Source: Microbacterium forte
GTDB taxonomy: Bacteria; Actinomycetota; Actinomycetes; Actinomycetales; Microbacteriaceae
Assembly (NCBI RefSeq): GCF_031885415.1
Contig: NZ_CP116871.1
Span: forward strand, 434,001-498,000
Direction of reading: 5' to 3'
Length of the DNA stretch: 64,000 nucleotides
In this document: positions 1 to 64,000 of the stretch, piece by piece
Position numbering within the stretch: position 1 is the stretch's first letter
Layout: every line of letters begins with the position of its first letter
Program-made: the position numbers and the translations under genes
Notes under the pieces: generated by a model
What the model was told of the DNA's origin: nothing
Database searches by the model: none
Seen by the model: only the letters and a program-made list of their open reading frames with translations

Positions 1-555
1 CGCCTGCACCTTGTGCTGGCTGAGCATGCCGAACCGGTCGGAGCGCTCCTTCGTCAGGTGCGGGAAGCGGTCGAAGATACGCTCGGCCGTGACGCCCATG
101 TTCAGGGCACCGGGGTCGACCATGCGCTCGGCGACGAAACGCGGGTTGGGGTCGGCGTTGCCGCCGATCGGGTGGTGGCCCATGTGCTCGACACCGCCGG
201 CGAGAGCGAAGTCGTACATGCCGACGCCGATCGACGCGCCCATGGTCGTGACGCTGGTCATCGCGCCGGCGCACATGCGCTCGACGGCAAGTCCTGGCAC
301 AGTCTGCGGAAGCCCCGCGAGAATCGCCACGGAACGGCCGAGGGTCAGACCCTGGTCTCCGGTCTGACTGGTCGCGGCGATGGCGACATCGTCGATGCGG
401 TCGGCCGGGACGGCTGCGTTCCGCTCCATGAGGCCGATGGTCGCCTTGACAGCGAGGTCATCAGCGCGGGTGTTCCAGTACATGCCTTTTTCGCCGGCGC
501 GCCCGAAGGGGGTGCGCACTCCATCGACGAAGAAGACGTCCGATATTTCGGCCAC
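1..555 (-). CDS. Thiolase (acetyl-CoA C-acyltransferase), N-terminal part
   Basis: Partial gene: the C-terminus lies beyond the left edge, so 185 codons are visible. The product should be a thiolase, joining or cleaving acyl-CoA units (beta-oxidation or acetoacetyl-CoA formation). The N-terminus reads VAEISDVFFVDGVRTPFGRA, typical of the family, and the nucleophilic cysteine is visible in AVERMCAGAMTS near residue 95. A GTG at 555 is chosen because GGAGG lies 5 bases upstream of it; a shifted-frame ATG just upstream belongs to a shadow frame. The next gene on this strand (RNase D) ends 73 bases upstream. The family call is firm; the exact pathway cannot be decided from the N-terminal part. 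Confidence 0.93.
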   Translation of the reverse strand, partial: MAEISDVFFVDGVRTPFGRAGEKGMYWNTRADDLAVKATIGLMERNAAVPADRIDDVAIAATSQTGDQGLTLGRSVAILAGLPQTVPGLAVERMCAGAMTSVTTMGASIGVGMYDFALAGGVEHMGHHPIGGNADPNPRFVAERMVDPGALNMGVTAERIFDRFPHLTKERSDRFGMLSQHKVQA

Positions 556-628
556 TCTGCCTCCAAGTTTGTGCGGTGGCCTCAGTCTATGGAGGGCCGG
601 AAACGGGGAGGAATCGGTTGGATCGAAC

Positions 629-1822
629 CTACGAAGCGTCCGACGGGGGCTCGTCGGGTGTTTGCGCGGCTTCTACAAAGGCGTCGGCGATCTTCTGTGC
701 AGTCTGTGCAATCTGCCAGGGGCGGGCACCGAGCTCCGCGAGCGCGTCGCCGATGGCTTCCGGCGTCGTTCCCGGCACGTCCCAGGCCACCCGGCGGAGG
801 TGATCGGGGGTGAGCAGGTTCTCCGTCGGCATTCCGAGCTCCTCAGCCGTGGCCTCGACGACGGGGCGCGCGGCCTTGAGGCGCGCATCGGCCTCCGGAT
901 TGCGGTCCGACCATGCCCGAGGTGGCGGCAGCGTGTCGCTCGGAACCCGCTCACGGGGCAGCTCCTCCGTGGTGCGTCCATCGACCATCGCCTGCCACCA
1001 GCGATCGAGTTGCGTACGGCTCGCTCGACCTTGGAAGTCCTTGATGCCTGCCAGCGCCTGCTTGCTCTGCGGGTTCGCGAGCACCGCAGCGATCAGTGAG
1101 CGATCCGGCACCAGACGTCCCGGAGAGACATCCTGATCCTGCGCGAAGGCCTCGCGAGCCTGCCACAGCGAGCGCGCGACGGCCAGGTTGCGCGCACCGC
1201 GCACCTGGTGGAGCCCGCTCAGGCGACGCCAGGGGTCTTCGCGCGGAGGCTTCGGGAGTCGGGTGAGCGTGGCGGCGAACTCCTCGGCGGCATACGCGGT
1301 CTTGCCCTGCTCTTCGAGCTCCGCCTTCAGCGCCTCATAGACGTCGATCAGGTACAGCACATCGAGCGCCGCATACTCGAGCCAGGCAGGGGGGAGCGGT
1401 CTGGTCGACCAGTCCGCCGCAGAGTGCTCCTTCTTGAGGGTGATGCCGAGCGTGTTCTCCACGACGGCAGCGAGACCGACTCGTTCGTGACCCAGCAGAC
1501 GCGATGCGAGCTCGGTGTCGAAGATCTCCTGCGGCAGCAGATCGAGTTCGCGAAGCGAAGGGAGATCCTGGCTGGCTGCATGGAAGACCCAGAGCACATC
1601 GCCGATCGCCTCCTGCAGCGGGCTGAAGTCGCCGAGCGCCGGGGGGTCGAAGAGGAAGACCCCCGCGTCTCGGCGGAAGACCTGCACGAGATACGCCCGC
1701 TGGGAATAGCGGAATCCGGATGCCCTCTCGACGTCGACGGCGACAGGGCCTGTGCCTGCGGCCAGTGCAGCGCACGCTGCACGGAACTCCGAGACGTCGG
1801 AGATCACGGAGTATTCAGTCAC
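629..1822 (-). CDS. Ribonuclease D-like 3'-5' exonuclease with HRDC domain
   Basis: 397-residue DEDDy exonuclease expected to trim RNA 3' ends (tRNA precursors in E. coli). The three exonuclease motifs are visible: VAVDVERASGFRY (ExoI, Asp/Glu pair near residue 29), VFHAASQDL (ExoII) and YAALDVLYL (ExoIII with the Tyr and Asp). An HRDC-type helical segment follows at about 210-290, and the last 60 residues are a family-typical tail. The reading frame is open for 31 codons upstream, but those overlap the preceding gene deeply; the GTG at 1822 has an AAGG about 8 bases upstream and gives VTEYSVISDV, the usual start. It overlaps the upstream DUF3000 gene by 8 bases, so the two are probably co-translated. 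Confidence 0.93.
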   Translation of the reverse strand: MTEYSVISDVSEFRAACAALAAGTGPVAVDVERASGFRYSQRAYLVQVFRRDAGVFLFDPPALGDFSPLQEAIGDVLWVFHAASQDLPSLRELDLLPQEIFDTELASRLLGHERVGLAAVVENTLGITLKKEHSAADWSTRPLPPAWLEYAALDVLYLIDVYEALKAELEEQGKTAYAAEEFAATLTRLPKPPREDPWRRLSGLHQVRGARNLAVARSLWQAREAFAQDQDVSPGRLVPDRSLIAAVLANPQSKQALAGIKDFQGRASRTQLDRWWQAMVDGRTTEELPRERVPSDTLPPPRAWSDRNPEADARLKAARPVVEATAEELGMPTENLLTPDHLRRVAWDVPGTTPEAIGDALAELGARPWQIAQTAQKIADAFVEAAQTPDEPPSDAS

Positions 1823-2396
1823 GTGCTGCCTTTCGCGCGCCGATAACGGCGATGCCCTCGGAACCCGGCGGAAGACCCGCCAGCATCCCGACCAGTTCGA
1901 CCCAGGCCTCGACATGGGGTGCGAAGGGGCCCTCGGGTGTCCAGGACGCCCTCAACTCTATCTGTGCGCCGTCTCCTTCGACGGCGAGGCCACCGAAGCC
2001 CTTCGAGAGGGTCTTGGTCGACGTACCGGACTCGGAGTGATAGCCGGCGCCCCTGGAGTCGAGCGCGTCGACGAGCCACGACCAGGTGACATCGGCGAGC
2101 AGGGGATCGGTGCCGATCTCCGTCTCCAGCGGAGCCTGGGCGAAGATCACGATTCGCCAGTCGCCGTCCCATGCTGCCGGGTTGTCGGGATCATGCAGCA
2201 GCACGAAGCGTCCGGTGCCGTAGGCGGACTCCCCGCTGTCGTCCGGGCGGACGTCTGCGGCGAGCGCGAGGGCGTGCGGAGCCAGGCCCTGTGGTGTGGG
2301 TATCTCGCGGATGGTGATGTCTGCGCGGAAGGCGATATCGCGCAGTTCGGCCACGGCGGCGTCGAAGATCGTCCCGGCATCGGGGTGAGCGGTCAC
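1815..2396 (-). CDS. DUF3000 family protein
   Basis: 193 residues, GTG start (VTAHPDAGTIFDAAVAEL). The sequence matches the actinobacterial DUF3000 family as I recall it: an alpha/beta-rich soluble protein with blocks such as RFVLLHDPDNPAAWDGDWR and WSWLVDAL. No catalytic motif, signal peptide or membrane segment is visible and the function is unknown. It is the upstream partner of the RNase D gene, with an 8-base overlap, an arrangement common in Actinobacteria. This hints at a shared expression need rather than a known shared function. The divergent hydrolase gene starts 25 bases away, so both promoters lie in that short gap. Confidence 0.85.
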   Translation of the reverse strand: MTAHPDAGTIFDAAVAELRDIAFRADITIREIPTPQGLAPHALALAADVRPDDSGESAYGTGRFVLLHDPDNPAAWDGDWRIVIFAQAPLETEIGTDPLLADVTWSWLVDALDSRGAGYHSESGTSTKTLSKGFGGLAVEGDGAQIELRASWTPEGPFAPHVEAWVELVGMLAGLPPGSEGIAVIGARKAARD

Positions 2397-2421
2397 GGCA
2401 ACAGGCTAGAGTCAGGAAGCG

Positions 2422-3576
2422 ATGAAGAGTCTCAGGCACGCCGTTGCGCTCCTTGTCCCTGCACTGCTCGCTCTCGGGACGGCACTGGCCCTGCTCGTCT
2501 TCAGCGTGGCCCGCCGGGTCGTGATTCCGAAGAAACGACCGGCCGACGTCGAGATCCTCGCGGTCGACACCGGCGCGCAGACGATCGAGCTCACTCGAAC
2601 ACGAGACACCGAGCTGCCGGGGCGTTACGGTCTCTTCACCTCGGGCACGTACGGGTACGTCAAGCTCGGTGCGGTGCTCAGCGCCGACGCGACGACCGTG
2701 CGGCGCAAGCTGCTCACGCAGATCGAGCCCGGCGCCCGCGTCGACAGGAGTGCGGGATTCAGCGGCTGGTACTACTCGACGCCCAGCGAGCTGCACCTGC
2801 CATGGCAGAACGTGCTCATCGGGTCACCGGCGGGTCCGTGCCCCGCGTGGCTCTTCCCCGGCGAATCGTCGACGTGGGTGGTCCAGGTGCACGGCCGCGG
2901 AGTCACCCGTGCCGAGTGCCTTCGCGCAGTCCCCGTGCTGCACGCGGCGGGCTTCCCGAACCTCGTCGTGTCGTACCGGAACGACGGCGAGGCTCCACGC
3001 AGCCGAAGCGGCTCCTACGCGCTGGGGGCCGCCGAGTGGCGCGATGTGGACGCCGCTGTCTCGTACGCGCTGCGCCACGGCGCTGAGCGCGTGATCCTGA
3101 TGGGATGGTCGATGGGGGGTGCGGTCGCTCTGCAGACCGCACTGAACTCGGGCAACCGCGACCGCATCGCCGGACTGATCCTCGAGTCGCCCGTGATCGA
3201 CTGGCGCAGCGTGCTGCGCTTCCAGGCGCGAGCGGCGGGAATGCGCGCGCCGCTGCCGGATCTGGCTATGAGCGCGCTGTCCGTTCCGCTGACCGCGCGG
3301 CTCAGCGGCGCTGAGAACGCGATCTCGTTCGACAGCCTCGACATAGTGGCGCGCGCGGATGAGCTGAAAGTGCCCATTCTCATCCTGCACAGCGATGACG
3401 ACGGATTCGTGCCGGCCGACGCGTCGCACGCGCTGCAGCAGGCCCGCCCGGATCTCGTCACCATGCCGGCATTCTCGGGCGCTCGGCACACCAAGATCTG
3501 GAACTACGACCAGACCGGGTGGAGCGACGCCATCACCGGATGGCTCGCCGCTCAGGGCTTCAGCGCTTCTGCCTGA
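2422..3576 (+). CDS. Membrane-anchored alpha/beta hydrolase
   Basis: 384 residues. A single hydrophobic segment at about residues 8-30 should anchor the protein with the rest outside the membrane. The hydrolase fold follows from about residue 150: oxyanion region VVQVHGRG, nucleophile elbow GWSMGG, acidic residue in LHSDDDGFV and catalytic histidine in SGARHTKIWN. Substrate unknown; esterase or peptidase activity is possible. A -10-like TAGAGT (2407-2412) lies only 9 bases before the ATG and there is no convincing Shine-Dalgarno, so the transcript may be leaderless. The 3' end overlaps the convergent sufE-like gene by 17 bases. Confidence 0.88.
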   Translation: MKSLRHAVALLVPALLALGTALALLVFSVARRVVIPKKRPADVEILAVDTGAQTIELTRTRDTELPGRYGLFTSGTYGYVKLGAVLSADATTVRRKLLTQIEPGARVDRSAGFSGWYYSTPSELHLPWQNVLIGSPAGPCPAWLFPGESSTWVVQVHGRGVTRAECLRAVPVLHAAGFPNLVVSYRNDGEAPRSRSGSYALGAAEWRDVDAAVSYALRHGAERVILMGWSMGGAVALQTALNSGNRDRIAGLILESPVIDWRSVLRFQARAAGMRAPLPDLAMSALSVPLTARLSGAENAISFDSLDIVARADELKVPILILHSDDDGFVPADASHALQQARPDLVTMPAFSGARHTKIWNYDQTGWSDAITGWLAAQGFSASA

Positions 3577-3991
3577 CCTGCTTCTTCGCGCGCATGAGCA
3601 TTCCCGTCATGCCGCCGATGCGCAGGGGCGACACGGCTCTGGTGAGCCCGATCGACTGCGGGTAGTCGTCGGGGATCGCCAGGACCTCGTCAGCAGTGAG
3701 GCCGGTGATGCCCTGCACGAGGATGCTCGCGAACCCGCGCGTGGTCGGTGCCTCGGGCGGAGCCGTCGCGTGCATCGTGACCACGCCGTCATTCACCTCG
3801 ACGTAGATGTAGACGGGGGATTGGCACTCCGCGACGCGCTCGCACATCTCCGGGTGGTTCGCGACCTCCTCGGAGACCTCGGGCAGCTCGTCCGAGTACT
3901 CCAGCAGGAGCAGCAGACGATCCGCTTCGGGGGTCTCGAGGAATCCGTCGCGGATCTCGGCGAGGGTGTCAGGAAGTTCGCTCTTGCTCAT
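3560..3991 (-). CDS. SufE-family sulfur acceptor protein
   Basis: 143 residues of the SufE family, which accept persulfide sulfur from a cysteine desulfurase and pass it to Fe-S cluster assembly. The reactive cysteine is Cys56 in RVAECQSPVYIYV; the segment FASILVQGITGLTADEVLAI is also typical. ATG 3991 (MSKSELPD) is preferred to ATG 4000 because the GGAGG motif sits about 10 bases upstream of 3991 but directly abuts 4000. It lies 19 bases downstream of a rhodanese-type sulfurtransferase on the same strand, so the two form a sulfur-transfer pair away from any suf operon in this window. Confidence 0.9.
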   Translation of the reverse strand: MSKSELPDTLAEIRDGFLETPEADRLLLLLEYSDELPEVSEEVANHPEMCERVAECQSPVYIYVEVNDGVVTMHATAPPEAPTTRGFASILVQGITGLTADEVLAIPDDYPQSIGLTRAVSPLRIGGMTGMLMRAKKQVRQKR

Positions 3992-4010
3992 CCCCGCCAT
4001 CCTCCCACGG

Positions 4011-4904
4011 TCAGAGGGATCCGGGCTCCGATCCGGTGACGATCGGGACGCGCACCGCGCTGCCCCACTCGGTCCACGAGCCGTCGTAGTTGCGGACGTT
4101 CTCGAAGCCGAGCAGGTGCCTGAGCACGAACCAGGTGTGGCTGGAGCGCTCACCGATGCGGCAGTACGCGACGACGTCGTCGCCGTCCGCAAGCCCGGCG
4201 CCGTCGCGGTAGATCGCATCGAGTTCGGCACGCGACTTGAAGCCGCCGTCCTCTGCGACCGCCTTGGCCCACGGCACGCTCTGAGCAGTCGGGATGTGGC
4301 CTGCGCGCAGAGCGCCCTCGTCGGGGTACGCCGGTGCGGTGGTGCGCTCACCGCTGTACTCCTCGGGGGAGCGGACGTCGATCAGGGGGCTGCCGATGTG
4401 TGCGAGAACGTCTTCCTTGTAGGCGCGGATCACAGAGTCATCGCGCTCGACGACGGGGTACTCCGTCGGTGTGATCTGCGGTGCGTCGCGGGTGATCTCT
4501 CGACCCTCCGCGATCCAGCGATCGCGACCGCCGTCGAGCAGTCGCACGTCCTCGTGGCCGAAGAGCGAGAAGACCCAGAGTGCGTAGGCGGCCCACCAGT
4601 TGTTCTTGTCGCCGTAGATCACGACCGTGTCGTCGCGGGAGATGCCCTTGCTGCTGAGCAGCTTCGCGAACCCCTCGCCATCGACGTAGTCGCGGACGAC
4701 CGGGTCGTTGAGCTCGGTGTGCCAGTCGACCTTCACGGCGCCCGGGATGTGACCGGTCTCGTAGAGGAGCACATCCTCGTCGGATTCGACGACGACCAGG
4801 CCGGGCGTGCCGAGGCGCTCGGCCAGCCACTCGGTGGTCACGAGCCGGCCGGGCTCGGCATACTCGGCGAACTTGGACGAAGTGGTGTCGAACTCGATGG
4901 CCAC
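4011..4904 (-). CDS. Thiosulfate sulfurtransferase (rhodanese, tandem domains)
   Basis: 297 residues with two rhodanese domains: an N-terminal inactive one (about 25-135) and a C-terminal catalytic one (about 160-290). The active-site loop is [11 protein letters not shown], the form typical of actinobacterial CysA/SseA-type enzymes, with the persulfide-forming Cys first. The frame runs open far upstream, but the GTG at 4904 has GAGGAG 7 bases before it and gives [20 protein letters not shown]. Likely moves sulfur from thiosulfate or 3-mercaptopyruvate to cyanide or to a thiol acceptor; the following SufE-like protein is a plausible partner. The thiosulfate versus mercaptopyruvate choice is not settled here. 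Confidence 0.92.
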
Positions 4905-5048
4905 AGGGATCTCCTCAGACGGTGAGCGGCGATGATGCAGGGGTGACGGCGTAATGTGGAGCCGATACTTCGACGATAGATCCACGCCGCGCGCCCTGCA
5001 CCGGATTCGTAAGACTTCGACACAGGTGCGCCCCGATACAGGACCGTG

Positions 5049-6098
5049 ATGACCGACACGCCCACCCGCACGGGCATCGTGCACCTGACAGATCGACAGC
5101 CGACCGTCACCGGTCCCGAGATGCTGGCCAGCCTCGTGCCGCCGCCGCAGTTCGACGGCGCCACGTTCGAGAGCTATCGCGCCGACGAGGCGTACCCGTC
5201 TCAGGAAGAGGCGAAGGAGACACTGATCCGCTTCGCCGGACGAGGCGCTCCTGTGAAGCGCGGTGGATTCTTCGGCCGAGCCAAGAAGGAGCCCGAGACG
5301 AAGCCGGGCGTCTATCTCGACGGCGGCTTCGGCGTCGGAAAGACCCACCTGCTGGCCTCGATCTATCACGCGATGCCCGCGCGCAGGAAGTACTTCGGCT
5401 CGTTCATCGAGTACACGGCTCTGGTCGGCGCGCTGGGATACAAGAACACCGTCGACCTGCTCAAGGGCGCCGATCTGCTGTGCATCGACGAGTTCGAGCT
5501 CGACGACCCGGGCGACACCATGGTGATGACGCGCCTGATCGGCGAACTCGTGCCGACCGGCACCAAGCTCGCCGCAACCTCGAACACGCCGCCGAACGCG
5601 CTGGGAGAGGGACGCTTCGCCGCGCAGGACTTCCTGCGTGAGATCCACGCGATGTCGGACAGCTTCCAGACGATCCGCATCGACGGCGTGGACTTCCGCC
5701 AGCGCGCTCTCGACGGGCACGCCGTCGTCAGCGATGACGATGCGTACGACCGCGCGATCGAGGATGGGGCCGGCCGGGGCATCGCATCAGACGACTCGTT
5801 CGCCGATGTGATCCGTCACCTGGCTCGCGTGCACCCCTCGCGCTACCTCCGGATCATCGCAGGACTCGACCTCGTGGGCCTGAAGGACGTGCGAGTTCTG
5901 ACGGACCAGTCCGAGGCTCTGCGCTTCGTCGCGTTCGTCGACCGTGTGTACGACGCGCAGATCCCGATCGTCGCCACCGGTGTGAGCCTCGATCAGGTGT
6001 TCGCGGAGGAGATGCTGAGCGGCGGATACCGCAAGAAATACCTGCGTGCTATCTCCAGACTCAATGCACTTACACACGCGGATCGCAGTGTCGCGTAA
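5049..6098 (+). CDS. zapE: ZapE/AFG1-like ATPase
   Basis: 349 residues. Walker A is [10 protein letters not shown] near residue 100 and Walker B is [15 protein letters not shown], both characteristic of the AFG1/ZapE branch of P-loop ATPases. In E. coli ZapE associates with the Z ring; mitochondrial AFG1 helps degrade membrane proteins. The role in Actinobacteria is not established. A GTG at 5046 immediately precedes the ATG at 5049 in frame; the ATG is used. Divergent from the sulfurtransferase gene. After the stop, GCGGCGT and ACGCCGC (6115-6135) form a 7-bp hairpin with no T-tract. Confidence 0.9.
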
Positions 6099-6141
6099 CG
6101 CGATGTTCACACACGCGGCGTCTCTGTAACGCCGCCGCAAC
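6095..6141 (+). promoter_or_regulatory. Two GlnR-like boxes upstream of amtB
   Basis: GTAAC-N6-TTCAC at 6095-6110 and GTAAC-N6-GCAAC at 6126-6141. The actinobacterial GlnR consensus is close to GTNAC-N6-GAAAC, so each box has a good left half and an imperfect right half. Box centres are 31 bases apart, about three helical turns, and end about 72 bases before the amtB ATG. The match is seen in the sequence; regulation by GlnR is inference. Confidence 0.5.
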
Positions 6142-6210
6142 AAACCTCACGCATTCCGGAAATCGGGCGGCCTCACACTGAAGCTCTCAGTTTCCCGAAT
6201 GTGAGGTTTG
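6141..6210 (+). promoter_or_regulatory. Long hairpin covering the amtB ribosome binding site
   Basis: The arm 6141-6162 pairs with 6191-6210: ten perfect pairs (CAAACCTCAC with GTGAGGTTTG), a 2-base bulge, then nine of ten further pairs, with a 28-base loop. The right arm contains the amtB Shine-Dalgarno (GTGAGG, 6201-6206), 8 bases before the ATG. CCTCAC also occurs a second time in the loop (6171-6176), so an alternative anti-Shine-Dalgarno pairing exists. It acts in RNA only if transcription starts upstream of 6141; otherwise it could be a DNA operator. Confidence 0.55.
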
Positions 6211-6213
6211 ACT

Positions 6214-7452
6214 ATGGATGCTCCAGGCAACATCTCCTGGGCGATCACCGCGACCGCCCTCGTACTGCTCATGACGCCCGGCGTCGCCTTCTTCTACGGC
6301 GGTCTCGTCAAGGCCAAGAGCGTCGTCAGCATGATGATGATGAGCTTCGGCTCGATCGGCCTCGTCGCCGTTCTGTGGATCCTCTTCGGGTTCTCGATGA
6401 GCGCCGTCGACAGCCCCACCGCCTTCGCAGGCAACCCCTTCGCCGACATCGGCCTCTCCAGCCTCGCGGCCGGTGAGGGGTCGAACGTCGCACTTCTCGG
6501 AGTCGCATACGGTGCGACCTTCGCGATCATCACCGTCGCACTCATCTCGGGTGCCATCGCCGACCGTGCGAAGTTCGGCAGCTGGCTGATCTTCGCCGGC
6601 GTCTTCGCCACGGTCGGATACTTCCCCGTCGCCGCATGGGTCTGGGGCGGCGGTTGGATCATGAACCTCGGCACCACGCTCTTCGGTGAGGACAGCGGCA
6701 TCGGAGTGATCGACTACGCCGGCGGTACCGCTGTGCACATCAACGCGGGTGCTGCCGCGCTCGCGCTCGCAATCGTCCTCGGCAAGCGCATCGGCTTCCA
6801 GAAGGGCATCCTCAAGCCGCACAACGTTCCGCTGACCCTCCTCGGTGCTGCTCTGCTGTGGTTCGGCTGGTTCGGCTTCAACGCCGGTGCCGAGTGGCTC
6901 GCAGAGGACATGGGCGGCGTCGGACTCATCGGTCTGAACACCCTCGGCGCTACGGCGGCCGCGATCCTCGGCTGGATCCTGATCGAGAAGATCAAGGACG
7001 GAAAGCCCACGTCGGTGGGTGCAGCGTCGGGTGCCGTCGCCGGTCTGGTCGCCATCACCCCCGCCTGCGCCAACCTGACCCCCGGGTGGTCGCTGCTGCT
7101 CGGTGCCGTCGCCGGCATCGTGTGCGCACTCGCGGTGGAGATGAAGTTCCGCCTCGGTTTCGATGACTCGCTCGACGTCGTCGGCATCCACCTCGTCGGT
7201 GGCCTGATCGGAACGCTCTACCTCGGCTTCTTCGCCTCCGGAACCGGTCTCTTCGTCGGTGGCGACGCACGCCAGCTCGCCGTCCAGGCGATCGCAGCTC
7301 TCGGTGTGCTGGTCTACTCCTTCGTCGTCGCCTTCATCATCGGCTTCGCGATCGAGAAGACGATCGGCTTCCGCGTCACCAGCGAAGACGAGATCGCCGG
7401 TGTCGACCAGGTCGTGCACGGCGAGGAGGGATACGCACTGGCCGACGCCTGA
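6214..7452 (+). CDS. amtB: Ammonium transporter AmtB
   Basis: 412-residue Amt/Rh transporter, 11 membrane segments expected, bringing NH4+/NH3 through the inner membrane. The pore histidines appear in GGTAVHINAGAAALALA and VVGIHLVGGLIG, and the N-terminal AFFYGGLVKAKS block is typical. A TTG at 6208 is in frame, but ATG 6214 with GTGAGG 8 bases upstream is the better start. There is no glnK (PII) gene next to it, unlike the common amtB-glnK pair. Two GlnR-like boxes and an RBS-covering hairpin lie upstream, suggesting control by nitrogen supply at two levels. Confidence 0.96.
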   Translation: MDAPGNISWAITATALVLLMTPGVAFFYGGLVKAKSVVSMMMMSFGSIGLVAVLWILFGFSMSAVDSPTAFAGNPFADIGLSSLAAGEGSNVALLGVAYGATFAIITVALISGAIADRAKFGSWLIFAGVFATVGYFPVAAWVWGGGWIMNLGTTLFGEDSGIGVIDYAGGTAVHINAGAAALALAIVLGKRIGFQKGILKPHNVPLTLLGAALLWFGWFGFNAGAEWLAEDMGGVGLIGLNTLGATAAAILGWILIEKIKDGKPTSVGAASGAVAGLVAITPACANLTPGWSLLLGAVAGIVCALAVEMKFRLGFDDSLDVVGIHLVGGLIGTLYLGFFASGTGLFVGGDARQLAVQAIAALGVLVYSFVVAFIIGFAIEKTIGFRVTSEDEIAGVDQVVHGEEGYALADA

Positions 7453-7472
7453 ACTCCCGTTAGGGTGACCGT

Positions 7473-8051
7473 GTGAGCAACTCGAACGGCATCCTGGCAA
7501 GACTCGCGGAGATCCTCTTCACAGCACTGGGATCTGACCGGGCGTCTCGGACGAACACTCGTCCGGGACGCCCGGTCTCGCGTGTGCGCACGTCCGAGGA
7601 GGTGCGCTCCGCAGCATCCGGCTCGAGAAATCCCGCGCGGGGAAAGGAGACGGTGCGCGTCGACCCCGACCGGATCGAGCAGCTCCGCATCGGCTACGCG
7701 CCCGACCGCGACGGCGCACCGGACGCGGGAGAGATCATCTGGACCTGGGTGCCGTACGAGGAGAACGACGGCAGGGGCAAGGACCGTCCGGTGCTCGTGA
7801 TCGGGCGCGAATCGGCGGATCGGGTCTACGCGGTGCGAATGACGAGCAAGGCCCACGACGGCGACCGCGACTATCTGTCGATCGGTTCCGGAGACTGGGA
7901 CTCGCAAGGACGCGAGTCGTGGGTCGATATCGAGCAGCTCTACAGCGTGCACGAGAGCGGTCTGCGCCGCGAGGCGGCCGTGCTCGACCGTTCTCGTTAC
8001 GGTCGGGTCGCATCGGCGCTGGCACGTCGGTACGGCTGGGCGAGCGCGTGA
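7473..8051 (+). CDS. PemK/MazF-like protein, no adjacent antitoxin
   Basis: 192 residues from GTG 7473. The first ~75 residues are charged and low in order; the rest has the PemK/MazF pattern: IIWTWVPYEEN, then GRGKDRPVLVIGRE, then a block ending with VRMTSKAHD and WVDIEQLYSVHE. MazF-type enzymes cleave RNA, but this longer, antitoxin-free form is common in Microbacteriaceae and may be a domesticated binding protein. The -10-like TAGGGT (7461-7466) is 6 bases before the GTG, suggesting a leaderless transcript. The 3' end overlaps the convergent Pr6Pr-family gene by 55 bases. Confidence 0.75.
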   Translation: MSNSNGILARLAEILFTALGSDRASRTNTRPGRPVSRVRTSEEVRSAASGSRNPARGKETVRVDPDRIEQLRIGYAPDRDGAPDAGEIIWTWVPYEENDGRGKDRPVLVIGRESADRVYAVRMTSKAHDGDRDYLSIGSGDWDSQGRESWVDIEQLYSVHESGLRREAAVLDRSRYGRVASALARRYGWASA

Positions 8052-8695
8052 GCATCTGACTCTTTCGAGCGTCTCGGGGTCCCGAAGCCGCGCACTCTGC
8101 TGAGCGTCCACACCAGCGAGCCGGATGCGACGAGAGCCGCCACGAGTCCCGCGACGTGCAGTGTCAGAGACATGCCGCCCCGCTCGGGCAGCAGGAATCC
8201 GTAGGGCACCCAGCCGTCCGTGATGCCCCTGAGCAAGACGACGCCCAGCCATGCGACCGGGTACGGGAGCACGAGCCAGAGGCGTCGCCACGGCATCGGA
8301 GCACGATCGCCGATGAGCACCCAGTCGAACACCAGCAGCACGGGGAACAGGGTGTGGAGTGCGAGGCTCACCCAGGCCGGCGCGCTTCCGGTTCCCGGTA
8401 CCAGCACGTTGTACACGACGCCCACGACGATCATGCACGCAACGGCCACGGCACGAGCGCTGGTGAGCGGTACAGGTATCGAGCGACGGCGAATCGTCAG
8501 CAGCCCCGTCGCTATCAGGACACCAGCGGTCAGCAGACTCGTCAGATTCGTGAAGTAGCCGAAGTAGTCGACCAGACTCGCTCCCTGACGGGGAATTCCG
8601 ATCACATACGTGAACACCAGGATCTCGACCACCACTCCGCCCACGAGCACACGGAGGATTCCGATCCCAGGAGAGGCAGGCGGCAATGACGTCAT
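7997..8695 (-). CDS. Pr6Pr family integral membrane protein
   Basis: 232 residues with about six hydrophobic helices: ILRVLVGGVVVEILVFTYVI near the N-terminus, then segments around YFGYFTNLTSLL, ARAVAVACMIVVGVVYNVLV, LALHTLFPVLLVFDWVLI, WLVLPYPVAWLGVVLL and HVAGLVAALVASGSL. The YFxYFTNLT signature and overall layout fit the Pr6Pr family; function unknown. ATG 8695 is chosen because the open frame upstream runs over the divergent SPW gene. The last 55 bases overlap the convergent PemK-like gene, so both C-termini are encoded by the same DNA. Confidence 0.8.
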   Translation of the reverse strand: MTSLPPASPGIGILRVLVGGVVVEILVFTYVIGIPRQGASLVDYFGYFTNLTSLLTAGVLIATGLLTIRRRSIPVPLTSARAVAVACMIVVGVVYNVLVPGTGSAPAWVSLALHTLFPVLLVFDWVLIGDRAPMPWRRLWLVLPYPVAWLGVVLLRGITDGWVPYGFLLPERGGMSLTLHVAGLVAALVASGSLVWTLSRVRGFGTPRRSKESDAHALAQPYRRASADATRP

Positions 8696-8791
8696 CCGTT
8701 CAGGGTACGAGCGGGACTCCTGCAATCCGTTCGGCGAAGCGCTGCGAACCATCTGTGAGTCGCAGCACGCGACGACATCACAGGAGGCATC

Positions 8792-9175
8792 ATGCGTTTC
8801 ATCCCCACCAAGGTCCATGGCATCCTCGACTACGTCGTCGGAGTGGCGCTGATCGCTGCTCCGTGGCTGTTCGGCTTCGCAAACGTCGGCGGTCCCGCCG
8901 TGATCATCCCGATCGTGCTCGGCGTCGGCCTCATCGTCTACAGCCTGTTCACGAAGTACGAATGGGGCCCCTTCGGCTTCATCCCGATGCCCGTCCACCT
9001 CGTCTTCGACATCGTCGCGAGCCTGTTCCTGGCGCTCTCGCCCTGGATCTTCGGCTTCTCGACCGAGGCGCCCAACGTGTGGCTCCCGCACGTGGTCGTC
9101 GGTGTCGCCGTGATCCTGGTCGTCCTGTTCTCACAGCCCCAGCCTGCGAGCGTCAAGGCCACAGCACGCGCCTGA
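8792..9175 (+). CDS. SPW repeat-containing membrane protein
   Basis: 127 residues, four hydrophobic segments arranged as an internal repeat. Each half carries the (S/A)PW motif: APWLFGF at about residue 28 and SPWIFGF at about residue 86. This matches the small actinobacterial and cyanobacterial SPW repeat family, of unknown function. AGGAGGC lies 5-11 bases before the ATG. A strong bidirectional terminator follows 13 bases after the stop. Confidence 0.85.
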   Translation: MRFIPTKVHGILDYVVGVALIAAPWLFGFANVGGPAVIIPIVLGVGLIVYSLFTKYEWGPFGFIPMPVHLVFDIVASLFLALSPWIFGFSTEAPNVWLPHVVVGVAVILVVLFSQPQPASVKATARA

Positions 9176-9187
9176 TCCATCTGCACT

Positions 9188-9229
9188 CTGAAGCCCCGCA
9201 CGGAACGTCGGCCCCGTGCGGGGCTTCAG
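9188..9229. terminator. Bidirectional terminator hairpin
   Basis: CTGAAGCCCCGCACGG (9188-9203) and its exact reverse complement (9214-9229) form a 16-bp stem with a 10-base loop. There is no long T-tract on either side. It lies between the 3' ends of the SPW gene and the GIY-YIG gene and overlaps the latter's stop codon, so it can serve both strands. Confidence 0.8.
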
Positions 9230-9648
9230 TTCTGCAACGCCGAGCTCACCCAGCGTGCGTACTGCTGCCAGGGTTCGCCCTCAGTGTGCAGCCCCGCAAT
9301 GTGCGCCGACAGGATCGGGGTGAGCGTGAACCACTCGCCCCCCTCGCGGGCTTCCGCGAACTCCCGATGTCTCGCCTGTTCGACTTCCCGACCGCCACGC
9401 TCGAAGGCCAGGAGCTCTTCGTGCCGGATGCTGGCGAGGCGTTGCCGAGGGCGACGGCTGGTTCCGATCTTCACTCGGCGGTCATAGCGGATGTAGTAGA
9501 CCACCTCGATCACGGGCCTGGGCAGACCGGGATCCGGCGAGTCCCCGTATCGCCATCCGCACCAGGCGCACATCAGCGCCGCTGCCACGCGCACTGCCTC
9601 CGCGTGGCCGCACAGCGAGCAGGGGCTGGGTAGCTGGATGGCCGACAC
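9226..9648 (-). CDS. Zinc-knuckle plus GIY-YIG nuclease-fold protein
   Basis: 140 residues from GTG 9648. A CxxC...CxxC pair (CSLCGH and CAWCGW, residues ~10-30) suggests a small zinc-binding knuckle. It is followed by a GIY-YIG domain of the T5orf172/MUG113 type: VVYYIRYDRRVKIGTS, the Arg in RRPRQRL, the Glu in EVEQARHREF and the GEWF block. Such domains cleave DNA, but cellular role unknown. The start is uncertain: the frame is open to an ATG at 9768, and another frame just upstream (9679-9827) also looks protein-like, so this may be the 3' part of a frame-shifted gene. Confidence 0.6.
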   Translation of the reverse strand: MSAIQLPSPCSLCGHAEAVRVAAALMCAWCGWRYGDSPDPGLPRPVIEVVYYIRYDRRVKIGTSRRPRQRLASIRHEELLAFERGGREVEQARHREFAEAREGGEWFTLTPILSAHIAGLHTEGEPWQQYARWVSSALQN

Positions 9649-9827
9649 GGTCGGCACGCTACCGGCAGCCACCGACGTCGAACCTCGCCTAGCTGCGCCG
9701 CAGCGAGCCGGAGTCTTGGAAGCGCTGCGACGAGCGGGTCGAGATCCCGGGAGTGGATGGTCTCCCACACCGCCGGCATCCCGCGGCTGCGGTCGCCCGA
9801 GAGGAAGTCGTCGAGCAGAGTGGTCAT
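9573..9827 (-). pseudogene. Possible relic or frame-shifted 5' part of the GIY-YIG gene
   Basis: 84-codon frame. Its first ~48 residues (from MTTLLDDFLSGDRSRGMPAV to LRLAAAQLGEV) have natural protein composition, while the rest overlaps the GIY-YIG gene in another frame and looks like a shadow (Arg/Pro/Cys rich). A single frame change around 9680 would join this N-terminus to the GIY-YIG gene. Alternatives: an independent small protein, or chance. Otherwise the stretch 9649-9860 holds nothing I recognise. Confidence 0.3.
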
Positions 9828-9860
9828 CCTGTGCCGGGCGACGATCCGCTCATGGGTGCG

Positions 9861-9893
9861 AAAAAACCCCGCGACACCTGAGTGTGCGGGGTT
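9861..9893 (-). terminator. Rho-independent terminator of tRNA-Val(CAC)
   Basis: On the minus strand AACCCCGC pairs with GCGGGGTT and runs into TTTTTT. The inner ACAC/GTGT pairs lengthen the stem. It starts a few bases after the tRNA 3' end. Confidence 0.85.
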
Positions 9894-9897
9894 GTGG

Positions 9898-9970
9898 TGG
9901 GCGATACCGGACTCGAACCGATGACCTCTTCCGTGTGAAGGAAGCGCGCTACCAACTGCGCCAATCGCCC
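9898..9970 (-). tRNA. tRNA-Val (anticodon CAC)
   Basis: 73-base cloverleaf on the minus strand. Acceptor stem GGGCGAT pairs with ATCGCCC, discriminator A, and CCA is encoded at 9897-9895. The anticodon arm is CTTCC-TTCACAC-GGAAG, giving CAC, which reads GUG valine codons. The T arm contains GGTTCGAGTCC. A TAGTAT (-10-like, 9999-9994) lies 23 bases upstream, and a terminator follows. Confidence 0.95.
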
Positions 9971-10060
9971 ATACCTGTGGGGTACGTCAACCGATACTAC
10001 CCGACGGTCGGAGGCGAAGTTGACCATGCTGGGAGACACGCGCGAGATTCGGTTTGAGTT

Positions 10061-10088
10061 TTGACAGTCGCCGATCATCGGCTAATGT
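10061..10088 (+). promoter_or_regulatory. Sigma-70-type promoter of the Gly-Cys-Val tRNA operon
   Basis: TTGACA (10061-10066), 16 bases, TAATGT (10083-10088): the strongest consensus promoter in the window. The first tRNA starts 34 bases downstream. Confidence 0.85.
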
Positions 10089-10122
10089 TTCATAAGTGCC
10101 CGGGACAACAACCGGGAACAAC

Positions 10123-10195
10123 GCGGATGTAGCGCAGTTGGTAGCGCACAACCTTGCCAAGGTTGGGGTCGCGAGTTCGAGTCTCGTCATCCGCT
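10123..10195 (+). tRNA. tRNA-Gly (anticodon GCC)
   Basis: 73 bases. Acceptor GCGGATG pairs with CATCCGC, discriminator T, no encoded CCA. Anticodon arm CAACC-TTGCCAA-GGTTG gives GCC. First gene of a three-tRNA transcript. Confidence 0.95.
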
Positions 10196-10248
10196 CAAGT
10201 GCAGGGGCCTTCTTCGGAAGGCCTTCCGCACGTGGGGTCAATCCACAC

Positions 10249-10319
10249 GGTGGCGTGGCCGAGCGGCTAGGCACCGGCCTGCAAAGCCGTTTACACGGGT
10301 TCGAATCCCGTCGCCACCT
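10249..10319 (+). tRNA. tRNA-Cys (anticodon GCA)
   Basis: 71 bases. Acceptor GGTGGCG pairs with CGCCACC, discriminator T. The anticodon loop CTGCAAA, closed by CGGC/GCCG, gives GCA. T arm contains GGGTTCGAATCCC. Second gene of the tRNA operon, 53 bases after tRNA-Gly. Confidence 0.95.
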
Positions 10320-10342
10320 CAGTAACTGAATAGCCCGAACGG

Positions 10343-10414
10343 GCGCGATTGGCGCAGCGGTAGCGCGCTTCCCTGACACGGAAGAGGTCACTGGTTCGAT
10401 CCCAGTATCGCGCA
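10343..10414 (+). tRNA. tRNA-Val (anticodon GAC)
   Basis: 72 bases. Acceptor GCGCGAT pairs with ATCGCGC, discriminator A. Anticodon arm CTTCC-CTGACAC-GGAAG gives GAC. Last gene of the tRNA operon. It shares the anticodon-stem sequence with the minus-strand tRNA-Val(CAC) 370 bases away, so the two valine isoacceptors sit face to face. Confidence 0.95.
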
Positions 10415-10420
10415 CAGAGA

Positions 10421-10450
10421 AACCCCCGGTTTTCCGGGGGTTTTTTGTTT
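10421..10450 (+). terminator. Rho-independent terminator of the tRNA operon
   Basis: AACCCCCGG-TTTT-CCGGGGGTT followed by TTTTGTTT; a 9-bp stem with a clear T-tract starting 6 bases after tRNA-Val(GAC). Confidence 0.92.
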
Positions 10451-10597
10451 CTCCGGGGTGATCTTTCGCCGAACGAGCCGACGAGGAGATCGTTCACTCG
10501 GCGGTGATGAGCGTCGGAGCAGGGTCCTCCAGCCCGCTTCGTAGCTCGACCCGTGTTCACACGACGGGAGCGGGGCAACTGCCCGCTCACACTGCGA

Positions 10598-11944
10598 TCA
10601 GGTCGGCTGTGACGACCGCTTGACCACGTCGTAGGCGGCGAGCGCAGCCTTGCGTGTCGCAGCGAGATCGACGATCGGCTCCGACGGAGCATCCGATGCC
10701 CACTGCGAGATGTAGAGACCGTTCGGGTCGAACTTCTTCGCCTGCAGTTCGGGGTTGAAGACACGGAAGTACGGTGCGGCGTCAGCGCCGGACCCCGCCA
10801 CCCACTGCCAGTTGAACGGGTTGCTCGCGCCGTCAGCATCGACCAGCGTGTCCCAGAACCACTCCTCGCCGCGACGCCAGTCGATCAGCAGGTTCTTCAC
10901 GAGGAACGATGCCGTGACCATGCGCACCCGATTGTGCATGAAGCCGGTGTGCCAGAGTTCCCGCATGCCCGCATCCACCAGCGGGATGCCGGTGTCGCCA
11001 TGCTGCCACGCCTCGAGCTGCGCCGGATCGAGCGGCGGCCACGGGAACGCGTCGTACTGACGGCGCAGATTGACGGTCGCCAGATCGGGGGAGTGGAACG
11101 TCGTGTGCCAGGCGAACTCGCGCCAGCCGAGCTCCGAGAGAAAACCTGCGGCACCGTCGGCGTCGACCGCCTCCTGCCAGACGGTGAACGGGCTGAGCTC
11201 GCCCCAGCGGAGACGAGGCGAAAGCAGAGAGGTGGCACCGGCCGACGGTTCGTCACGGGCGCGGTCATATGACCCGATGTCCTCGTGCAGGAAGGAGCGC
11301 AGCCGGGCGCGCGCGGCAGGCTCGCCGGGCTCCCAGGTCTCGCGCAGTCCGCCGGCCCAGTCAGGGCGGGTGGGCAGCAGGTTCCAGTCGTCGAGGTCGT
11401 CTGAGGCCGGCGCGCTGGCGACTCCGTCGAGGCTTCGCGGTGCGGGGAGCGGCGCTCGGGGCGTGGGAAGCGCGAGGCAGGCGCGCCAGAACGGAGTGAA
11501 CACCGAGAAGTGGGTGCCGCTGCCGGTCTTCACCGTCCACGGCTCGTGCAGCAGCGATGCCTGGAAGGACGTCACCTCGAGTCCGTCATCGCGCAATGAC
11601 GTCTTCAGGGTCGTGTCGATGTCACGTTCGGCACCGCCGTAGCGCCGGTTCCAGAACACGGCTGTGGCTCCGGTGTCGGTGACCGTCTCGCGCACGACGC
11701 GGTCGGCCGGACCACGCCGGAGGATGAGCGATGCGCCGAGGTCCTGCACCCGTTCGCTCAGCGACGCGAGGGAATGGTGCAGCCACCAGCGAGCAGCACC
11801 GCCCAGCGGTCGTATGCCGGGGGACTCCTCGTCGAGGACGTACAGCATGACCAGGGGTTCGTCGCGATCGATCGCTGCCCTCAGTGCCGGATTGTCGGCG
11901 AGCCGAAGGTCGTCGCGGAGCCAGACGAGTGAGGGAGAGACCAT
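10598..11944 (-). CDS. Deoxyribodipyrimidine photolyase / cryptochrome family
   Basis: 448 residues, normal for a class I photolyase. It should repair UV-induced cyclobutane pyrimidine dimers with blue light and FADH-. The N-terminal photolyase domain begins SLVWLRDDLRLADNPAL. The FAD domain shows RLRWGELSPFTVW, ELGWREFAWHTTFH, the TGIPLVDAGMRELWHTGFMH block, NRVRMVTASFLVKNLLIDW and NPFNWQWVAGSGADAAPYFR, with the Trp residues of the electron path present. The DoxX-like gene lies 56 bases upstream on the same strand, so a short operon is likely. CPD photolyase is the most probable specificity. Confidence 0.95.
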   Translation of the reverse strand: MVSPSLVWLRDDLRLADNPALRAAIDRDEPLVMLYVLDEESPGIRPLGGAARWWLHHSLASLSERVQDLGASLILRRGPADRVVRETVTDTGATAVFWNRRYGGAERDIDTTLKTSLRDDGLEVTSFQASLLHEPWTVKTGSGTHFSVFTPFWRACLALPTPRAPLPAPRSLDGVASAPASDDLDDWNLLPTRPDWAGGLRETWEPGEPAARARLRSFLHEDIGSYDRARDEPSAGATSLLSPRLRWGELSPFTVWQEAVDADGAAGFLSELGWREFAWHTTFHSPDLATVNLRRQYDAFPWPPLDPAQLEAWQHGDTGIPLVDAGMRELWHTGFMHNRVRMVTASFLVKNLLIDWRRGEEWFWDTLVDADGASNPFNWQWVAGSGADAAPYFRVFNPELQAKKFDPNGLYISQWASDAPSEPIVDLAATRKAALAAYDVVKRSSQPT

Positions 11945-12000
11945 GGCACCATTCTCACCCGAGCGTCCGAACCGGTGGGCGGGGTTGCGCGCCTGGGACC

Positions 12001-12420
12001 TCAGCGGCTACGGCGCGCCGGTCGCCTACGCGCGGGAGCTGGCTCGGCGGTCGACCACACAGCCCACAGCACCAGGAGCGGCTGGAGGAAGAGGCGTCCG
12101 AAACGACGAGCCTCGGTGTCGAGACCCGGCGTCGACCGTCGGGTTCGCCACTGGTGCACGTTTCCGGGGAAGACGGCGACGAAGAACGCGGCAGTCGCGA
12201 AGCCCATGCGGCGTCTCTCCTTCGGGAGGGCGAGCAGCCCGACGGCGAGAGCGACCTCAGCGGCTCCCGAGGCGATCACGATCGCGTCCTTGTCGAGGCG
12301 CGTGGCCTTCGTGGCCCAGTCCGGCACGACGACCCGGAAGCCCCGGGTGCTCACGAAATGGACGATGCCTATCGCCCCGAGTGCGAGTGCGAGGATCCAA
12401 CGCGCCAGTGCTCTGATCAT
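12001..12420 (-). CDS. DoxX-like small membrane protein
   Basis: 139 residues, four hydrophobic stretches: ILALALGAIGIVHFV at the N-terminus, IVIASGAAEVALAVGLLAL, MGFATAAFFVAVFPGNVH and LFLQPLLVLWAVWS. The GxxHF and GNxHQ elements resemble the DoxX/DUF417-like group. Function unknown; some relatives act in redox stress responses. Lies upstream of the photolyase gene and downstream of the alpha/beta hydrolase gene, all on the minus strand with gaps of 56 and 63 bases. The Arg/Pro-rich C-terminus is probably cytosolic. Confidence 0.7.
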   Translation of the reverse strand: MIRALARWILALALGAIGIVHFVSTRGFRVVVPDWATKATRLDKDAIVIASGAAEVALAVGLLALPKERRRMGFATAAFFVAVFPGNVHQWRTRRSTPGLDTEARRFGRLFLQPLLVLWAVWSTAEPAPARRRPARRSR

Positions 12421-12483
12421 CTGCTCACGCTACCCCGACGGCTCCGGAGGGCATGCGGTTCGTCGGAGCGCCGCCACGCCCGG

Positions 12484-13434
12484 TCATCCGGAACCGAGCA
12501 TTCGGGCGCCCTCCCATTCGCGAAACCCGTCGGCGATCTCGGGTGCGTGCGTGTGATGCAGATAGTGCTCGCCGTCGATGGGGATGACGGTTCCGTCGTC
12601 CACGGCCGCGGCCTGGCGCTCGTGCAGGTCGAGCCAGTTCGGAGTGACCGCGTTGTCGGCGACCACGAACAGCAGGAGCGGGAGTCGGTCGGGAAAGCCG
12701 GTGCCCGCGGCATCCGCGAAGTTGGTCCTGATGTGCGTCATCTCATCGAGATAGGTGGGGGAGAGCGAGTTCCGATTGCTGAGGAGCGCCATCTGCTCGC
12801 GCGCGTCGTCGTCGTAGTCGAGGCCGCCCAGGTCATCGCCCGTCAGGCTCGTGATGACTCGGACCAGGCCCAGACTCTTCGCCGCGCCCAACAGCCCGAC
12901 GGGGAACTGCGTGTCCATGTTCGGCTGCCCCGGCACGCTCGTGTCGATGCCGACGAAGGCCGTCACCTCATCCGGGTATCGCTCGGCGTACTCGATCGCA
13001 TAGAGCCCTGCGATCGAGTGCCCCATGAGGACGTACTCGTCGACCTGCAGCACCCGGAGTGCCTCGTGGATCTCGCCGACGATGTTCTCGGTCGTCCGCT
13101 CGGTGTCGGTGCCGTCGCTCAGACCATAGCCGAACGGTTCGACGACGATCACCCGGTGATCTTCAGCCAGATCGGACACCAGCGGCGCGAAGTCGAGCAC
13201 AGGCGAGGCCGTGCCGAAGCCCGGGAGAAGCACGATGTCGGTCGCGCCCTCTCCTGCGACGAGGACGTTCATCTCGCGGCCGTCGACCACCACCGTCTGA
13301 CCGTAGGGTTCGATACGGTCGCGCTCGGTGGCTGTGGCTACCGCATTCACGATCGTCGTGGTCGTGAGACCGACCGCGAGAACGCCGCCGATCGCGGTCA
13401 GGACGACGAGGGTTCTCTTGATGGATCTGCGCAC
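12484..13434 (-). CDS. Alpha/beta hydrolase with N-terminal membrane anchor
   Basis: 316 residues from GTG 13434 (VRRSIKRTLVVLTAIGGVLA), where AAGG lies about 6 bases upstream; the much longer open frame upstream overlaps the divergent kinase and is spurious. One hydrophobic segment (about 8-30) is a signal anchor. Fold motifs: LLPGFGTASPV (oxyanion loop), GHSIAG (nucleophile Ser) and a late His in IDGEHYLHHTHA. Substrate unknown; haloperoxidase or epoxide hydrolase-like enzymes have similar motifs. The start lies about 94 bases from a 36-bp palindrome in the divergent promoter region, so this gene is a candidate target of the factor that binds there. Confidence 0.85.
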   Translation of the reverse strand: MRRSIKRTLVVLTAIGGVLAVGLTTTTIVNAVATATERDRIEPYGQTVVVDGREMNVLVAGEGATDIVLLPGFGTASPVLDFAPLVSDLAEDHRVIVVEPFGYGLSDGTDTERTTENIVGEIHEALRVLQVDEYVLMGHSIAGLYAIEYAERYPDEVTAFVGIDTSVPGQPNMDTQFPVGLLGAAKSLGLVRVITSLTGDDLGGLDYDDDAREQMALLSNRNSLSPTYLDEMTHIRTNFADAAGTGFPDRLPLLLFVVADNAVTPNWLDLHERQAAAVDDGTVIPIDGEHYLHHTHAPEIADGFREWEGARMLGSG

Positions 13435-13527
13435 GGTGGCCTTCCCGGCGCACGTGGAGATCGGGAGGAGCGCGCGCCTGCTCTCCAGCCTGACGAACGC
13501 GAGACGCCCGCGCGTCAGCCCTCGACG

Positions 13528-13563
13528 GACATCCGCATACCGCGTTCGCGGTATGCGGATGTC
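13528..13563. promoter_or_regulatory. Near-perfect 36-bp palindrome in a divergent promoter region
   Basis: Two 17-base arms (13528-13544 and 13547-13563) are exact reverse complements around a 2-base centre TT. The core reads GCATACCGCG and CGCGGTATGC. It lies between the divergent hydrolase gene (start 13434) and the truncated kinase gene (start 13612), with no T-tract on either side, so an operator is more likely than a terminator. Long GC-rich dyads of this kind are typical of TetR-family or similar dimeric regulators, but none is encoded next to it. Confidence 0.65.
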
Positions 13564-13611
13564 ATCCGGCGGGAGGATCCGGGCGTCGCGGAGACGCGAA
13601 ATACTGGATGC

Positions 13612-14244
13612 ATGCCGACGACCCGTGAACCCCGTGGCGGGATTCGACTGAACGATGTCGTAGCCCACCAGATCGCGGTGATCAGCCTGAACGCCGGTGT
13701 CGCCTCGTCGGCGCTCGACAGCAGGCCGGAGCGCGCCAGGGAGGCTCTCACCACGGTGCGCAGTGCATCTCGCACTGTGCTCAGCGACATCGGCGGCCTC
13801 ATGTCGCTGCTTCGCTCCGATGCTCTCGACGACCCCGAAGACCGCCGGCCGCAGAGCGGGCTGGCCCAGCTGGACACCCTGATCGACGGTTTTCGACGAG
13901 GTGGGCTCCGAGTCGATCTGCGGCGCCAGGACGACGGGTTCGTGCTGTCGCCCGCGAGTGACCACGCGGCGTATCTCGTGCTGCAGGAGGCACTCACGAA
14001 CGCCCACAAGCACGGCCTCGGAGGCACAGCCACCGTGGCGCTGCGCATCGAGAGCGCGGCCCTGCACCTGACGATCGTGAACCCGACCAGAAACGTCGCA
14101 CCTGCGTCGCCGGCCCCCGGCAACGGACTCCGTGGCATCCAGGAGCGGCTCGCAGCGGTGCGTGGAGCGGCACACTTCGGCAGCGATCGAGGTGTCTTCT
14201 CGCTGGAGGCGTGGATCCCGGTCGAGGGCGTCGATACGCCGTGA
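13612..14244 (+). CDS. Truncated NarL-type histidine kinase lacking the phospho-acceptor His
   Basis: 210 residues. It has only the HisKA_3-like dimerisation helix and the ATPase domain: IRLNDVVAHQIAVISLNAGVA at residues 11-31, N-box LVLQEALTNAHKHG and G-box PGNGLRGIQERL. In intact kinases the first motif reads ELHDVVAH, with the His phosphorylated; here it reads RLNDVVAH, with Asn14 (AAC) in that place. There is no sensor or membrane domain, and the frame upstream contains none. The stop overlaps the response regulator start (GTGA). The protein may be a pseudokinase, a phosphatase or ATPase acting on the regulator, or a decaying gene. No clear Shine-Dalgarno precedes ATG 13612. Confidence 0.8.
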   Translation: MPTTREPRGGIRLNDVVAHQIAVISLNAGVASSALDSRPERAREALTTVRSASRTVLSDIGGLMSLLRSDALDDPEDRRPQSGLAQLDTLIDGFRRGGLRVDLRRQDDGFVLSPASDHAAYLVLQEALTNAHKHGLGGTATVALRIESAALHLTIVNPTRNVAPASPAPGNGLRGIQERLAAVRGAAHFGSDRGVFSLEAWIPVEGVDTP

Positions 14245-14930
14245 CGGTCTCGGTGCTCGTGGTCGACGACCAGCCTCTCGTGCGACATGCCGTGCGGGAC
14301 ATCCTCATCGACGGTGGCCTCGTGGTCGCGGGGGAGGCATCGAACGGACACGACGCCGTGCGTCTGGCGAAGACGGCCGCACCGGACGTCGTGCTCATGG
14401 ACATCAGGATGCCGGAGCTCGACGGAATCGCCGCCACCGCGCTCATCTGCGCTCAGAACGACTCAGCCGTCCAGAACGACTCGGCGGCTCAGCCGCGAGT
14501 GCTGATCCTGACGACGTTCGAAGAGGACGAGAACGTCGTCGCCGCACTTCGCGCGGGGGCGAGCGGCTTCATCGGCAAAGGCGCGGAACCCGACGAGATC
14601 GTCCGGGCTGTGCGCACCGTCCACGACGGGGAAGCCCTGCTGTCGTCGATGGCCACGCGTGCACTGATCGAGCGCTCCATCCGACGCGGCGGATCAGACC
14701 CCGCCGCACGATGGACCACCGCCCTCGCTCTCCTGACTCCGCGCGAGCGCGAAGTGCTCGTGCTCGTCGCCGAAGGCCTCGCCAATGACGAGATCGCCGC
14801 GGGGCTCACGATCTCGCCGCACACCGCGAAGACCCACGTGAACCGGATCATGTCGAAGGCGGGAGCACGCGACAGGGCGCAGCTCGTCATCCTCGCCTAC
14901 GAGACCGGACTCGTCGTGGCCGGCGACTGA
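14241..14930 (+). CDS. NarL/FixJ family response regulator
   Basis: 229 residues from GTG 14241. Receiver domain at 1-130: acidic pair Asp9/Asp10 in LVVDDQP, phosphorylation site Asp54 in VVLMDIRMP, Thr in LILTTFEED and Lys in GASGFIGKG. The LuxR-type HTH begins at LTPREREVLVLVAEGLAND, with ISPHTAKTHVNRIMSKAGARDR as recognition region. Unlike most relatives, residues 72-84 hold a small insertion, an imperfect repeat of QNDSA, before beta-strand 4. All phosphorylation residues are intact although the linked kinase lacks its His, so phosphate probably comes from another kinase or a small donor, if at all. Confidence 0.92.
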   Translation: MTVSVLVVDDQPLVRHAVRDILIDGGLVVAGEASNGHDAVRLAKTAAPDVVLMDIRMPELDGIAATALICAQNDSAVQNDSAAQPRVLILTTFEEDENVVAALRAGASGFIGKGAEPDEIVRAVRTVHDGEALLSSMATRALIERSIRRGGSDPAARWTTALALLTPREREVLVLVAEGLANDEIAAGLTISPHTAKTHVNRIMSKAGARDRAQLVILAYETGLVVAGD

Positions 14931-14973
14931 TCCGCGTCGTCAGGCGTGACAAGCCCTGCGCCACACTGGGATC

Positions 14974-15333
14974 ATGACCGTCCTGCGCATCAGCATCCTG
15001 TTCGTGCTCGCCGCCGTCGCCGAGATCGGGGGCGCCTGGCTGATCTGGCAGGCTCTGAAGGAGAACAGAGGCTGGGTGTTCGCGGTTCTCGGGGTCATGG
15101 CCCTCGGCGCATACGGGTTCATCGCGGCGCTCCAGCCCGACGCGAACTTCGGGCGTGTGCTGGCGTCGTACGGCGGCGTGTTCATCGCCGGATCCCTGGC
15201 GTGGGGGATCATCGTCGACGGCTTCAAGCCGACGCTCTGGGACTGGGTCGGATCCGCGATCGCGCTGGTCGGCGCGGCGATCATCATCCTCGCGCCGACG
15301 GCGGCGGACACCTCGTCGGAGACGGGACTGTAG
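14974..15333 (+). CDS. YnfA/UPF0060 family membrane protein
   Basis: 119 residues, four membrane helices: [40 protein letters not shown], the [19 protein letters not shown] block and [18 protein letters not shown]. The [10 protein letters not shown] and YGGVFI motifs identify the UPF0060/YnfA family, related to small multidrug resistance proteins. Transport has been suggested for some members, but no substrate can be read here. Stands alone on the plus strand between the response regulator and thrS. Confidence 0.9.
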
Positions 15334-15391
15334 CGGTCAATCGGCCCCGGGCATGCGAGTAGCCTAGATCCAGACCCAGATGGAGTGTGCA

Positions 15392-17380
15392 GTGCCTGAA
15401 AATGCTCAGCCGAAAGACGGCTTCGCCCTGTTCTCTGACCGTTCAGTCGTCGCGATGCGCGTCAACGGAACCCTCAAGGACCTCGCCGCGACAGTGACGG
15501 ATGCCGACGAGGTCGAGCCGGTCACGATCGACAGCCCTGACGGACTCAACATCCTCCGACACTCGGCGGCGCATGTGCTCGCGCAGGCGGTGCAGCGGAT
15601 CAACCCGCAGGCGAACCTCGGCATCGGTCCGCCCATCACCGACGGCTTCTACTACGACTTCGGCGTCGAGACGCCGTTCACGCCCGAGGACATCAAGGCG
15701 ATCACGAAAGAGATGCAGCGCATCGTGCGTGAGGGCCAGCGTTTCGTGCGCCGGGTCGTCACCGACGACGAGGCACGAGCCGAGCTCGCCGACGAGCCCT
15801 TCAAACTGGAGCTCATCGGTCTCAAGGGCGGCAAGGAGGCGGCAGAGGGCGCGTCCGTCGAAGTCGGCGAGGGCGAACTCACGATCTACGACAACACGAC
15901 CCGCGACGGCGAGGTCGTCTGGAAGGACCTCTGCCGCGGGCCGCACCTGCCCAACACCCGCATGATCGGGAACGGCTGGGACCTCACCCGCATCGCCGCC
16001 GCCTACTGGCGCGGCAGTGAGAAGAACCCGCAGCTGCAGCGCATCTACGGCACGGCGTGGCCGTCGAAGGACGAGCTGCGCGAGTACCAGCACCGTCTCG
16101 AGGAGGCCGCGAAGCGCGACCACCGTCGACTGGGCAAGGAGCTCGACCTGTTCTCGTTCCCCGAGGAGATCGGCTCGGGCCTCTCGGTCTGGCACCCTCG
16201 CGGTGGCATCGTCCGCGGCGAGATGGAGCAGCACGCGCGCAGGCGGCACATCGAGGGCGGCTACACGTACGTGTACACCCCGCACATCTCGAAGGAAGAC
16301 CTCTTCCTCACCTCGAACCACCTCGTCACGTACAAGGAGGGCATGTACCCGCCGATCGTGATGGACGAGGAGCGCGACGACGAGGGAAACATCACCAAGC
16401 AGGGCCAGGACTACTACCTGAAGCCCATGAACTGCCCGATGCACATCCTCATCTACAAGGAGCGGGCACGCAGCTACCGCGACCTGCCGCTGCGCTTCGC
16501 CGAGAACGGCACCGTGTACCGCAACGAGCTGTCCGGTGCACTGCACGGCCTCACTCGCGTGCGCGGCTTCACCCAGGACGATTCGCACCTCTTCGTGACG
16601 CCGGACCAGCTCGAGGGCGAGGTCTCCAAGGTCCTCGAGTTCATCCTGTCGATGCTCCGCGACTTCGGCCTGACCGACTTCGAGCTCGAGCTGTCGATGA
16701 AGGACGACGAGAAGTCCAAGTGGATCGGCTCGGACGAGTTCTGGGAGTCGTCGACCGATGCTCTGCGTCGCGTCGCTGTGGCATCCGGTCTGAAGCTCAC
16801 CGAGGTTCCGGGCGAGGCCGCCTTCTACGGCCCCAAGATCGACCTCAAGACGCGCGACGCGATCGGCCGCACCTGGCAGCTGTCGACCGTGCAGGTCGAC
16901 CCCAACCTGCCCGAGCGCTTCGAGCTCGAGTACATGGACAAGGACGGCCACAAGAAGCGGCCGATCATGATCCACCGTGCGCTGTTCGGGTCGATCGAGC
17001 GGTTCTTCGCGATCCTTCTCGAGCACTACGCCGGTGACTTCCCGGTGTGGCTGTCGCCGGTGCAGGTCGTCGGCATCCCCGTCGCAGACGAGTTCGCCGA
17101 CTACCTCGGCGAGGTCGTCGACACCCTCCGGACGCAGGGAGTGCGGGCTGAGCTCGACACCTCCGACGACCGGATGCAGAAGAAGATCCGCACGCACACG
17201 ACCGGCAAGGTTCCGCTGCTGCTGATCGCGGGGGAGAAGGACCGCGAGGCGGGCACCGTCTCGTTCCGCTACCGCGACGGCACGCAGGAGAACGGCGTGC
17301 CGATCGCCGACGCCGTCTCTCGCATCCGTGCCGCGATCGACGCGCACGCTCTCGTGCAGACAGCAGGGGACCTGGCGTGA
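15392..17380 (+). CDS. thrS: Threonine--tRNA ligase
   Basis: 662 residues. Charges tRNA-Thr with threonine. Order: a short TGS-like N-terminus (about 1-60), the editing/SAD region with [11 protein letters not shown] near residue 50, the class II core (about 260-540) and the anticodon-binding domain (about 550-650). Motif 2 appears in [20 protein letters not shown]; zinc-site residues lie in [13 protein letters not shown] and [13 protein letters not shown] 15392 is chosen over ATG 15380 because GGAG sits 6 bases before it. The stop overlaps the GTG of the HIT gene (GTGA). A TAGCCT at 15360-15365 may be the -10 element. Confidence 0.97.
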
Positions 17381-17925
17381 CGACGCCCTCCGAGCCGTGG
17401 GAGGACGCCGGCGAATTCGCCGGCGTCCCCGACGAGTTCCAGCGGCTGTGGACCCCGCACCGGATGGCGTACATCCAGGCGGGCCCGGAGCCGCTGCGCG
17501 AGGAGTGCCCGTTCTGCAAGGCTCCGAAGTTCCCGGATGCCGAGCGGCTCATCGTGGCACGGGGCGAGACGGCCTACGTGCTGCTCAACCTGTTCCCCTA
17601 CAACTCGGGGCACCTTCTGGTCTGCCCGTATCGCCACATCGCGACCTACGACCAGGCGACGCCCGAAGAGGTCGCCGAGATCGGTGCGCTGACCCAGATG
17701 GGCATGCGCGTACTCCGAGAGGTGTCACGCTGCGACGGCTTCAACCTCGGGATGAACCAGGGCGCCGTCGCGGGCGCCGGCGTCGACGGACACCTGCACC
17801 AGCACATCGTGCCGCGATGGACGTCGGACGCCAACTTCTTCCCGATCATCGCGAAGACCAAGGCGCTGCCACAGCTGCTCGGCGAGGTACGCGAGGCCGT
17901 GGCAGACGCCTGGCCGAAGGCCTAG
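17377..17925 (+). CDS. HIT domain nucleotide hydrolase/transferase
   Basis: 182 residues. The histidine triad [10 protein letters not shown] (His-phi-His-phi-His-phi-phi with a Trp) is at about residue 140. CPFCK near residue 46 together with the conserved RHIATYD suggests the AP4A phosphorylase-like HIT branch found in Actinobacteria, which cleaves dinucleoside polyphosphates. It is translationally coupled to thrS (GTGA overlap). That link fits: aminoacyl-tRNA synthetases make AP4A as a side product. The exact substrate is inference. Converges with pdxY with a 6-base gap. Confidence 0.9.
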
Positions 17926-17931
17926 CGCGGG

Positions 17932-18783
17932 TCAGCGCACCTGACGCGCGGTGAACTGCATGCGCGGGTTCGCATAGAACTCCTGCGCCTCGACGAGCTG
18001 CAGTTCGCGCGCACCGGACTCGAGGGTCGCCGCGAGCAGGTCGAACACGCTGGATGCCGTGCGCTCGAGCGCCGTCTTGGCGTCGCCCGTCGCGACGTAG
18101 TGCGCCGTGAACAGGGCCGCGGTCACGTCACCCGAGCCGTTGGCCTTCATCGGCAGGCGTGGCGTCTGCACGATCCAGGCGCCGGTCGGGTCGGCGACGA
18201 GCATCTCGATGGTGCCCTCTTCGCGGTCGGGGCGCTCGACGCTCGTGACGAGCACCGTGCGCGGTCCCATCGCCATCGCCAGGTCGACCGACGTCAGAGT
18301 GGACTCCAGCGTGTCGGGCTCGGTGTCAGTGAGGAAGCCGAGCTCGAACTGGTTCGGCGTGATGATGTCGGCAGCCGGCACGACCTTCTCGCGCAGGAGG
18401 ATCGGGATGGCCGGTGCGACGAAGCATCCGGACTTCGCGTTGCCCATGACCGGGTCGCACGCGTACACGGCGTCGGGGTTGGCGGCCTTGACCCGCGCGA
18501 CGGCGTCGATGATCACGTCTCCGATGCCCTCGCCGCCCTGATACCCGCTGAGCACCGCATCGATCTCGCCGAAGACGCCGCGTTCCTCGATGCCTGTGAT
18601 GACCTCACGCACGTCGTTCGGATCGATCAACGGGCCGCGCCAGGCGCCGTAGCCGGTGTGGTTCGAGAAGTTCACCGTGTAGACCGGGAGCACCTCGACG
18701 CCGATGCGCTGCAGAGGGAAGACTGCGGCGGAGTTTCCGACATGGCCGTACGCGACGGCGGACTGGATGGAGAGGATCTTCAT
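17932..18783 (-). CDS. pdxY: Pyridoxal kinase (PdxY type)
   Basis: 283 residues of the ribokinase/PfkB-like fold. Phosphorylates pyridoxal to PLP in salvage. Visible motifs: GHVGNSAAVFPLQRIGVEV, the substrate loop SNHTGYGAWRG, YACDPVMGN, and ANGSGDVTAALF with the catalytic Asp in GSGD. It lies 46 bases downstream of the PdxR-like regulator on the same strand, and the regulator is divergent from pdxST, so salvage and de novo PLP synthesis genes form one cluster, probably with shared control. Confidence 0.95.
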   Translation of the reverse strand: MKILSIQSAVAYGHVGNSAAVFPLQRIGVEVLPVYTVNFSNHTGYGAWRGPLIDPNDVREVITGIEERGVFGEIDAVLSGYQGGEGIGDVIIDAVARVKAANPDAVYACDPVMGNAKSGCFVAPAIPILLREKVVPAADIITPNQFELGFLTDTEPDTLESTLTSVDLAMAMGPRTVLVTSVERPDREEGTIEMLVADPTGAWIVQTPRLPMKANGSGDVTAALFTAHYVATGDAKTALERTASSVFDLLAATLESGARELQLVEAQEFYANPRMQFTARQVR

Positions 18784-18829
18784 TCTCCGATCCTTTCAGT
18801 GAGGGCGGGAAGGATCCCGCGGCGGGTGT

Positions 18830-20137
18830 TCATCGCACGGCTGCGACGAGGTCGGCGACGAGCGTCTCCGCGTCGTCTTCTGACAGGTCATGAACGGTGA
18901 GGCGCAGGTGGTGTGAGGGCTCGGCCCGCTCGTCGAGGGCGAAGTCGTCTCCCGTGCGCGCCAGCCAGCCACGTCGCATCAGTCGCTCGGCGACGACCCT
19001 CGCCGGTTTCGGCAGCCGCACCCACAGGCTCAGTCCGTCGGTGGCGGGGGAGTCGAGTCCCTGTTCCCGCAGACGATCTGCGAAGGCCGCGTTCCTCGCG
19101 GCGTAATGCTCTCGGGCCTCGGCGATCCGTGAGACGACAGCGTCATCGGTGAGTTGGGTCAGAGTGAGACGCTGCAGCAGGTGGCTGACCCACGTGGTTC
19201 CCGGGCTGAGCCGCATGGCGAGGCGCTCGGCCGTGGTCGCGTCCGTCGCGGCGATCGCGAGGCACATGTCGGGTCCGAGGAATTTCGAGACCGAGCGCAC
19301 GAGGGCGAACCGGCGGTGCTCGGGTCCGATGAGGGACTCGTACGGCCGATGGGACAGCATCGAGAAATGGTCGTCTTCGATGATCAGCACATACGGGTGG
19401 TCAGCGAGCACGGCGCGCAGCTCGGCGGCCCGGGCGGCAGTGAGGCTCGCACCGGTCGGGTTCTGTGCACGAGGAGTGCAGATCACTGCGCGGACGCCGG
19501 CATCCAGCGCCTGACGCAGCCCCTGGACCGTCATGCCCTGGTCATCGACGGGCACGGGGATCGCACGGTACCCCCCGAGGCGCACCGTGTGGATGCTGGC
19601 GAGGAAGCAGGGGTCCTCGAGCGCGACGGCGTCGTCGCGCATCAGCGCCTGAGCGAGAAGGCGCTCCACGGCATCGACAGCCCCGCTGGTCACGGTGATG
19701 CCGAAGTCGAGGTGGCCGATGTCGCCGGCGATCCACTCGCGCGCCCATTCGTCGAGACCGCGGTCGATGACGGGTTCTCCATAGAGCACGGGTCGCCCGG
19801 CGACCGTGGCGAGCGCCTGCGACGGATCGGGGATCAGCCGGGGATCGGGGTTGCCGGTGCCGACGTCGCGCAGCACCGTGTCGGACGCGTATCCCTCCTG
19901 GGCGACGGCCTCGAGACCCGTGATGACCGTGCCGGCGCGACCGCGCGAGATGACGATCCCCGCCTGGGCGAGCTGTCGGTAGGCGGCGACGGCGGTGTTG
20001 CGGTTGACGCCGAGAGTCGCCGCCAGCTCGCGGACAGGCGGAAGAGGGCTGCCTGCACGCAGGACTCCGCGGTCGCGCAGCCCGCGCACGCTGTCGGCGA
20101 TGTCCGCTGCGGTGGTTCCCGTGATCTGGTCGCTCAT
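18830..20137 (-). CDS. pdxR: MocR-type regulator (GntR wHTH plus aminotransferase fold), PdxR-like
   Basis: 435 residues. The N-terminal winged helix (about 1-75) shows the recognition helix VNRNTAVAAYRQL; a class I aminotransferase-like domain follows, with the PLP lysine in VRSVSKFLGPD and the NPTGASLT loop. MocR proteins sense PLP. It is divergent from pdxS with a 112-base gap holding paired repeats, so control of pdxST (activation at low PLP, self-repression) is the most likely role, as shown for PdxR in Corynebacterium and other Gram-positives. The symbol rests on this context. Confidence 0.85.
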   Translation of the reverse strand: MSDQITGTTAADIADSVRGLRDRGVLRAGSPLPPVRELAATLGVNRNTAVAAYRQLAQAGIVISRGRAGTVITGLEAVAQEGYASDTVLRDVGTGNPDPRLIPDPSQALATVAGRPVLYGEPVIDRGLDEWAREWIAGDIGHLDFGITVTSGAVDAVERLLAQALMRDDAVALEDPCFLASIHTVRLGGYRAIPVPVDDQGMTVQGLRQALDAGVRAVICTPRAQNPTGASLTAARAAELRAVLADHPYVLIIEDDHFSMLSHRPYESLIGPEHRRFALVRSVSKFLGPDMCLAIAATDATTAERLAMRLSPGTTWVSHLLQRLTLTQLTDDAVVSRIAEAREHYAARNAAFADRLREQGLDSPATDGLSLWVRLPKPARVVAERLMRRGWLARTGDDFALDERAEPSHHLRLTVHDLSEDDAETLVADLVAAVR

Positions 20138-20155
20138 GTGTCCTCACCTCCGATT

Positions 20156-20191
20156 CTAGGTCGTTCCGGACAGTGCTACTGTTTGGCCTAG
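20156..20191. promoter_or_regulatory. Candidate PdxR operator between pdxR and pdxS
   Basis: TCTAGGTC at 20155-20162 faces GGCCTAGA at 20185-20192, giving CTAGG...CCTAG half-sites about 30 bases apart. Between them is a perfect small dyad, ACAGT-GCT-ACTGT (20170-20182). The repeats are seen directly; assignment to the divergent MocR regulator is inference. Confidence 0.45.
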
Positions 20192-20249
20192 ATCAAACGA
20201 GACATCGTTCGACACCCATGCACATCGTGCTTCCCCGACAGGAGCTCTC

Positions 20250-21143
20250 ATGACCGAACAGCCCACCACCGGATCCTCGCGCGTCAAGCGCGGTCTCGCC
20301 GAGATGCTCAAGGGCGGGGTGATCATGGACGTCGTCACCGCAGATCAGGCGAAGATCGCCGAGGACGCCGGCGCCGTCGCCGTGATGGCCCTCGAACGGG
20401 TTCCCGCCGACATCCGCGCCCAGGGCGGAGTGTCGCGGATGAGCGACCCCGACATGATCGACAGCATCATCGCCTCGGTCTCGATCCCCGTGATGGCCAA
20501 GGCCCGGATCGGTCACTTCGTCGAGGCGCAGGTGCTGCAGGAGCTCGGCGTCGACTACATCGACGAGTCCGAGGTGCTGTCGCCCGCCGACTACGTGAAC
20601 CACATCGACAAGCACGGCTTCGACGTGCCGTTCGTCTGCGGTGCCACGAACCTCGGTGAGGCACTCCGCCGGATCAACGAGGGTGCGGCCATGATCCGTT
20701 CCAAGGGCGAGGCCGGCACCGGCGATGTCTCCGAGGCGATGAAGCACATCCGCAAGATCCGCGGCGAGATCGCCGCGCTCACCGCGCTGCCCAAGGACGA
20801 GCTGTTCGTCGCCGCCAAGGAGCTGCAGGCGCCGTACGAGCTCGTCGCCGAGATCGCCGAGACGGGCAAGCTCCCCGTCGTGCTCTTCGTCGCCGGCGGC
20901 GTGGCCACGCCTGCGGATGCCGCCATGATGATGCAGCTGGGCGCCGACGGCGTGTTCGTCGGCTCCGGGATCTTCAAGTCGGGCAACCCCGTCGAGCGCG
21001 CGAAGGCGATCGTCAAGGCGACCACGTTCTTCGATGACGCGAAGGTCATCGCCGAGGCCTCGCGCGGCCTCGGAGAGGCGATGGTCGGCATCAACGTCTC
21101 CGACCTCCCCGCACCGCACCGCCTGGCCGAGCGTGGCTGGTAG
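20250..21143 (+). CDS. pdxS: Pyridoxal 5'-phosphate synthase lyase subunit PdxS
   Basis: 297 residues, the usual length. With PdxT it makes PLP from ribose 5-phosphate, glyceraldehyde 3-phosphate and glutamine-derived ammonia. The TIM barrel motifs are clear: [32 protein letters not shown] with the ribose-binding Lys, [23 protein letters not shown], and [18 protein letters not shown] with VGSGIF. AGGAG lies 6-8 bases before the ATG. Its last 11 bases overlap pdxT. Confidence 0.98.
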
Positions 21144-21735
21144 ACCCGCAGTCGGCGTGCTGGCCCTGCAGGGCGACGTGCGTGAGCACGCCGCCCTGCT
21201 GGCCGGGCTCGGTGCCGACGTCGTCCTCGTGCGGCGCCCCGAGGAGCTCGCCGCCGTGAGCGGCCTCGTGATCCCCGGTGGCGAGTCCAGCGTGATCGAC
21301 AAGCTCTCGCGCACCTTCGGGATGCAGGAGCCGATCCGTGCCGCGATCAGCGCCGGGCTTCCCGCGTATGGAACATGTGCGGGGCTGATCCTCCTCGCAG
21401 ACGAGGTGCTCGACGGCATCGACGGGCAGCAGTCGTTCGGCGGTATGGACATCGCCGTCCGCCGCAATGCCTTCGGGCGTCAGACGGAGTCATTCGAGAT
21501 GTCGCTCGATCTTCCGGTGCTCGGCGAGCCCCCTGTGCACGCGACCTTCATCCGCGCTCCGATCGTGGAGCGGGTCGGTCCTGATGTGGAAGTGCTCGCC
21601 ACGCTGCCCGACGGCGGGATCGTCGCGGTGCAGCATGGGTCGCTGCTCGGCACCAGTTTTCATCCCGAGGTCGACGGTGAGACGCGCTTCCACGAGATGT
21701 TCCTCGAGCGGGTCCGAGATCGCAGCGGTCGATGA
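21133..21735 (+). CDS. pdxT: Pyridoxal 5'-phosphate synthase glutaminase subunit PdxT
   Basis: 200 residues from GTG 21133, overlapping pdxS by 11 bases. Supplies ammonia to PdxS from glutamine. Class I amidotransferase motifs: [23 protein letters not shown], the nucleophile in [11 protein letters not shown] and the His/Glu of [10 protein letters not shown]. No obvious Shine-Dalgarno, fitting translational coupling to pdxS. The jetABC operon begins 75 bases later behind its own -10 box. Confidence 0.96.
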
Positions 21736-21809
21736 CATCGATCCAGGGCGACCCGCCATGCACCAGCGCATGACAGGCCGTGGTCCCAGGTCGGACTAGT
21801 CTCTTTCGA

Positions 21810-23273
21810 GTGACTGGATCCAGGGCTGAGACCGCGTACGCGCGTGCCATCACCGCATTCAGCACCCCGACACTCGATCTTCTCCACGGCCGATTCGCTC
21901 CGTTCGTCGTCGCGTCGCTCACCCTTCTGTTCAACGCCGACCGGGCATCGGTCGCGGTGGCGGATGCGCATGCCGAGCTGGCCGAGGTGCTGGATGAGCT
22001 CCGCGCGGCGGGCTACGACGACGACGACAGAAGACTGCCGTCCGGCAGCGGACGTGACGTCTGCCGCAACTGGGTGCGCCTGGGCTGGCTTATCCAGCAG
22101 ATCGACGACGACATCGAGGTCTATCGCCTGTCGGCGCACGCCGTCGCGGCGCTCGAGATATCCGGGCGCACCGGCGGCGGGCGAACGCGAGTGTCGAACT
22201 CGCGTGTGCGCACCCTGCTCGATGCCGTGGAGCATCTCTCGGTGAGCGCGGAGGTCGACCCGGTTCGTCGCCTCTCCCGGCTGCAGGCGGAGCGCGACGT
22301 CATCGATGCGGAGATCGCTCGCATCCAGGACTCCGGACGCGCGGAGCCTGCGGATGACGAGGAACTCCTCGAGGAGGCGGAGAACGTCCTTCATCTGGCG
22401 CGCGAGCTCCCCGCCGACTTCACGAGGGTCGCCGAGTCGCTCAGAGCGATGCAGCGCGACGTCGTCGCCCACCTCCGGAGGGACGAGCGGCCGACGAGCG
22501 AGGTGCTGCGCGAGTATCTCCAGCGCGCCCAGGACGTGATGCAGTCGACCCCGGAGGGTCGTGCCTTCGCAGGTGCCCTGCGTCTGATCGGCGACCCCGA
22601 GCGCATCGACGCCCTCACTGAGCAGCTCCGCGGACTCCTCGACCAGCCGTTCGCGCGCATGCTCGACGGCACACAGCGTGCCGAGCTCGATGCGATCGCG
22701 CGACGCGTGGAGCTGGGGGTGGAGGAGGTGCTGGCCGCACAGCGCCGCGCCTCGCATGTCATCACCGGGCAGGTGAAGACCCACGACCCGTTGCGTGACC
22801 GTCAGATCGACGACCTCCTCCGCGACGTCATCGCAGGACTCCACGGGTGGTCGGGTCCGGCCGCGGTGGTCGATCCTGTGCGCAGCATGCCGCTCGCCGA
22901 CCTCGGGCATCTCCGTCAGACGACCAGCGACATCCGCCCGCCGCGAGCTCCGGCCCCGCTCACGGACGCCGACGACGTCGACTTCCTCGATCACGACACG
23001 CGTGCGTGGGGTGGTCCGAGGTATGCCGAGCTCGAGGAGTACGTCGCCGGTCTCGGCGCGCAGTTCGATCTCGCCGAGGCGTTCCGGGCGGTGCCCGACG
23101 CGGCTCGACGCCCGGTCGATCTCCTCGGCCTGCTCGAGATCGCCCACCGCAACGGCCTCGCGGACGGCGACGGGATCTCGACGGTGGAAGCGCTGAGGCC
23201 TGACGGGACGACGCGCCGCTTCGCCTTCGGCGCCGTGATCGCCCGCAGCACGAAAGAGGATGCAGATGAGTGA
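21810..23273 (+). CDS. jetA: JetA/MksF: DUF3375 kleisin-like subunit of a MukBEF-type condensin
   Basis: 487 residues from GTG 21810. Matches DUF3375: N-terminal winged-helix region (AYARAITAFSTPTLDLLH, then FAPFVVASLTLLFN), the LRRDERPTSEVLREYLQRAQ middle and a C-terminal block RYAELEEYVAG. In Wadjet (JetABCD) this is the kleisin, analogous to MukF. TAGTCT (21797-21802) is 7 bases before the GTG and no Shine-Dalgarno is visible, so the operon mRNA is probably leaderless. It overlaps jetB by 8 bases. Confidence 0.9.
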   Translation: MTGSRAETAYARAITAFSTPTLDLLHGRFAPFVVASLTLLFNADRASVAVADAHAELAEVLDELRAAGYDDDDRRLPSGSGRDVCRNWVRLGWLIQQIDDDIEVYRLSAHAVAALEISGRTGGGRTRVSNSRVRTLLDAVEHLSVSAEVDPVRRLSRLQAERDVIDAEIARIQDSGRAEPADDEELLEEAENVLHLARELPADFTRVAESLRAMQRDVVAHLRRDERPTSEVLREYLQRAQDVMQSTPEGRAFAGALRLIGDPERIDALTEQLRGLLDQPFARMLDGTQRAELDAIARRVELGVEEVLAAQRRASHVITGQVKTHDPLRDRQIDDLLRDVIAGLHGWSGPAAVVDPVRSMPLADLGHLRQTTSDIRPPRAPAPLTDADDVDFLDHDTRAWGGPRYAELEEYVAGLGAQFDLAEAFRAVPDAARRPVDLLGLLEIAHRNGLADGDGISTVEALRPDGTTRRFAFGAVIARSTKEDADE

Positions 23274-23925
23274 CGACGACCTCACCACGGCGGTCGCCGA
23301 CGAGGGGTTCATAGCCCCCACGGCGATGGAGGACGACCTCGAGGCGCACTTCCCGGGTGACCGCGGCACGCTCGACCCCGAGATCAGACGTGTGCTCGTG
23401 CACCTTCTGCAGCGCCGCTTCATCTCGATGGAGCGCAACCGGCGCGAGTGGACGCTGCTGATCGAGCACCAGCACGTCATCGAGTCGCGGCTCAACGACA
23501 TCTACCTGCGGCTGATCATCGATCACGCACGCGGATTCGCCTACAAGCAGCAGTTGCGCTCCGATGAGGTCGAGATGCCGGTCCTGCTGAAGGATTCGCC
23601 GTACTCGCGGGCCGAGACGCTGGTGCTGGTGCACCTGCGAACCGTCTACCAGCGCGAGTCGGCGTCCGGCGAGGGATCCGTGCGGATCGACATCGAGGAC
23701 GTCGAGCAGACCGTCCTCAGCTACTTCGCCGACACCGACGGCGGAACCGCCAAGCAGCAGAGGGCGATCCGCAGCGCACTGGACCGACTGGACCGAGAGG
23801 GCATCGTGCAGGAGGAGACCAGCGGGCGGTATCGGATCACCGCGCTCGTCGAGGTGGTGCTCAGCGCTGAGACGCTCAAGGGGCTGCGGGAGTGGCTGCG
23901 AGCCCAGGCGGTGGTGGCGCGATGA
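23266..23925 (+). CDS. jetB: JetB/MksE: DUF4194 subunit of the condensin
   Basis: 219 residues. DUF4194 family, the MukE-like winged-helix partner that binds the kleisin. Visible features: LVHLLQRRFISMERNRREW, a block around LNDIYLRLIIDHARGFAYK, a LVLVHLRTVYQRE helix and a C-terminal winged-helix segment QRAIRSALDRLDREGIVQE followed by YRITALVEVVL. ATG 23266 has AGAGG 7 bases upstream; an in-frame ATG at 23260 is less well placed. ATGA overlap with jetC indicates tight coupling of all three subunits. Confidence 0.9.
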   Translation: MSDDDLTTAVADEGFIAPTAMEDDLEAHFPGDRGTLDPEIRRVLVHLLQRRFISMERNRREWTLLIEHQHVIESRLNDIYLRLIIDHARGFAYKQQLRSDEVEMPVLLKDSPYSRAETLVLVHLRTVYQRESASGEGSVRIDIEDVEQTVLSYFADTDGGTAKQQRAIRSALDRLDREGIVQEETSGRYRITALVEVVLSAETLKGLREWLRAQAVVAR

Positions 23926-26900
23926 CGATGATGGACACGCTCTTCGGGATGATCCCCGCGAGCTCCCGCGGCCAGCAGTGGGTGGCCGAGGAGCTGCAGC
24001 TCATCAACTGGGGCGGATACGACGGGGGGCCGCACCGGGTGCGGTTCTCGCCGGATGCGACCCTGCTGTGCGGTGGGTCGGGGTCTGGAAAATCCACGCT
24101 CATGGACGGCTACATCGCCCTGATGATGCCGCACACGACGCCGTTCAACGGCGCCTCGAACGGCGGTGTCACGGGGCGTCCGCGGGGCGATGAGCAGCGC
24201 AACATCCTGTCGTACGGGCGCGGCAAGATCGACGAGTCCCGAACGGACGAGGGCACGAAGCTCCGGGTGCTGCGCGGTGACGGCGAGGACACCTGGAGCG
24301 CCGTCTCGATGACCTGGTTGGATCACGACGGATCGCGCTTCACGGCGGTGCGCGCGTGGTACATCCCTGCGGACGCCCGCACTCTCGAGGACACCACGAG
24401 AGTGCGAGCCACGGTCGACGGCGCATTCGACCTCGCGCAGCTGGAGCGCGCCGCGACTCACCGCCTCACCGACACGTCGGTGCGAGCCGTCGGACTCGAC
24501 CCCGTCGCGACCGACCGCGAGTTCTCGGCCCGGCTGTACGCCGTGCTCGGCATCGGAGCGGCCGGCTCCGGGGCGAAGGCGATCAGTCTTCTCGCCCGCA
24601 TCCAGGCGGGGCAGCAGATCACCACGGTGGACGATCTGTACAAGAAGCTCGTGCTCGAGGAGCCCGAGACGATGGCGACCGCGGACGCGGTGGTCGCTCA
24701 CTTCGACGAACTGGAGAGCACACGCACGCGGATGCTGGTCGCCAAGCAGCAGGTGGCGGCTCTCGAGCCGATCCGCGGGATATCCCGGCGCATCGAGGAG
24801 GCATCGGAGCGGATGCGGGTCGTGGACGAGGTCGGGGTCTTCTCCGAGTCGACCTCGCTCGCGGCTCTCTGGAGCGCAGAGCGTCGTCTCGACCTGCTGC
24901 GCGGAGTGGAGGCGGATCTCCGCGACCGAACCCACGCGCTCCAGCTGGCCGTGCGCGAGAAGAACGCCCTCATCGCCGCCGCGGACAGCGAGCGCGAGGG
25001 TCTTCTGGACGTCCTGCGGCAATCCGGAGGCGATCGCCTCGAGACCGCCCAGCGCGAACTGCGCGGCGTCGAGCGCCGTCTCGAAGATGTCCGGCGTGAG
25101 CGGTCCCGTTTCGACGCCGTCGCCGGCGAGCTCGGCATCGAGGTGCACGACGCGGTCGCGTTCGAGAGCCTGCTGACCCGTATCGGACGGGAGCTCCCGC
25201 AGGCAGGGATCCGAGGCGCACGCGCGGCATTCGCCGACGCCGAGTCCGCTCGCAGAGCCGTGGAGACCGAACTCGCGCAGGTGCGTGCCGAGCGGGACCG
25301 CTCCCGAGACCTGCGGGGGAGCATCCCGGCACATCTGCATGAATCGAGAGTCCTGCTCGCTCAGGCCGCCGGGCTCGCCCCGACGGATCTGCCGTTCGTC
25401 GGCGAGCTGATCGAAGTGCGCACCGAGTTCGAGCCCTGGCGGGAAGCATTCAACCTGGCGCTCGGCGGGTTCGCACGGACACTGCTCATCGACGTCTCGA
25501 ACCTCGGACGATTCCGCGCGGCCATCGACTCGGTGCGCACCACGGAGCGGATCAGCTACGAGGGAGTGCACACCGGTCTCGCCGAGTCGCGGCCGGCCGA
25601 CCCGAGAACGCTTCCGGGTCGACTCGAGCATCGATCGACGCCTTTCACCGGGTGGCTCCAGCAGCGACTCCGCGAGCGGTTCGAATACGTCTGCGTCGAT
25701 TCCTCGGCCGAGCTCGCCGAGCATTCTCGCGCGTTGACGATCACGGGACAGGTGTCGCAGGGCGACCGGGGGTTCCACGGCGGGCATGGCCGCGCGAACC
25801 TGCTCGGATTCTCGAACGCACGCCGTCTGCGTGAACTCGACGAGCAGGTCGCCGAGCTCGAGATCCGACGGGATGCCGCATCCTCGGCGGCTGCCGAAGC
25901 GGAGGCGGACCTGGACCGGATCGAGGCCACCGCGAAGGCGCACGCGAAGATCGAGGATCTCACCTGGGAGCAGATCGACGTCGAGGCCGTCGAGGCGGAG
26001 CGTGCGCGCTGGCTCACGGTCGAGGCGGAGGTCACCGTCGAGAACCCGAAGATCGCCGAGTTGCGTTCGCAGGCCGAGGAACTCAGGAAACGGGCGGGCC
26101 GTCTGCGTGACGAGAGCGCCCGTCTCGGGGGCGACCTGACGCTCGCTCAGGACCGTTGGGTCGAAGTGACGGACCAGGTCGACGCCTCTCAGCGGATCGT
26201 CGATGCGGCGGAGGCGGCGGAGATCGCGCTCGAGGAGCGGCACCGTTCCTTCCTCGACGCGCGTTTCCTCGGTGCGGAGGCTTCCGTCAGCGTCACGGCG
26301 TCCGAGCGACTCGCCCATCTCGACTCCGCGTTGCGCACCGCCGCGACCAGGCTGCTCGAGGACCGCACGTCGGCGGCCACGGCGCACGCCGAGCAGCGCG
26401 AGCAGATGCGACGCCTGATGACCGGGTTCCTCGAGCGCTGGGACACCCTCACGATCCTGCCCGACCCCGACGAGTCGGTCGCGGAGTTCGAGGGGATCCT
26501 CGATGCGCTGGAGACCAACGGCCTGCACGAGCTGGAGTCCGAGTGGCGGGACAGCCTTCTCAAGCTCTCCGGAAACGATCTGACGAGTCTGGACTCGACG
26601 CTCGGGCGCGCGCTGCGTGAGATCAAGAATCGCATCGACCCGATCAACCGGATCATGGAGGAGCTGCCGTTCTACGACGACGAGCACCGCCTCCAGATCA
26701 CGCCGCGCGAGAATCAGTCGGAAGCGCGCAGACGATTCCGCAAGGAGCTGCGCGAGGTGCGCGGCCTCATCGACACGGCGGGGACGGACGCCGACCGTGA
26801 GAGCGTCTACCGGAGGATGAGTCGTCTCATCGCTCGGATGCGGCGGACGGCGCCGGACTTCGCCGAGCTCATCGACGTGCGCAACCATGTGCGGGTGAGT

Positions 26901-27281
26901 GCGGAGCGGATCCATGCCACGACCCGGGAGCACGTCGCGCTCTACGACCACATCGGTGAGAAATCAGGGGGCGAGTCGCAGGAGCTCGTCGCGTTCATCG
27001 TGGGCGCCGCGCTGCGATACCAACTCGGCGACGCGGGAGCCGAGCGTCCCCGCTACGCGCCGGTGTTCATGGACGAGGCCCTGATCAAGGCGGATGCGCA
27101 CTTCACGAAACGTGCGATCGGCGCGTGGCGGGGTCTCGGCTTCCAGCTCGTGATCGGAGCGCCGAACGACAAGTACAGCGCGATCGAACCGCACGTCGAC
27201 GTGGAGTACGACATCCTGAAGGACACCCGCGGTCGCTCCTGGGCTCGTCCGAAGGTGGGCCTGCCGGCCGGGGGCGAGTGA
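23922..27281 (+). CDS. jetC: JetC/MksB: SMC-like ATPase of the MukBEF/Wadjet type
   Basis: 1119 residues. Head motifs are complete: Walker A CGGSGSGKSTL near residue 53, signature KSGGESQELVAF near 1020 and Walker B PVFMDEALIKAD near 1052. Long charged coiled-coil arms flank a hinge-like centre around DLPFVGELIEV and LGGFARTLLIDVSNL (about 490-530). In Wadjet systems JetC extrudes plasmid DNA loops with JetA and JetB, and JetD cuts. Here jetD is missing from the operon: the next gene, 29 bases on, is convergent. The complex could act as a chromosome-folding MksBEF without a nuclease, or use a JetD encoded elsewhere. All active-site motifs are intact, so it is not decaying. Confidence 0.92.
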   Translation: MTMMDTLFGMIPASSRGQQWVAEELQLINWGGYDGGPHRVRFSPDATLLCGGSGSGKSTLMDGYIALMMPHTTPFNGASNGGVTGRPRGDEQRNILSYGRGKIDESRTDEGTKLRVLRGDGEDTWSAVSMTWLDHDGSRFTAVRAWYIPADARTLEDTTRVRATVDGAFDLAQLERAATHRLTDTSVRAVGLDPVATDREFSARLYAVLGIGAAGSGAKAISLLARIQAGQQITTVDDLYKKLVLEEPETMATADAVVAHFDELESTRTRMLVAKQQVAALEPIRGISRRIEEASERMRVVDEVGVFSESTSLAALWSAERRLDLLRGVEADLRDRTHALQLAVREKNALIAAADSEREGLLDVLRQSGGDRLETAQRELRGVERRLEDVRRERSRFDAVAGELGIEVHDAVAFESLLTRIGRELPQAGIRGARAAFADAESARRAVETELAQVRAERDRSRDLRGSIPAHLHESRVLLAQAAGLAPTDLPFVGELIEVRTEFEPWREAFNLALGGFARTLLIDVSNLGRFRAAIDSVRTTERISYEGVHTGLAESRPADPRTLPGRLEHRSTPFTGWLQQRLRERFEYVCVDSSAELAEHSRALTITGQVSQGDRGFHGGHGRANLLGFSNARRLRELDEQVAELEIRRDAASSAAAEAEADLDRIEATAKAHAKIEDLTWEQIDVEAVEAERARWLTVEAEVTVENPKIAELRSQAEELRKRAGRLRDESARLGGDLTLAQDRWVEVTDQVDASQRIVDAAEAAEIALEERHRSFLDARFLGAEASVSVTASERLAHLDSALRTAATRLLEDRTSAATAHAEQREQMRRLMTGFLERWDTLTILPDPDESVAEFEGILDALETNGLHELESEWRDSLLKLSGNDLTSLDSTLGRALREIKNRIDPINRIMEELPFYDDEHRLQITPRENQSEARRRFRKELREVRGLIDTAGTDADRESVYRRMSRLIARMRRTAPDFAELIDVRNHVRVSAERIHATTREHVALYDHIGEKSGGESQELVAFIVGAALRYQLGDAGAERPRYAPVFMDEALIKADAHFTKRAIGAWRGLGFQLVIGAPNDKYSAIEPHVDVEYDILKDTRGRSWARPKVGLPAGGE

Positions 27282-27298
27282 TCGCGGGCGAGTGATCG
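27272..27298. repeat. Tandem duplication over the jetC stop codon
   Basis: GGGCGAGTGATCG occurs at 27272-27284 and again at 27286-27298 (period 14). The first copy contains the jetC TGA. It lies at the junction where a jetD gene would be expected. Confidence 0.8.
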
Positions 27299-27310
27299 AG
27301 GCGAGTCGGA

Positions 27311-28690
27311 TCAGCCCGACACGAGTGTTCGGATCGCGCCGACTGTGCGATCGATGTCGTCTCGGGTCGTCGCCCAGGACGACATCGAGCATCGCAGCGC
27401 CGCGCGACCACGCCACGCGGCGCCTGTCAGGGCAGCTGTGCCCTCGGCGAGCACGGCCTCGCCGAGGGCTCGCGTCGCCTCGTCGGAGTCGAGTCGGAAC
27501 ATCACCTGGGTGTAGTCGACGTCGTTGAGGATGCGGATGCCGTCGACCGAGGCGAGTCCGGATGCCATCGCCATGGCGTTCTCATGCAGTGCGTCGATGA
27601 GACGCGCGATTCCCTGGCGCCCGAGGCTGCGCATCGCCGCCCAGGCGGGCACGCCTCTGGCCCGCCTGGAGAGCTCCGGAGTGACATCCCAGGGATCGAG
27701 GCTCGTGAAGACGAGATAGTCACCGCCGGTGCGGAACGCGGCGATCGAGTCTGCAGGATCGCGGACGATCGCCATTCCGCAGTCGTACGGAGCATTGAGG
27801 GTCTTGTGCGCATCCGTCGCCCAGGAATCAGCCAGACCCATCCCCTCGGTCAGGGGGCGAAGCGAGGGCGACGCCGCGGCCCACAGCCCGAACGCGCCGT
27901 CGACATGCACCCACGCACCGTGGTCGTGCGCGATCGGGATGAGCGCGGCGAAGTCGTCGAACGCACCGGTGTGCACCTCGCCCGCCTGAAGGCAGACGAT
28001 GAGCGGCCCCGTGGCCTGACTGAGGGCGTGCTCGAGGGCCTCGGGTCTCATGCGCCCCTGGTCATCCGATTCGATCACGACCAGCTCGTCGGTTCCTATC
28101 CCGAGGAATCGAGCCGCCCGATCGATCGAGCCATGGCGATCGGCGCCGACGACGAATCTCACGGCGGGTGCGAGCCGAAGCCCCCTCTCCGAGAGATTCC
28201 AGCCGCTTCGTGCGAGAACGGCGTTGCGCGCTGTCGCCAAGCACGTGAAGTTCGCCATCTGGCCGCCCGTGACGAAACCGACGCTCGCGCTCTCAGGCAG
28301 TCCGAACAGGTCGAGCATCCACTGTCCGGCGATGCGCTCCATCGCGACCGTCGTCGGGGTGAGGGTCGCCGACCCCGAGTTCTGGTCCCAGGTCGACACC
28401 AGCCAGTCTGCGGCGAGAGCGGCGGGGTGGGTGCCTCCGATCACGAACCCGAAGAAGCGGCCTCCCGGAATCGCGACGAGGCCCGGATCACCCCGTCGTG
28501 CCATCTCCTCGATCACGCTCGCGGCATCCGTGCCCTCCTCGGGCAACGGACCCCCGAACGCCGACATCATCTCGTCGAGGCTCGCCCGCGGCCACACGGG
28601 TCTCTCGTCGAGCGACCCGAGAAAGTCGATTGCTGCGCGGTGTGCGGCTTCGAGGCCGCGGGTTCTGTCATCGACGGCTCTTTCGTCCAT
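27311..28690 (-). CDS. Group II PLP-dependent decarboxylase-like protein
   Basis: 459 residues, similar to aromatic amino acid / glutamate decarboxylases. The PLP lysine is in WATDAHKTLNAPYD; GGRFFGFVIGGTHPAALAAD and TGGQMANFTCLATARN are typical of the family, and VHVDGAFGLWAAASP carries the PLP-ring Asp. Substrate cannot be fixed; this actinobacterial branch is mostly uncharacterised. It converges on jetC with a 29-base gap, occupying the place where jetD usually lies. Base composition is like its neighbours, so there is no direct sign of recent transfer. Confidence 0.88.
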   Translation of the reverse strand: MDERAVDDRTRGLEAAHRAAIDFLGSLDERPVWPRASLDEMMSAFGGPLPEEGTDAASVIEEMARRGDPGLVAIPGGRFFGFVIGGTHPAALAADWLVSTWDQNSGSATLTPTTVAMERIAGQWMLDLFGLPESASVGFVTGGQMANFTCLATARNAVLARSGWNLSERGLRLAPAVRFVVGADRHGSIDRAARFLGIGTDELVVIESDDQGRMRPEALEHALSQATGPLIVCLQAGEVHTGAFDDFAALIPIAHDHGAWVHVDGAFGLWAAASPSLRPLTEGMGLADSWATDAHKTLNAPYDCGMAIVRDPADSIAAFRTGGDYLVFTSLDPWDVTPELSRRARGVPAWAAMRSLGRQGIARLIDALHENAMAMASGLASVDGIRILNDVDYTQVMFRLDSDEATRALGEAVLAEGTAALTGAAWRGRAALRCSMSSWATTRDDIDRTVGAIRTLVSG

Positions 28691-28847
28691 GAGTCAGGAC
28701 TACACCTGCGCTTCCCGTGATGCCAGAGGGTGCTGACCGCCCTCCCTGCGAAACGGGTGGGACGTCCGCCACAGCTCACGGGCGTGGTTCGATAGAATGG
28801 ACGACGCCCTGGGCAGTGCCCACGGCGGATACGACGAGCGGAGAATA

Positions 28848-29609
28848 ATGTCCGGGCATTCCAAGTGGGCCACCACGAAGCACAAGAAGGCCATCATCGA
28901 CTCCAGGCGCGCGAAGTCCTGGGCCAAGCTCATCAAGAACATCGAGGTCGCCGCCAAGCTGGGCGGAGCTGACCTGCAGGGCAACCCGACCCTTTTCGAC
29001 GCCGTGCAGAAGGCGAAGAAGACCTCGGTCCCGAAGGACAACATCGACCGCGCGGTGAAGCGCGGAGCGGGCATCGGTGGCGAGGCTGTCGAATACACCT
29101 CGATCATGTACGAGGGCTACGGCCCCAACGGCGTCGCCATGATGATCGAGTGTCTGACCGACAACAAGAACCGCGCGGCGGCCGAGGTGCGCACCGCGCT
29201 CAGCCGCAACGGCGGAACCCTCGCGGACCCCGGCAGCGTCGCCTACAACTTCAGCCGCAAGGGCGTCATCGTGGTCGGATCCGAGGGGACCACCGAAGAT
29301 GACGTGATGATGGCCGCTCTCGAGGCCGGCGCCGAAGAGATCGAGCCGCACGCCGAAGGCTTCGAGATCATCACCGAGGCCACCGATCTCGTCACCGTGC
29401 GCAGCGCCCTTCAGGAGGCGGGAATCGACTACGAGTCCGCCGACGTCGAGTTCGTTCCGAACCTCAAGGTCGAGATCGACGCAGACACCGCCCGCAAGAT
29501 CTTCCGCCTCATCGATGCGCTCGAAGACAGCGAGGACGTGCAGAACGTCTTCACGAACTTCGACCTCACGCCCGAGGTGCAGGCCGAGCTCGAGAACGAC
29601 GACGCGTAG
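28848..29609 (+). CDS. yebC: YebC/PmpR (TACO1) family protein
   Basis: 253 residues, beginning [20 protein letters not shown], the family hallmark. Members are described as transcription regulators (PmpR) and, more recently, as factors easing ribosome stalling; the role here is inferred by family. An acidic tail ends the protein. GGAGAAT precedes the ATG; TAGAAT (28793-28798) is a good -10, giving a leader of about 40 bases. Directly upstream of ruvCAB, as in many bacteria. Confidence 0.95.
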
Positions 29610-29614
29610 GCGCG

Positions 29615-29641
29615 GCGTCGCCCCGGGATCCGGGGCGACGC
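29615..29641. terminator. GC-rich hairpin between yebC and ruvC
   Basis: GCGTCGCCCCG (29615-29625) pairs with CGGGGCGACGC (29631-29641); the loop itself can pair inward. No T-tract follows, and the right arm ends 1 base before the ruvC -10 (TAGCCT, 29643-29648). It could slow read-through from yebC or shield the ruvC promoter. Confidence 0.45.
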
Positions 29642-29654
29642 ATAGCCTGGGGGA

Positions 29655-30239
29655 GTGACCTCCTCCTCGCTTCGCGTGCTCGGCATCGACCCCGGTCTCA
29701 CCCGGTGCGGTGTCGGTGTGGTCGACGTGGATCGGGCTCGTCGGGGCACACTCGTGCACGTCGGGGTCATCCGCTCCGAGCCCGATCTGCCGATCGGTGA
29801 GAGGCTCGCGCTGGTCGCTGCCGGCATCCGCGAGGTGATCGAGACCCATCGGCCCGACGCCGTCGCCGTCGAGCGGGTCTTCGCACAGCAGAACACCCAC
29901 ACAGTGATGGGCACGGCGCAGGCGAGCGGCGTGGCGCTGCTGCTCGCGGCCGAGGCCGGTCTTCCCGCAGCGACGCACACTCCGAGCGAGGTGAAGGCGG
30001 CGGTGACCGGCTATGGTTCGGCCGACAAGCGCCAGGTGCAGGCGATGATCGCGCGCATCCTCCGCCTGGATGCTCCTCCGCAACCGCCGGATGCCGCCGA
30101 CGCGCTGGCGATCGCCCTCTGCCACGCATGGCGACGCGGCGCTGCCGGCGCACCAGGGCAGGAGTCGCTGACACCGGCGCAGAAGGCGTGGGCTGATGCG
30201 GAGCGTGTCGCTCGAACATATCTACGATCCGGTGCGTAG
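29655..30239 (+). CDS. ruvC: Crossover junction endodeoxyribonuclease RuvC
   Basis: 194 residues. Cleaves Holliday junctions bound by RuvAB. Catalytic acids are visible in LGIDPGLTRCGVG, in VAVERVFAQQN and in the C-terminal PPDAADALAIALCHA. The GTG start lies 6 bases after TAGCCT (29643-29648) with no clear Shine-Dalgarno, so it is probably leaderless. First gene of ruvC-ruvA-ruvB; its stop codon forms part of the -10-like box before ruvA. Confidence 0.97.
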   Translation: MTSSSLRVLGIDPGLTRCGVGVVDVDRARRGTLVHVGVIRSEPDLPIGERLALVAAGIREVIETHRPDAVAVERVFAQQNTHTVMGTAQASGVALLLAAEAGLPAATHTPSEVKAAVTGYGSADKRQVQAMIARILRLDAPPQPPDAADALAIALCHAWRRGAAGAPGQESLTPAQKAWADAERVARTYLRSGA

Positions 30240-30248
30240 GCTGGTCGG

Positions 30249-30854
30249 ATGATCTCCTCGCTGCACGGCGCTGTTCTCCACTCGACCGCCGATCAGGTCA
30301 TCATCGACGTCGGTGGCGTCGGATTCTCGGTCGCCGTTCCCGCCGATGTCGCGCACACCGCGACGGTCGGCGAGAAGCTGCTGCTGCACACGAGCCTGAT
30401 CGTCCGCGAGGACTCCCTGTCTCTGTTCGGATTCGCCGATCGCAGCGAGCTGGAGATCTTCGGACTGCTCATCAGCGTCACGGGCGTCGGACCGAAGTCG
30501 GCGCTCGGGGTGCTCTCGCACCTCACCGTCGACCAGATCGCCGAGGCCGTGACCGGCGAGGACGACGCGCCGTTCCGGCGTGTCTCCGGTATCGGACCGA
30601 AGACGGCCAAACTCATCGTCCTCCAGCTCGCAGGCAAGGTGCACCCCGTCGGCGCCGGGTCGAAGCCGGTGAAGACCGGCCCAGTCGACGTCGTCGATCA
30701 GGTCACCGCCGCGCTGGTCGGCCTCGGGTGGTCCGAGAAGGTCGCCGCCGAGGCCGCCGCGCAGACGGCCGCCGAGGCATCCGAGGCAGAGCGAGCGTCA
30801 GTCGCGCCGCTCCTGCGCCGCACTCTGGCTCTCCTGGGGCCGGCGCGTGTCTGA
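30249..30854 (+). CDS. ruvA: Holliday junction DNA helicase subunit RuvA
   Basis: 201 residues. Binds the four-way junction and loads RuvB. Begins [20 protein letters not shown], has the helix-hairpin-helix signatures [16 protein letters not shown] and [19 protein letters not shown], and a C-terminal RuvB-contact domain (about 150-201, [13 protein letters not shown]). A TAGGCT at 30237-30242, overlapping the ruvC stop, is 6 bases upstream of the ATG: an internal leaderless promoter is possible. Overlaps ruvB by 8 bases. Confidence 0.97.
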
Positions 30855-31872
30855 CGTCCGCGACGCCGCCGAGCCGGCGGACGACACCGAGCTCGCCATC
30901 GAGGGTGCTCTGCGCCCCACGAGCCTGGGCGAGTTCGTCGGTCAGCAGAAGGTCCGTGGGCAGCTCCAGCTCCTGCTCGATGCGGCGCGGATCCAGAACC
31001 GTCCGCCGGATCACATCCTGCTCGCGGGTCCTCCTGGACTCGGCAAGACCACGCTGGCGATGATCGTCGCGCATGAGAGCGAGCGCCCGCTGCGACTCTC
31101 GAGCGGACCCGCGATCCAGCATGCCGGCGACCTCGCCGCCCTGCTCTCGAGTCTCGTGCCCGGCGAAGTGCTGTTCATCGACGAGATCCATCGAATGGCT
31201 CGCTCTGCGGAGGAGATGCTGTACCTCGCGATGGAGGACTTCCGCATCGACATCATGGTCGGCAAAGGCGCGGGAGCGACCAGCATCCCGCTCGACCTCG
31301 CCCCGTTCACGCTCGTCGGCGCCACCACTCGCTCGGGCCTGCTCCCGAACCCGCTGCGCGACCGCTTCGGATTCACCGGCCACCTCGAGTTCTACGACGA
31401 ACCGGAACTCGAGCGCGTCATCGATCGCTCCGCTCTCATGCTGCGCGTCGATCTGCCGCGGGATTCGCTCTCTGAGATCGCCCGCCGGTCGCGGGGTACA
31501 CCGCGAATCGCGAACCGCCTGCTCCGACGGGTGCGCGACTATGCGCTCGTCCACGGCGGCGGGGAGGCCTCGTTGCACGGGGTCCGGGCCGCGCTCGAGC
31601 TCTACGACGTCGACCCGATCGGCCTCGACCGTCTCGACCGCGCCGTGCTCGAGGCTCTCGTGCGTCGCTTCCGCGGCGGGCCGGTCGGCCTCAGCACGCT
31701 CGCGGTGGCTGTCGGCGAGGAGGCGGAGACCGTCGAGAGCGTGGTCGAGCCGTACCTCGTGCGCATCGGATTCCTCGGCCGGACACCGCGTGGTCGAGTG
31801 GCCATGCCGGAGGCCTACGCCCACCTGGGGATCGCGCACCCCGATGGGGCGCTTCGACTTGATGACCTATAA
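30847..31872 (+). CDS. ruvB: Holliday junction branch migration ATPase RuvB
   Basis: 341 residues from GTG 30847. Hexameric AAA+ motor that drives branch migration with RuvA. Walker [12 protein letters not shown], Walker [11 protein letters not shown], sensor 1 [18 protein letters not shown] with the arginine finger, and the C-terminal winged helix ([14 protein letters not shown]). The last codons contain a perfect TATAAT (31868-31873) that is probably the -10 of yajC. Confidence 0.97.
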
Positions 31873-31873
31873 T
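31868..31873 (+). promoter_or_regulatory. -10 element of the yajC-secDF promoter
   Basis: A perfect TATAAT spanning the ruvB stop codon, 74 bases upstream of yajC. No good -35 at the usual distance (sequence there is GC-rich), which is common in Actinobacteria. Confidence 0.6.
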
Positions 31874-31946
31874 CACTGAAGACTTCCCCCGATAGAACTG
31901 CGCGCCCGTCTGTGGTGCGCGCACCTGAGAAAGGCCCTTCGCCACC

Positions 31947-32354
31947 ATGCCCATGGAAATCCTCCTCTTCGGCCTTCTCGCCGTGCTCGTCGTGTTCATG
32001 TTCGTCAACGGACGCAAGCGCCAGAAGCAGATGAAGGCGGAGCAGGAGGAGAAGGCCACCAAGACGGTTCCCGGTGTCAAGGTGCTCCTGCAGGGTGGTC
32101 TCTACGGCACGATCGTGGCGTACGACCACGATGACCTCGACTCGCCCGCGCTCGTCGAGATCGCGCCCGGCACGGTCATCGAGGTGCACAGCCAGGCGAT
32201 CCTCCGCATCGTCGAGCCCAAGGACGCCGTCGTCGAGGATGCTGACGACTCGGTCGTCGTCGTCGATGAGGCGCCCATCGTCGATGACGCTCCTGCGATC
32301 GAGACCACCGAAGAGACCCGTCGTCGTCTCGAGCGCGACGCCGACGACAAGTAG
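31947..32354 (+). CDS. yajC: Preprotein translocase accessory subunit YajC
   Basis: 135 residues with one N-terminal membrane helix (about 3-20: ILLFGLLAVLVVFMFV) followed by a basic NGRKRQKQMKAEQEEK stretch and the YajC core GVKVLLQGGLYGTIVAYDHD. The C-terminus is long and acidic. Works with SecDF at the Sec translocon. Has a leader of about 70 bases and AGAAAGG upstream. Lies 52 bases before secD, the usual order. Confidence 0.93.
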   Translation: MPMEILLFGLLAVLVVFMFVNGRKRQKQMKAEQEEKATKTVPGVKVLLQGGLYGTIVAYDHDDLDSPALVEIAPGTVIEVHSQAILRIVEPKDAVVEDADDSVVVVDEAPIVDDAPAIETTEETRRRLERDADDK

Positions 32355-32406
32355 TCTTCGCGCTGCACGACTTCGGCACTCCGGCATCTTAGAAAGCTGA
32401 TCACAC

Positions 32407-34137
32407 GTGGCCACTTCTTCCCCGGTCCGTCATGCCTGGCGGGTCCTCATGGGCCTGCTCCTGGTGACGGGCGTCCTCTTCGGCATCAACGCCCTCGGCG
32501 TCCACGTGTTCGAGAAGAGCTCCTGGTCTCCTGAGCTCGCGCTCGACCTCCAGGGCGGCACGCAGATCGTGCTGAGCGCGGAGACCGAAGACGGAGCTGC
32601 GCCCTCGCCGGAGCAGCTCGATCAGGCCGCGGCGATCATCCGACAGCGCGTCGACGCGTCTGGCGTGGCCGAGGCAGACATCACCACTGAGGGCGGCCGC
32701 AACATCGTGGTCCAGATCCCGGGTGTCGCCGACGAGCAGACGCGTGCCCGGATCCAGTCCAGCGCGCAGCTCGAGTTCCGCCCGGTGCTCGCCACGACCG
32801 CAGGCACCAACCAGTACGTGGGTGAAGACGGCAACGAGACGGCCTATCCGACTCCGGACGACTCGCTGAACGCGACGCCGACGGCCGAGCCGACGGATGC
32901 GAGCGACCTCGCATGGGTGACAGACCGACTGGCCGCAGAGTTCCAGGCCTACGACTGCGCCAACCCCGACAACGACCCCTCGAACGCGCCCAAGGATCAG
33001 CCGCTCATCGCGTGCGATCCCTCCGGGCAGGCGAAGTACCTGCTGGGACCGACCGAGCTCACGGGCGATGCGATCACGGACGCCTCGGCAGGCCGTGACC
33101 CGAGGACGGGCGCATGGCTCGTCCAGCTCACCATGAACGGAGACGGCGCCGAGGCATTCGGCGAGGTCAGCACCCGCCTCAACCAGAACCGCCTGGCTGA
33201 GCTCTCGCCGCGTGACCAGTTCGCCTTCGTCCTCGACGGGTCCGTCATCAGCGCACCGCGCATGAACGGGCAGATCCTCGACGGCCGCCCCAGCATCTCG
33301 GGCGACTTCACCCAGGAATCCGCGACCGCCCTGGCTGACCAGCTCAAGTTCGGCGCGCTGCCGCTCAGCTTCGAGGTGCAGAGCTCCGACACGATCTCGG
33401 CGACCCTGGGCACACAGCAGCTCCAGATCGGCCTCATCGCCGGACTCATCGGTCTCGCTCTCGTGGCGATCTACTCGCTGATCGTGTATCGCGCGCTCGG
33501 AACCGTGATCATCGCCTCGATCGCCGTGATGGCGGTGCTGACCTACGTCATCATCTGCATCCTCGCATGGCGACTCGGGTTCCGCCTGTCGCTCGCCGGC
33601 GTCGCGGGTCTCATCGTCTCGATCGGCTTCACCGCCGACTCCTTCATCGTCTACTTCGAGAGGATCCGAGACGAGCTGCGCGACGGCAAGTCGATCACTT
33701 CGGCGGTCGAAGACGGCTGGGGCAGAGCCAAGCGGACCATCTACATCTCGAAGTCGATTAACATCCTCGCGGCCGTCGTGCTGTACATCCTCGCTGACTC
33801 CACAGTGAAGGGCTTCGCCTTCACACTGGGTCTGACGACCCTCATCGACGTGTTCATCTTCGTGATCTTCACCCACCCGGTGATGCAGCTGCTCGCTCGC
33901 ACGAAGTTCTTCGGCGGCGGACACAAGCTCTCCGGCCTCGACCCCGAATCGCTGGGCGCGGTGTACCGCAGCCGGTCGCAGTTCCGTCAGGTGCCGACCG
34001 CCACGGCGGGGCGCGGTGCGAAGAACGCCAGGGCCAAGGGTGAAGCCGAGCGCCGTCAGACCATCGCAGAGCGCAAGCGCGCCGAAGCACTAGCCGGTGA
34101 CAGATCCAGCCGCACCGGAAGCGAGGGGGACGCCTGA
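32407..34137 (+). CDS. secD: Protein translocase subunit SecD
   Basis: 576 residues from GTG 32407. One N-terminal helix (about 12-32), a large extracytoplasmic P1 region including LDLQGGTQIVLSAE and an inserted Asn/Asp/Pro-rich stretch (about 135-210), then five C-terminal helices from about residue 335, with the conserved IGFTADSFIVYFERIRDEL element carrying proton-path Asp/Arg residues. Uses the proton gradient to help pull proteins out of SecYEG. The basic C-tail is actinobacteria-like. TGATG overlap with secF. Confidence 0.96.
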   Translation: MATSSPVRHAWRVLMGLLLVTGVLFGINALGVHVFEKSSWSPELALDLQGGTQIVLSAETEDGAAPSPEQLDQAAAIIRQRVDASGVAEADITTEGGRNIVVQIPGVADEQTRARIQSSAQLEFRPVLATTAGTNQYVGEDGNETAYPTPDDSLNATPTAEPTDASDLAWVTDRLAAEFQAYDCANPDNDPSNAPKDQPLIACDPSGQAKYLLGPTELTGDAITDASAGRDPRTGAWLVQLTMNGDGAEAFGEVSTRLNQNRLAELSPRDQFAFVLDGSVISAPRMNGQILDGRPSISGDFTQESATALADQLKFGALPLSFEVQSSDTISATLGTQQLQIGLIAGLIGLALVAIYSLIVYRALGTVIIASIAVMAVLTYVIICILAWRLGFRLSLAGVAGLIVSIGFTADSFIVYFERIRDELRDGKSITSAVEDGWGRAKRTIYISKSINILAAVVLYILADSTVKGFAFTLGLTTLIDVFIFVIFTHPVMQLLARTKFFGGGHKLSGLDPESLGAVYRSRSQFRQVPTATAGRGAKNARAKGEAERRQTIAERKRAEALAGDRSSRTGSEGDA

Positions 34138-35126
34138 TGGCTTCCATGAATGAGTTCGGCAACAACCTGTACTCGGGAAAGACCTCTTTCCCGTTCGTCG
34201 CCAAGCGCCGCCTGTGGTTCATCATCGCGATCGCCCTGGTCGTCGGTTCGGCGCTGGTGCCCCTCCTGCGCCCGATCCAGTTCTCGATCGAGTTCACCGG
34301 CGGGTCGCAGTTCACGGTTCAGGCGCCCGACAGCACCGACCAGCGGACCGCGACCGACGCGGTGCAGTCCGTCGTGCCGGGTGCAGCGACCAAGGTCGTC
34401 GTCATCAACGGCAGTGACATCCGCGTGCAGACCGATCAGATGGGCGCGGATGAGACCCAGCAGGTCTCCAACGCTCTGGCCGATGCCTTCGGAGTCGAAC
34501 CCGACAGCGTGACGTCGTCGTTCATCGGCCCAGCATGGGGCGAGAACGTCACCAGGCAGTCGTTGTGGGGACTTGCGATCTTCCTCGCACTGACCTTCCT
34601 GATCCTCGCCATCTACTTCCGCACCTGGAAGATGTCCGCGGCTGCGATCGTCGGCCTTCTGGATGTGCTCGTGATCACCGTCGGCGTCTACGCCCTCGCC
34701 GGTTTCGAGATCTCGCCCCCGGCGGTGATCGGTTTCCTCACGATCCTCGCCTATTCGCTGTACGACACGACGGTGGTGTTCGACAAGATCAGGGAGAACA
34801 CGACGGAGGACGGCGAGAACTCGTCTCGGACGTTCGGCGAGTCGGTCAACCTCGCGGTGAACCAGACGCTGGTCCGATCGATCAACACCTCGGTCGTGGC
34901 CGCTCTGCCGGTGGGAGCGGTGCTCTTCATCGGCGCCTTCTGGCTCGGTGCCGAGTCGCTCACGGACATCTCGCTCTCGATCTTCGTCGGCATCCTGGTC
35001 GCGACCTACTCGACGCTGTTCGTGGCTGCTCCGCTCTACTCGCTGTTCCGCGAGAACGAGCCGCAGATCGCGGCGCGCGACGCGAAGATCCGCGAGGCGC
35101 GAAGCCTCGCAGCCGCAGAAGCCTGA
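34137..35126 (+). CDS. secF: Protein translocase subunit SecF
   Basis: 329 residues, ATG sharing its A with the secD stop. Six helices expected: WFIIAIALVVGSALVPLL near the N-terminus, a short periplasmic P4 region (FSIEFTGGSQFTVQ), then five helices from about residue 140, including the conserved ILAYSLYDTTVVFDKIRENT. Partner of SecD in the Sec holotranslocon. secF and relA are separated by 68 bases with a -10-like TAAACT for relA. Confidence 0.96.
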   Translation: MASMNEFGNNLYSGKTSFPFVAKRRLWFIIAIALVVGSALVPLLRPIQFSIEFTGGSQFTVQAPDSTDQRTATDAVQSVVPGAATKVVVINGSDIRVQTDQMGADETQQVSNALADAFGVEPDSVTSSFIGPAWGENVTRQSLWGLAIFLALTFLILAIYFRTWKMSAAAIVGLLDVLVITVGVYALAGFEISPPAVIGFLTILAYSLYDTTVVFDKIRENTTEDGENSSRTFGESVNLAVNQTLVRSINTSVVAALPVGAVLFIGAFWLGAESLTDISLSIFVGILVATYSTLFVAAPLYSLFRENEPQIAARDAKIREARSLAAAEA

Positions 35127-35194
35127 TCGTCCCCGCTCCTCGGGGCCGCACCCCGCAGGGCACGCGTAAACTGTTGTGATTCGGAGGTGAGCGG

Positions 35195-37444
35195 ATGGCG
35201 GAACCGCAGACGGCGTCGCAGGGCTCCAGCCTGAGACGACTGGTTCCCCGCATCTTCTCCCGCGCGCCCAGGATCAACGACCTCGACAATCTGATCCGCA
35301 CGGTGCGTGCGAATCACCCCAAGGGCGATCTGGCCGTCATCGAACGCGCCTACGCCGTCGCGAAGGAGAAGCACGCAGGGCAGCAGCGGCAGAGCGGTGA
35401 GCCGTACATCACTCACCCGCTCGCTGTCGCACAGATCCTCGCCGAGATGGGCCTCGGCCCTCGAGCGATCGCCGCAGCGCTGCTGCACGACACCGTCGAG
35501 GACACCGGCTACGCCCTCACCGACCTCACGGCGGAGTTCGGCGACGAGGTCGCGATGCTCGTCGACGGCGTCACCAAGCTCGACAAGGTCAAGTACGGCG
35601 AGAGCGCGCAGGCCGAGACCGTCCGCAAGATGATCGTCGCGATGTCGAAGGACATCCGCGTTCTGCTGATCAAGCTCGCCGACCGGCTGCACAACGCCCG
35701 CACCTGGGGCTTCGTCCCTCCTGAGAAGGCCGCGAAGAAGGCGAAGGAGACGCTCGAGATCTACGCGCCTCTCGCCAACCGCCTCGGCATCCAGGCGATC
35801 AAGTCGGAGCTCGAAGACCTCTCGTTCGCCGTGCTGCATCCGAAGATCTACAACGAGATCCACAACCTCATCGCGCAGCGCACGCCGCAGCGCGAGAAGT
35901 ATCTCGCTCAGGTCGTCGAGGAGATCGACGAGGATCTGCGCGATCTGCGCATCCGCGGCAAGGTCGTCGGACGCCCGAAGCAGCTGTACTCCGTCTACCA
36001 GAAGATGGTGGTGCGAGGCCGCGAGTTCGACGACATCTACGACCTCATCGGCATCCGGGTGCTCGTCGCCTCCGTTCGCGACTGCTACGCCGTGCTCGGG
36101 GCGATCCACGCGCGGTGGACCCCGCTTCCCGGGCGCTTCAAGGACTACATCGCGACCCCGAAGTTCAACCTGTACCAGTCGCTGCACACCACGGTGATCG
36201 GTCCGTCCGGACGCACGGTCGAGATCCAGATCCGCACGCATGAGATGCACCAGCAGGCGGAGTACGGTGTCGCCGCACACTGGATGTACAAGGAGCGGAT
36301 GAACGGCGGGAAGGCCGAGGTCCGCGCGTCGGACAGCGACATGGCCTGGCTCGCCCACATCTCCGACTGGCAGGCCGAGACGGCCGACCCGGGGGAGTTC
36401 CTCGACTCCCTGCGGTTCGAGATCGGCGCCAAAGAGGTCTACGTCTTCACTCCCAAGGGTCGCGTGGTCGGTCTCCCGGCCGGTGCGACACCCGTCGACT
36501 TCGCCTATGCCGTGCACACCGAGATCGGTCACCGCACGATGGGCTCGAAGGTCAACGGTCGTCTCGTGCCGCTGGAGTCGGAGCTCAAGAGCGGCGATGT
36601 GGTCGAGGTCTTCACCTCGAAGAACCCCGACGCCGGTCCGAGTCAGGATTGGCTCGGCTTCGTCAAGAGCACTCGCGCGCGTAACAAGATCCGCGGATGG
36701 TTCACGAAGGAACGTCGTGAAGAGGCCATCGAGCAGGGCAAGGAGGCCATCGCTCGCGCGATGCGCCGCCAGAACATGCCGCTGCAGCGGTTGATGAGCC
36801 AGGACTCGTTCGCCGAGGTGGCCCACCAGCTCCGCTACGAGGACGTCTCGGCCCTGTATGCCGCTGTGGGCGAGGGGCATGTCTCGACGCAGTCGGTGCT
36901 CGAGAAGGTCACCGCGCTGGTCGCGGCGACCGACCCCGCCACAGGTCCGATCGACCTCCCTGGCAGCATGCCCTCGCGCGAGCCCCGCTCCGGCGATTCC
37001 GGAGTGCTCGTGCGTGGTGCATCCGACATCCTGGTCAAGGTCGCGAAGTGCTGCACCCCGGTGCCCGGCGACGCGATCGTCGGGTTCGTCACCCGTGGCA
37101 GTGGCGTGTCGGTGCACCGCACGGATTGCCCGAACGTCAAGGCGCTCGAGAGCGACGAGGACCGATTCGTCGAGGTGTCCTGGGCGCCGACGACCAAGAG
37201 CGTGTTCCGCGTGCAGATCCAGGTCGAGGCTCTCGACCGTTCGGGTCTTCTCTCGGATGTGACGCGTGTGCTCAGTGAGCACCACGTCAACATCCTGTCG
37301 GCGACGGTCAGCACCACGGACGAGCGCCTCGCGATCAGCCGCTTCGTGTTCGAGATGGGCGATGCCGTGCACCTCGACCGCGTGCTGAACGCCGTGCGTC
37401 GCATCGATGCGGTGTACGACGTCTACCGCGTCACCTCGTCCTGA
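35195..37444 (+). CDS. relA: Bifunctional (p)ppGpp synthetase/hydrolase (RelA/SpoT homolog)
   Basis: 749 residues. Makes and degrades the stringent-response alarmone. HD hydrolase domain with [14 protein letters not shown] and [10 protein letters not shown] (active form); synthetase region with [16 protein letters not shown], then [14 protein letters not shown] and [20 protein letters not shown] domain [19 protein letters not shown]; zinc-finger/RIS region with [12 protein letters not shown]-terminal ACT domain (about 670-749). Start: TCGGAGG 8 bases before the ATG; TAAACT (35167-35172) is a likely -10. The 3' end overlaps the convergent AbiEi-like gene by 14 bases. Confidence 0.97.
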
Positions 37445-37982
37445 CGAGGAGCCTTTCGAGTGCACCGCGACCGGCCCGCTTTCCGGGCACGCGGATCATG
37501 GTGTCGATCTCGCTGAGTGCGGCCGAGACGAGGGCCGGCTCGGTGTCGGCCAGCAGCAGCATCCATCGCCGCAGCGACTCGTCGCGGTGCAGGCCGAGGG
37601 CGAGATCGACCATCGTGCGCTGGGGCGTCATGACGGGCACCCCGCCGATCAGCTCGATGTGCGTGCGAGACAGCGCGGTGTCGTGCAGGATCACCCGAGA
37701 GGGCAGCGCTGCGCGGATCCGGTGGCCGACCGCACGTCGGACATGGTGGCGAGCGGGCGGAGCATCACCGGCCCCGTGAATCCATGCGGCGGATGGACCG
37801 GAGGCAGCTGTGTCGGCGGGGACGAGGGCCGCGATCGCAGCCGCCCTCGCGCTCGGGCTCTCGATGAGATCGGCGGGAATGTAGCCCTCGCCGAGATCGA
37901 CCAGGTGCCCGTCGATCCTCGCCGCGCTGAGCTCGGGGATCGTGAGCCGTTCACCGGGCAGATACAGGAACGCGGGGTGCAT
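37431..37982 (-). CDS. AbiEi-like orphan protein
   Basis: 183 residues. The layout resembles the C-terminal domain of type IV antitoxins of the AbiEi group: a sequence around [15 protein letters not shown], a middle RRAVGHRIR...RVILHD and the conserved [16 protein letters not shown] motif. No AbiEii toxin is nearby, and the wHTH expected at the N-terminus is not evident. Such orphan AbiEi-like proteins are frequent in Actinobacteria; function unknown. A GTG at 37985 precedes the ATG at 37982, so the start could be one codon earlier. It converges on relA with a 14-base overlap. Confidence 0.65.
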
Positions 37983-38043
37983 CACGCCAGTCTGGCGCGG
38001 TGCACCCCGCGTTCCGTGTCGATCGGAGGATCTGTGGAGAAGG

Positions 38044-39402
38044 TCAGCCGCCGAGCGCGTTCAGCCAGGCGCGGCGCGCTTCGAGAGCATCCGCGGCGGC
38101 CTTGGCGGCCTTCTTGTCTCCCGACTTCTCTGCGGCGGCGAGCTCGGCCTCGAGCTTCTCGATCGCCTCGAGGAGCTGCGAGCTCATGTCGTTGGCGCGC
38201 GCCTTGGTCTCGGGGTTGTTCTTCTTCCAGTCGACTTCTTCACGAGCCTTGAGAGCCTGCTCGATCACGCGGAGGCGATCGTCGAGCGCCCGCTCCTTGT
38301 CTCGGGGGAAGATGCGACCGATCTCGTCCCACTGGCGCTGGATGCCGGTGAGCAGCGCGCGGGCGCGCTTGATGTTGGGCTCATCGGCCACGGCCTTCGC
38401 CTCTTCGAGCAGAGCCTGGCGAGCCTCGATCTTCGGAGCGGAGTCTGCCTCTTCCGCAGCCGACTGCTCGGCCCGTGCCGAGTACAGCGCGTCTCCCGCC
38501 GCCTTGAACCGTGCCCACAGCGCGTCGTCTGCCTTGCGTCCGGCGCGGCCGGCGGCCTTCCATTCGTCGAGCAGGGTGCGGTACGCAGGGATGCCGTCGA
38601 CGCCGCGCGGTGCGAGTGCCTCTGCGCGCTCGACCAGACGAGTCTTCGCGTCACGGGCGGTCTTGTGCGTGTCGTCGAGCTCGGAGTAGAACGCGCGGCG
38701 TGCCTTGTCGACCGTGCCGCGTGCATCGCGGAACCGCTTCCAGAGCTGCTGCGAGACGCCCTTCGACAGGCGCGGACCGTTCTGCTGCTGTGCCTGCCAG
38801 GCGTCGAAGAGCTCGCCGAGCTCAGCGGTGACCTGCTTCCACTGCACCTTCGACAGGTCGCGGGCGGCGATCTCCTCGGCACGCTCGACGAGGGCCGTGC
38901 GATCGGCGATGGCCTTGTCGACCAGTTCCTTCGCCTGCTGGGCCTCCTGAGCCGTCGCCTCGGAGAGCGAGGAGGTCAGGGCGTTCAGTCGCTCGCGGAG
39001 TCCGGCGAGGTCGCCGACGGCGGCCGCATCCGTCGCCTCGGCGAGAAGATGGCCCGCCTGCTTGACGAGGTCGGCGGCGGAGGCGCCCCCGGCCTGGTGG
39101 CGCTGCTCGAGCGTGTGCACCTTGAAAGCGATGTCCTCGTACTTGCGCACGAAGTAGGCGAGCGCCTCGTCGGGGGTGCCGTCAGGGTACTGTCCGACGA
39201 CGCGCCAGTCCTCGCCCTCGCGGACCTCGACGGTGCCGTCGTCTGTGACGCGGCCCCACTTCGCGGCGTCGGAGGACGACGCGGCGCTGGCGGCGGCAGC
39301 TGCCGGCGCGACGGCAGCCGGCGTCGGCACCTTTCGCGGCAGGGGCGCAGCCGGGGGAGCGGGAACGGGGGGAGTCGGCTTCGACGGCTCTGTGGCAGAC
39401 AC
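38044..39402 (-). CDS. DUF349 domain protein
   Basis: 452 residues from GTG 39402, which has AAGGAG 8 bases upstream. After a Pro/Ala-rich, probably disordered N-terminus (about 1-50) come helical repeats typical of DUF349, each with a WK/W-x-x-(A/I)-G element: VQWKQVTAELGELFDAWQ, LLDEWKAAGRAGRKADDALW, LLTGIQRQWDEIGRIFPRD. It is highly charged and probably forms long helices. Function unknown; in Mycobacterium-like relatives no role is established. A coiled coil ends the protein (LEAIEKLEAELAAAEKSG). Divergent from nirB. Confidence 0.9.
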   Translation of the reverse strand: MSATEPSKPTPPVPAPPAAPLPRKVPTPAAVAPAAAAASAASSSDAAKWGRVTDDGTVEVREGEDWRVVGQYPDGTPDEALAYFVRKYEDIAFKVHTLEQRHQAGGASAADLVKQAGHLLAEATDAAAVGDLAGLRERLNALTSSLSEATAQEAQQAKELVDKAIADRTALVERAEEIAARDLSKVQWKQVTAELGELFDAWQAQQQNGPRLSKGVSQQLWKRFRDARGTVDKARRAFYSELDDTHKTARDAKTRLVERAEALAPRGVDGIPAYRTLLDEWKAAGRAGRKADDALWARFKAAGDALYSARAEQSAAEEADSAPKIEARQALLEEAKAVADEPNIKRARALLTGIQRQWDEIGRIFPRDKERALDDRLRVIEQALKAREEVDWKKNNPETKARANDMSSQLLEAIEKLEAELAAAEKSGDKKAAKAAADALEARRAWLNALGG

Positions 39403-39528
39403 GGTGATTCTCCTTGCGCGGTAGGGCCCGCGGGAGGCGGAAAGGACGAGCTTCAGCCTAGTACGAGAGCGAGGTTGCAATGTGGTGGTCGGATCTCACA
39501 ACGGCCGTTACCGATCTGTGAGCGAATC

Positions 39529-39567
39529 GTTCGACGCACGAAACACCGGGCGTCACATGCGGGAAAC
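39529..39567 (+). promoter_or_regulatory. GlnR-type box upstream of nirB
   Basis: GTCAC-ATGCGG-GAAAC at 39552-39567 matches the actinobacterial GlnR consensus GTNAC-N6-GAAAC exactly. A second, weaker element GTTCG-N6-GAAAC lies at 39529-39544. A TATCGT (39578-39583) follows and the nirB ATG is at 39618. Binding is inferred. Confidence 0.65.
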
Positions 39568-39617
39568 ACCAGGCTCCTATCGTCGCCTTCACGACGTCCC
39601 CCGGCGATTGGAGCAGT

Positions 39618-42197
39618 ATGAACGAGGTCTTCCTCACCCCCAAGGAGATCGTCGTCGTGGGTGCCGGTATGGTCGCCCACCGGTTCGTCGAGAGCCTGAT
39701 CAGCCGGGCTGACACGCCGATGCATGTGACGGTCATCGGCGACGAGGCACGCCGGCCCTACGACCGGGTCGGTCTCACCGGATTCTTCTCGGGGGCGACG
39801 CCGGAGGATCTCGAGCTCGATCCCTCGGTCTTCGACGACTTCCGCGTGCGGTTCATGGCCGATGACAGGGTGCTGCGGATCGACCGTTCGGCTCGCACCG
39901 TCACGACCAGATCGCGAAAGAGCATCCCGTACGACACGCTCGTGCTCGCCACAGGCTCCTACGCCGCCAAGGTCGCCGTCGACGGGGCCGACCTGCCAGG
40001 ATGCTTCGTCTACCGCACCCTCGAAGATGTGCACTCGCTCAAGGAGTTCGTCTCGGTGCGGAGCCGGATGCTCGGCCGTCCGCTGCGCGGCGCCGTCATC
40101 GGCGGAGGTCTCCTCGGTCTCGAGGCTGCCGGCGCACTGCAGGGGATGGACGTGGAGGCGACCGTCGTGCAGTACTCGGATCGCCTGATGTCGGCGCAGC
40201 TGGACTCCGCAGGTGGAGGAATGCTCAAGCGACTGCTCGAAGCGCGAGGGATCTCGGTGCGCACTCAGTCGCGCACGACGCGTCTCGATCCTGACGAGTC
40301 GGGTGCGGTCACCGCACTCGAGTTCCAGGACGGTTCGGTCGAGAGAGCCGACGTCGTCGTCTTCACGGTGGGTGTCCGCCCGCGCGACGAGCTCGCACGC
40401 AACGCGGAGATGCTCGTGGATCCGCGGGGTGGCATCATCATCGACGACCGGTGCTCGACCTCTGACCCGCACATCCTGGCGATCGGCGAGGTCGCCAGCT
40501 TCGAGGGTCGCTGCGTCGGTCTCGTGGCACCCGGATATGCGATGGCGGAGGTCGCAGCCACCCGCCTCCTCGGCGGTGACGCGGCGTTCCCCGGATACGA
40601 CGACTCCTCGAAGCTCAAGCTCTCGGGCGTCGACGTCGCGAGCTTCGGCGATGCGATGGCGACCACTCCGAACGCTCTCGACGTCGTCTATGCCGATCCG
40701 GTGGCCGGGGTCTACAAAAAGCTCGTGCTGTCGGACGACGCGCAGACGCTGCTCGGTGGGATCCTCGTCGGAGACGCGGCAGCCTACGGCGCCCTGCGCC
40801 CCCTGGTGGGGGCGAAGCTCGGGGCGGACCCTGCCGCGTACCTGCTGCCGGAAGGCGGCAATGAGGCGCCAGGCGGCGAGCTGCCGGACGAGGCCGTCGT
40901 CTGCTCGTGCTCTAACGTGACGGCTGGACGCATACGCCAGGCGGTGCACGAGGAGGGCTGCACCGATGCCGCCGCGGTGAAGGGGTGCACGAAGGCAGGC
41001 GCCACCTGTGGGTCCTGCGTCCTGATGGTCAAGAAGGTCGTCGGTCAGGAGCTGACGAAGCTCGGTCAGACCGTGTCTCACGCGCTGTGCGAGCACTTCG
41101 ATCTCTCGCGCCGCCAGCTGTTCGACGCGGTGCGGGTCGCGCAGCTCACGACGTTCAGTGCGATCGTCGACCGGTTCGGGCGCGGGCGCGGGTGCGACAT
41201 CTGCAAGCCGGCGATCGCCAGCATCCTGTCCGTCCTCGTCGGGGCCCATGTGCTCGACGGAGAGAACGCCACGCTGCAGGACACCAACGACCATGTGATG
41301 GCCAACATGCAGAAGGACGGCACGTACTCGGTCGTGCCGAGGATGGCCGGCGGAGAGGTCACCCCGGAGGGACTGATCGCTATCGGGCAGATCGCCAAGG
41401 ACTTCGCGCTGTACACGAAGATCACCGGCGGTCAGCGCATCGACATGTTCGGGGCGCGGCTGGAGCAGCTGCCGCTGATCTGGCAGCGTCTGGTCGACGC
41501 CGGCTTCGAATCGGGCCAGGCCTACGGCAAGTCGCTGCGCACGGTGAAGTCGTGCGTCGGCTCGACGTGGTGTCGATACGGAGTGCTCGACGCCGTCGGC
41601 ATGGCGGTCAAGCTCGAGCTCCGCTATCGGGGCCTTCGCGCGCCGCACAAGCTCAAGCTCGGCGTGTCCGGGTGCGCTCGCGAGTGCGCCGAGGCGCGGG
41701 GCAAAGACGTCGGCGTGATCGCCACCGAGACCGGATGGAACATGTACGTGGGCGGGAACGGCGGATTCACTCCGCGGCACGCCCAGCTGCTGGCCTCCGA
41801 TCTCGACGACGAGGGGCTGATCACGGCCATCGATCGGTTCTTCATGTACTACATCCGCACGGCCGATCGTCTGCAGCGGACGGCTCCGTGGTGCGAGGAT
41901 CTCGAAGGGGGGCTCGACGGCCTCCGGAGCGTGATCTTCGACGACAGCCTCGGTATCTGCGCCGATCTCGACGAGGCGATGGCGCAGCACGTCGATCGCT
42001 ACGAGGACGAGTGGGCGGCCACCCTCGCCGACCCCCTCAAGCTCGAGAGGTTCCGGTCATTCGTGAATGCCGCCGACACACCTGATCCTTCGCTCGCCTA
42101 TGTCTCGGAGCGCGGCCAGATCCGTCCGGCCACCGCGGAAGAGCGCCGCACCGGCGGGGTCCTCATCGCCGGGACCGCGCTGGAGGTGCGTCGATGA
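39618..42197 (+). CDS. nirB: Nitrite reductase [NAD(P)H] large subunit
   Basis: 859 residues. Reduces nitrite to ammonium in the cytoplasm. FAD/NAD(P) domain first (EIVVVGAGMVAHRFV; VIGGGLLGLEAAGAL), then a bacterioferredoxin-like 2Fe-2S domain (CSCSNVTAGRI...GATCGSC, about 430-470), then the sulfite/nitrite reductase region with siroheme-4Fe-4S cysteines in SCVGSTWC and GVSGCARECAEA (about 643-690). GAGCAGT precedes the ATG. ATGA overlap with nirD. Assimilatory context: siroheme genes in the same operon, no nitrate reductase visible. Confidence 0.96.
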   Translation: MNEVFLTPKEIVVVGAGMVAHRFVESLISRADTPMHVTVIGDEARRPYDRVGLTGFFSGATPEDLELDPSVFDDFRVRFMADDRVLRIDRSARTVTTRSRKSIPYDTLVLATGSYAAKVAVDGADLPGCFVYRTLEDVHSLKEFVSVRSRMLGRPLRGAVIGGGLLGLEAAGALQGMDVEATVVQYSDRLMSAQLDSAGGGMLKRLLEARGISVRTQSRTTRLDPDESGAVTALEFQDGSVERADVVVFTVGVRPRDELARNAEMLVDPRGGIIIDDRCSTSDPHILAIGEVASFEGRCVGLVAPGYAMAEVAATRLLGGDAAFPGYDDSSKLKLSGVDVASFGDAMATTPNALDVVYADPVAGVYKKLVLSDDAQTLLGGILVGDAAAYGALRPLVGAKLGADPAAYLLPEGGNEAPGGELPDEAVVCSCSNVTAGRIRQAVHEEGCTDAAAVKGCTKAGATCGSCVLMVKKVVGQELTKLGQTVSHALCEHFDLSRRQLFDAVRVAQLTTFSAIVDRFGRGRGCDICKPAIASILSVLVGAHVLDGENATLQDTNDHVMANMQKDGTYSVVPRMAGGEVTPEGLIAIGQIAKDFALYTKITGGQRIDMFGARLEQLPLIWQRLVDAGFESGQAYGKSLRTVKSCVGSTWCRYGVLDAVGMAVKLELRYRGLRAPHKLKLGVSGCARECAEARGKDVGVIATETGWNMYVGGNGGFTPRHAQLLASDLDDEGLITAIDRFFMYYIRTADRLQRTAPWCEDLEGGLDGLRSVIFDDSLGICADLDEAMAQHVDRYEDEWAATLADPLKLERFRSFVNAADTPDPSLAYVSERGQIRPATAEERRTGGVLIAGTALEVRR

Positions 42198-42562
42198 GCC
42201 TCGCGATCGACGCCGCGACGCACGTGCAGGTCTGCACGATCGGCGACCTCGAGGTCGAGAGAGGTCGCGCGGCTCTCATCGACGGACAGCAGGTGGCGCT
42301 GTTCCTCCTTCCCGACGGGACGGTGCTCGGCGTCGACAACCTCGACCCCTTCTCGGGTGCGCACGTCATCTCACGCGGGATCGTGGGCAGCCGGGGGGAC
42401 ACTCCCACCGTCGCCTCTCCACTGCACAAGCAGGTCTTCGATCTGCGCACAGGCGAGTGCCTCGAGACCCACGGCAAGCCGCCTGCGGCGCTGCGGGTGT
42501 GGCCGGTCGCGATCGACGACGGCACCGTGTACGTCGGGCCGCCGGAGAGCACGGGCCCATGA
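42194..42562 (+). CDS. nirD: Nitrite reductase small subunit (Rieske-like fold)
   Basis: 122 residues. NirD-type Rieske fold without the 2Fe-2S ligands: the usual Cys/His pairs are replaced, as expected for the family (LGVDNLDPFSGAHVISRGI and ASPLHKQVFDLRTGECLE). Needed for NirB activity. Both ends overlap neighbours by ATGA. Confidence 0.93.
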   Translation: MSLAIDAATHVQVCTIGDLEVERGRAALIDGQQVALFLLPDGTVLGVDNLDPFSGAHVISRGIVGSRGDTPTVASPLHKQVFDLRTGECLETHGKPPAALRVWPVAIDDGTVYVGPPESTGP

Positions 42563-43326
42563 GACGCGCACGAGTGGGCAGGGTCGACCTGATCGGCGGC
42601 GGGCCGGGTCCGGCTGATCTCATGACGGTGCGCGCGTATCGACTGCTCATGGCGGCGGATGTCGTGATCGCCGATCGCCTCGGTCCGTTCGAGGAGCTCA
42701 GGCACGAGCTGCCACCGCATGTCGAGATCATCGACGTCGGCAAACGCCCGGGACATCATCCGGTGCCGCAGCACGAGATCGACGCTCTCCTGGTGGACCG
42801 CGCTCTCGCAGGGCATCGGGTGGTTCGCCTCAAGGGTGGGGACCCGTTCGTTCTCGGGCGCGGGGGCGAGGAGGTGCTCGCGTGTGAGGCCGCCGGCGTG
42901 CCGGTCAGTGTCACACCGGGTGTCAGCAGTGCGATCTCCGTGCCTCAGTCCGCGGGCATCCCCGTGACCCACCGTGGCGTCGCGTCGGCCGTGCACATCC
43001 TCAACGGCCACGGCGACCTCACCGCGAGCGCGATCGCGTCCATGTCCGATCCGTCCGTCACCACCGTGATCCTGATGGGGGTGGCGTCGCTGCCTCGCCT
43101 GGCCGCTTCAGCCGTCTCGCACGGCGTGCCGGGGGACATCCCCGTGGCGATCGTCGAGAACGGGCACACCGAGAGGCAGCGGACGATCCGCAGCACCCTC
43201 GCGCAGGCGGCCACGGATGCGGCCTCGGCCCAGGTGGTGAATCCGGCCGTGATCGTGATCGGCGAAGTCGCCCGGGCAGGGCTGCTGCTGCCGACACCGG
43301 CGATGATCGCGGAGAGCATGACATGA
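42559..43326 (+). CDS. cobA: Uroporphyrinogen-III C-methyltransferase (SUMT)
   Basis: 255 residues. Uses two S-adenosylmethionine to turn uroporphyrinogen III into precorrin-2, the first step to siroheme. Motifs: [59 protein letters not shown]. Single SUMT domain: no CysG-type dehydrogenase/ferrochelatase part, so those activities must be elsewhere. ATGA overlaps with nirD and hemD. Confidence 0.95.
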
Positions 43327-44450
43327 CCACTGCGCGCGCACTCGACTCCGCGCTGGCCGGGTGCACGATCATCGTCGCCGCCGACCGTCGCTCGGTCGAT
43401 CTGGCGACCGCTCTCGAGCGGCGGGGCGCGGTCGTCCATCGAGCACCCGCGCTGAGCATCGTCACCAACTCCGACGACGCCGAACTGCTCGCTCGCACCG
43501 AGCGAGTGATCGCTTCTCCACCGGACATCGTGATCGTCACCACCGGGGTCGGGTTCCGCGGATGGATGGATGCCGCGCACGAGAACGGCCTCGACGGGCA
43601 GCTCGACCGAGCCCTGCAGGGTGCGCACTTCGTCGCTCGGGGCCCGAAGGCGCACGGTGCGATCCAGCAGGCGGGCTTCACGGCCGACTGGGTCGCCGAG
43701 TCCGAGACATCGGCCGAGGTCGGCGAGTACCTCCTCGCCTCCGGAGTGGCAGGGAAGCGGATCCTCGTGCAGCATCACGGCGCCGGCGCGGACGGACTCG
43801 ACGAGTTGCTGACGGATGCCGGCGCAGAGGTGCTGAGCATCACCGTCTACCGCTGGGGCCCTCCTCCGGACCCGGACGTGGTGCGACGCTCGGCGCTTCA
43901 AGCGGCCGGCGGGGAGGCAGACGCCGTGCTGTTCACGTCGGCCCCGGGAGCGGCATCGTGGATCGCGTTCGCCGAGGAATCCGGCGCGCTGGAGAGCGTC
44001 AGGAGGCGCGCCGAGTCGGGGCGCCTCCTGCTCGCCTGCGTGGGGCCGATCACCGCCGCGCCTCTGCACACCGCGAACCTTCGCACCACGATCGCCGACC
44101 GGGGGCGTCTCGGATCGCTCGCCCGGACCGTCATCGCGCACTTCGGAGGGGGGAAGGCGCCGTCTCTGCCGACCGATGCCGGACTCGTCGAGGTGCGCAG
44201 CGGCGGAGTCCTCGTGGACGGTGCGTTCATCCCGCTCTCCCGGTCGGCGGCAGCGCTGATCGAGGCACTGGCCTCGGCAGGGGGCCGCGTGCTCTCGCGA
44301 GCCGAACTCGGCGGGGTGCTTCCGGGGGCGGAGCGCAACGGACACGCGGTCGAGGTCGCCGTCGCACGGCTGCGGGAGGCGCTCGGCGGTAACGAGCTCG
44401 TGCACACCGTGGTGAAGCGGGGCTATCGTCTCGCGGTCACCGAGTACTGA
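43323..44450 (+). CDS. hemD: Uroporphyrinogen-III synthase fused to a winged-helix DNA-binding domain
   Basis: 375 residues. The HemD fold spans about residues 10-260 (LAGCTIIVAADRRSVDLATAL; the FTSAPGAASWIAFAEE block), and an OmpR-type winged helix occupies the C-terminus (about 285-375: IPLSRSAAALIEALASAGGRVLSRAELGG and VHTVVKRGYRL). HemD makes the cyclic uroporphyrinogen III used by CobA. The fusion is known in Actinobacteria, and here stands in the nir operon, suggesting that tetrapyrrole supply could be read by a DNA-binding enzyme. Whether the enzyme half is active is unknown; HemD sequences diverge strongly. ATGA overlap with cobA. Confidence 0.9.
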   Translation: MTTARALDSALAGCTIIVAADRRSVDLATALERRGAVVHRAPALSIVTNSDDAELLARTERVIASPPDIVIVTTGVGFRGWMDAAHENGLDGQLDRALQGAHFVARGPKAHGAIQQAGFTADWVAESETSAEVGEYLLASGVAGKRILVQHHGAGADGLDELLTDAGAEVLSITVYRWGPPPDPDVVRRSALQAAGGEADAVLFTSAPGAASWIAFAEESGALESVRRRAESGRLLLACVGPITAAPLHTANLRTTIADRGRLGSLARTVIAHFGGGKAPSLPTDAGLVEVRSGGVLVDGAFIPLSRSAAALIEALASAGGRVLSRAELGGVLPGAERNGHAVEVAVARLREALGGNELVHTVVKRGYRLAVTEY

Positions 44451-44533
44451 GCGGCGTCGCAGCGGCGACCGGAACACCGGGCGCTCCGGATCGCACGACG
44501 CGCGGGAGGGTGGCCGGGTAGCCGCTCAGCGGG

Positions 44534-44830
44534 TCACTCGGCAGGGGCGTCCGTGGGCGCGGGCTCAGGGGTCGCCTGGTCCGACGGCAGCGGAGCGTCG
44601 GTCGGTTCGACGGTCGGCGTAGGGGAGGGCGCTGGCGGGTTCACCTGAGCATGCACGACCTGACTCACGATGGCGCCGGCGATGATCAGCACGCCGACGA
44701 CGACGGCGATCGCGTTGTCGCGGGTACGGCGGCGGATCTGCCCCTCGTGCCACGTCTTGCGGGCTGTGTGCAGGCGCGCGCGCTCCGCTTCGGTGCGCGA
44801 CTGCTGCGTGCTCTTCCCGCGTCCGGCCAT
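44534..44830 (-). CDS. Small single-pass membrane protein of unknown function
   Basis: 98 residues. A basic cytosolic part (about 1-39), one helix (AIAVVVGVLIIAGAIVSQVV, 40-59) and an extracytoplasmic Pro/Thr/Ala/Asp-rich tail. AAGGGAG lies 7 bases before the ATG; in-frame upstream codons overlap the rarA start and are not used. Similar small proteins sit next to rarA in related genomes as far as I recall. No function known. Confidence 0.8.
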   Translation of the reverse strand: MAGRGKSTQQSRTEAERARLHTARKTWHEGQIRRRTRDNAIAVVVGVLIIAGAIVSQVVHAQVNPPAPSPTPTVEPTDAPLPSDQATPEPAPTDAPAE

Positions 44831-44941
44831 TGCGTGCTCCCTTACTCGACGTGAATGTGCAACGTCGCCTGAGAGCCTACCGTCGAGATCGCGCCGCCCT
44901 GTTCTGCCCGAAGTGTCGGTGCCCCGCGTTAGCCTGGACGG

Positions 44942-46273
44942 ATGACCTCCGCAGCCGCACTGCTCTCCGGGCAGACGCCCCTCGCCGTGCGCATGCGCCC
45001 CGTGTCGCTCGATGAGGTGGCGGGCCAGAAGCACCTGCTGCGCGCCGGTTCTCCCATCGTCGCCCTGGCCGATCCCGCTGCCTCCTCCCCGGGTGCCGTC
45101 TCGATCATCCTGTGGGGGCCGCCCGGCACCGGCAAGACCACCCTCGCTCAGGCGATCGCGCGCTCATCCGGGCGCAGGTTCGTCGAGCTCTCGGCGATCA
45201 CCGCCGGCGTCAAAGACGTGCGCGAGGTCATGCAGGAGGCGATCACCCAGCGGGACCTCTACGGCCAGACCACGATCCTGTTCCTCGACGAGATCCATCG
45301 ATTCACCAAGGCGCAGCAGGACGCGCTGCTGCCCGGCGTCGAGAACGGGTGGGTCCTGCTGATCGCCGCGACCACCGAGAACCCCTCGTTCTCGGTGATC
45401 TCGCCGCTGATGTCGCGGTCGCTGCTCCTGACGCTGCAGCCGCTGACAGACGACGACGTCGGGCTGCTCGTCGATCGGGCGGTGACCGATGCGCGCGGAC
45501 TCAACGGCGCGGTCACTCTCGCCGATGACGCGCGTGCCGCCCTCATCCGACTGGCGTCCGGCGATGCGCGACGCGCGCTCACGGGGCTCGAGGCGGCTGC
45601 GGCCGTCGCTCTGTCGAAGGGCAAGGAGGGCGCGGTGCCGGCCGCGACCGCCGACGATGTCGCTCAGGCCGTCGACAAGGCCCTGCTGCGGTACGACCGT
45701 CAGGGTGACGAGCATTACGACGTCATCAGCGCGTTCATCAAGTCGATCCGCGGCTCCGACCCCGACGCCGCACTTCACTACCTCGCAAGGATGATCGAGG
45801 CGGGGGAGGACCCCCGTTTCATCGCGCGGCGTCTGGTGATCTCGGCGTCCGAAGACGTGGGTCTCGCCGATCCTCAGGCGCTCTCGATCGCGGTCGCCGC
45901 CGCCGATGCGGTCGCCTTCATCGGCATGCCCGAGGGGCGGATCCCGCTCGCCGAGGCGACCGTCTACCTCGCCACGACCGCCAAGTCGAACGCGGCGTAC
46001 GTGGGAATCGACGCGGCGATCGCCGACATCCGCTCCGGCGGGTTCGGTCGGGTGCCGCTGCACCTGCGCGACGCCCACTATCCCGGTGCCAAGCGGCTCG
46101 GCCACGGACGCGGCTACGTCTACCCGCACGACGGCGAGTTCGGCATCCTTCCGCAGCAGTATCTGCCCGACGAGCTGCGCGGGAAGCGGTACTACGAGCC
46201 CAAGAACTTGGGCGCTGAGCGAGACATCTCGGCCCGCCTGGAGCGCATCCGTCGCATCCTCGACGGCCGGTGA
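44942..46273 (+). CDS. rarA: Replication-associated recombination protein A (RarA/MgsA)
   Basis: 443 residues. AAA+ clamp-loader relative that acts at stalled replication forks. Walker A GPPGTGKTTLAQ, Walker B ILFLDEIHRFTKAQQD, and the family-specific YVYPHDGEFGILPQQYLPDE near the C-terminus. TAGCCT (44930-44935) is 6 bases before the ATG with no Shine-Dalgarno, so it is probably leaderless. Divergent from the small membrane protein. Confidence 0.95.
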   Translation: MTSAAALLSGQTPLAVRMRPVSLDEVAGQKHLLRAGSPIVALADPAASSPGAVSIILWGPPGTGKTTLAQAIARSSGRRFVELSAITAGVKDVREVMQEAITQRDLYGQTTILFLDEIHRFTKAQQDALLPGVENGWVLLIAATTENPSFSVISPLMSRSLLLTLQPLTDDDVGLLVDRAVTDARGLNGAVTLADDARAALIRLASGDARRALTGLEAAAAVALSKGKEGAVPAATADDVAQAVDKALLRYDRQGDEHYDVISAFIKSIRGSDPDAALHYLARMIEAGEDPRFIARRLVISASEDVGLADPQALSIAVAAADAVAFIGMPEGRIPLAEATVYLATTAKSNAAYVGIDAAIADIRSGGFGRVPLHLRDAHYPGAKRLGHGRGYVYPHDGEFGILPQQYLPDELRGKRYYEPKNLGAERDISARLERIRRILDGR

Positions 46274-46284
46274 CACGAATCTGT

Positions 46285-46434
46285 TAGACTGGATCGGCTC
46301 GAAACCAAGTTTTCGGGCATCTCCTCGTTCACACCCCACCTTGCTGGCGCCCCGGCGTGCGCTCCAAGGCAGAACGCGGACGATACGTCCGTGAGTCGTG
46401 AAAGACGCGACCACGTCATCGGAAGGATAACTTC
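46285..46434 (+). promoter_or_regulatory. rpsD promoter and long 5' leader
   Basis: TAGACT at 46285-46290 is a -10-like box; the leader to the rpsD GTG is about 140 bases. Small hairpins are visible: CGAAA/TTTCG near 46302-46317 and CGGAC/GTCCG (46377-46391, loop GATAC). S4 represses its own operon through such leaders in other bacteria; that is inference here. Confidence 0.4.
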
Positions 46435-47064
46435 GTGACCACGAAGTCCCAGGACCGCCGCAAGGTGCGTCTGAGCCGTGCACTCGGCATCCCGCTCACC
46501 CCGAAGGCCGCCCGCTACCTCGAGAAGCGTCCCTACGCTCCGGGCGAGCACGGCCGCACCAAGCGCAAGGCTGACAGCGACTACGCCGTCCGTCTTCGTG
46601 AGAAGCAGCGTCTGCGCGAGCAGTACGGCATCCGCGAGAAGCAGATGCGCAACACGTTCAACGAGGCTCGCCGTCAGGAGGGCCTGACCGGTGAGAACCT
46701 GGTCGAGCTGCTCGAGATGCGTCTCGACGCCCTCGTCGTGCGTTCGGGCTTCGCCCGCACCACTGCGCAGGCTCGTCAGCTCGTCGTGCACCGTCACATC
46801 CTCGTCGACGGTCAGCTCGTCGACCGCCCGTCCTTCCGCGTGAAGCCGGGTCAGCTCATCCACGTCAAGGCCAAGAGCGAGGGCACCGAGCCCTTCCAGG
46901 TCGCAGCAGCCGGCGGCCACGCCGAGGTCCTGCCTCCCGTTCCCGGCTACCTCGAGGTCGAGCTCGACAAGCTCCAGGCTCGCCTGGTTCGTCGCCCGAA
47001 GCGCGCCGAGGTCCCCGTGACCTGTGAAGTGCAGCTCGTCGTCGAGTACTACGCAGCTCGCTGA
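46435..47064 (+). CDS. rpsD: 30S ribosomal protein S4
   Basis: 209 residues from GTG 46435 with GGAAGGAT about 6 bases upstream. Starts TTKSQDRRKVRLSRALGIPL; S4 RNA-binding domain at about 95-160 (MRLDALVVRSGFARTTAQAR). Primary 16S rRNA-binding assembly protein. It has no N-terminal zinc cysteines, so it is the Zn-free form. A good hairpin terminator follows. Confidence 0.98.
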   Translation: MTTKSQDRRKVRLSRALGIPLTPKAARYLEKRPYAPGEHGRTKRKADSDYAVRLREKQRLREQYGIREKQMRNTFNEARRQEGLTGENLVELLEMRLDALVVRSGFARTTAQARQLVVHRHILVDGQLVDRPSFRVKPGQLIHVKAKSEGTEPFQVAAAGGHAEVLPPVPGYLEVELDKLQARLVRRPKRAEVPVTCEVQLVVEYYAAR

Positions 47065-47078
47065 GTTCAGCTTTTCCG

Positions 47079-47115
47079 CAGAAGGCGTCGGGGTCACCCG
47101 ACGCCTTCTGTCGTT
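47079..47115 (+). terminator. Terminator after rpsD
   Basis: CAGAAGGCGTCGGG (47079-47092) pairs fully with CCCGACGCCTTCTG (47097-47110), 14-bp stem, loop GTCA; a short T-rich TCGTTT follows. Confidence 0.85.
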
Positions 47116-47169
47116 TCCGCATACGATGGAAGCACCGCGCCCACGCGGGCCAAAGGCAAGGATGGCGAC

Positions 47170-47358
47170 ATGAAGAACGTGCAGTGGTTCCTGATCGGTG
47201 TGATCGGCGGCTTCGTCGCGGCGCATCTCATGAACAACGACCCGCGCGGTCATGAGATCCTCGCCGAGGTCGACGCCCGCTTCAACGAGTTCACGGGGAT
47301 CGTCGGCGATGCCTTCCGCGCGGAGCAGGCTCGTCTCACCGAACCCTCTGACGACTGA
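47170..47358 (+). CDS. Small membrane protein between rpsD and alaS
   Basis: 62 residues. One helix near the N-terminus (VQWFLIGVIGGFVAAHLM, 4-21), then a short soluble tail rich in Glu/Arg. The ATG 47170 has AAGGA about 8 bases before it. It begins the transcript leading to alaS and mltG: gaps are 81 bases to alaS and there is a terminator before it. Function unknown; the reading frame has normal codon composition. Confidence 0.75.
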   Translation: MKNVQWFLIGVIGGFVAAHLMNNDPRGHEILAEVDARFNEFTGIVGDAFRAEQARLTEPSDD

Positions 47359-47439
47359 CCGTCGCGGCAGCCTCGCCGCGATATCACGTCAGTCTTCACG
47401 CCCTTCCACACCCTGTACGCAAGGACACCTGGCACCCCT

Positions 47440-50100
47440 ATGAAAACTGCGGAGATCGCGGAGCGGTATCTCGACTTCTTCGAGAAGAACGACCACCTCA
47501 TCGTCCCCTCGGCCTCGCTGGTCAGCGATGACCCGTCGCTCCTGTTCACGGTCGCCGGAATGGTGCCGATGATCCCGTACCTCACCGGAGTCGTGCCCGC
47601 ACCGCATCCGCGCATCGCCGATCTGCAGAAGTGCATCCGCACCAACGACATCGAAGAGGTCGGCAAGACCGCGCGTCACGGCACCTTCTTCCAGATGATG
47701 GGCAACTGGTCGTTCGGCGACTACTTCAAAGAGGGTGCGATCCGCTACGCGTGGGAGCTCCTGACGAGCTCCGAGGCCGACGGCGGCCTCGGTTTCGACG
47801 AGAAGGACCTCTGGGTCACCGTCTACGAGACGGATGACGAGGCCGAGGCGATCTGGCGTGACATCATCGGCCTCAAGCCCGAGCGCATCCAGCGTCTGGG
47901 GCGCGCCGACAACTACTGGAACACCGGTCAGCCCGGCCCCGGTGGACCGGACTCCGAGATCTTCTTCGATCGCGGCCCCGCATACGGCAAGGACGGCGGC
48001 CCGGCCGCCGACGACTCGAGGTTCCTCGAGATCTGGAACCTCGTGTTCATGCAGGACTTCATCGAGAACATCCGGGGCAAGACCGAGTTCGACATCGTGG
48101 GGGAGCTGCCCCAGAAGAACATCGACACCGGCATGGGACTCGAGCGCGTCGCCTTCCTCAAGCAGGGCGTCGAGAACATGTACGAGACCGATCAGGTGCG
48201 CCCGGTGCTCGACCGTGCGGTCGAGCTCTCGGGTCGGCGCTACGGAGCCGTGCACGAAGACGACGTCCGCTTCCGGGTGGTCGCCGACCACGTGCGCTCG
48301 TCGCTCATGCTGCTGTCGGACGGCGTTCGCCCGTCCAACGAGGGCCGCGGCTACATCCTCCGACGCCTGATGCGTCGCACCGTGCGCTCGATGCGTCTGC
48401 TCGGTGTCGACGAGCCGGTGTTCCCCGAGCTCTTCGCCACCTCGCGCGACGCGATGAAGTCCGCCTACCCCGTGCTCGAGAAGGAGTGGTCGACTCTCTC
48501 CGCTTCGGCGATCGCCGAGGAGGAGACCTTCCGCCGCACGCTGGCATCGGGATCCACGATCCTCGACCTCGCGCTCGATGAGACGAAGAAGAGCGGCGGA
48601 GCGTCGCTGAGCGGCTCCGAGGCGTTCCTGCTGCACGACACCTACGGCTTCCCGATCGATCTCACGCTCGAGGTCGCCGAAGAAGCGGGTCTGGCGGTCG
48701 ACCGCGAGGCGTTCGACACCCTCATGCAGGAGCAGCGCTCGCGCGCCAAGGCCGATGCACGCAATCGCAAGCGTCAGCTCGCGGACGTCTCCGTGTACCG
48801 CGATCTCCGTGCTCTGGGTGAGACGGGCTTCGACGGATACTCCGAGCTCGAGGTCGACTCGCGCATCCTCGGAATCCTCGTCGACGGCCACACCGTTCGC
48901 AGCGCCGCAGAGGGGCAGATCGCCGAGGTCGTGCTCGCCGAGACCACGCTGTACGCCGAATCCGGTGGGCAGGTCGCCGACAAGGGCGTGATCGTCGGCC
49001 CCGGGTACGAGCTCGAGGTGCTCGACGTGCAGCGCCCGGTGCCCGGACTCATCAGTCACACCGTCGAAGTCACCCGTGGTGTCGTCGCCGTCGACGATGC
49101 GGCCACCACCGTCGTCGATGCGGCGAATCGACGCGCGGCTCGCCAGGCTCACTCCGCGACGCACCTCGTGCACGCCGCGCTCCGCGACACCCTCGGTCCG
49201 ACGGCGACGCAGGCCGGGTCGCTCAACCGTGCGGGCTACATGCGGTTCGACTTCTCGTGGTCGCAGGCGCTCTCGGCTGACACGCGCACCGAGATCGAGG
49301 AGATCACCAACCGCGCCGTCAACGACGCCCTCGAGGTCACGACCCGCATCGTGACGCTCGATGAGGCGAAGGATGCCGGAGCCATGGCTCTCTTCGGCGA
49401 GAAGTACGGCGATGTCGTGCGCATGGTCGACATCGGAGGGCCGTGGTCTCGCGAGCTGTGCGCGGGAACCCACGTCAGCACGAGCGCGGAGATCGGTCTC
49501 GTCAGCGTCGTCGGCGAATCGTCCGTCGGTGCGTCGAACCGACGCATCGAAGCGCTCGTCGGTCAGGATGCGTTCCGCGAGCTCGCGGCAGAGCGTGCAC
49601 TCGTGTCGCAGCTGACGACCTCGCTCAAGACCCCTCGCGATCAGCTCGCCGAGCGCATCGCCGATCTCTCCGCGAGCCTCAAGGCGGCCGAGAAGCGCAT
49701 CGCGCAGTTCGAGTCCAAGGAGCGCGCGGGTCGTGTTCCCGCCATCGCCGATGCGGCGAGCCGCGTCGGCGCCTTCCGGGTCGCTGCGCAGTCGCTCGGC
49801 GAGGTGGCTTCGGCCGATGACGTGCGCGAGCTCGTCCTCGCTGTCCGGGACCGCCTCGGTTCCGACGCCGCCGTCGTCGCGCTCGGCGCCTCCGTCAACG
49901 GTCGCCCTGTGGTGGTCGTCGCGACGAACGACGCCGCCCGTGCGGCCGGCGCCAAGGCGGGAGCGCTCGCGAAGCGCGCCGCTTCGGTGCTCGGTGGAGG
50001 CGGCGGCGGTCGTGATGACGTCGCTCAGGGCGGTGGCACCGATGTCGCAGCTCTGCAGTCGGCGCTGGAGGCCGTGTCGCAGGAGCTGCAGTCAGCGTGA
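47440..50100 (+). CDS. alaS: Alanine--tRNA ligase
   Basis: 886 residues, full length. Charges tRNA-Ala. Catalytic domain start with FFEKNDHLIVPSASLVSDDP and KCIRTNDIEEVGKTARHGTF; editing domain zinc residues in HSATHLVHAALRDTLGPTATQ and CAGTHV; C-Ala coiled coil and DHHA1-like domain (about 720-886) with GGGGGGR near the end. GTGA overlap with ruvX, beginning a run of tightly coupled genes to aroQ. Confidence 0.98.
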   Translation: MKTAEIAERYLDFFEKNDHLIVPSASLVSDDPSLLFTVAGMVPMIPYLTGVVPAPHPRIADLQKCIRTNDIEEVGKTARHGTFFQMMGNWSFGDYFKEGAIRYAWELLTSSEADGGLGFDEKDLWVTVYETDDEAEAIWRDIIGLKPERIQRLGRADNYWNTGQPGPGGPDSEIFFDRGPAYGKDGGPAADDSRFLEIWNLVFMQDFIENIRGKTEFDIVGELPQKNIDTGMGLERVAFLKQGVENMYETDQVRPVLDRAVELSGRRYGAVHEDDVRFRVVADHVRSSLMLLSDGVRPSNEGRGYILRRLMRRTVRSMRLLGVDEPVFPELFATSRDAMKSAYPVLEKEWSTLSASAIAEEETFRRTLASGSTILDLALDETKKSGGASLSGSEAFLLHDTYGFPIDLTLEVAEEAGLAVDREAFDTLMQEQRSRAKADARNRKRQLADVSVYRDLRALGETGFDGYSELEVDSRILGILVDGHTVRSAAEGQIAEVVLAETTLYAESGGQVADKGVIVGPGYELEVLDVQRPVPGLISHTVEVTRGVVAVDDAATTVVDAANRRAARQAHSATHLVHAALRDTLGPTATQAGSLNRAGYMRFDFSWSQALSADTRTEIEEITNRAVNDALEVTTRIVTLDEAKDAGAMALFGEKYGDVVRMVDIGGPWSRELCAGTHVSTSAEIGLVSVVGESSVGASNRRIEALVGQDAFRELAAERALVSQLTTSLKTPRDQLAERIADLSASLKAAEKRIAQFESKERAGRVPAIADAASRVGAFRVAAQSLGEVASADDVRELVLAVRDRLGSDAAVVALGASVNGRPVVVVATNDAARAAGAKAGALAKRAASVLGGGGGGRDDVAQGGGTDVAALQSALEAVSQELQSA

Positions 50101-50573
50101 GCGGATTCCGCCGCGGGGTGCGCATCGGCATCGATGTCGGGCGGGCGCGCGTCGGGGTCGCTCGCTGCGATCCGGACGGCATGCTCGCGGTGCCCGTCGA
50201 GACGGTGCAGCGGAACGAGCAGGCGATCGACCGGATCGCCACGATCGCCGAGGACTACGACGTGCTCGAGTTCGTCGTCGGACTGCCCGTCAACCTGATG
50301 GGTGCCGACACGGCATCGACGACGGATTCCCGTGAGTTCGCGGTCGCCCTCCAGGCTCGCACAGGCACTCCTGTGCGGCTCGTGGACGAGCGGCTCAGCA
50401 CGGTCACTGCACACGCCGCGTTGCGTTCTTCGGGCAGAACACAGAAGAACTCTCGTAGCATTGTGGATCAGATCGCCGCGGTGGTCCTGCTGCAGCAGGC
50501 GATCGACACGGAGAAGAGCACCGGAAACCCGACCGGTGCCACGATTCCGCTCGACGAGGAGTCCCCCCGATAA
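50097..50573 (+). CDS. ruvX: Pre-16S rRNA nuclease / YqgF (RuvX) family
   Basis: 158 residues from GTG 50097. RNase H-like fold: GIDVGRARVGVARCDPDG, FVVGLPVNLMGAD and RLVDERLSTVTAHAAL, with Asp/Glu in expected places. YqgF processes the 5' end of 16S rRNA in E. coli; it is also called a putative Holliday junction resolvase. Overlaps alaS and mltG by GTGA and TAATG. Confidence 0.95.
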   Translation: MSGFRRGVRIGIDVGRARVGVARCDPDGMLAVPVETVQRNEQAIDRIATIAEDYDVLEFVVGLPVNLMGADTASTTDSREFAVALQARTGTPVRLVDERLSTVTAHAALRSSGRTQKNSRSIVDQIAAVVLLQQAIDTEKSTGNPTGATIPLDEESPR

Positions 50574-52093
50574 TGCCCGAACGTGAGAGTGCTTCGCCCC
50601 AGCACGATCCGGACGCCCGCCTGGGTGACCTGTTCGAGAACCTTCCCGACCCGGCGCAGCAGATCCCGACGGTTGACAACACGCCACCCGCGCCGGGGTC
50701 TCGTCGAGCGGCACGCGAAGCCGCCGCCGCGCAGTCGTCCACTGACCCCGCACGCCCGTCCGCGGACACGTCGACGGGTGAGGACGTGTCGACCCGAGCG
50801 ATGCCGACGGCCGCCGCCGAGGACCCCGCCGTGTCGTCGCCTTCGGCGGATCCGACGGGTTCCGCGGAGCGAGCCTCCGACGCCCCGTCGGGCGGGCCTA
50901 CCGGCGACGGGGCTCCGGCCCGGGCCGGCGACGGCTCCGCGGCAGGCGGCCGTCTGGAGGACCTCTTCCACGGACATCCCGAGGACCACACCGGCAACCG
51001 ACCGCCGGCGAAGAAGAAGCGTCGCACAGGGTGCCTCGTCGCCCTCGTCATCGTCCTCGCGGTGATCGGCGGCATCGTCGGCGCAGGCGTCTGGGCGTGG
51101 AACGCGTACGGCGACAAGATCAGCGATGCCCTCGGCTGGGGCGATCCGAAGGACTGGGAGCCGGGGATGGCCACCGGCGAGGTGCTCGTCACGATCCATG
51201 AGGGCGACACCGGCGCACCCGTGTCGGCGGCGCTGTACGAAGCCGGCGTCACGCGCACGGAGGATGTCTTCTACGACTACCTCGTCACCGAGAACATCGC
51301 GGTCACCTTCTATCCGGGCATCTATTCCCTGAAGGAGAAGATGACGGCCGAAGCGGCGCTCGAGGCGCTGCAGAACCCCGAGAACAAGCGCGAGAACTCC
51401 GCCAGCGTCGGCGAGGGCGCGACCATCGAATCCTCGCTGCCCGACATGGCCGAGTCTCTGGGCATGCCCGTCGAAGAGCTTCAGGCTGCGGTCGACGCGG
51501 ATCCGGCGACCTACGGTGTCAGCGCGCAGAGCCTCGAGGGGTGGCTCTTCCCGGCCGTCTACACGTTCGATCCTGAGGTGACCGCCACGCAGGTGATCCA
51601 GCGCATGGTCGATCGCACGAAGGAAGCGCTGACGGAGGCCGGGGTGCCCGCCGAGGATGCGCAGCGCGTGCTGACGATCGCGTCGATCATCCAGCGCGAG
51701 GGCCTCACCGCAGACTTCCCGAAGGTGTCGCGCGTGATCGAGAACCGTCTCGACATCGACATGAAGCTGCAGATGGACTCGACGGCGCAATACGGATACG
51801 GCTCGCTCCACGAGGGTGTCGTCTCGAGCTCCGCCGAGGCGCTCGAGGACGACAACCTGTGGAACACCTACGTGCACACCGGCCTGCCGGTCACACCGAT
51901 CGCCAGCCCGAGCTTTGCGGCGATCGATGCAGCGATGCACCCGGCCGACGGTCCGTGGCTGTACTTCGTGACGACGAACCTCGCCACCGGCGAGACCCAG
52001 TTCTCGGTCACCTATGAGGAGCACCTCCAGGGCGTCGAGAAGTGGGAGCAGTGGTGCCAGGAGAATCCTGACGGGGGATGCTCGGCCGGATGA
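50573..52093 (+). CDS. mltG: Endolytic transglycosylase MltG
   Basis: 506 residues. Cuts nascent peptidoglycan strands near the membrane. N-terminal cytosolic part (about 1-142) is low-complexity, Ala/Pro/Ser/Asp rich, probably disordered; then a helix (GCLVALVIVLAVIGGIVGAG, about 153-172) and the extracytoplasmic YceG domain with the catalytic Glu in ASIIQREGLTADFPKVSRVI and the DSTAQYGYG block. The long tail is longer than in E. coli and typical of actinobacteria. Overlaps ruvX by 1 base and aroE by 4. Confidence 0.95.
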   Translation: MPERESASPQHDPDARLGDLFENLPDPAQQIPTVDNTPPAPGSRRAAREAAAAQSSTDPARPSADTSTGEDVSTRAMPTAAAEDPAVSSPSADPTGSAERASDAPSGGPTGDGAPARAGDGSAAGGRLEDLFHGHPEDHTGNRPPAKKKRRTGCLVALVIVLAVIGGIVGAGVWAWNAYGDKISDALGWGDPKDWEPGMATGEVLVTIHEGDTGAPVSAALYEAGVTRTEDVFYDYLVTENIAVTFYPGIYSLKEKMTAEAALEALQNPENKRENSASVGEGATIESSLPDMAESLGMPVEELQAAVDADPATYGVSAQSLEGWLFPAVYTFDPEVTATQVIQRMVDRTKEALTEAGVPAEDAQRVLTIASIIQREGLTADFPKVSRVIENRLDIDMKLQMDSTAQYGYGSLHEGVVSSSAEALEDDNLWNTYVHTGLPVTPIASPSFAAIDAAMHPADGPWLYFVTTNLATGETQFSVTYEEHLQGVEKWEQWCQENPDGGCSAG

Positions 52094-52902
52094 CCCAGCG
52101 GCGCCTCGCGGTATGGGGAGACCCGATCGCGCATTCCAAGTCACCCCAGCTGCACGCCGCGGCATACGCCGCACTCGGTCTCGACTGGGAGTACACGCGT
52201 CGCCGAGTCGACGAGGCGGCGTTCATCGAGGCGCTGGAGACTCTGGACGATTCGTGGCGCGGGCTCTCGCTCACGATGCCCCTGAAAGAGAAGGCGCATC
52301 GAGCCGCGCGAACGCACGATCGCTGCGCGGACCTCACCGGAGCGGTCAACACGCTCCTGCTGACCGGTGGGATCAGCGGGTTCAACACCGATGTCGGCGG
52401 GATCGTCGATGCCCTGGGTGAGCAGGGTCTGCTCGACATCGACCGGGTCCGCATCCTCGGCGCCGGTGCCACGGCCTCATCCGCTCTGGTCGCGTGCGTC
52501 GAGGCAGGAGCCCGCTCGATCGATGTGCGGGCACGCCGACCTGAACGCGCCGCCGCGCTCCTGGCCCTCGGGCATCGGCTCGGTGTCACGATCTCGGCGT
52601 CTCCCTTCGATGCCGACCTGCCCGACGTCGGGCTCACCGTGGCGACGCTGCCCGGTGGCACGGCGCTCGGCCCCGCTACCTCTGCGCGGCTGTCTACGAG
52701 CGGGGGAGTGCTGTTCGACGTCGCCTATTCGCCGTGGCCGTCGGCTCTCGCCTCGGCATGGAGCGACGGCCGCGCCGTCTCCGGTGAGGGGATGCTGCTG
52801 CGCCAGGCCGTGCGGCAGGTCCGGATCTTCCTGCACGGCGACCAGAGCGTTCCGCTGCCCTCCGAGGAGGCCGTGGTCGCCGCGATGAAGGCCGTTCTGT
52901 AG
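52090..52902 (+). CDS. aroE: Shikimate dehydrogenase
   Basis: 270 residues. Reduces 3-dehydroshikimate to shikimate with NADPH. AHSKSPQLHAAAYAALGLD, LTMPLKEKAH with the catalytic Lys, TGAVNTLL and GFNTDVGGIVDAL are present; nucleotide loop RILGAGATASSAL. ATG 52090 overlaps mltG by ATGA; the longer frame to 52078 is not needed. A -10-like box for aroC follows the stop after 47 bases. Confidence 0.94.
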   Translation: MTQRRLAVWGDPIAHSKSPQLHAAAYAALGLDWEYTRRRVDEAAFIEALETLDDSWRGLSLTMPLKEKAHRAARTHDRCADLTGAVNTLLLTGGISGFNTDVGGIVDALGEQGLLDIDRVRILGAGATASSALVACVEAGARSIDVRARRPERAAALLALGHRLGVTISASPFDADLPDVGLTVATLPGGTALGPATSARLSTSGGVLFDVAYSPWPSALASAWSDGRAVSGEGMLLRQAVRQVRIFLHGDQSVPLPSEEAVVAAMKAVL

Positions 52903-52956
52903 TCACCGGTCGTCACGCGGCACGATCCGAGTCGAAAGGCGTGGGAGACTAGAGCA

Positions 52957-54186
52957 ATGCTCCGCGTGCTCACGGCCGGCGAATCGCACGGCCCAGAACT
53001 CATTGCCGTCATGGAGGGTCTGCCTTCAGGCGTCCCTGTGTCCTCCGAGGCGATCCAGGCCGATCTCGCACGTCGCAAGCTCGGCTATGGGCGCGGCTCG
53101 CGCATGAAGTTCGAGCAGGACGAGCTGACGATCTCGGGCGGCGTCCGCCACGGCAAGACCCTCGGCAGCCCGATCGCTCTCCGCATCGGCAACACGGAGT
53201 GGCCGAAGTGGATCGAGGTCATGAACCCCGAGCCCGTCGAGCTGACAGACAAGTCCCGTGGCCGGAGCGCACCGCTGACCCGCCCGCGGCCAGGACACGC
53301 CGATCTCGTGGGCATGCAGAAGTACGACTTCGACGAAGCACGGCCCATCCTCGAGCGTGCCAGCGCACGAGAGACGGCTGCCAGGGTCGCCCTCGGCGCC
53401 ATCGCCCGCTCGTTCCTCGGCGAGCTGGGCATCCGCCTCGTCAGCCACACGCTGTCGATCGGGCCGGTACGCGTGCCGGACGGCGCTCCGCTTCCGACCC
53501 CCGAAGACGTCGACACGCTCGATGCCGATCCGCTGCGCTGCTTCGACGCGACGACCTCCGCCCTCATGGTGGAGGAAGTCGATGACGCGAAGAAGGACGG
53601 CGACACCCTCGGTGGGATCGTCGAGGTGCTCGCATACGGTCTTCCGCCCGGACTGGGCTCGCACGTTCACTGGGATCGCCGTCTGGATGCACGTCTCGCG
53701 CAGGCACTCATGAGCATCCAGGCGATCAAGGGCGTCGAGGTCGGCGACGGCTTCGAGACCACGCGCCGACGCGGCTCCGCCGCTCACGACGAGCTGTTCA
53801 CGACCGCAGACGGCATCTCGCGCGGCTCGGACCGCGCGGGAGGCACCGAGGGCGGGATGTCGACCGGAACGGTGCTGCGCGTGCGCGCGGGAATGAAGCC
53901 GATCGCCACCGTGCCGCATGCTCTTCGCACGATCGACGTCGCCTCGGGCGAGGACGCCACCGCACACCATCAGCGCTCTGACGTGTGCGCCGTGCCGGCG
54001 GCCGGAGTGGTGGCCGAAGCCATGGTGGCCGTCGAACTCGCCAATGCCGTGCTCGAGAAGTTCGGGGGCGACAGCATCGGCGAGACCCGCCGCAACCTCG
54101 AGGGTTACCTCGCGGCGATCCCGGCCGAGCTGCGCACGACGCCCGCGTCCGAGGCGGCGCTCATCGCGCATGACGAGCGAGGCTGA
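52957..54186 (+). CDS. aroC: Chorismate synthase
   Basis: 409 residues. Converts EPSP to chorismate with reduced FMN. Signatures [33 protein letters not shown] and [10 protein letters not shown] are visible, plus [20 protein letters not shown] (52950-52955) ends just 1 base before the ATG; if used as a -10 the message would start inside the gene, so it may be chance, and an upstream promoter is more likely. Overlaps aroK by 17 bases. Confidence 0.97.
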
Positions 54187-54688
54187 TCCGCTGACGCTGG
54201 TGCTCGTCGGTCCGATGGCCGCCGGCAAGACCAGCGTCGGGCGTCGCGTCGCGCGCAAGCTCGGCGTGCCGTTCGTCGACACCGACAAGCGCGTGGTCGC
54301 AGCATACGGCCCGATACCGGCGATCTTCGAGCAGCACGGTGAGGCGCACTTCCGCGCGCTCGAGCGCGCCGCGGTCGCAGAGGCTCTGGGGGCGGGCGGT
54401 GTGATCTCCCTCGGCGGTGGGGCCGTGACGGACGCGGCCACCCGCACGCTGCTGATCGAGCACCCGGTCGTGTTCCTGACCGTGACCCCTGCGGCGGTCG
54501 CCGATCGGATCCACAGCGGCGGACGCCCCCTGCTCGCGGGCGATGACCCCGTCGGGCGTTGGACACAGATCTTCGAAGAACGTCGAGACTGGTATGACGA
54601 GGTGGCATCCGTGACGTTCGACACGTCACGGCGCCCCATGCAGCGCATAGCCGACGACATCGTGGCATGGAGGAGAGAACTGGGATGA
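54170..54688 (+). CDS. aroK: Shikimate kinase
   Basis: 172 residues from ATG 54170. Phosphorylates shikimate at O3. P-loop [11 protein letters not shown], shikimate-binding [14 protein letters not shown] and SLGGGAVTD, lid arginine in SGGRPLLAG. Overlaps aroC by 17 bases and aroB by 4 (ATGA). Confidence 0.96.
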
Positions 54689-55773
54689 GTACGACAACCA
54701 TCAGCGTGACGGGGGAGAACCCCTACGACATCGCCATCGGACGCGGCATCCTCGACCGGGTGTCGGAGGCGCTCGATCCCGGAGTGCGCAAGGTCCTCGT
54801 CGTCCACCCGCCCACGCTCGCCGCCCGCGCGGCGGAGCTGCGGGATCGGCTGCTCGCCGACGTCGAGAACGGTCAGCGAGAGGTTCTGCTCGCAGAGGTG
54901 CCTGATGCCGAGCAGGGCAAGCGCATCGAGGTGGCCGCCTTCTGCTGGCAGGTGATGGGACAGGCCGACTTCACCCGTTCGGACGCCGTCGTCGGATACG
55001 GCGGCGGCGCCGTGACCGATCTCGCCGGCTTCGTCGCGGCGACCTGGCTGCGGGGGGTGCAGCTCGTCCAGGTGCCCACCACCGTGCTCGGCCTCGTGGA
55101 CGCATCGGTGGGCGGCAAGACCGGGATCAACACCGCCGAGGGCAAGAACCTCGTCGGCGCTTTCTGGGCACCTCGCGCGGTGATCGGCGACCTCGACGAG
55201 CTCGCCAGCCTCAGCCCGAACGAGGCGACCGCGGGCTTCGCCGAGGTCGTGAAGGCCGGATTCATCTGGGCGCCCGAGATCCTCGACATCATCGAAGCGG
55301 ACCCCGCGCGCGCCGTCGACTCGACGACACCCGAGTTCCGTCGGGCGATCGAACTCGCCATCGACATGAAGGCGCAGGTCGTCTCCGACGACTTCCGCGA
55401 AGCGGGCCAGCGCGAGATCCTCAACTACGGCCACACCCTCGGCCACGCGATCGAGCATGCCGAGCGATACCGCTGGCGCCACGGTGCGGCGGTCTCGATC
55501 GGCATGCTGTACGCGGCTGAGCTGTCGCGACTCGCCGGCCGACTGTCGGACTCCGCCGCCGAGCGTCACCGCACGATCCTCGACTCGCTCGGGCTGCCGA
55601 CCGGCTATCGTGCCGGTGCATGGCCACAGCTGCTCGCGACGATGCAGCGCGACAAGAAGAGCCGGGGTGGCATGCTGCGGTTCATCCTCCTCGACGACAT
55701 CGCCAAGCCCACCGTGCTGCAGGCGCCGGACGAGTCGCTGCTCTTCGCCGCCTACCAGGAGATCGGCGAATGA
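54685..55773 (+). CDS. aroB: 3-Dehydroquinate synthase
   Basis: 362 residues. Cyclises DAHP to 3-dehydroquinate, NAD- and metal-dependent. [39 protein letters not shown], and metal ligands in [10 protein letters not shown] and [23 protein letters not shown] 54685 has GGAGGAG upstream; the in-frame ATG at 54667 is inside aroK. ATGA overlaps on both sides. Confidence 0.97.
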
Positions 55774-56207
55774 CCCGTCGCATCCTGCTCGTCAACGGTC
55801 CGAACCTCAACCTGCTCGGCAGCCGCGAGCCCGAGGTCTACGGCACGGCGACACTCGCCGATGTCGAGAAGCTCACCGCTGCGGCCGCCGAGGCGGAGGG
55901 CTTCGAGCTCCGGGCGCTGCAGAGCAATCACGAGGGGGTGCTGATCGATGCCATCCACGCCGCGAGGGAGGACTGCACTGCGATCATCATCAACCCAGGC
56001 GGGCTCACGCACACGAGTGTGGCGCTGCGCGACGCCCTGACCGGCGTCGCTCTGCCCTTCGCCGAGGTGCACATCTCCGACGTGTACGCGCGGGAGGAGT
56101 TCCGGCACCATTCCTACCTCCACGATGTGGCAGCGGTGCGTGTGATCGGCGAGGGCGTCGACGGCTACGCGAGCGCTGTGCGGCAGCTCGCAGCGCTCAT
56201 CGCGTAG
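55770..56207 (+). CDS. aroQ: 3-Dehydroquinate dehydratase, type II
   Basis: 145 residues. Dehydrates 3-dehydroquinate to 3-dehydroshikimate. Catalytic elements: [17 protein letters not shown] with the Tyr, [17 protein letters not shown], and [19 protein letters not shown] with the His. With aroE, aroC, aroK and aroB the pathway is complete except DAHP synthase and EPSP synthase. A TAGAAT (56205-56210) across its stop is the likely -10 of efp. Confidence 0.97.
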
Positions 56208-56282
56208 AATCGACTCTCGGCCCACCCCAGTCCACCTCGGACGCGAGCGGCCCCCAGACTCTAGAAACGGAAAGTCCAGCGC

Positions 56283-56843
56283 ATGGCATCTACCGCAGAC
56301 ATCAAGAACGGCGTCGTCCTCAACATCGAGCGGCAGCTCTGGAGCGTCGTCGAGTTCCAGCACGTCAAGCCCGGCAAGGGCGGCGCGTTCGTCCGCACGA
56401 AGCTCAAGAACGTGATGAGCGGCAAGGTCGTCGACAAGACGTTCAACGCCGGCGCGAAGATCGAGATCGAGAATGTCGACCGTCGCGACTACACCTACCT
56501 GTACACCGATGGTGACGGGTACGTCTTCATGGACCAGACCGACTACGACCAGATCACTGTCCCCGCGGCGACCGTCGGCGATGCGAAGAACTTCCTGCTC
56601 GAGAACCAGCAGGTCACGATCGCGCTCAACAACGGCAACCCGCTGTACATCGATCTGCCGGCGTCCGTGATCCTCGAGATCACCTACTCCGAGCCGGGCG
56701 TGCAGGGCGACCGCTCGTCGGCCGGCACCAAGCCCGCCACGCTCGAGACGGGTTACGAGATCCAGGTGCCGCTGTTCGTGGAGACCGGCACCAAGGTCAA
56801 GGTCGACACGCGCACCGGCGACTACCTCGGTCGCGAGAAGTAA
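56283..56843 (+). CDS. efp: Elongation factor P
   Basis: 186 residues. Relieves ribosome stalling at proline runs. The tip loop is [17 protein letters not shown]: the residue at the modification site is Lys in PGKGG, flanked by Gly, with no epmAB in the window. GGAAAG is 7 bases before the ATG; leader about 66 bases. Followed by nusB after 3 bases. Confidence 0.97.
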
Positions 56844-56846
56844 GGC

Positions 56847-57257
56847 GTGAGCGCCCGTACGAAGGCGCGCAAGCGCGCACTCGACATCCTGTTCTCCGCC
56901 GACGTCCGTGGCGACGAGGTCGCGGTGGCCCTGGCCGCCGAAGCCAAGCGCGCCGCGAGCGAACCCGCCCGCGAGGCCTCCTGGCTGTACGCGCGCGAAG
57001 TCGTAGACGGCATCATCGACCACCGCGACGAGATCGACGAGCTCATCACGACGCACAGTCGAGACTGGAAGCTCGAGCGGATGCCCGCGGTCGACCGCGC
57101 GCTGCTGCGCATCGGCGTCTGGGAGATCCTGTTCAACGCCGAGGTGCCGACGGCCGTCGCCATCGATGAGGCGGTCGAGCTCGCCAAGGAGTTCTCCACC
57201 GACGATTCGGGCGCATTCGTGCACGGCGTGCTCGCCCGCGTCTCTCGCGCGGCCTGA
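56847..57257 (+). CDS. nusB: Transcription antitermination factor NusB
   Basis: 136 residues from GTG 56847. Helical RNA-binding protein acting in rRNA antitermination with NusE. RTKARKRALDILFSADVRG and WKLERMPAVDRALLRIGVWE are typical, as is PTAVAIDEAVELAKEFSTDD. Adjacent to efp, as in many Actinobacteria. Confidence 0.96.
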   Translation: MSARTKARKRALDILFSADVRGDEVAVALAAEAKRAASEPAREASWLYAREVVDGIIDHRDEIDELITTHSRDWKLERMPAVDRALLRIGVWEILFNAEVPTAVAIDEAVELAKEFSTDDSGAFVHGVLARVSRAA

Positions 57258-57313
57258 GCGACGACTCAGGACGCGGTCTCCGAGATGTCGGAGGCCCTGG
57301 GAAGGATGGGGTC

Positions 57314-60300
57314 ATGCCCGCGCCGCACGTCGATCTTCGGGATCTCATGCAGATCACCGATGCGGGTGGTTATCAACGCGGTCTCGCCTATTTCCGCGAG
57401 GGCAACGTGCTCGACGTGGTCTGGCATGAGGATCTCCTCGAACTCGAGGGGCATGTTCGCGGCAGCTCCGATGCCCAGTATGTGACCGAGATCCTCTTCC
57501 ACTCGTCGAACGGGACGAGGCGTCCGAGGACGACTCGCTGCTCGTGCCCGGTGGGCAGCGGCTGCAAGCACGTCGTCGCGACGCTGCTCGCGTCCAACGT
57601 GCACGAGTACTCCCAGCAGGCGGCGGCTCTTCAGCGTCAGCCCGAGGTTCAACCCGAGTCAGTCGCGCCCCGCAGCGCTGCGGCGACGTCGTGGCGCAGT
57701 CTGCTCGACCCGTCGGTCTCTCGGCACCCCCAGCGCCTCGCGCTCGGGATCGAGCTGCGGCACCGCGAGTCCCGCAGCGAGAACCACTGGGGACCACGCC
57801 CCGTTCGTGCTGCGACGGCACGCGATCTGGCACGTCCGAACGGGGAGCTGCTGCTGGCGATCCGTCCGATGATGCGCAGTGCGCAGACCGGCGCCTGGAT
57901 CCAGGGAGGCGCAGGCTGGGATGCCGTCCGGCGCGACGCCTCACAGTTCGGTCGCGATCAGAACCGCTGGTTCGGCGACCTGCTCAGCATCTCGCGGGAT
58001 TCGCTGCTCTCCGGCAACGCCGGCGAATGGCTCGTCCTCGACCAGGTCGAGTCCCCTCTGCTCTGGCGGCACCTCCGATCGGGCGCCGAGCTCGGCATCC
58101 CGCTCGTCGCGAGTCAGAAGAGCGCCTCGGTGCGCATCGCGGCCGGCGCGGAGGTCTCGACACGCATCACTCGAACGGACGACGGCTCTCTGGCGGTGTC
58201 CGCGGACGTGCGCATCGACGATCGAGAGGTTCCTGACCGGGAGGTGCATCCGATCGGCCGCACGGGGGTGTACTCGGTCGGCCTCGTGGGCGCACGGATC
58301 GAGATCGTCCTCGCCGAGGTGTCGCTGAGCGAGCAGACGCGCGCACTGCTCGCGGCACCCGATCCGATCGTCGTGCCCTCCGACGACGAGAAGGCGTTCA
58401 TCGCCGACGCGTATCCGCTGCTGGCGAGACGAAGCACCGTGCGCACGGTCGGCGCGGTCGCGCTCCCCGACGTTCCCGAGCCGGAGCCCGTGTTGACCGT
58501 CAGCTACGAGCGCGGCGATGTCGTGAGCTACACGTTCGAATGGTCATACGGTCAGTTCGGGCGCGTGCCGTTCGCCTGGAACGACGCAGCAGTGCGCGAC
58601 GCCGCCGTCGAGACCGCCAAGAGGGCGGCGATCGAGGCTGCGTGGCAGGAGTTCCGCACGACGAGCTTCAGGCCGAGCGGTTCCTTCCATGACATCGACG
58701 CGGCGGCGTTCGTCGCGGAGGGGGTTCCCGCACTCGAGGCGGTGGGAGTCCGCGTCGAATCGAGCGGAGAGCGCAAGGCGTACCGCGAGCTGATCGGCGA
58801 TCCGCAGGTCAAGGTCACGACCGTCGAGTCGACTGACTCCGACTGGTTCGATCTCGGCATCCTCGTGACGATCGACGGCCGGACGATCCCCTTCGGGCCG
58901 CTGTTCACGGCACTGAGCAAGGGGCGCAAGAAGCTGCTCCTCTCCGATGGCGGGTACTTCTCACTCAACCACCCGTCGCTGGATCGTCTCCGTGACCTCA
59001 TCGAGGAGGCGGGCGAGCTCGACGAGTGGGAGACGGGTCCCCGGATCAGTCGCTACCAGACCGATCTCTGGGAGGAGTTCGAGGATCTCGCAGACGAGGC
59101 CGAGCCTGCCGTCAGCTGGCGCGCCACGGCTGACGGGCTTCGTCAGGCCACCGGTGTCCCCCCGACGCCCGTGCCCGAGGGGGTTCAGGCGGAGTTGCGC
59201 CCCTATCAGAAGACCGGCTTCGACTGGCTGGTCTTCCTGTGGCGTCATCGGCTGGGCGGAATCCTCGCCGACGACATGGGTCTCGGCAAGACCCTGCAGC
59301 TCCTGACGTTCGTGCAGCACACGAGGGATGCCGGCGAGACGCGGCCGTTCCTCGTGCTCGCGCCCACGTCGGTGCTGAGCACCTGGCGGTCGGAGGCCGC
59401 GCGATTCACTCCGGGGCTTCGCGTGTCGATCGTCGACAGCACGAGCGGAAAACGCGCTGACGTGCTGAGGGCGGCGGCACGGTCGAGCGATCTCGTCGTC
59501 AGCTCGTACACGGTCGCACGACTCGACGAAGAGGAGTTCCGCGAGGTCGAGTGGGCCGGGCTGATCCTCGACGAGGCCCAGTTCGTCAAGAACCCCAAGA
59601 CGAGACTCCACCGCGCCATCTCGACGTTCCGTGCCGACGTCACGTACGCCGTGACCGGCACGCCGATGGAGAACAGCCTCTCCGAGCTGTGGTCGCTTCT
59701 CAAACTCGCCGCGCCGGGGCTCTTCCCCTCGGCGCGGAAGTTCAAGGACCGCTACATCCAGCCGATCGAGAAGGGGAAGGTGCCCGAGAACGAGGAGGGC
59801 GGCGAGTATCGCGCTCGGCGCCTCGCCCAGCTCCGTCGTCGCGTCAGGCCTCTGATGCTGCGGCGCACGAAGGAGCTCGTGGCGCCCGATCTCCCTGCCA
59901 AGCAGGAGCAGCTTCTCGAGGTCGAGATGAGCCCGGAGCACAAGGCGCTCTACGACGTCGTGCTGCAGCGCGAGCGTCAGAAGGTCCTGGGGCTGATCGA
60001 CGATCTCGATCGCAACCGCTTCATCGTGTTCCGCTCTCTCACGCTGCTGCGGATGCTGAGCCTCGCACCTGCGTTGGTCGACGAAGCCGATGCGGACATC
60101 GGCTCGAGCAAGCTCGACACGCTTCTCGAGCGAGTGGTCGAGCTGCAGGCCGAGGGGCACCGCGCGCTCGTCTTCAGCCAGTTCACCTCGTTCCTCGATC
60201 TCGCAGCTGCTCGTCTCGAGGCCGCCGGCGTCCCGTATGCGCATCTCGACGGCTCGACGCGGCGCAGAGAGCAGGTGATCGACGGGTTCAAGGCGGGGGA

Positions 60301-60613
60301 GCAGCCGGTGTTCCTGATCAGTCTGAAGGCCGGTGGGTTCGGACTCACGCTGACCGAAGCCGACTATGTCTTCCTTCTCGATCCCTGGTGGAACCCGGCC
60401 GCCGAAGAGCAGGCGATCGACCGCACGCATCGCATCGGGCAGACGAATCAGGTGTTCGTCTATCGGATGATCTCGACCGGCACGATCGAGGAGAAGGTCC
60501 TCGAGCTTCAGCGCCGCAAGGCCAGGCTCTTCACCGCGGTGATGGACGACGACGAGCTCTTCGCGCAGTCGCTCACGGCGGACGACATCAAGGGTCTGTT
60601 CGACGAGGCCTGA
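57314..60613 (+). CDS. SNF2/Rad54-type helicase with N-terminal SWIM zinc finger
   Basis: 1099 residues. The SWIM finger (CxCxnCxH) is TRCSCPVGSGCKHVVATLL at about residue 73. A DUF-type middle region follows, then a SNF2 ATPase: Walker A in LADDMGLGKTLQLL (about 655), DEAQ box LILDEAQFVKN (about 755), motif III AVTGTPMENSLSELW, and C-terminal helicase motifs (VFSQFTSFLDLAA; GGFGLTLTEADYV; DRTHRIGQTNQV). Translocates on DNA; role unknown, perhaps transcription or repair-linked, as for HepA relatives. ATG 57314, GGAAGG about 8 bases upstream. Confidence 0.93.
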   Translation: MPAPHVDLRDLMQITDAGGYQRGLAYFREGNVLDVVWHEDLLELEGHVRGSSDAQYVTEILFHSSNGTRRPRTTRCSCPVGSGCKHVVATLLASNVHEYSQQAAALQRQPEVQPESVAPRSAAATSWRSLLDPSVSRHPQRLALGIELRHRESRSENHWGPRPVRAATARDLARPNGELLLAIRPMMRSAQTGAWIQGGAGWDAVRRDASQFGRDQNRWFGDLLSISRDSLLSGNAGEWLVLDQVESPLLWRHLRSGAELGIPLVASQKSASVRIAAGAEVSTRITRTDDGSLAVSADVRIDDREVPDREVHPIGRTGVYSVGLVGARIEIVLAEVSLSEQTRALLAAPDPIVVPSDDEKAFIADAYPLLARRSTVRTVGAVALPDVPEPEPVLTVSYERGDVVSYTFEWSYGQFGRVPFAWNDAAVRDAAVETAKRAAIEAAWQEFRTTSFRPSGSFHDIDAAAFVAEGVPALEAVGVRVESSGERKAYRELIGDPQVKVTTVESTDSDWFDLGILVTIDGRTIPFGPLFTALSKGRKKLLLSDGGYFSLNHPSLDRLRDLIEEAGELDEWETGPRISRYQTDLWEEFEDLADEAEPAVSWRATADGLRQATGVPPTPVPEGVQAELRPYQKTGFDWLVFLWRHRLGGILADDMGLGKTLQLLTFVQHTRDAGETRPFLVLAPTSVLSTWRSEAARFTPGLRVSIVDSTSGKRADVLRAAARSSDLVVSSYTVARLDEEEFREVEWAGLILDEAQFVKNPKTRLHRAISTFRADVTYAVTGTPMENSLSELWSLLKLAAPGLFPSARKFKDRYIQPIEKGKVPENEEGGEYRARRLAQLRRRVRPLMLRRTKELVAPDLPAKQEQLLEVEMSPEHKALYDVVLQRERQKVLGLIDDLDRNRFIVFRSLTLLRMLSLAPALVDEADADIGSSKLDTLLERVVELQAEGHRALVFSQFTSFLDLAAARLEAAGVPYAHLDGSTRRREQVIDGFKAGEQPVFLISLKAGGFGLTLTEADYVFLLDPWWNPAAEEQAIDRTHRIGQTNQVFVYRMISTGTIEEKVLELQRRKARLFTAVMDDDELFAQSLTADDIKGLFDEA

Positions 60614-60688
60614 TTTGTTCCGGCCGGGTCACCGCATCCGTCCAGCACCCCGTCGGTAGAATCGAACGGCTCACTTCAGGAGGAATGC

Positions 60689-62266
60689 ATGCGGATCACG
60701 GGACTCGGCCACGCCGGGATGTTCATCGAGACAGTCGGCGGGAACATCATCTGCGACCCGGTTCTCGGGCCCTCGTTCTTCGGCTCGTGGTTCCCGTTCC
60801 CCGACAACCGCGCTCTCGACTGGGAGCGGTTCGGCCGCGAGGCGGACTTCCTCTACATCTCTCACCGGCACCGCGACCACTTCGACCCGACGCTGCTCGA
60901 GCGCTACATCCGCAAGGACATCGAGGTGCTGCTGCCCGAGTACCCCATCGATGACCTCGAACAGGACATCAGGGCACTGGGATACACGAACATCACCTAC
61001 GCCCCGGCGGGCAAGATCATCGAGCGCGGTGATCTCAAGATCATGATCACGCCGTTGCGAGCGCCGAGTGACGGCCCCATCGGCGACTCGTCGCTGAGCG
61101 TCGACGACGGCACCGGATCGGTGCTCAACCAGAACGACTCCCACCCCCTCGACCTCGACACGCTGCTGCACTTCGGCAAGCCCGACGCGTACTTCACGCA
61201 GGTCTCGGGTGCGATCTGGTGGCCCATGGTCTACGACCTGCCGATGGACGCGAAGCAGAACTTCGCGAAGCTCAAGCGAGACGCGCAGAACAAGCGAGCG
61301 ATGTACTACATCGACAAGGTGGACGCTCCGCACGTCTTCCCGATGGCAGGGCCGCCCATGTTCCTGCGCGACGATCTCTTCGACTTCAACGGGGTCGGAC
61401 GCAACGGTGAGTCCATCTTCACGGACCAGAAGCAGTTCCTCGCCCACATGAAGGAGCTCTCCCCGCAGTACGACGGGCATCTGTTCGTTCCGGGGACGGT
61501 CGTGACCGTCGACGCCGGTCAGGTGTCGACCGAGCAGACGCTGTACACCGAGGCGGAGCTCGCCCACATCTTCGATGCGAAGTGGGACTACCTCGACGAG
61601 CAGCGGGCGTCCCGCCAGCAGGAGATCCTCGATGAGGAGGCTTCTCGCGCAGAGGTCCTTCCTGCCGCCGAGATGCTCGATGAGCTGAAGGCCTGGTGGG
61701 AGCCGCTGCTGAAGAAGTCGCGCACCATCCGCCTCGGAGTCGGTGGCTGCGTGCGATTCAGGATCGGCGACCTCGACATGGTCGTGGACTTCCCTCGGGC
61801 GAAGGTCCGCGAGTATGCGGGCGAGGAGTGCATCTACTGGTACACGATCCCCGCTGATCTCGTCTCGACGAACATCCGCGATCATGAGATCGACTGGTCG
61901 AACTCGATCTTCCTCTCCATGCAGTTCCAGGTGGGACGCAGCGGCAAGTTCAACGAGTTCCTGACGACGTTCCTCAAGTGCCTCTCGGTCGACCGCATCG
62001 AGTACGTCGAGAACTGGTACCAGGAGCAGACGGATCAGACCGAGGACGCCGAGATCGGCGACTGGGTCGTGCAGCGCCGCTGCCCGCACCTGCGTGCCGA
62101 CCTGACCAAGACCGGCAAGGTCGACGAAGACGGCATCCTGACCTGCAGCATGCACGACTGGAAGTGGGACCTCAAGACCGGCCGCTGCCTGTCGACGAGC
62201 GGTCACCCCATCCGTTCCACGAAGATCGACGAAGTCAGCGACGCTGTGCTCAGCGAGGCCAGCTGA
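60689..62266 (+). CDS. Metallo-beta-lactamase fold protein with C-terminal Rieske 2Fe-2S domain
   Basis: 525 residues. N-terminal MBL fold with the metal-binding HRHRDHFDP (HxHxDH) at about residue 60; C-terminal Rieske motif RRCPHLRADLTKTGK and TCSMHDWKWD (CxH...CxxH, about 467-495). Between them is a long middle region with an unusual all-alpha/beta pattern. Domains are those of CMP-N-acetylneuraminate hydroxylase in a different order, so an iron-dependent oxygenase or hydrolase on an unknown substrate is possible. TAGAAT (60657-60662) and AGGAGGA before the ATG give a good expression start. The next gene follows after 1 base, so it may work with it. Confidence 0.85.
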   Translation: MRITGLGHAGMFIETVGGNIICDPVLGPSFFGSWFPFPDNRALDWERFGREADFLYISHRHRDHFDPTLLERYIRKDIEVLLPEYPIDDLEQDIRALGYTNITYAPAGKIIERGDLKIMITPLRAPSDGPIGDSSLSVDDGTGSVLNQNDSHPLDLDTLLHFGKPDAYFTQVSGAIWWPMVYDLPMDAKQNFAKLKRDAQNKRAMYYIDKVDAPHVFPMAGPPMFLRDDLFDFNGVGRNGESIFTDQKQFLAHMKELSPQYDGHLFVPGTVVTVDAGQVSTEQTLYTEAELAHIFDAKWDYLDEQRASRQQEILDEEASRAEVLPAAEMLDELKAWWEPLLKKSRTIRLGVGGCVRFRIGDLDMVVDFPRAKVREYAGEECIYWYTIPADLVSTNIRDHEIDWSNSIFLSMQFQVGRSGKFNEFLTTFLKCLSVDRIEYVENWYQEQTDQTEDAEIGDWVVQRRCPHLRADLTKTGKVDEDGILTCSMHDWKWDLKTGRCLSTSGHPIRSTKIDEVSDAVLSEAS

Positions 62267-62267
62267 C

Positions 62268-62852
62268 GTGTCACGAACCCCGCATCCGCAGGGATCGGGT
62301 CGTGATGCCCGAACGACGCGGCTCGAGTACAAGGGGCCGTTGCGCGGTGCGCGATGGATCGTGCGCTCCAACCCCGAGCGACTCGTGCGCATCGCCGCGG
62401 ACTTCTTGACCGGCGTGGGCTTCGAGCGCCGCGACGACGACTTCGACGGCAGGCTCCGCGCGCGAGGCTCGGAGTGGACGGCGACCGCGCTCGAGATCGG
62501 CGACGAGAAGGGCTCGAAGCGCAGCTGGTGGCGAGGTCTGCTGACCGACGAACTGCCCTTCCCGTTGCCCCACGCGCTGCAGCCCGTTCTGCCCCCGACC
62601 CTCGTCGTGGCCGCAGCACGCCCCGTCGCCGTCGGCGTGGCCGAGCTCGTCGTCTTCCCGCACACTTCGGCACGTGGAGATGCGACGCATGCGCGCGCAG
62701 CGGCACCACGCGTCACATCCGCCCTGGAACAAATCACCGCCGCCGCCGGGGCCGAGGGCGCGATGCTCTCGCACGAGTCACTCTCCGGCATAGCGAACGA
62801 CGGCTCGCCCGCATCGCAGGCGGTCGTTCGTGAAGTCCTGGAGTGGCGCTGA
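62268..62852 (+). CDS. Uncharacterised protein coupled to the MBL-Rieske gene
   Basis: 194 residues from GTG 62268, 1 base after the Rieske gene stop. Composition is normal; I see a basic N-terminus, a motif RWIVRSNPERLVRIAADFLTGVG, a hydrophobic patch LPPTLVVAAARPVAVGVAEL and a C-terminus with GSPASQAVVREVLEWR. No signal peptide, catalytic motif or sure membrane segment. Function unknown. The tight spacing suggests a partner or accessory role for the preceding enzyme. Ends 68 bases before pyrR. Confidence 0.7.
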   Translation: MSRTPHPQGSGRDARTTRLEYKGPLRGARWIVRSNPERLVRIAADFLTGVGFERRDDDFDGRLRARGSEWTATALEIGDEKGSKRSWWRGLLTDELPFPLPHALQPVLPPTLVVAAARPVAVGVAELVVFPHTSARGDATHARAAAPRVTSALEQITAAAGAEGAMLSHESLSGIANDGSPASQAVVREVLEWR

Positions 62853-62859
62853 GTCGCGC

Positions 62860-62920
62860 TAGACTGGGTCAATCAAGCAACCTTTAACACCGTCCTGTGA
62901 GGCGGAGAAGGGAGCGGCCG
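62860..62920 (+). promoter_or_regulatory. pyrR leader with PyrR-binding-type element
   Basis: TAGACT (62860-62865) is the likely -10. The leader has CCG-TCCTGTGAGG-CGG at 62890-62905: a 3-bp stem whose loop matches the PyrR-binding loop UCCNGNGAGG. The Shine-Dalgarno (GAAGGGAG, 62907-62914) begins 2 bases later, so PyrR bound with UMP could block translation, as reported for mycobacterial pyrR. Confidence 0.7.
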
Positions 62921-63451
62921 ATGAGTGCACGAACTGTGCTGCACGAAGCCGATATCTCGCGGGCATTGACCCGCATCGCACATGAAATCCTCGAATCCAA
63001 TCGGGGGGCTGAGAACCTCGTCCTGCTGGGAATTCCGACCCGCGGAGTCACTCTCGCCCATCGCCTGTCCGCTGTGATCGGTGAGATCGCACAGACCGCC
63101 GTTCCGGTGGGAGCGCTCGACGTCACACTCTTCCGGGATGATCTCGCGAAGCAGCCGACGCGGTCCCCTCGTCCGACGGACATCCCCGCCGGCGGCATCG
63201 ACGGCAAGACGGTCGTCCTCGTCGACGACGTGCTCTTCTCCGGCCGCAGCATCCGCGCTGCGCTCGATGCGCTGCAGTCGATCGGCCGTCCCTCGATCGT
63301 GCGCCTCGCGATCCTGGTCGATCGGGGGCACCGCGAACTGCCGATCCGGCCCGACTTCGTCGGCAAGAACATCCCGTCGTCCCGTCAGGAGCGCGTCAAC
63401 GTGCGGCTGGCCGAACATGACGGCGCCGAGGAGGTGACGATCGAAGCATGA
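62921..63451 (+). CDS. pyrR: PyrR pyrimidine operon regulator / uracil phosphoribosyltransferase
   Basis: 176 residues. Binds pyr mRNA in response to UMP; may also convert uracil to UMP. The PRPP loop is [31 protein letters not shown] and [10 protein letters not shown] are typical. ATG 62921 lies 7 bases after GGGAG. First gene of the pyr operon: the ATGA overlap couples it to pyrB. Confidence 0.97.
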
Positions 63452-64000
63452 GACACCTCCTCGACACCCGCACCCTCGATCGCGAGACGGCTCTGCGCAT
63501 CCTCGACGTCGCCGAGGACATGTCCGACACGCAGTCACGCGAGGTCAAGAAACTCCCGACCCTCCGCGGCAAGACCGTCGTGAACCTCTTCTTCGAGGAC
63601 TCGACGCGAACCCGCATCTCGTTCGAGGCCGCAGCGAAGCGTCTGTCGGCCGACGTCATCAACTTCGCGGCCAAGGGCTCGAGCGTCTCCAAGGGGGAGA
63701 GCCTGAAGGACACCGCCCAGACGCTGCAGGCGATGGGCGCGGATGCGGTCGTCATCCGCCACCCCGCATCAGGTGCGCCGCAGACACTCGCCACCAGCGG
63801 CTGGATCTCGGCCGGGGTGGTCAATGCCGGCGACGGCACGCACGAGCACCCGACCCAGGCGCTCCTCGACGCGTTCACGATCCGCAAACGGCGCTTCGGC
63901 GCCGACAGCCGCGGTCGCGATCTCGCCGGCATCCGGGTCGTGATCGTCGGCGACGTGCTGCACTCGCGGGTCGCGCGATCGAACGTCTGGCTGCTCGCCA
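63448..64000 (+). CDS. pyrB: Aspartate carbamoyltransferase catalytic subunit, 5' part
   Basis: Partial gene cut by the right edge; 184 codons visible. Joins carbamoyl phosphate and aspartate in pyrimidine synthesis. The carbamoyl-phosphate loop [19 protein letters not shown] is present, followed by [12 protein letters not shown] and [22 protein letters not shown] 63448 overlaps the pyrR stop. The C-terminal aspartate-binding half lies beyond the window. Confidence 0.98.

Follow-up and report, generated by a model that had tools for sequence, protein, structure and literature searches.

An operon of three overlapping genes, jetA, jetB and jetC, occupies positions 21810-27281 of the window, by which we mean the whole 64,000-nucleotide stretch of Microbacterium forte DNA that was analysed. 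Its product is probably a nuclease-free, three-subunit accessory condensin that arose when a type I Wadjet (JetABCD) lost its jetD. Wadjet is a bacterial machine that loops DNA and, together with a DNA-cutting partner, normally destroys plasmids. Because the cutter has been lost and the motor is intact, both in this bacterium and in many relatives, the retention of the motor without the cutter suggests that it has a job of its own. The locus comprises the following features:

20250..21735, forward strand: flanking housekeeping genes, recognised from open reading frames and synteny, which we take to be pdxS-pdxT
21810..23273, forward strand: jetA, kleisin (DUF3375), GTG start; PF11855, E=4.8e-107; PADLOC PDLC00464 (JetA1), 705 bits, E=9.9e-213
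23266..23925, forward strand: jetB, KITE subunit (DUF4194/MksE-like); PF13835, E=1.2e-38; PADLOC PDLC00473
23922..27281, forward strand: jetC, SMC-like ATPase, ATG start; PF13555 (AAA_29) and PF13558 (SbcC_Walker_B); PADLOC PDLC00517 (JetC1), 1655 bits
27282..27310, no strand: gap of 29 bases separating the jetC stop from the convergent gene, the position at which jetD starts in jetD-bearing kin
27311..28690, reverse strand: PLP-dependent decarboxylase (PF00282), flanking and outside the system

The jetA and jetB genes overlap, as do jetB and jetC through an ATGA, and JetC carries GGSGSGKST, SGGE, YAPVFMDE and ALIKAD, which are near-invariant among relatives and which we take to be its Walker A, signature, Walker B and D-loop motifs, respectively. 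Pfam, PADLOC and motif counts thus confirmed what a sequence-only reading had described, a tight jetABC operon with intact JetC ATPase motifs, and the convergent decarboxylase that it had placed 29 bases past jetC does indeed end at 27311. The jetB open reading frame is listed as 23260-23925, and its start at 23266 was inferred from relatives; another in-frame GTG lies upstream of jetA at 21780. JetB also matches PF21980 (MksE; E=3.9e-10, 40.8 bits against a cut-off of 27), the DUF4194 match being stronger at 132.9 bits. The locus shows two features of an MksBEF-type condensin, a nuclease-free kleisin-KITE-SMC operon and kinship with the MksE family (PF21980). Of the type I Wadjet components it has JetA, JetB and JetC, with the TOPRIM nuclease JetD (DUF3322/DUF2220) found in neither the operon nor the genome. 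A relative of the decarboxylase adjoins yebC in five of 12 sampled kin, whose genomes lack a JetC match.

The earlier claim that no jetD lies in the operon or the window held, and it extends to the whole genome, a single contig of 3.75 Mb with a completeness of 100. Searches of this contig for JetD returned no match with PF09983, with PF11795 (nine of nine candidates scored) or with an 11-row profile built from the operon's own subfamily (six of 20 first-look candidates scored); scoring covered six candidates in the subfamily-profile search and two per genome in a separate search, so that second copies could escape. As a positive control, PF09983 and PF11795 both matched in C. glutamicum; across the genus sample, a JetD_C match lay within 3 kb at 32 of 33 distant JetC places (below 33% identity; two of the matches are fragments), indicating that JetD is found where it is present. 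Cleavage of circular plasmids by the JetABC of the window is not expected without JetD.

These searches bear directly on the possibility of a split system, in which JetD or another nuclease would be encoded elsewhere and act in trans. Full-length JetD_C does occur elsewhere in 10 of the 99 genus genomes that carry this JetC, in nine of them beside another JetC, and the N-terminus of JetB, with its conserved segment F-I-x-P..M-E-x-D, is retained in both the jetD-bearing and the JetD-less groups; if this segment is a dock for JetD, its retention in JetD-less members would need another partner. However, neither a JetD elsewhere nor one co-conserved with the operon, both of which the sequence-only reading had entertained, was found in this genome by PF09983, PF11795 or the subfamily profile, and 87 of the 99 kin genomes have no full-length JetD_C match. 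Moreover, genomes that carry this JetC show no enrichment of JetD (Fisher p=0.70, own-locus cases excluded), and no shared neighbour gene was seen; we therefore regard a split system as improbable.

The history of jetD was read from a fast LG+G4 tree that carries no bootstraps; one search for relatives retained the 80 best of 126. Among the sister clade, jetD lies directly 3' of jetC in 21 of 28 tree rows, and this tie to jetD is what connects the subfamily to Wadjet. In the window's clade it is kept in three of 117 rows, with one further broken jetD. The tree gives 16 losses of jetD without regain. Across 24 rows the identities of JetD and JetC are correlated at r=0.974, a value reached in none of 2000 permutations, and on the strength of this co-divergence jetD looks ancestral and repeatedly lost, the ancestral arrangement given by sequence comparison being a jetD that overlaps the jetC stop. 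Physical traces point the same way. Remnants of jetD at p<0.001 (15,481 null draws) follow the jetC stop at six of 130 loci without an intact jetD, where 0.13 would be expected. The stop taken for L013, L036 and L042 lay beyond the genuine one, and by eye no jetD start was seen in the true downstream frames of these three loci. Between L214 and L211, whose JetCs are 95% identical, the first 32 bases past the jetC stop match, after which base 1046 of L211 aligns to base 46 of L214; relative to L211, 1000 bases have been deleted inside the jetD of L214. The loci L021, L047 and L200 have both flanks in common; the jetD of L021 is in two broken pieces, and none was detected in L047 or L200. In the window itself no jetD scar was detected in the 29-base gap at 27282..27310 (p=0.91), so the loss in the window's own line rests on phylogeny.

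It could instead be argued that jetD was never present in the window's clade and was gained late by its few jetD-bearing members, which are scattered among its rows. The tight correlation of JetD with JetC identity speaks against this, and the remnants left in a number of JetD-less clade members contradict it for those lineages; we give such a late gain almost no credence. Sequence comparison supports the view that the subfamily began with jetD and shed it in many independent events, with jetABC mostly kept intact. As an account of origin, then, the option of a Wadjet that lost its weapon, one of those put forward in the sequence-only reading, is supported by phylogeny, co-divergence, remnants and deletion.

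Alternatively, loss of jetD might be the first step of a decay in which jetABC disappears next. Some copies are indeed on this path: at L253 (genome G200), well inside its contig, jetA, jetB and the first 40% of jetC are undetectable, and at L252 JetC lies in two frames. As a rule, however, the genes are kept. SGGE and ALIKAD are present in 125 of 125 JetD-less JetCs, and rough NG86 estimates gave a median dN/dS of 0.096 over 314 JetD-less pairs (not mutually independent) and values of 0.077-0.132 between the window and nine kin. None of the 149 loci with a full-length JetC has a stop before residue 1110; JetB is absent from none of them and JetA from three, all at contig ends, and every incomplete or lacking JetA or JetB likewise lies at a contig end, except for the JetBs of L244 and L260, which align in two pieces. 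With dN/dS near 0.1 and ATPase motifs kept across large divergence, a decaying remnant seems very unlikely, and the argument that an intact JetC speaks against decay is both supported and extended. These patterns support purifying selection on most JetABC copies, with decay apparent in some such as L253. In a check for a lost JetD-docking site, sliding-window mean conservation is 0.06 to 0.09 lower in JetD-less rows, with the largest drops in JetA 348-360 (0.20), JetB 6-20 (0.20) and JetC 419-432 (0.23), all of these differences being confounded by phylogeny. JetB 6-20 is a variable stretch before and into the N-terminal motif.

The JetC subfamily is patchy, being present in 99 of 295 genus genomes, and the cassette is found at many different loci, a spread that is more like that of a defence module than of a housekeeping condensin. 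Single-linkage clustering suggested one common locus of 24 members; this proved to be a chained cluster (the upstream flank is common to 138 of 276 pairs), and cliques were used instead. At the window's exact locus, 11 of 11 rows, the window included, lack jetD. The sequence-only reading had named, as a refuting condition, relatives that always lack jetD at this locus with jetABC never tied to defence; the first part is borne out, but the jetD of the sister clade ties the subfamily to Wadjet. Plasmid and phage carriage was not found for the subfamily, since the matches to 15 of 72,556 plasmid and one of 50,697 phage records were all below 60% identity.

No shared replacement gene for jetD was seen among the neighbours of 79 representatives (at 90% identity; 30 top families listed). 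Jet frames aside, the commonest family listed occurs at 16 of the 79 loci, with no fixed side or distance, its examined member being an ABC transporter ATPase. Thirty JetD-less representatives yielded 130 neighbour proteins under an ad hoc GC3 rule for gene calling, and 127 of these were compared with PADLOC and Pfam (a frame of L039, another of L046 and a 2067-residue frame of L052 were omitted); no Pfam family recurred in more than four. PADLOC families, 25 of 42 of which were listed, occurred in at most two of the 127 and include HEC-01A, AbiLi, AriA and DpdF; some JetD-less loci may therefore lie near defence genes.

It is possible, if doubtful, that in Actinobacteria Wadjets that cut plasmids are repeatedly converted into motors without a nuclease, maintained by selection and serving to restrain small circular DNA. 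JetABC would sense such DNA by total extrusion and then trap, compact or silence it, as Smc5/6 does with episomes, so that plasmids would fall in copy number or expression yet stay uncut; defence and plasmid tolerance could then coexist. The patchy distribution and many insertion sites would suit this, JetABC rather than JetD is described as conferring shape and size sensing (PMC10586767), and a parallel has been drawn with Smc5/6 on circular hepatitis B virus DNA (PMC7083940). On the other hand, tested Wadjet is reported to need all four genes for defence (PMC11719660), jetD is termed essential for plasmid cleavage (PMC12287153), and the fixed site in 11 rows also fits a chromosomal role.

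We favour the accessory condensin. A type I Wadjet ancestor with jetD would have lost that gene and retained jetABC, whose products would still assemble as a kleisin-KITE-SMC motor and extrude DNA loops with ATP, like the JetABC of Wadjet I, with the end of extrusion uncoupled from cutting. The host has Smc (838 bits) and ScpA (141 bits), and JetABC would most likely act beside this canonical Smc, as MksBEF does in Pseudomonas aeruginosa; a chromosome-organising role, another option of the sequence-only reading, is plausible. The question raised is what a non-cutting Wadjet motor does for the cell.

Among known systems, MukBEF has the same superfamily architecture as JetABC. It differs in that PADLOC and Pfam place the window genes with JetABC, and in that the host keeps Smc and ScpA. 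With type I Wadjet (JetABCD/MksBEFG/EptABCD) the operon shares the JetA1, JetB1 and JetC1 families, the A-B-C order, the overlapping genes and sister-subfamily members with jetD right after jetC; the difference is that JetD was not found in the operon or genome. Another actinobacterium, Paenarthrobacter lasiusi, has a three-gene Wadjet call of JetA, JetB and JetC in Table 6 of PMC11719660, and so resembles the window in its gene call; the table entry carries no comment on JetD loss, and the same genome has a complete type I system. The three-subunit, nuclease-free MksBEF is the published precedent, and a review proposes MksBEF, and tentatively MukBEF, as Wadjet descendants that lost JetD en route (PMC10586767), events that are presumably old. 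Likened by subunit makeup, the MksBEF of P. aeruginosa is also a nuclease-free kleisin-KITE-SMC complex beside canonical Smc; it belongs to another lineage, whereas here the same loss recurs and can be followed inside a single actinobacterial subfamily, in one case with part of jetD deleted and a closely related sister still bearing the gene, and such natural pairs with and without JetD make the conversion of an immune SMC directly testable.

The jetABC operon described in the sequence-only reading was borne out by open reading frames and profiles: the three genes lie on the same strand with overlapping ends, and each was clearly identified by Pfam and PADLOC.

21810-23273, + strand: jetA, kleisin (PF11855; PADLOC JetA1)
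23266-23925 (ORF from 23260), + strand: jetB, KITE (PF13835; PADLOC JetB1)
23922-27281, + strand: jetC, SMC-like ATPase (AAA_29, SbcC_Walker_B; PADLOC JetC1)

The decarboxylase gene convergent with jetC, across a gap of 29 bases, was likewise confirmed. The JetD search that had been proposed for the complete genome (G000; one contig, 3,753,259 bases, completeness 100) returned none: PF09983 and PF11795 had no matches there, both being positive in the C. glutamicum control, and a JetD profile of 11 same-subfamily proteins also found no match (6 of 20 first-look candidates scored).

The genus sample comprised 295 genomes, G000 included, of which 99 carry a JetC of the same subfamily as the window's (identity of 54% or more). 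Two of these (G249, G190) have jetD at the own locus, and G347 and G200 have remnants of it. A full-length JetD_C match was found nowhere in 87 of the 99, three of which hold short fragments; in 10 it lies away from the own locus, nine times beside another JetC, such second-JetC counts being lower bounds because two candidates were scored per genome. JetD was neither enriched nor depleted in subfamily genomes relative to the remaining 196 (Fisher p=1.0, or 0.70 when own-locus cases are left out). At L224 (G396), a JetD-less jetABC is closely followed on its downstream side by another Wadjet that has a JetC and a JetD of its own (17653-18786 in the oriented locus; jetD start ~6.3 kb past the JetD-less operon's jetC stop). 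JetD can be picked up where it occurs: where JetC is less than 33% identical to that of the window, a JetD_C match lies within 3 kb at 32 of 33 places, two of the 33 being fragments (G200, G423); the lone exception, G422, has its match on a different contig. At 33-39% identity the figure is 2 of 10. This second, more distant JetC group (G366, G205, G186, G181, G323, G394, G343, G209) therefore lacks adjacent JetD at 8 of 10 places, in contrast to 1 of 33, a contig break, in the group below 33%.

We compared 159 jetABC loci: the best 80 of 126 relatives, 78 of 105 places in a second set (27 were removed as already in the first), and the window. JetC is full-length in 149, of which 24 have an intact jetD and 125 do not. 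Ten loci fall outside this count: contig-end pieces (L037, L245, L248, L251, L254, L255, L256), loci with JetC in two frames (L250, L252) and a partial locus (L253). Dereplication at 98% left 145 rows, with L250 (intact jetD) and L253 (jetD fragment) outside the tree. In the tree, jetD is present in 21 of the 28 rows of the sister clade (Actinomadura, Nocardia, Actinoplanes, Microbispora and others). The window clade (Microbacterium, Tessaracoccus, Leucobacter, Corynebacterium, Gulosibacter, Herbiconiux and Propionibacterium MAGs, and further genera) has 117 rows, three with jetD, one with a broken jetD and 113 without. An ATGA or GTGA jetD start overlaps the jetC stop in 22 of 25 JetD+ loci (exceptions: L055, L078, L250). 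L250 (G190) is the reverse case, with jetD intact and JetC split into two frames, which could be a sequencing error.

Across 24 JetD+ rows, JetD and JetC identities are correlated (r=0.974; 0 of 2000 permutations as high), and thus the two genes have travelled together, with jetD looking ancestral. If jetD was never regained, the tree implies 16 losses, 10 inside the window clade, or 23 if the broken jetD of L021 counts as presence; the tree was built quickly, and these counts could change. To look for leftover jetD sequence, the reading begun at the jetC stop overlap was translated and scored against the N-terminal part of JetD in 130 loci lacking an intact jetD, a set that also holds near-copies and the two loci with known remnants (L021, L253); 15,481 random positions served as the null. 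Six gave p<0.001 (L071, L077, L079, L253, L021, L214; 0.13 expected), and L039 gave p=0.003; at p=0.91, the window shows no scar after its jetC stop. The JetC of L214 is 95% identical to that of JetD+ L211, and the two loci agree across the first 32 bases past the jetC stop, after which L211 1046-1118 matches L214 46-118: a 1000-base deletion within jetD. L021, L047 and L200 share both flanks; L021 holds jetD in two separate pieces, and jetD was not detected in the other two. From base 1033, the L021 flank picks up at base 69 of L200 and at base 1351 of L047, where other DNA intervenes.

The remaining genes are mostly preserved. SGGE and ALIKAD occur in all 125 JetD-less JetCs, Walker A is GGSGSGKST in 120 (minor variants in five) and Walker B is YAPVF[ML]DE in 124; none of the 149 full-length JetCs stops before residue 1110. 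By rough NG86 on non-independent pairs, median dN/dS among JetD-less rows is 0.096 (314 pairs, 90-98% identity) and 0.144 (288 pairs, 80-90%), that of JetD+ rows, mostly from other genera, 0.248 (7 pairs) and 0.221 (130 pairs), and the window against nine kin 0.077-0.132. JetB is absent from none of the 149 loci and cut in one (L046, contig end), those of L244 and L260 aligning in two pieces; JetA is absent from three and cut in one (L215), all at contig ends. As a rule, then, jetD was lost while jetA, jetB and jetC were retained. Some copies do decay: JetC is in two frames in L252, and in L253 (G200) jetA, jetB and the first part of jetC were undetected and most of jetD is missing too. An N-terminal JetB segment, F-I-x-P..M-E-x-D..F-x-G-D (23308-23361), is near-invariant with or without JetD, so that JetD is unlikely to be its partner, or at any rate its only one.

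In the window, jetABC sits between pdxT and a decarboxylase-yebC-ruvC block. The proposed comparison of this locus across relatives found both flanks in 11 rows, a Herbiconiux MAG among them, and jetD in none. In that MAG's L038 (JetC 76% identical, nested among Microbacterium in the tree), jetABC is found close to the window's site, flanked by yebC and a gene for a HIT protein; pdxS and pdxT were unmatched between this locus and the window. The yebC region was inspected in 12 same-genus relatives, in 1.5 kb stretches too short to reach beyond the decarboxylase. The next match upstream of yebC is pdxT in four (L273, L275, L277, L281), with pdxT ~1 kb from yebC in L276; the decarboxylase adjoins yebC in five (L270, L272, L278, L279, L280), and neither gene was matched within 1.5 kb in L271 and L274. 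JetC had no match anywhere in the five decarboxylase-beside-yebC genomes (G150, G154, G157, G159, G160) and lies >250 kb from yebC in G151 and G156 (L271, L274); these kin therefore have an unoccupied site, and jetABC seems to have been inserted there in the window's group. Separate sites are used by other groups (21 cliques spanning 70 of 145 rows). Because of such patchiness and mobility, the main rival to a chromosomal role is that the nuclease-free complex may restrain small circles without cutting them. The subfamily was not seen among the plasmid or phage records searched; one phage record from human faeces (MT835499.1:25760-28966) has a gene for a JetC-like protein, with 27.6% identity and 80% coverage. 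No replacement for jetD was seen among neighbor genes of JetD-less loci, and G000 has its own Smc and ScpA.

Nuclease-free relatives of Wadjet are already known as a kind. A review words a "loss of JetD" (PMC10586767), and Table 6 of PMC11719660, the one open-licence full text found on Microbacterium and Wadjet defence, includes a JetA-JetB-JetC-only system in Paenarthrobacter. Open-licence full texts yielded no paper on JetD-lacking Wadjet under such wording, nor on MksG equivalents. We have not met, in the open-licence literature, a single actinobacterial subfamily in which jetD was lost repeatedly and with physical traces while jetABC stayed under selection.

In Wadjet, the plasmid is extruded by JetABC working as a dimeric motor, and JetD becomes active once extrusion ends (PMC12647877), shape and size sensing being conferred by JetABC (PMC10586767); the C. 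glutamicum kleisin MksF provides the link to MksG (PMC10123090). Without JetD, the complex would be expected to extrude DNA without cleavage. A chromosomal role is our first choice for nuclease-free JetABC because of the contrast between two known systems. P. aeruginosa MksBEF, nuclease-free like the window's JetABC, is likely a product of JetD loss and has a part in chromosome organisation and segregation (PMC10586767), whereas C. glutamicum MksBEFG, which differs from the window's JetABC in having its nuclease, plays no part in chromosome folding (PMC7083940).
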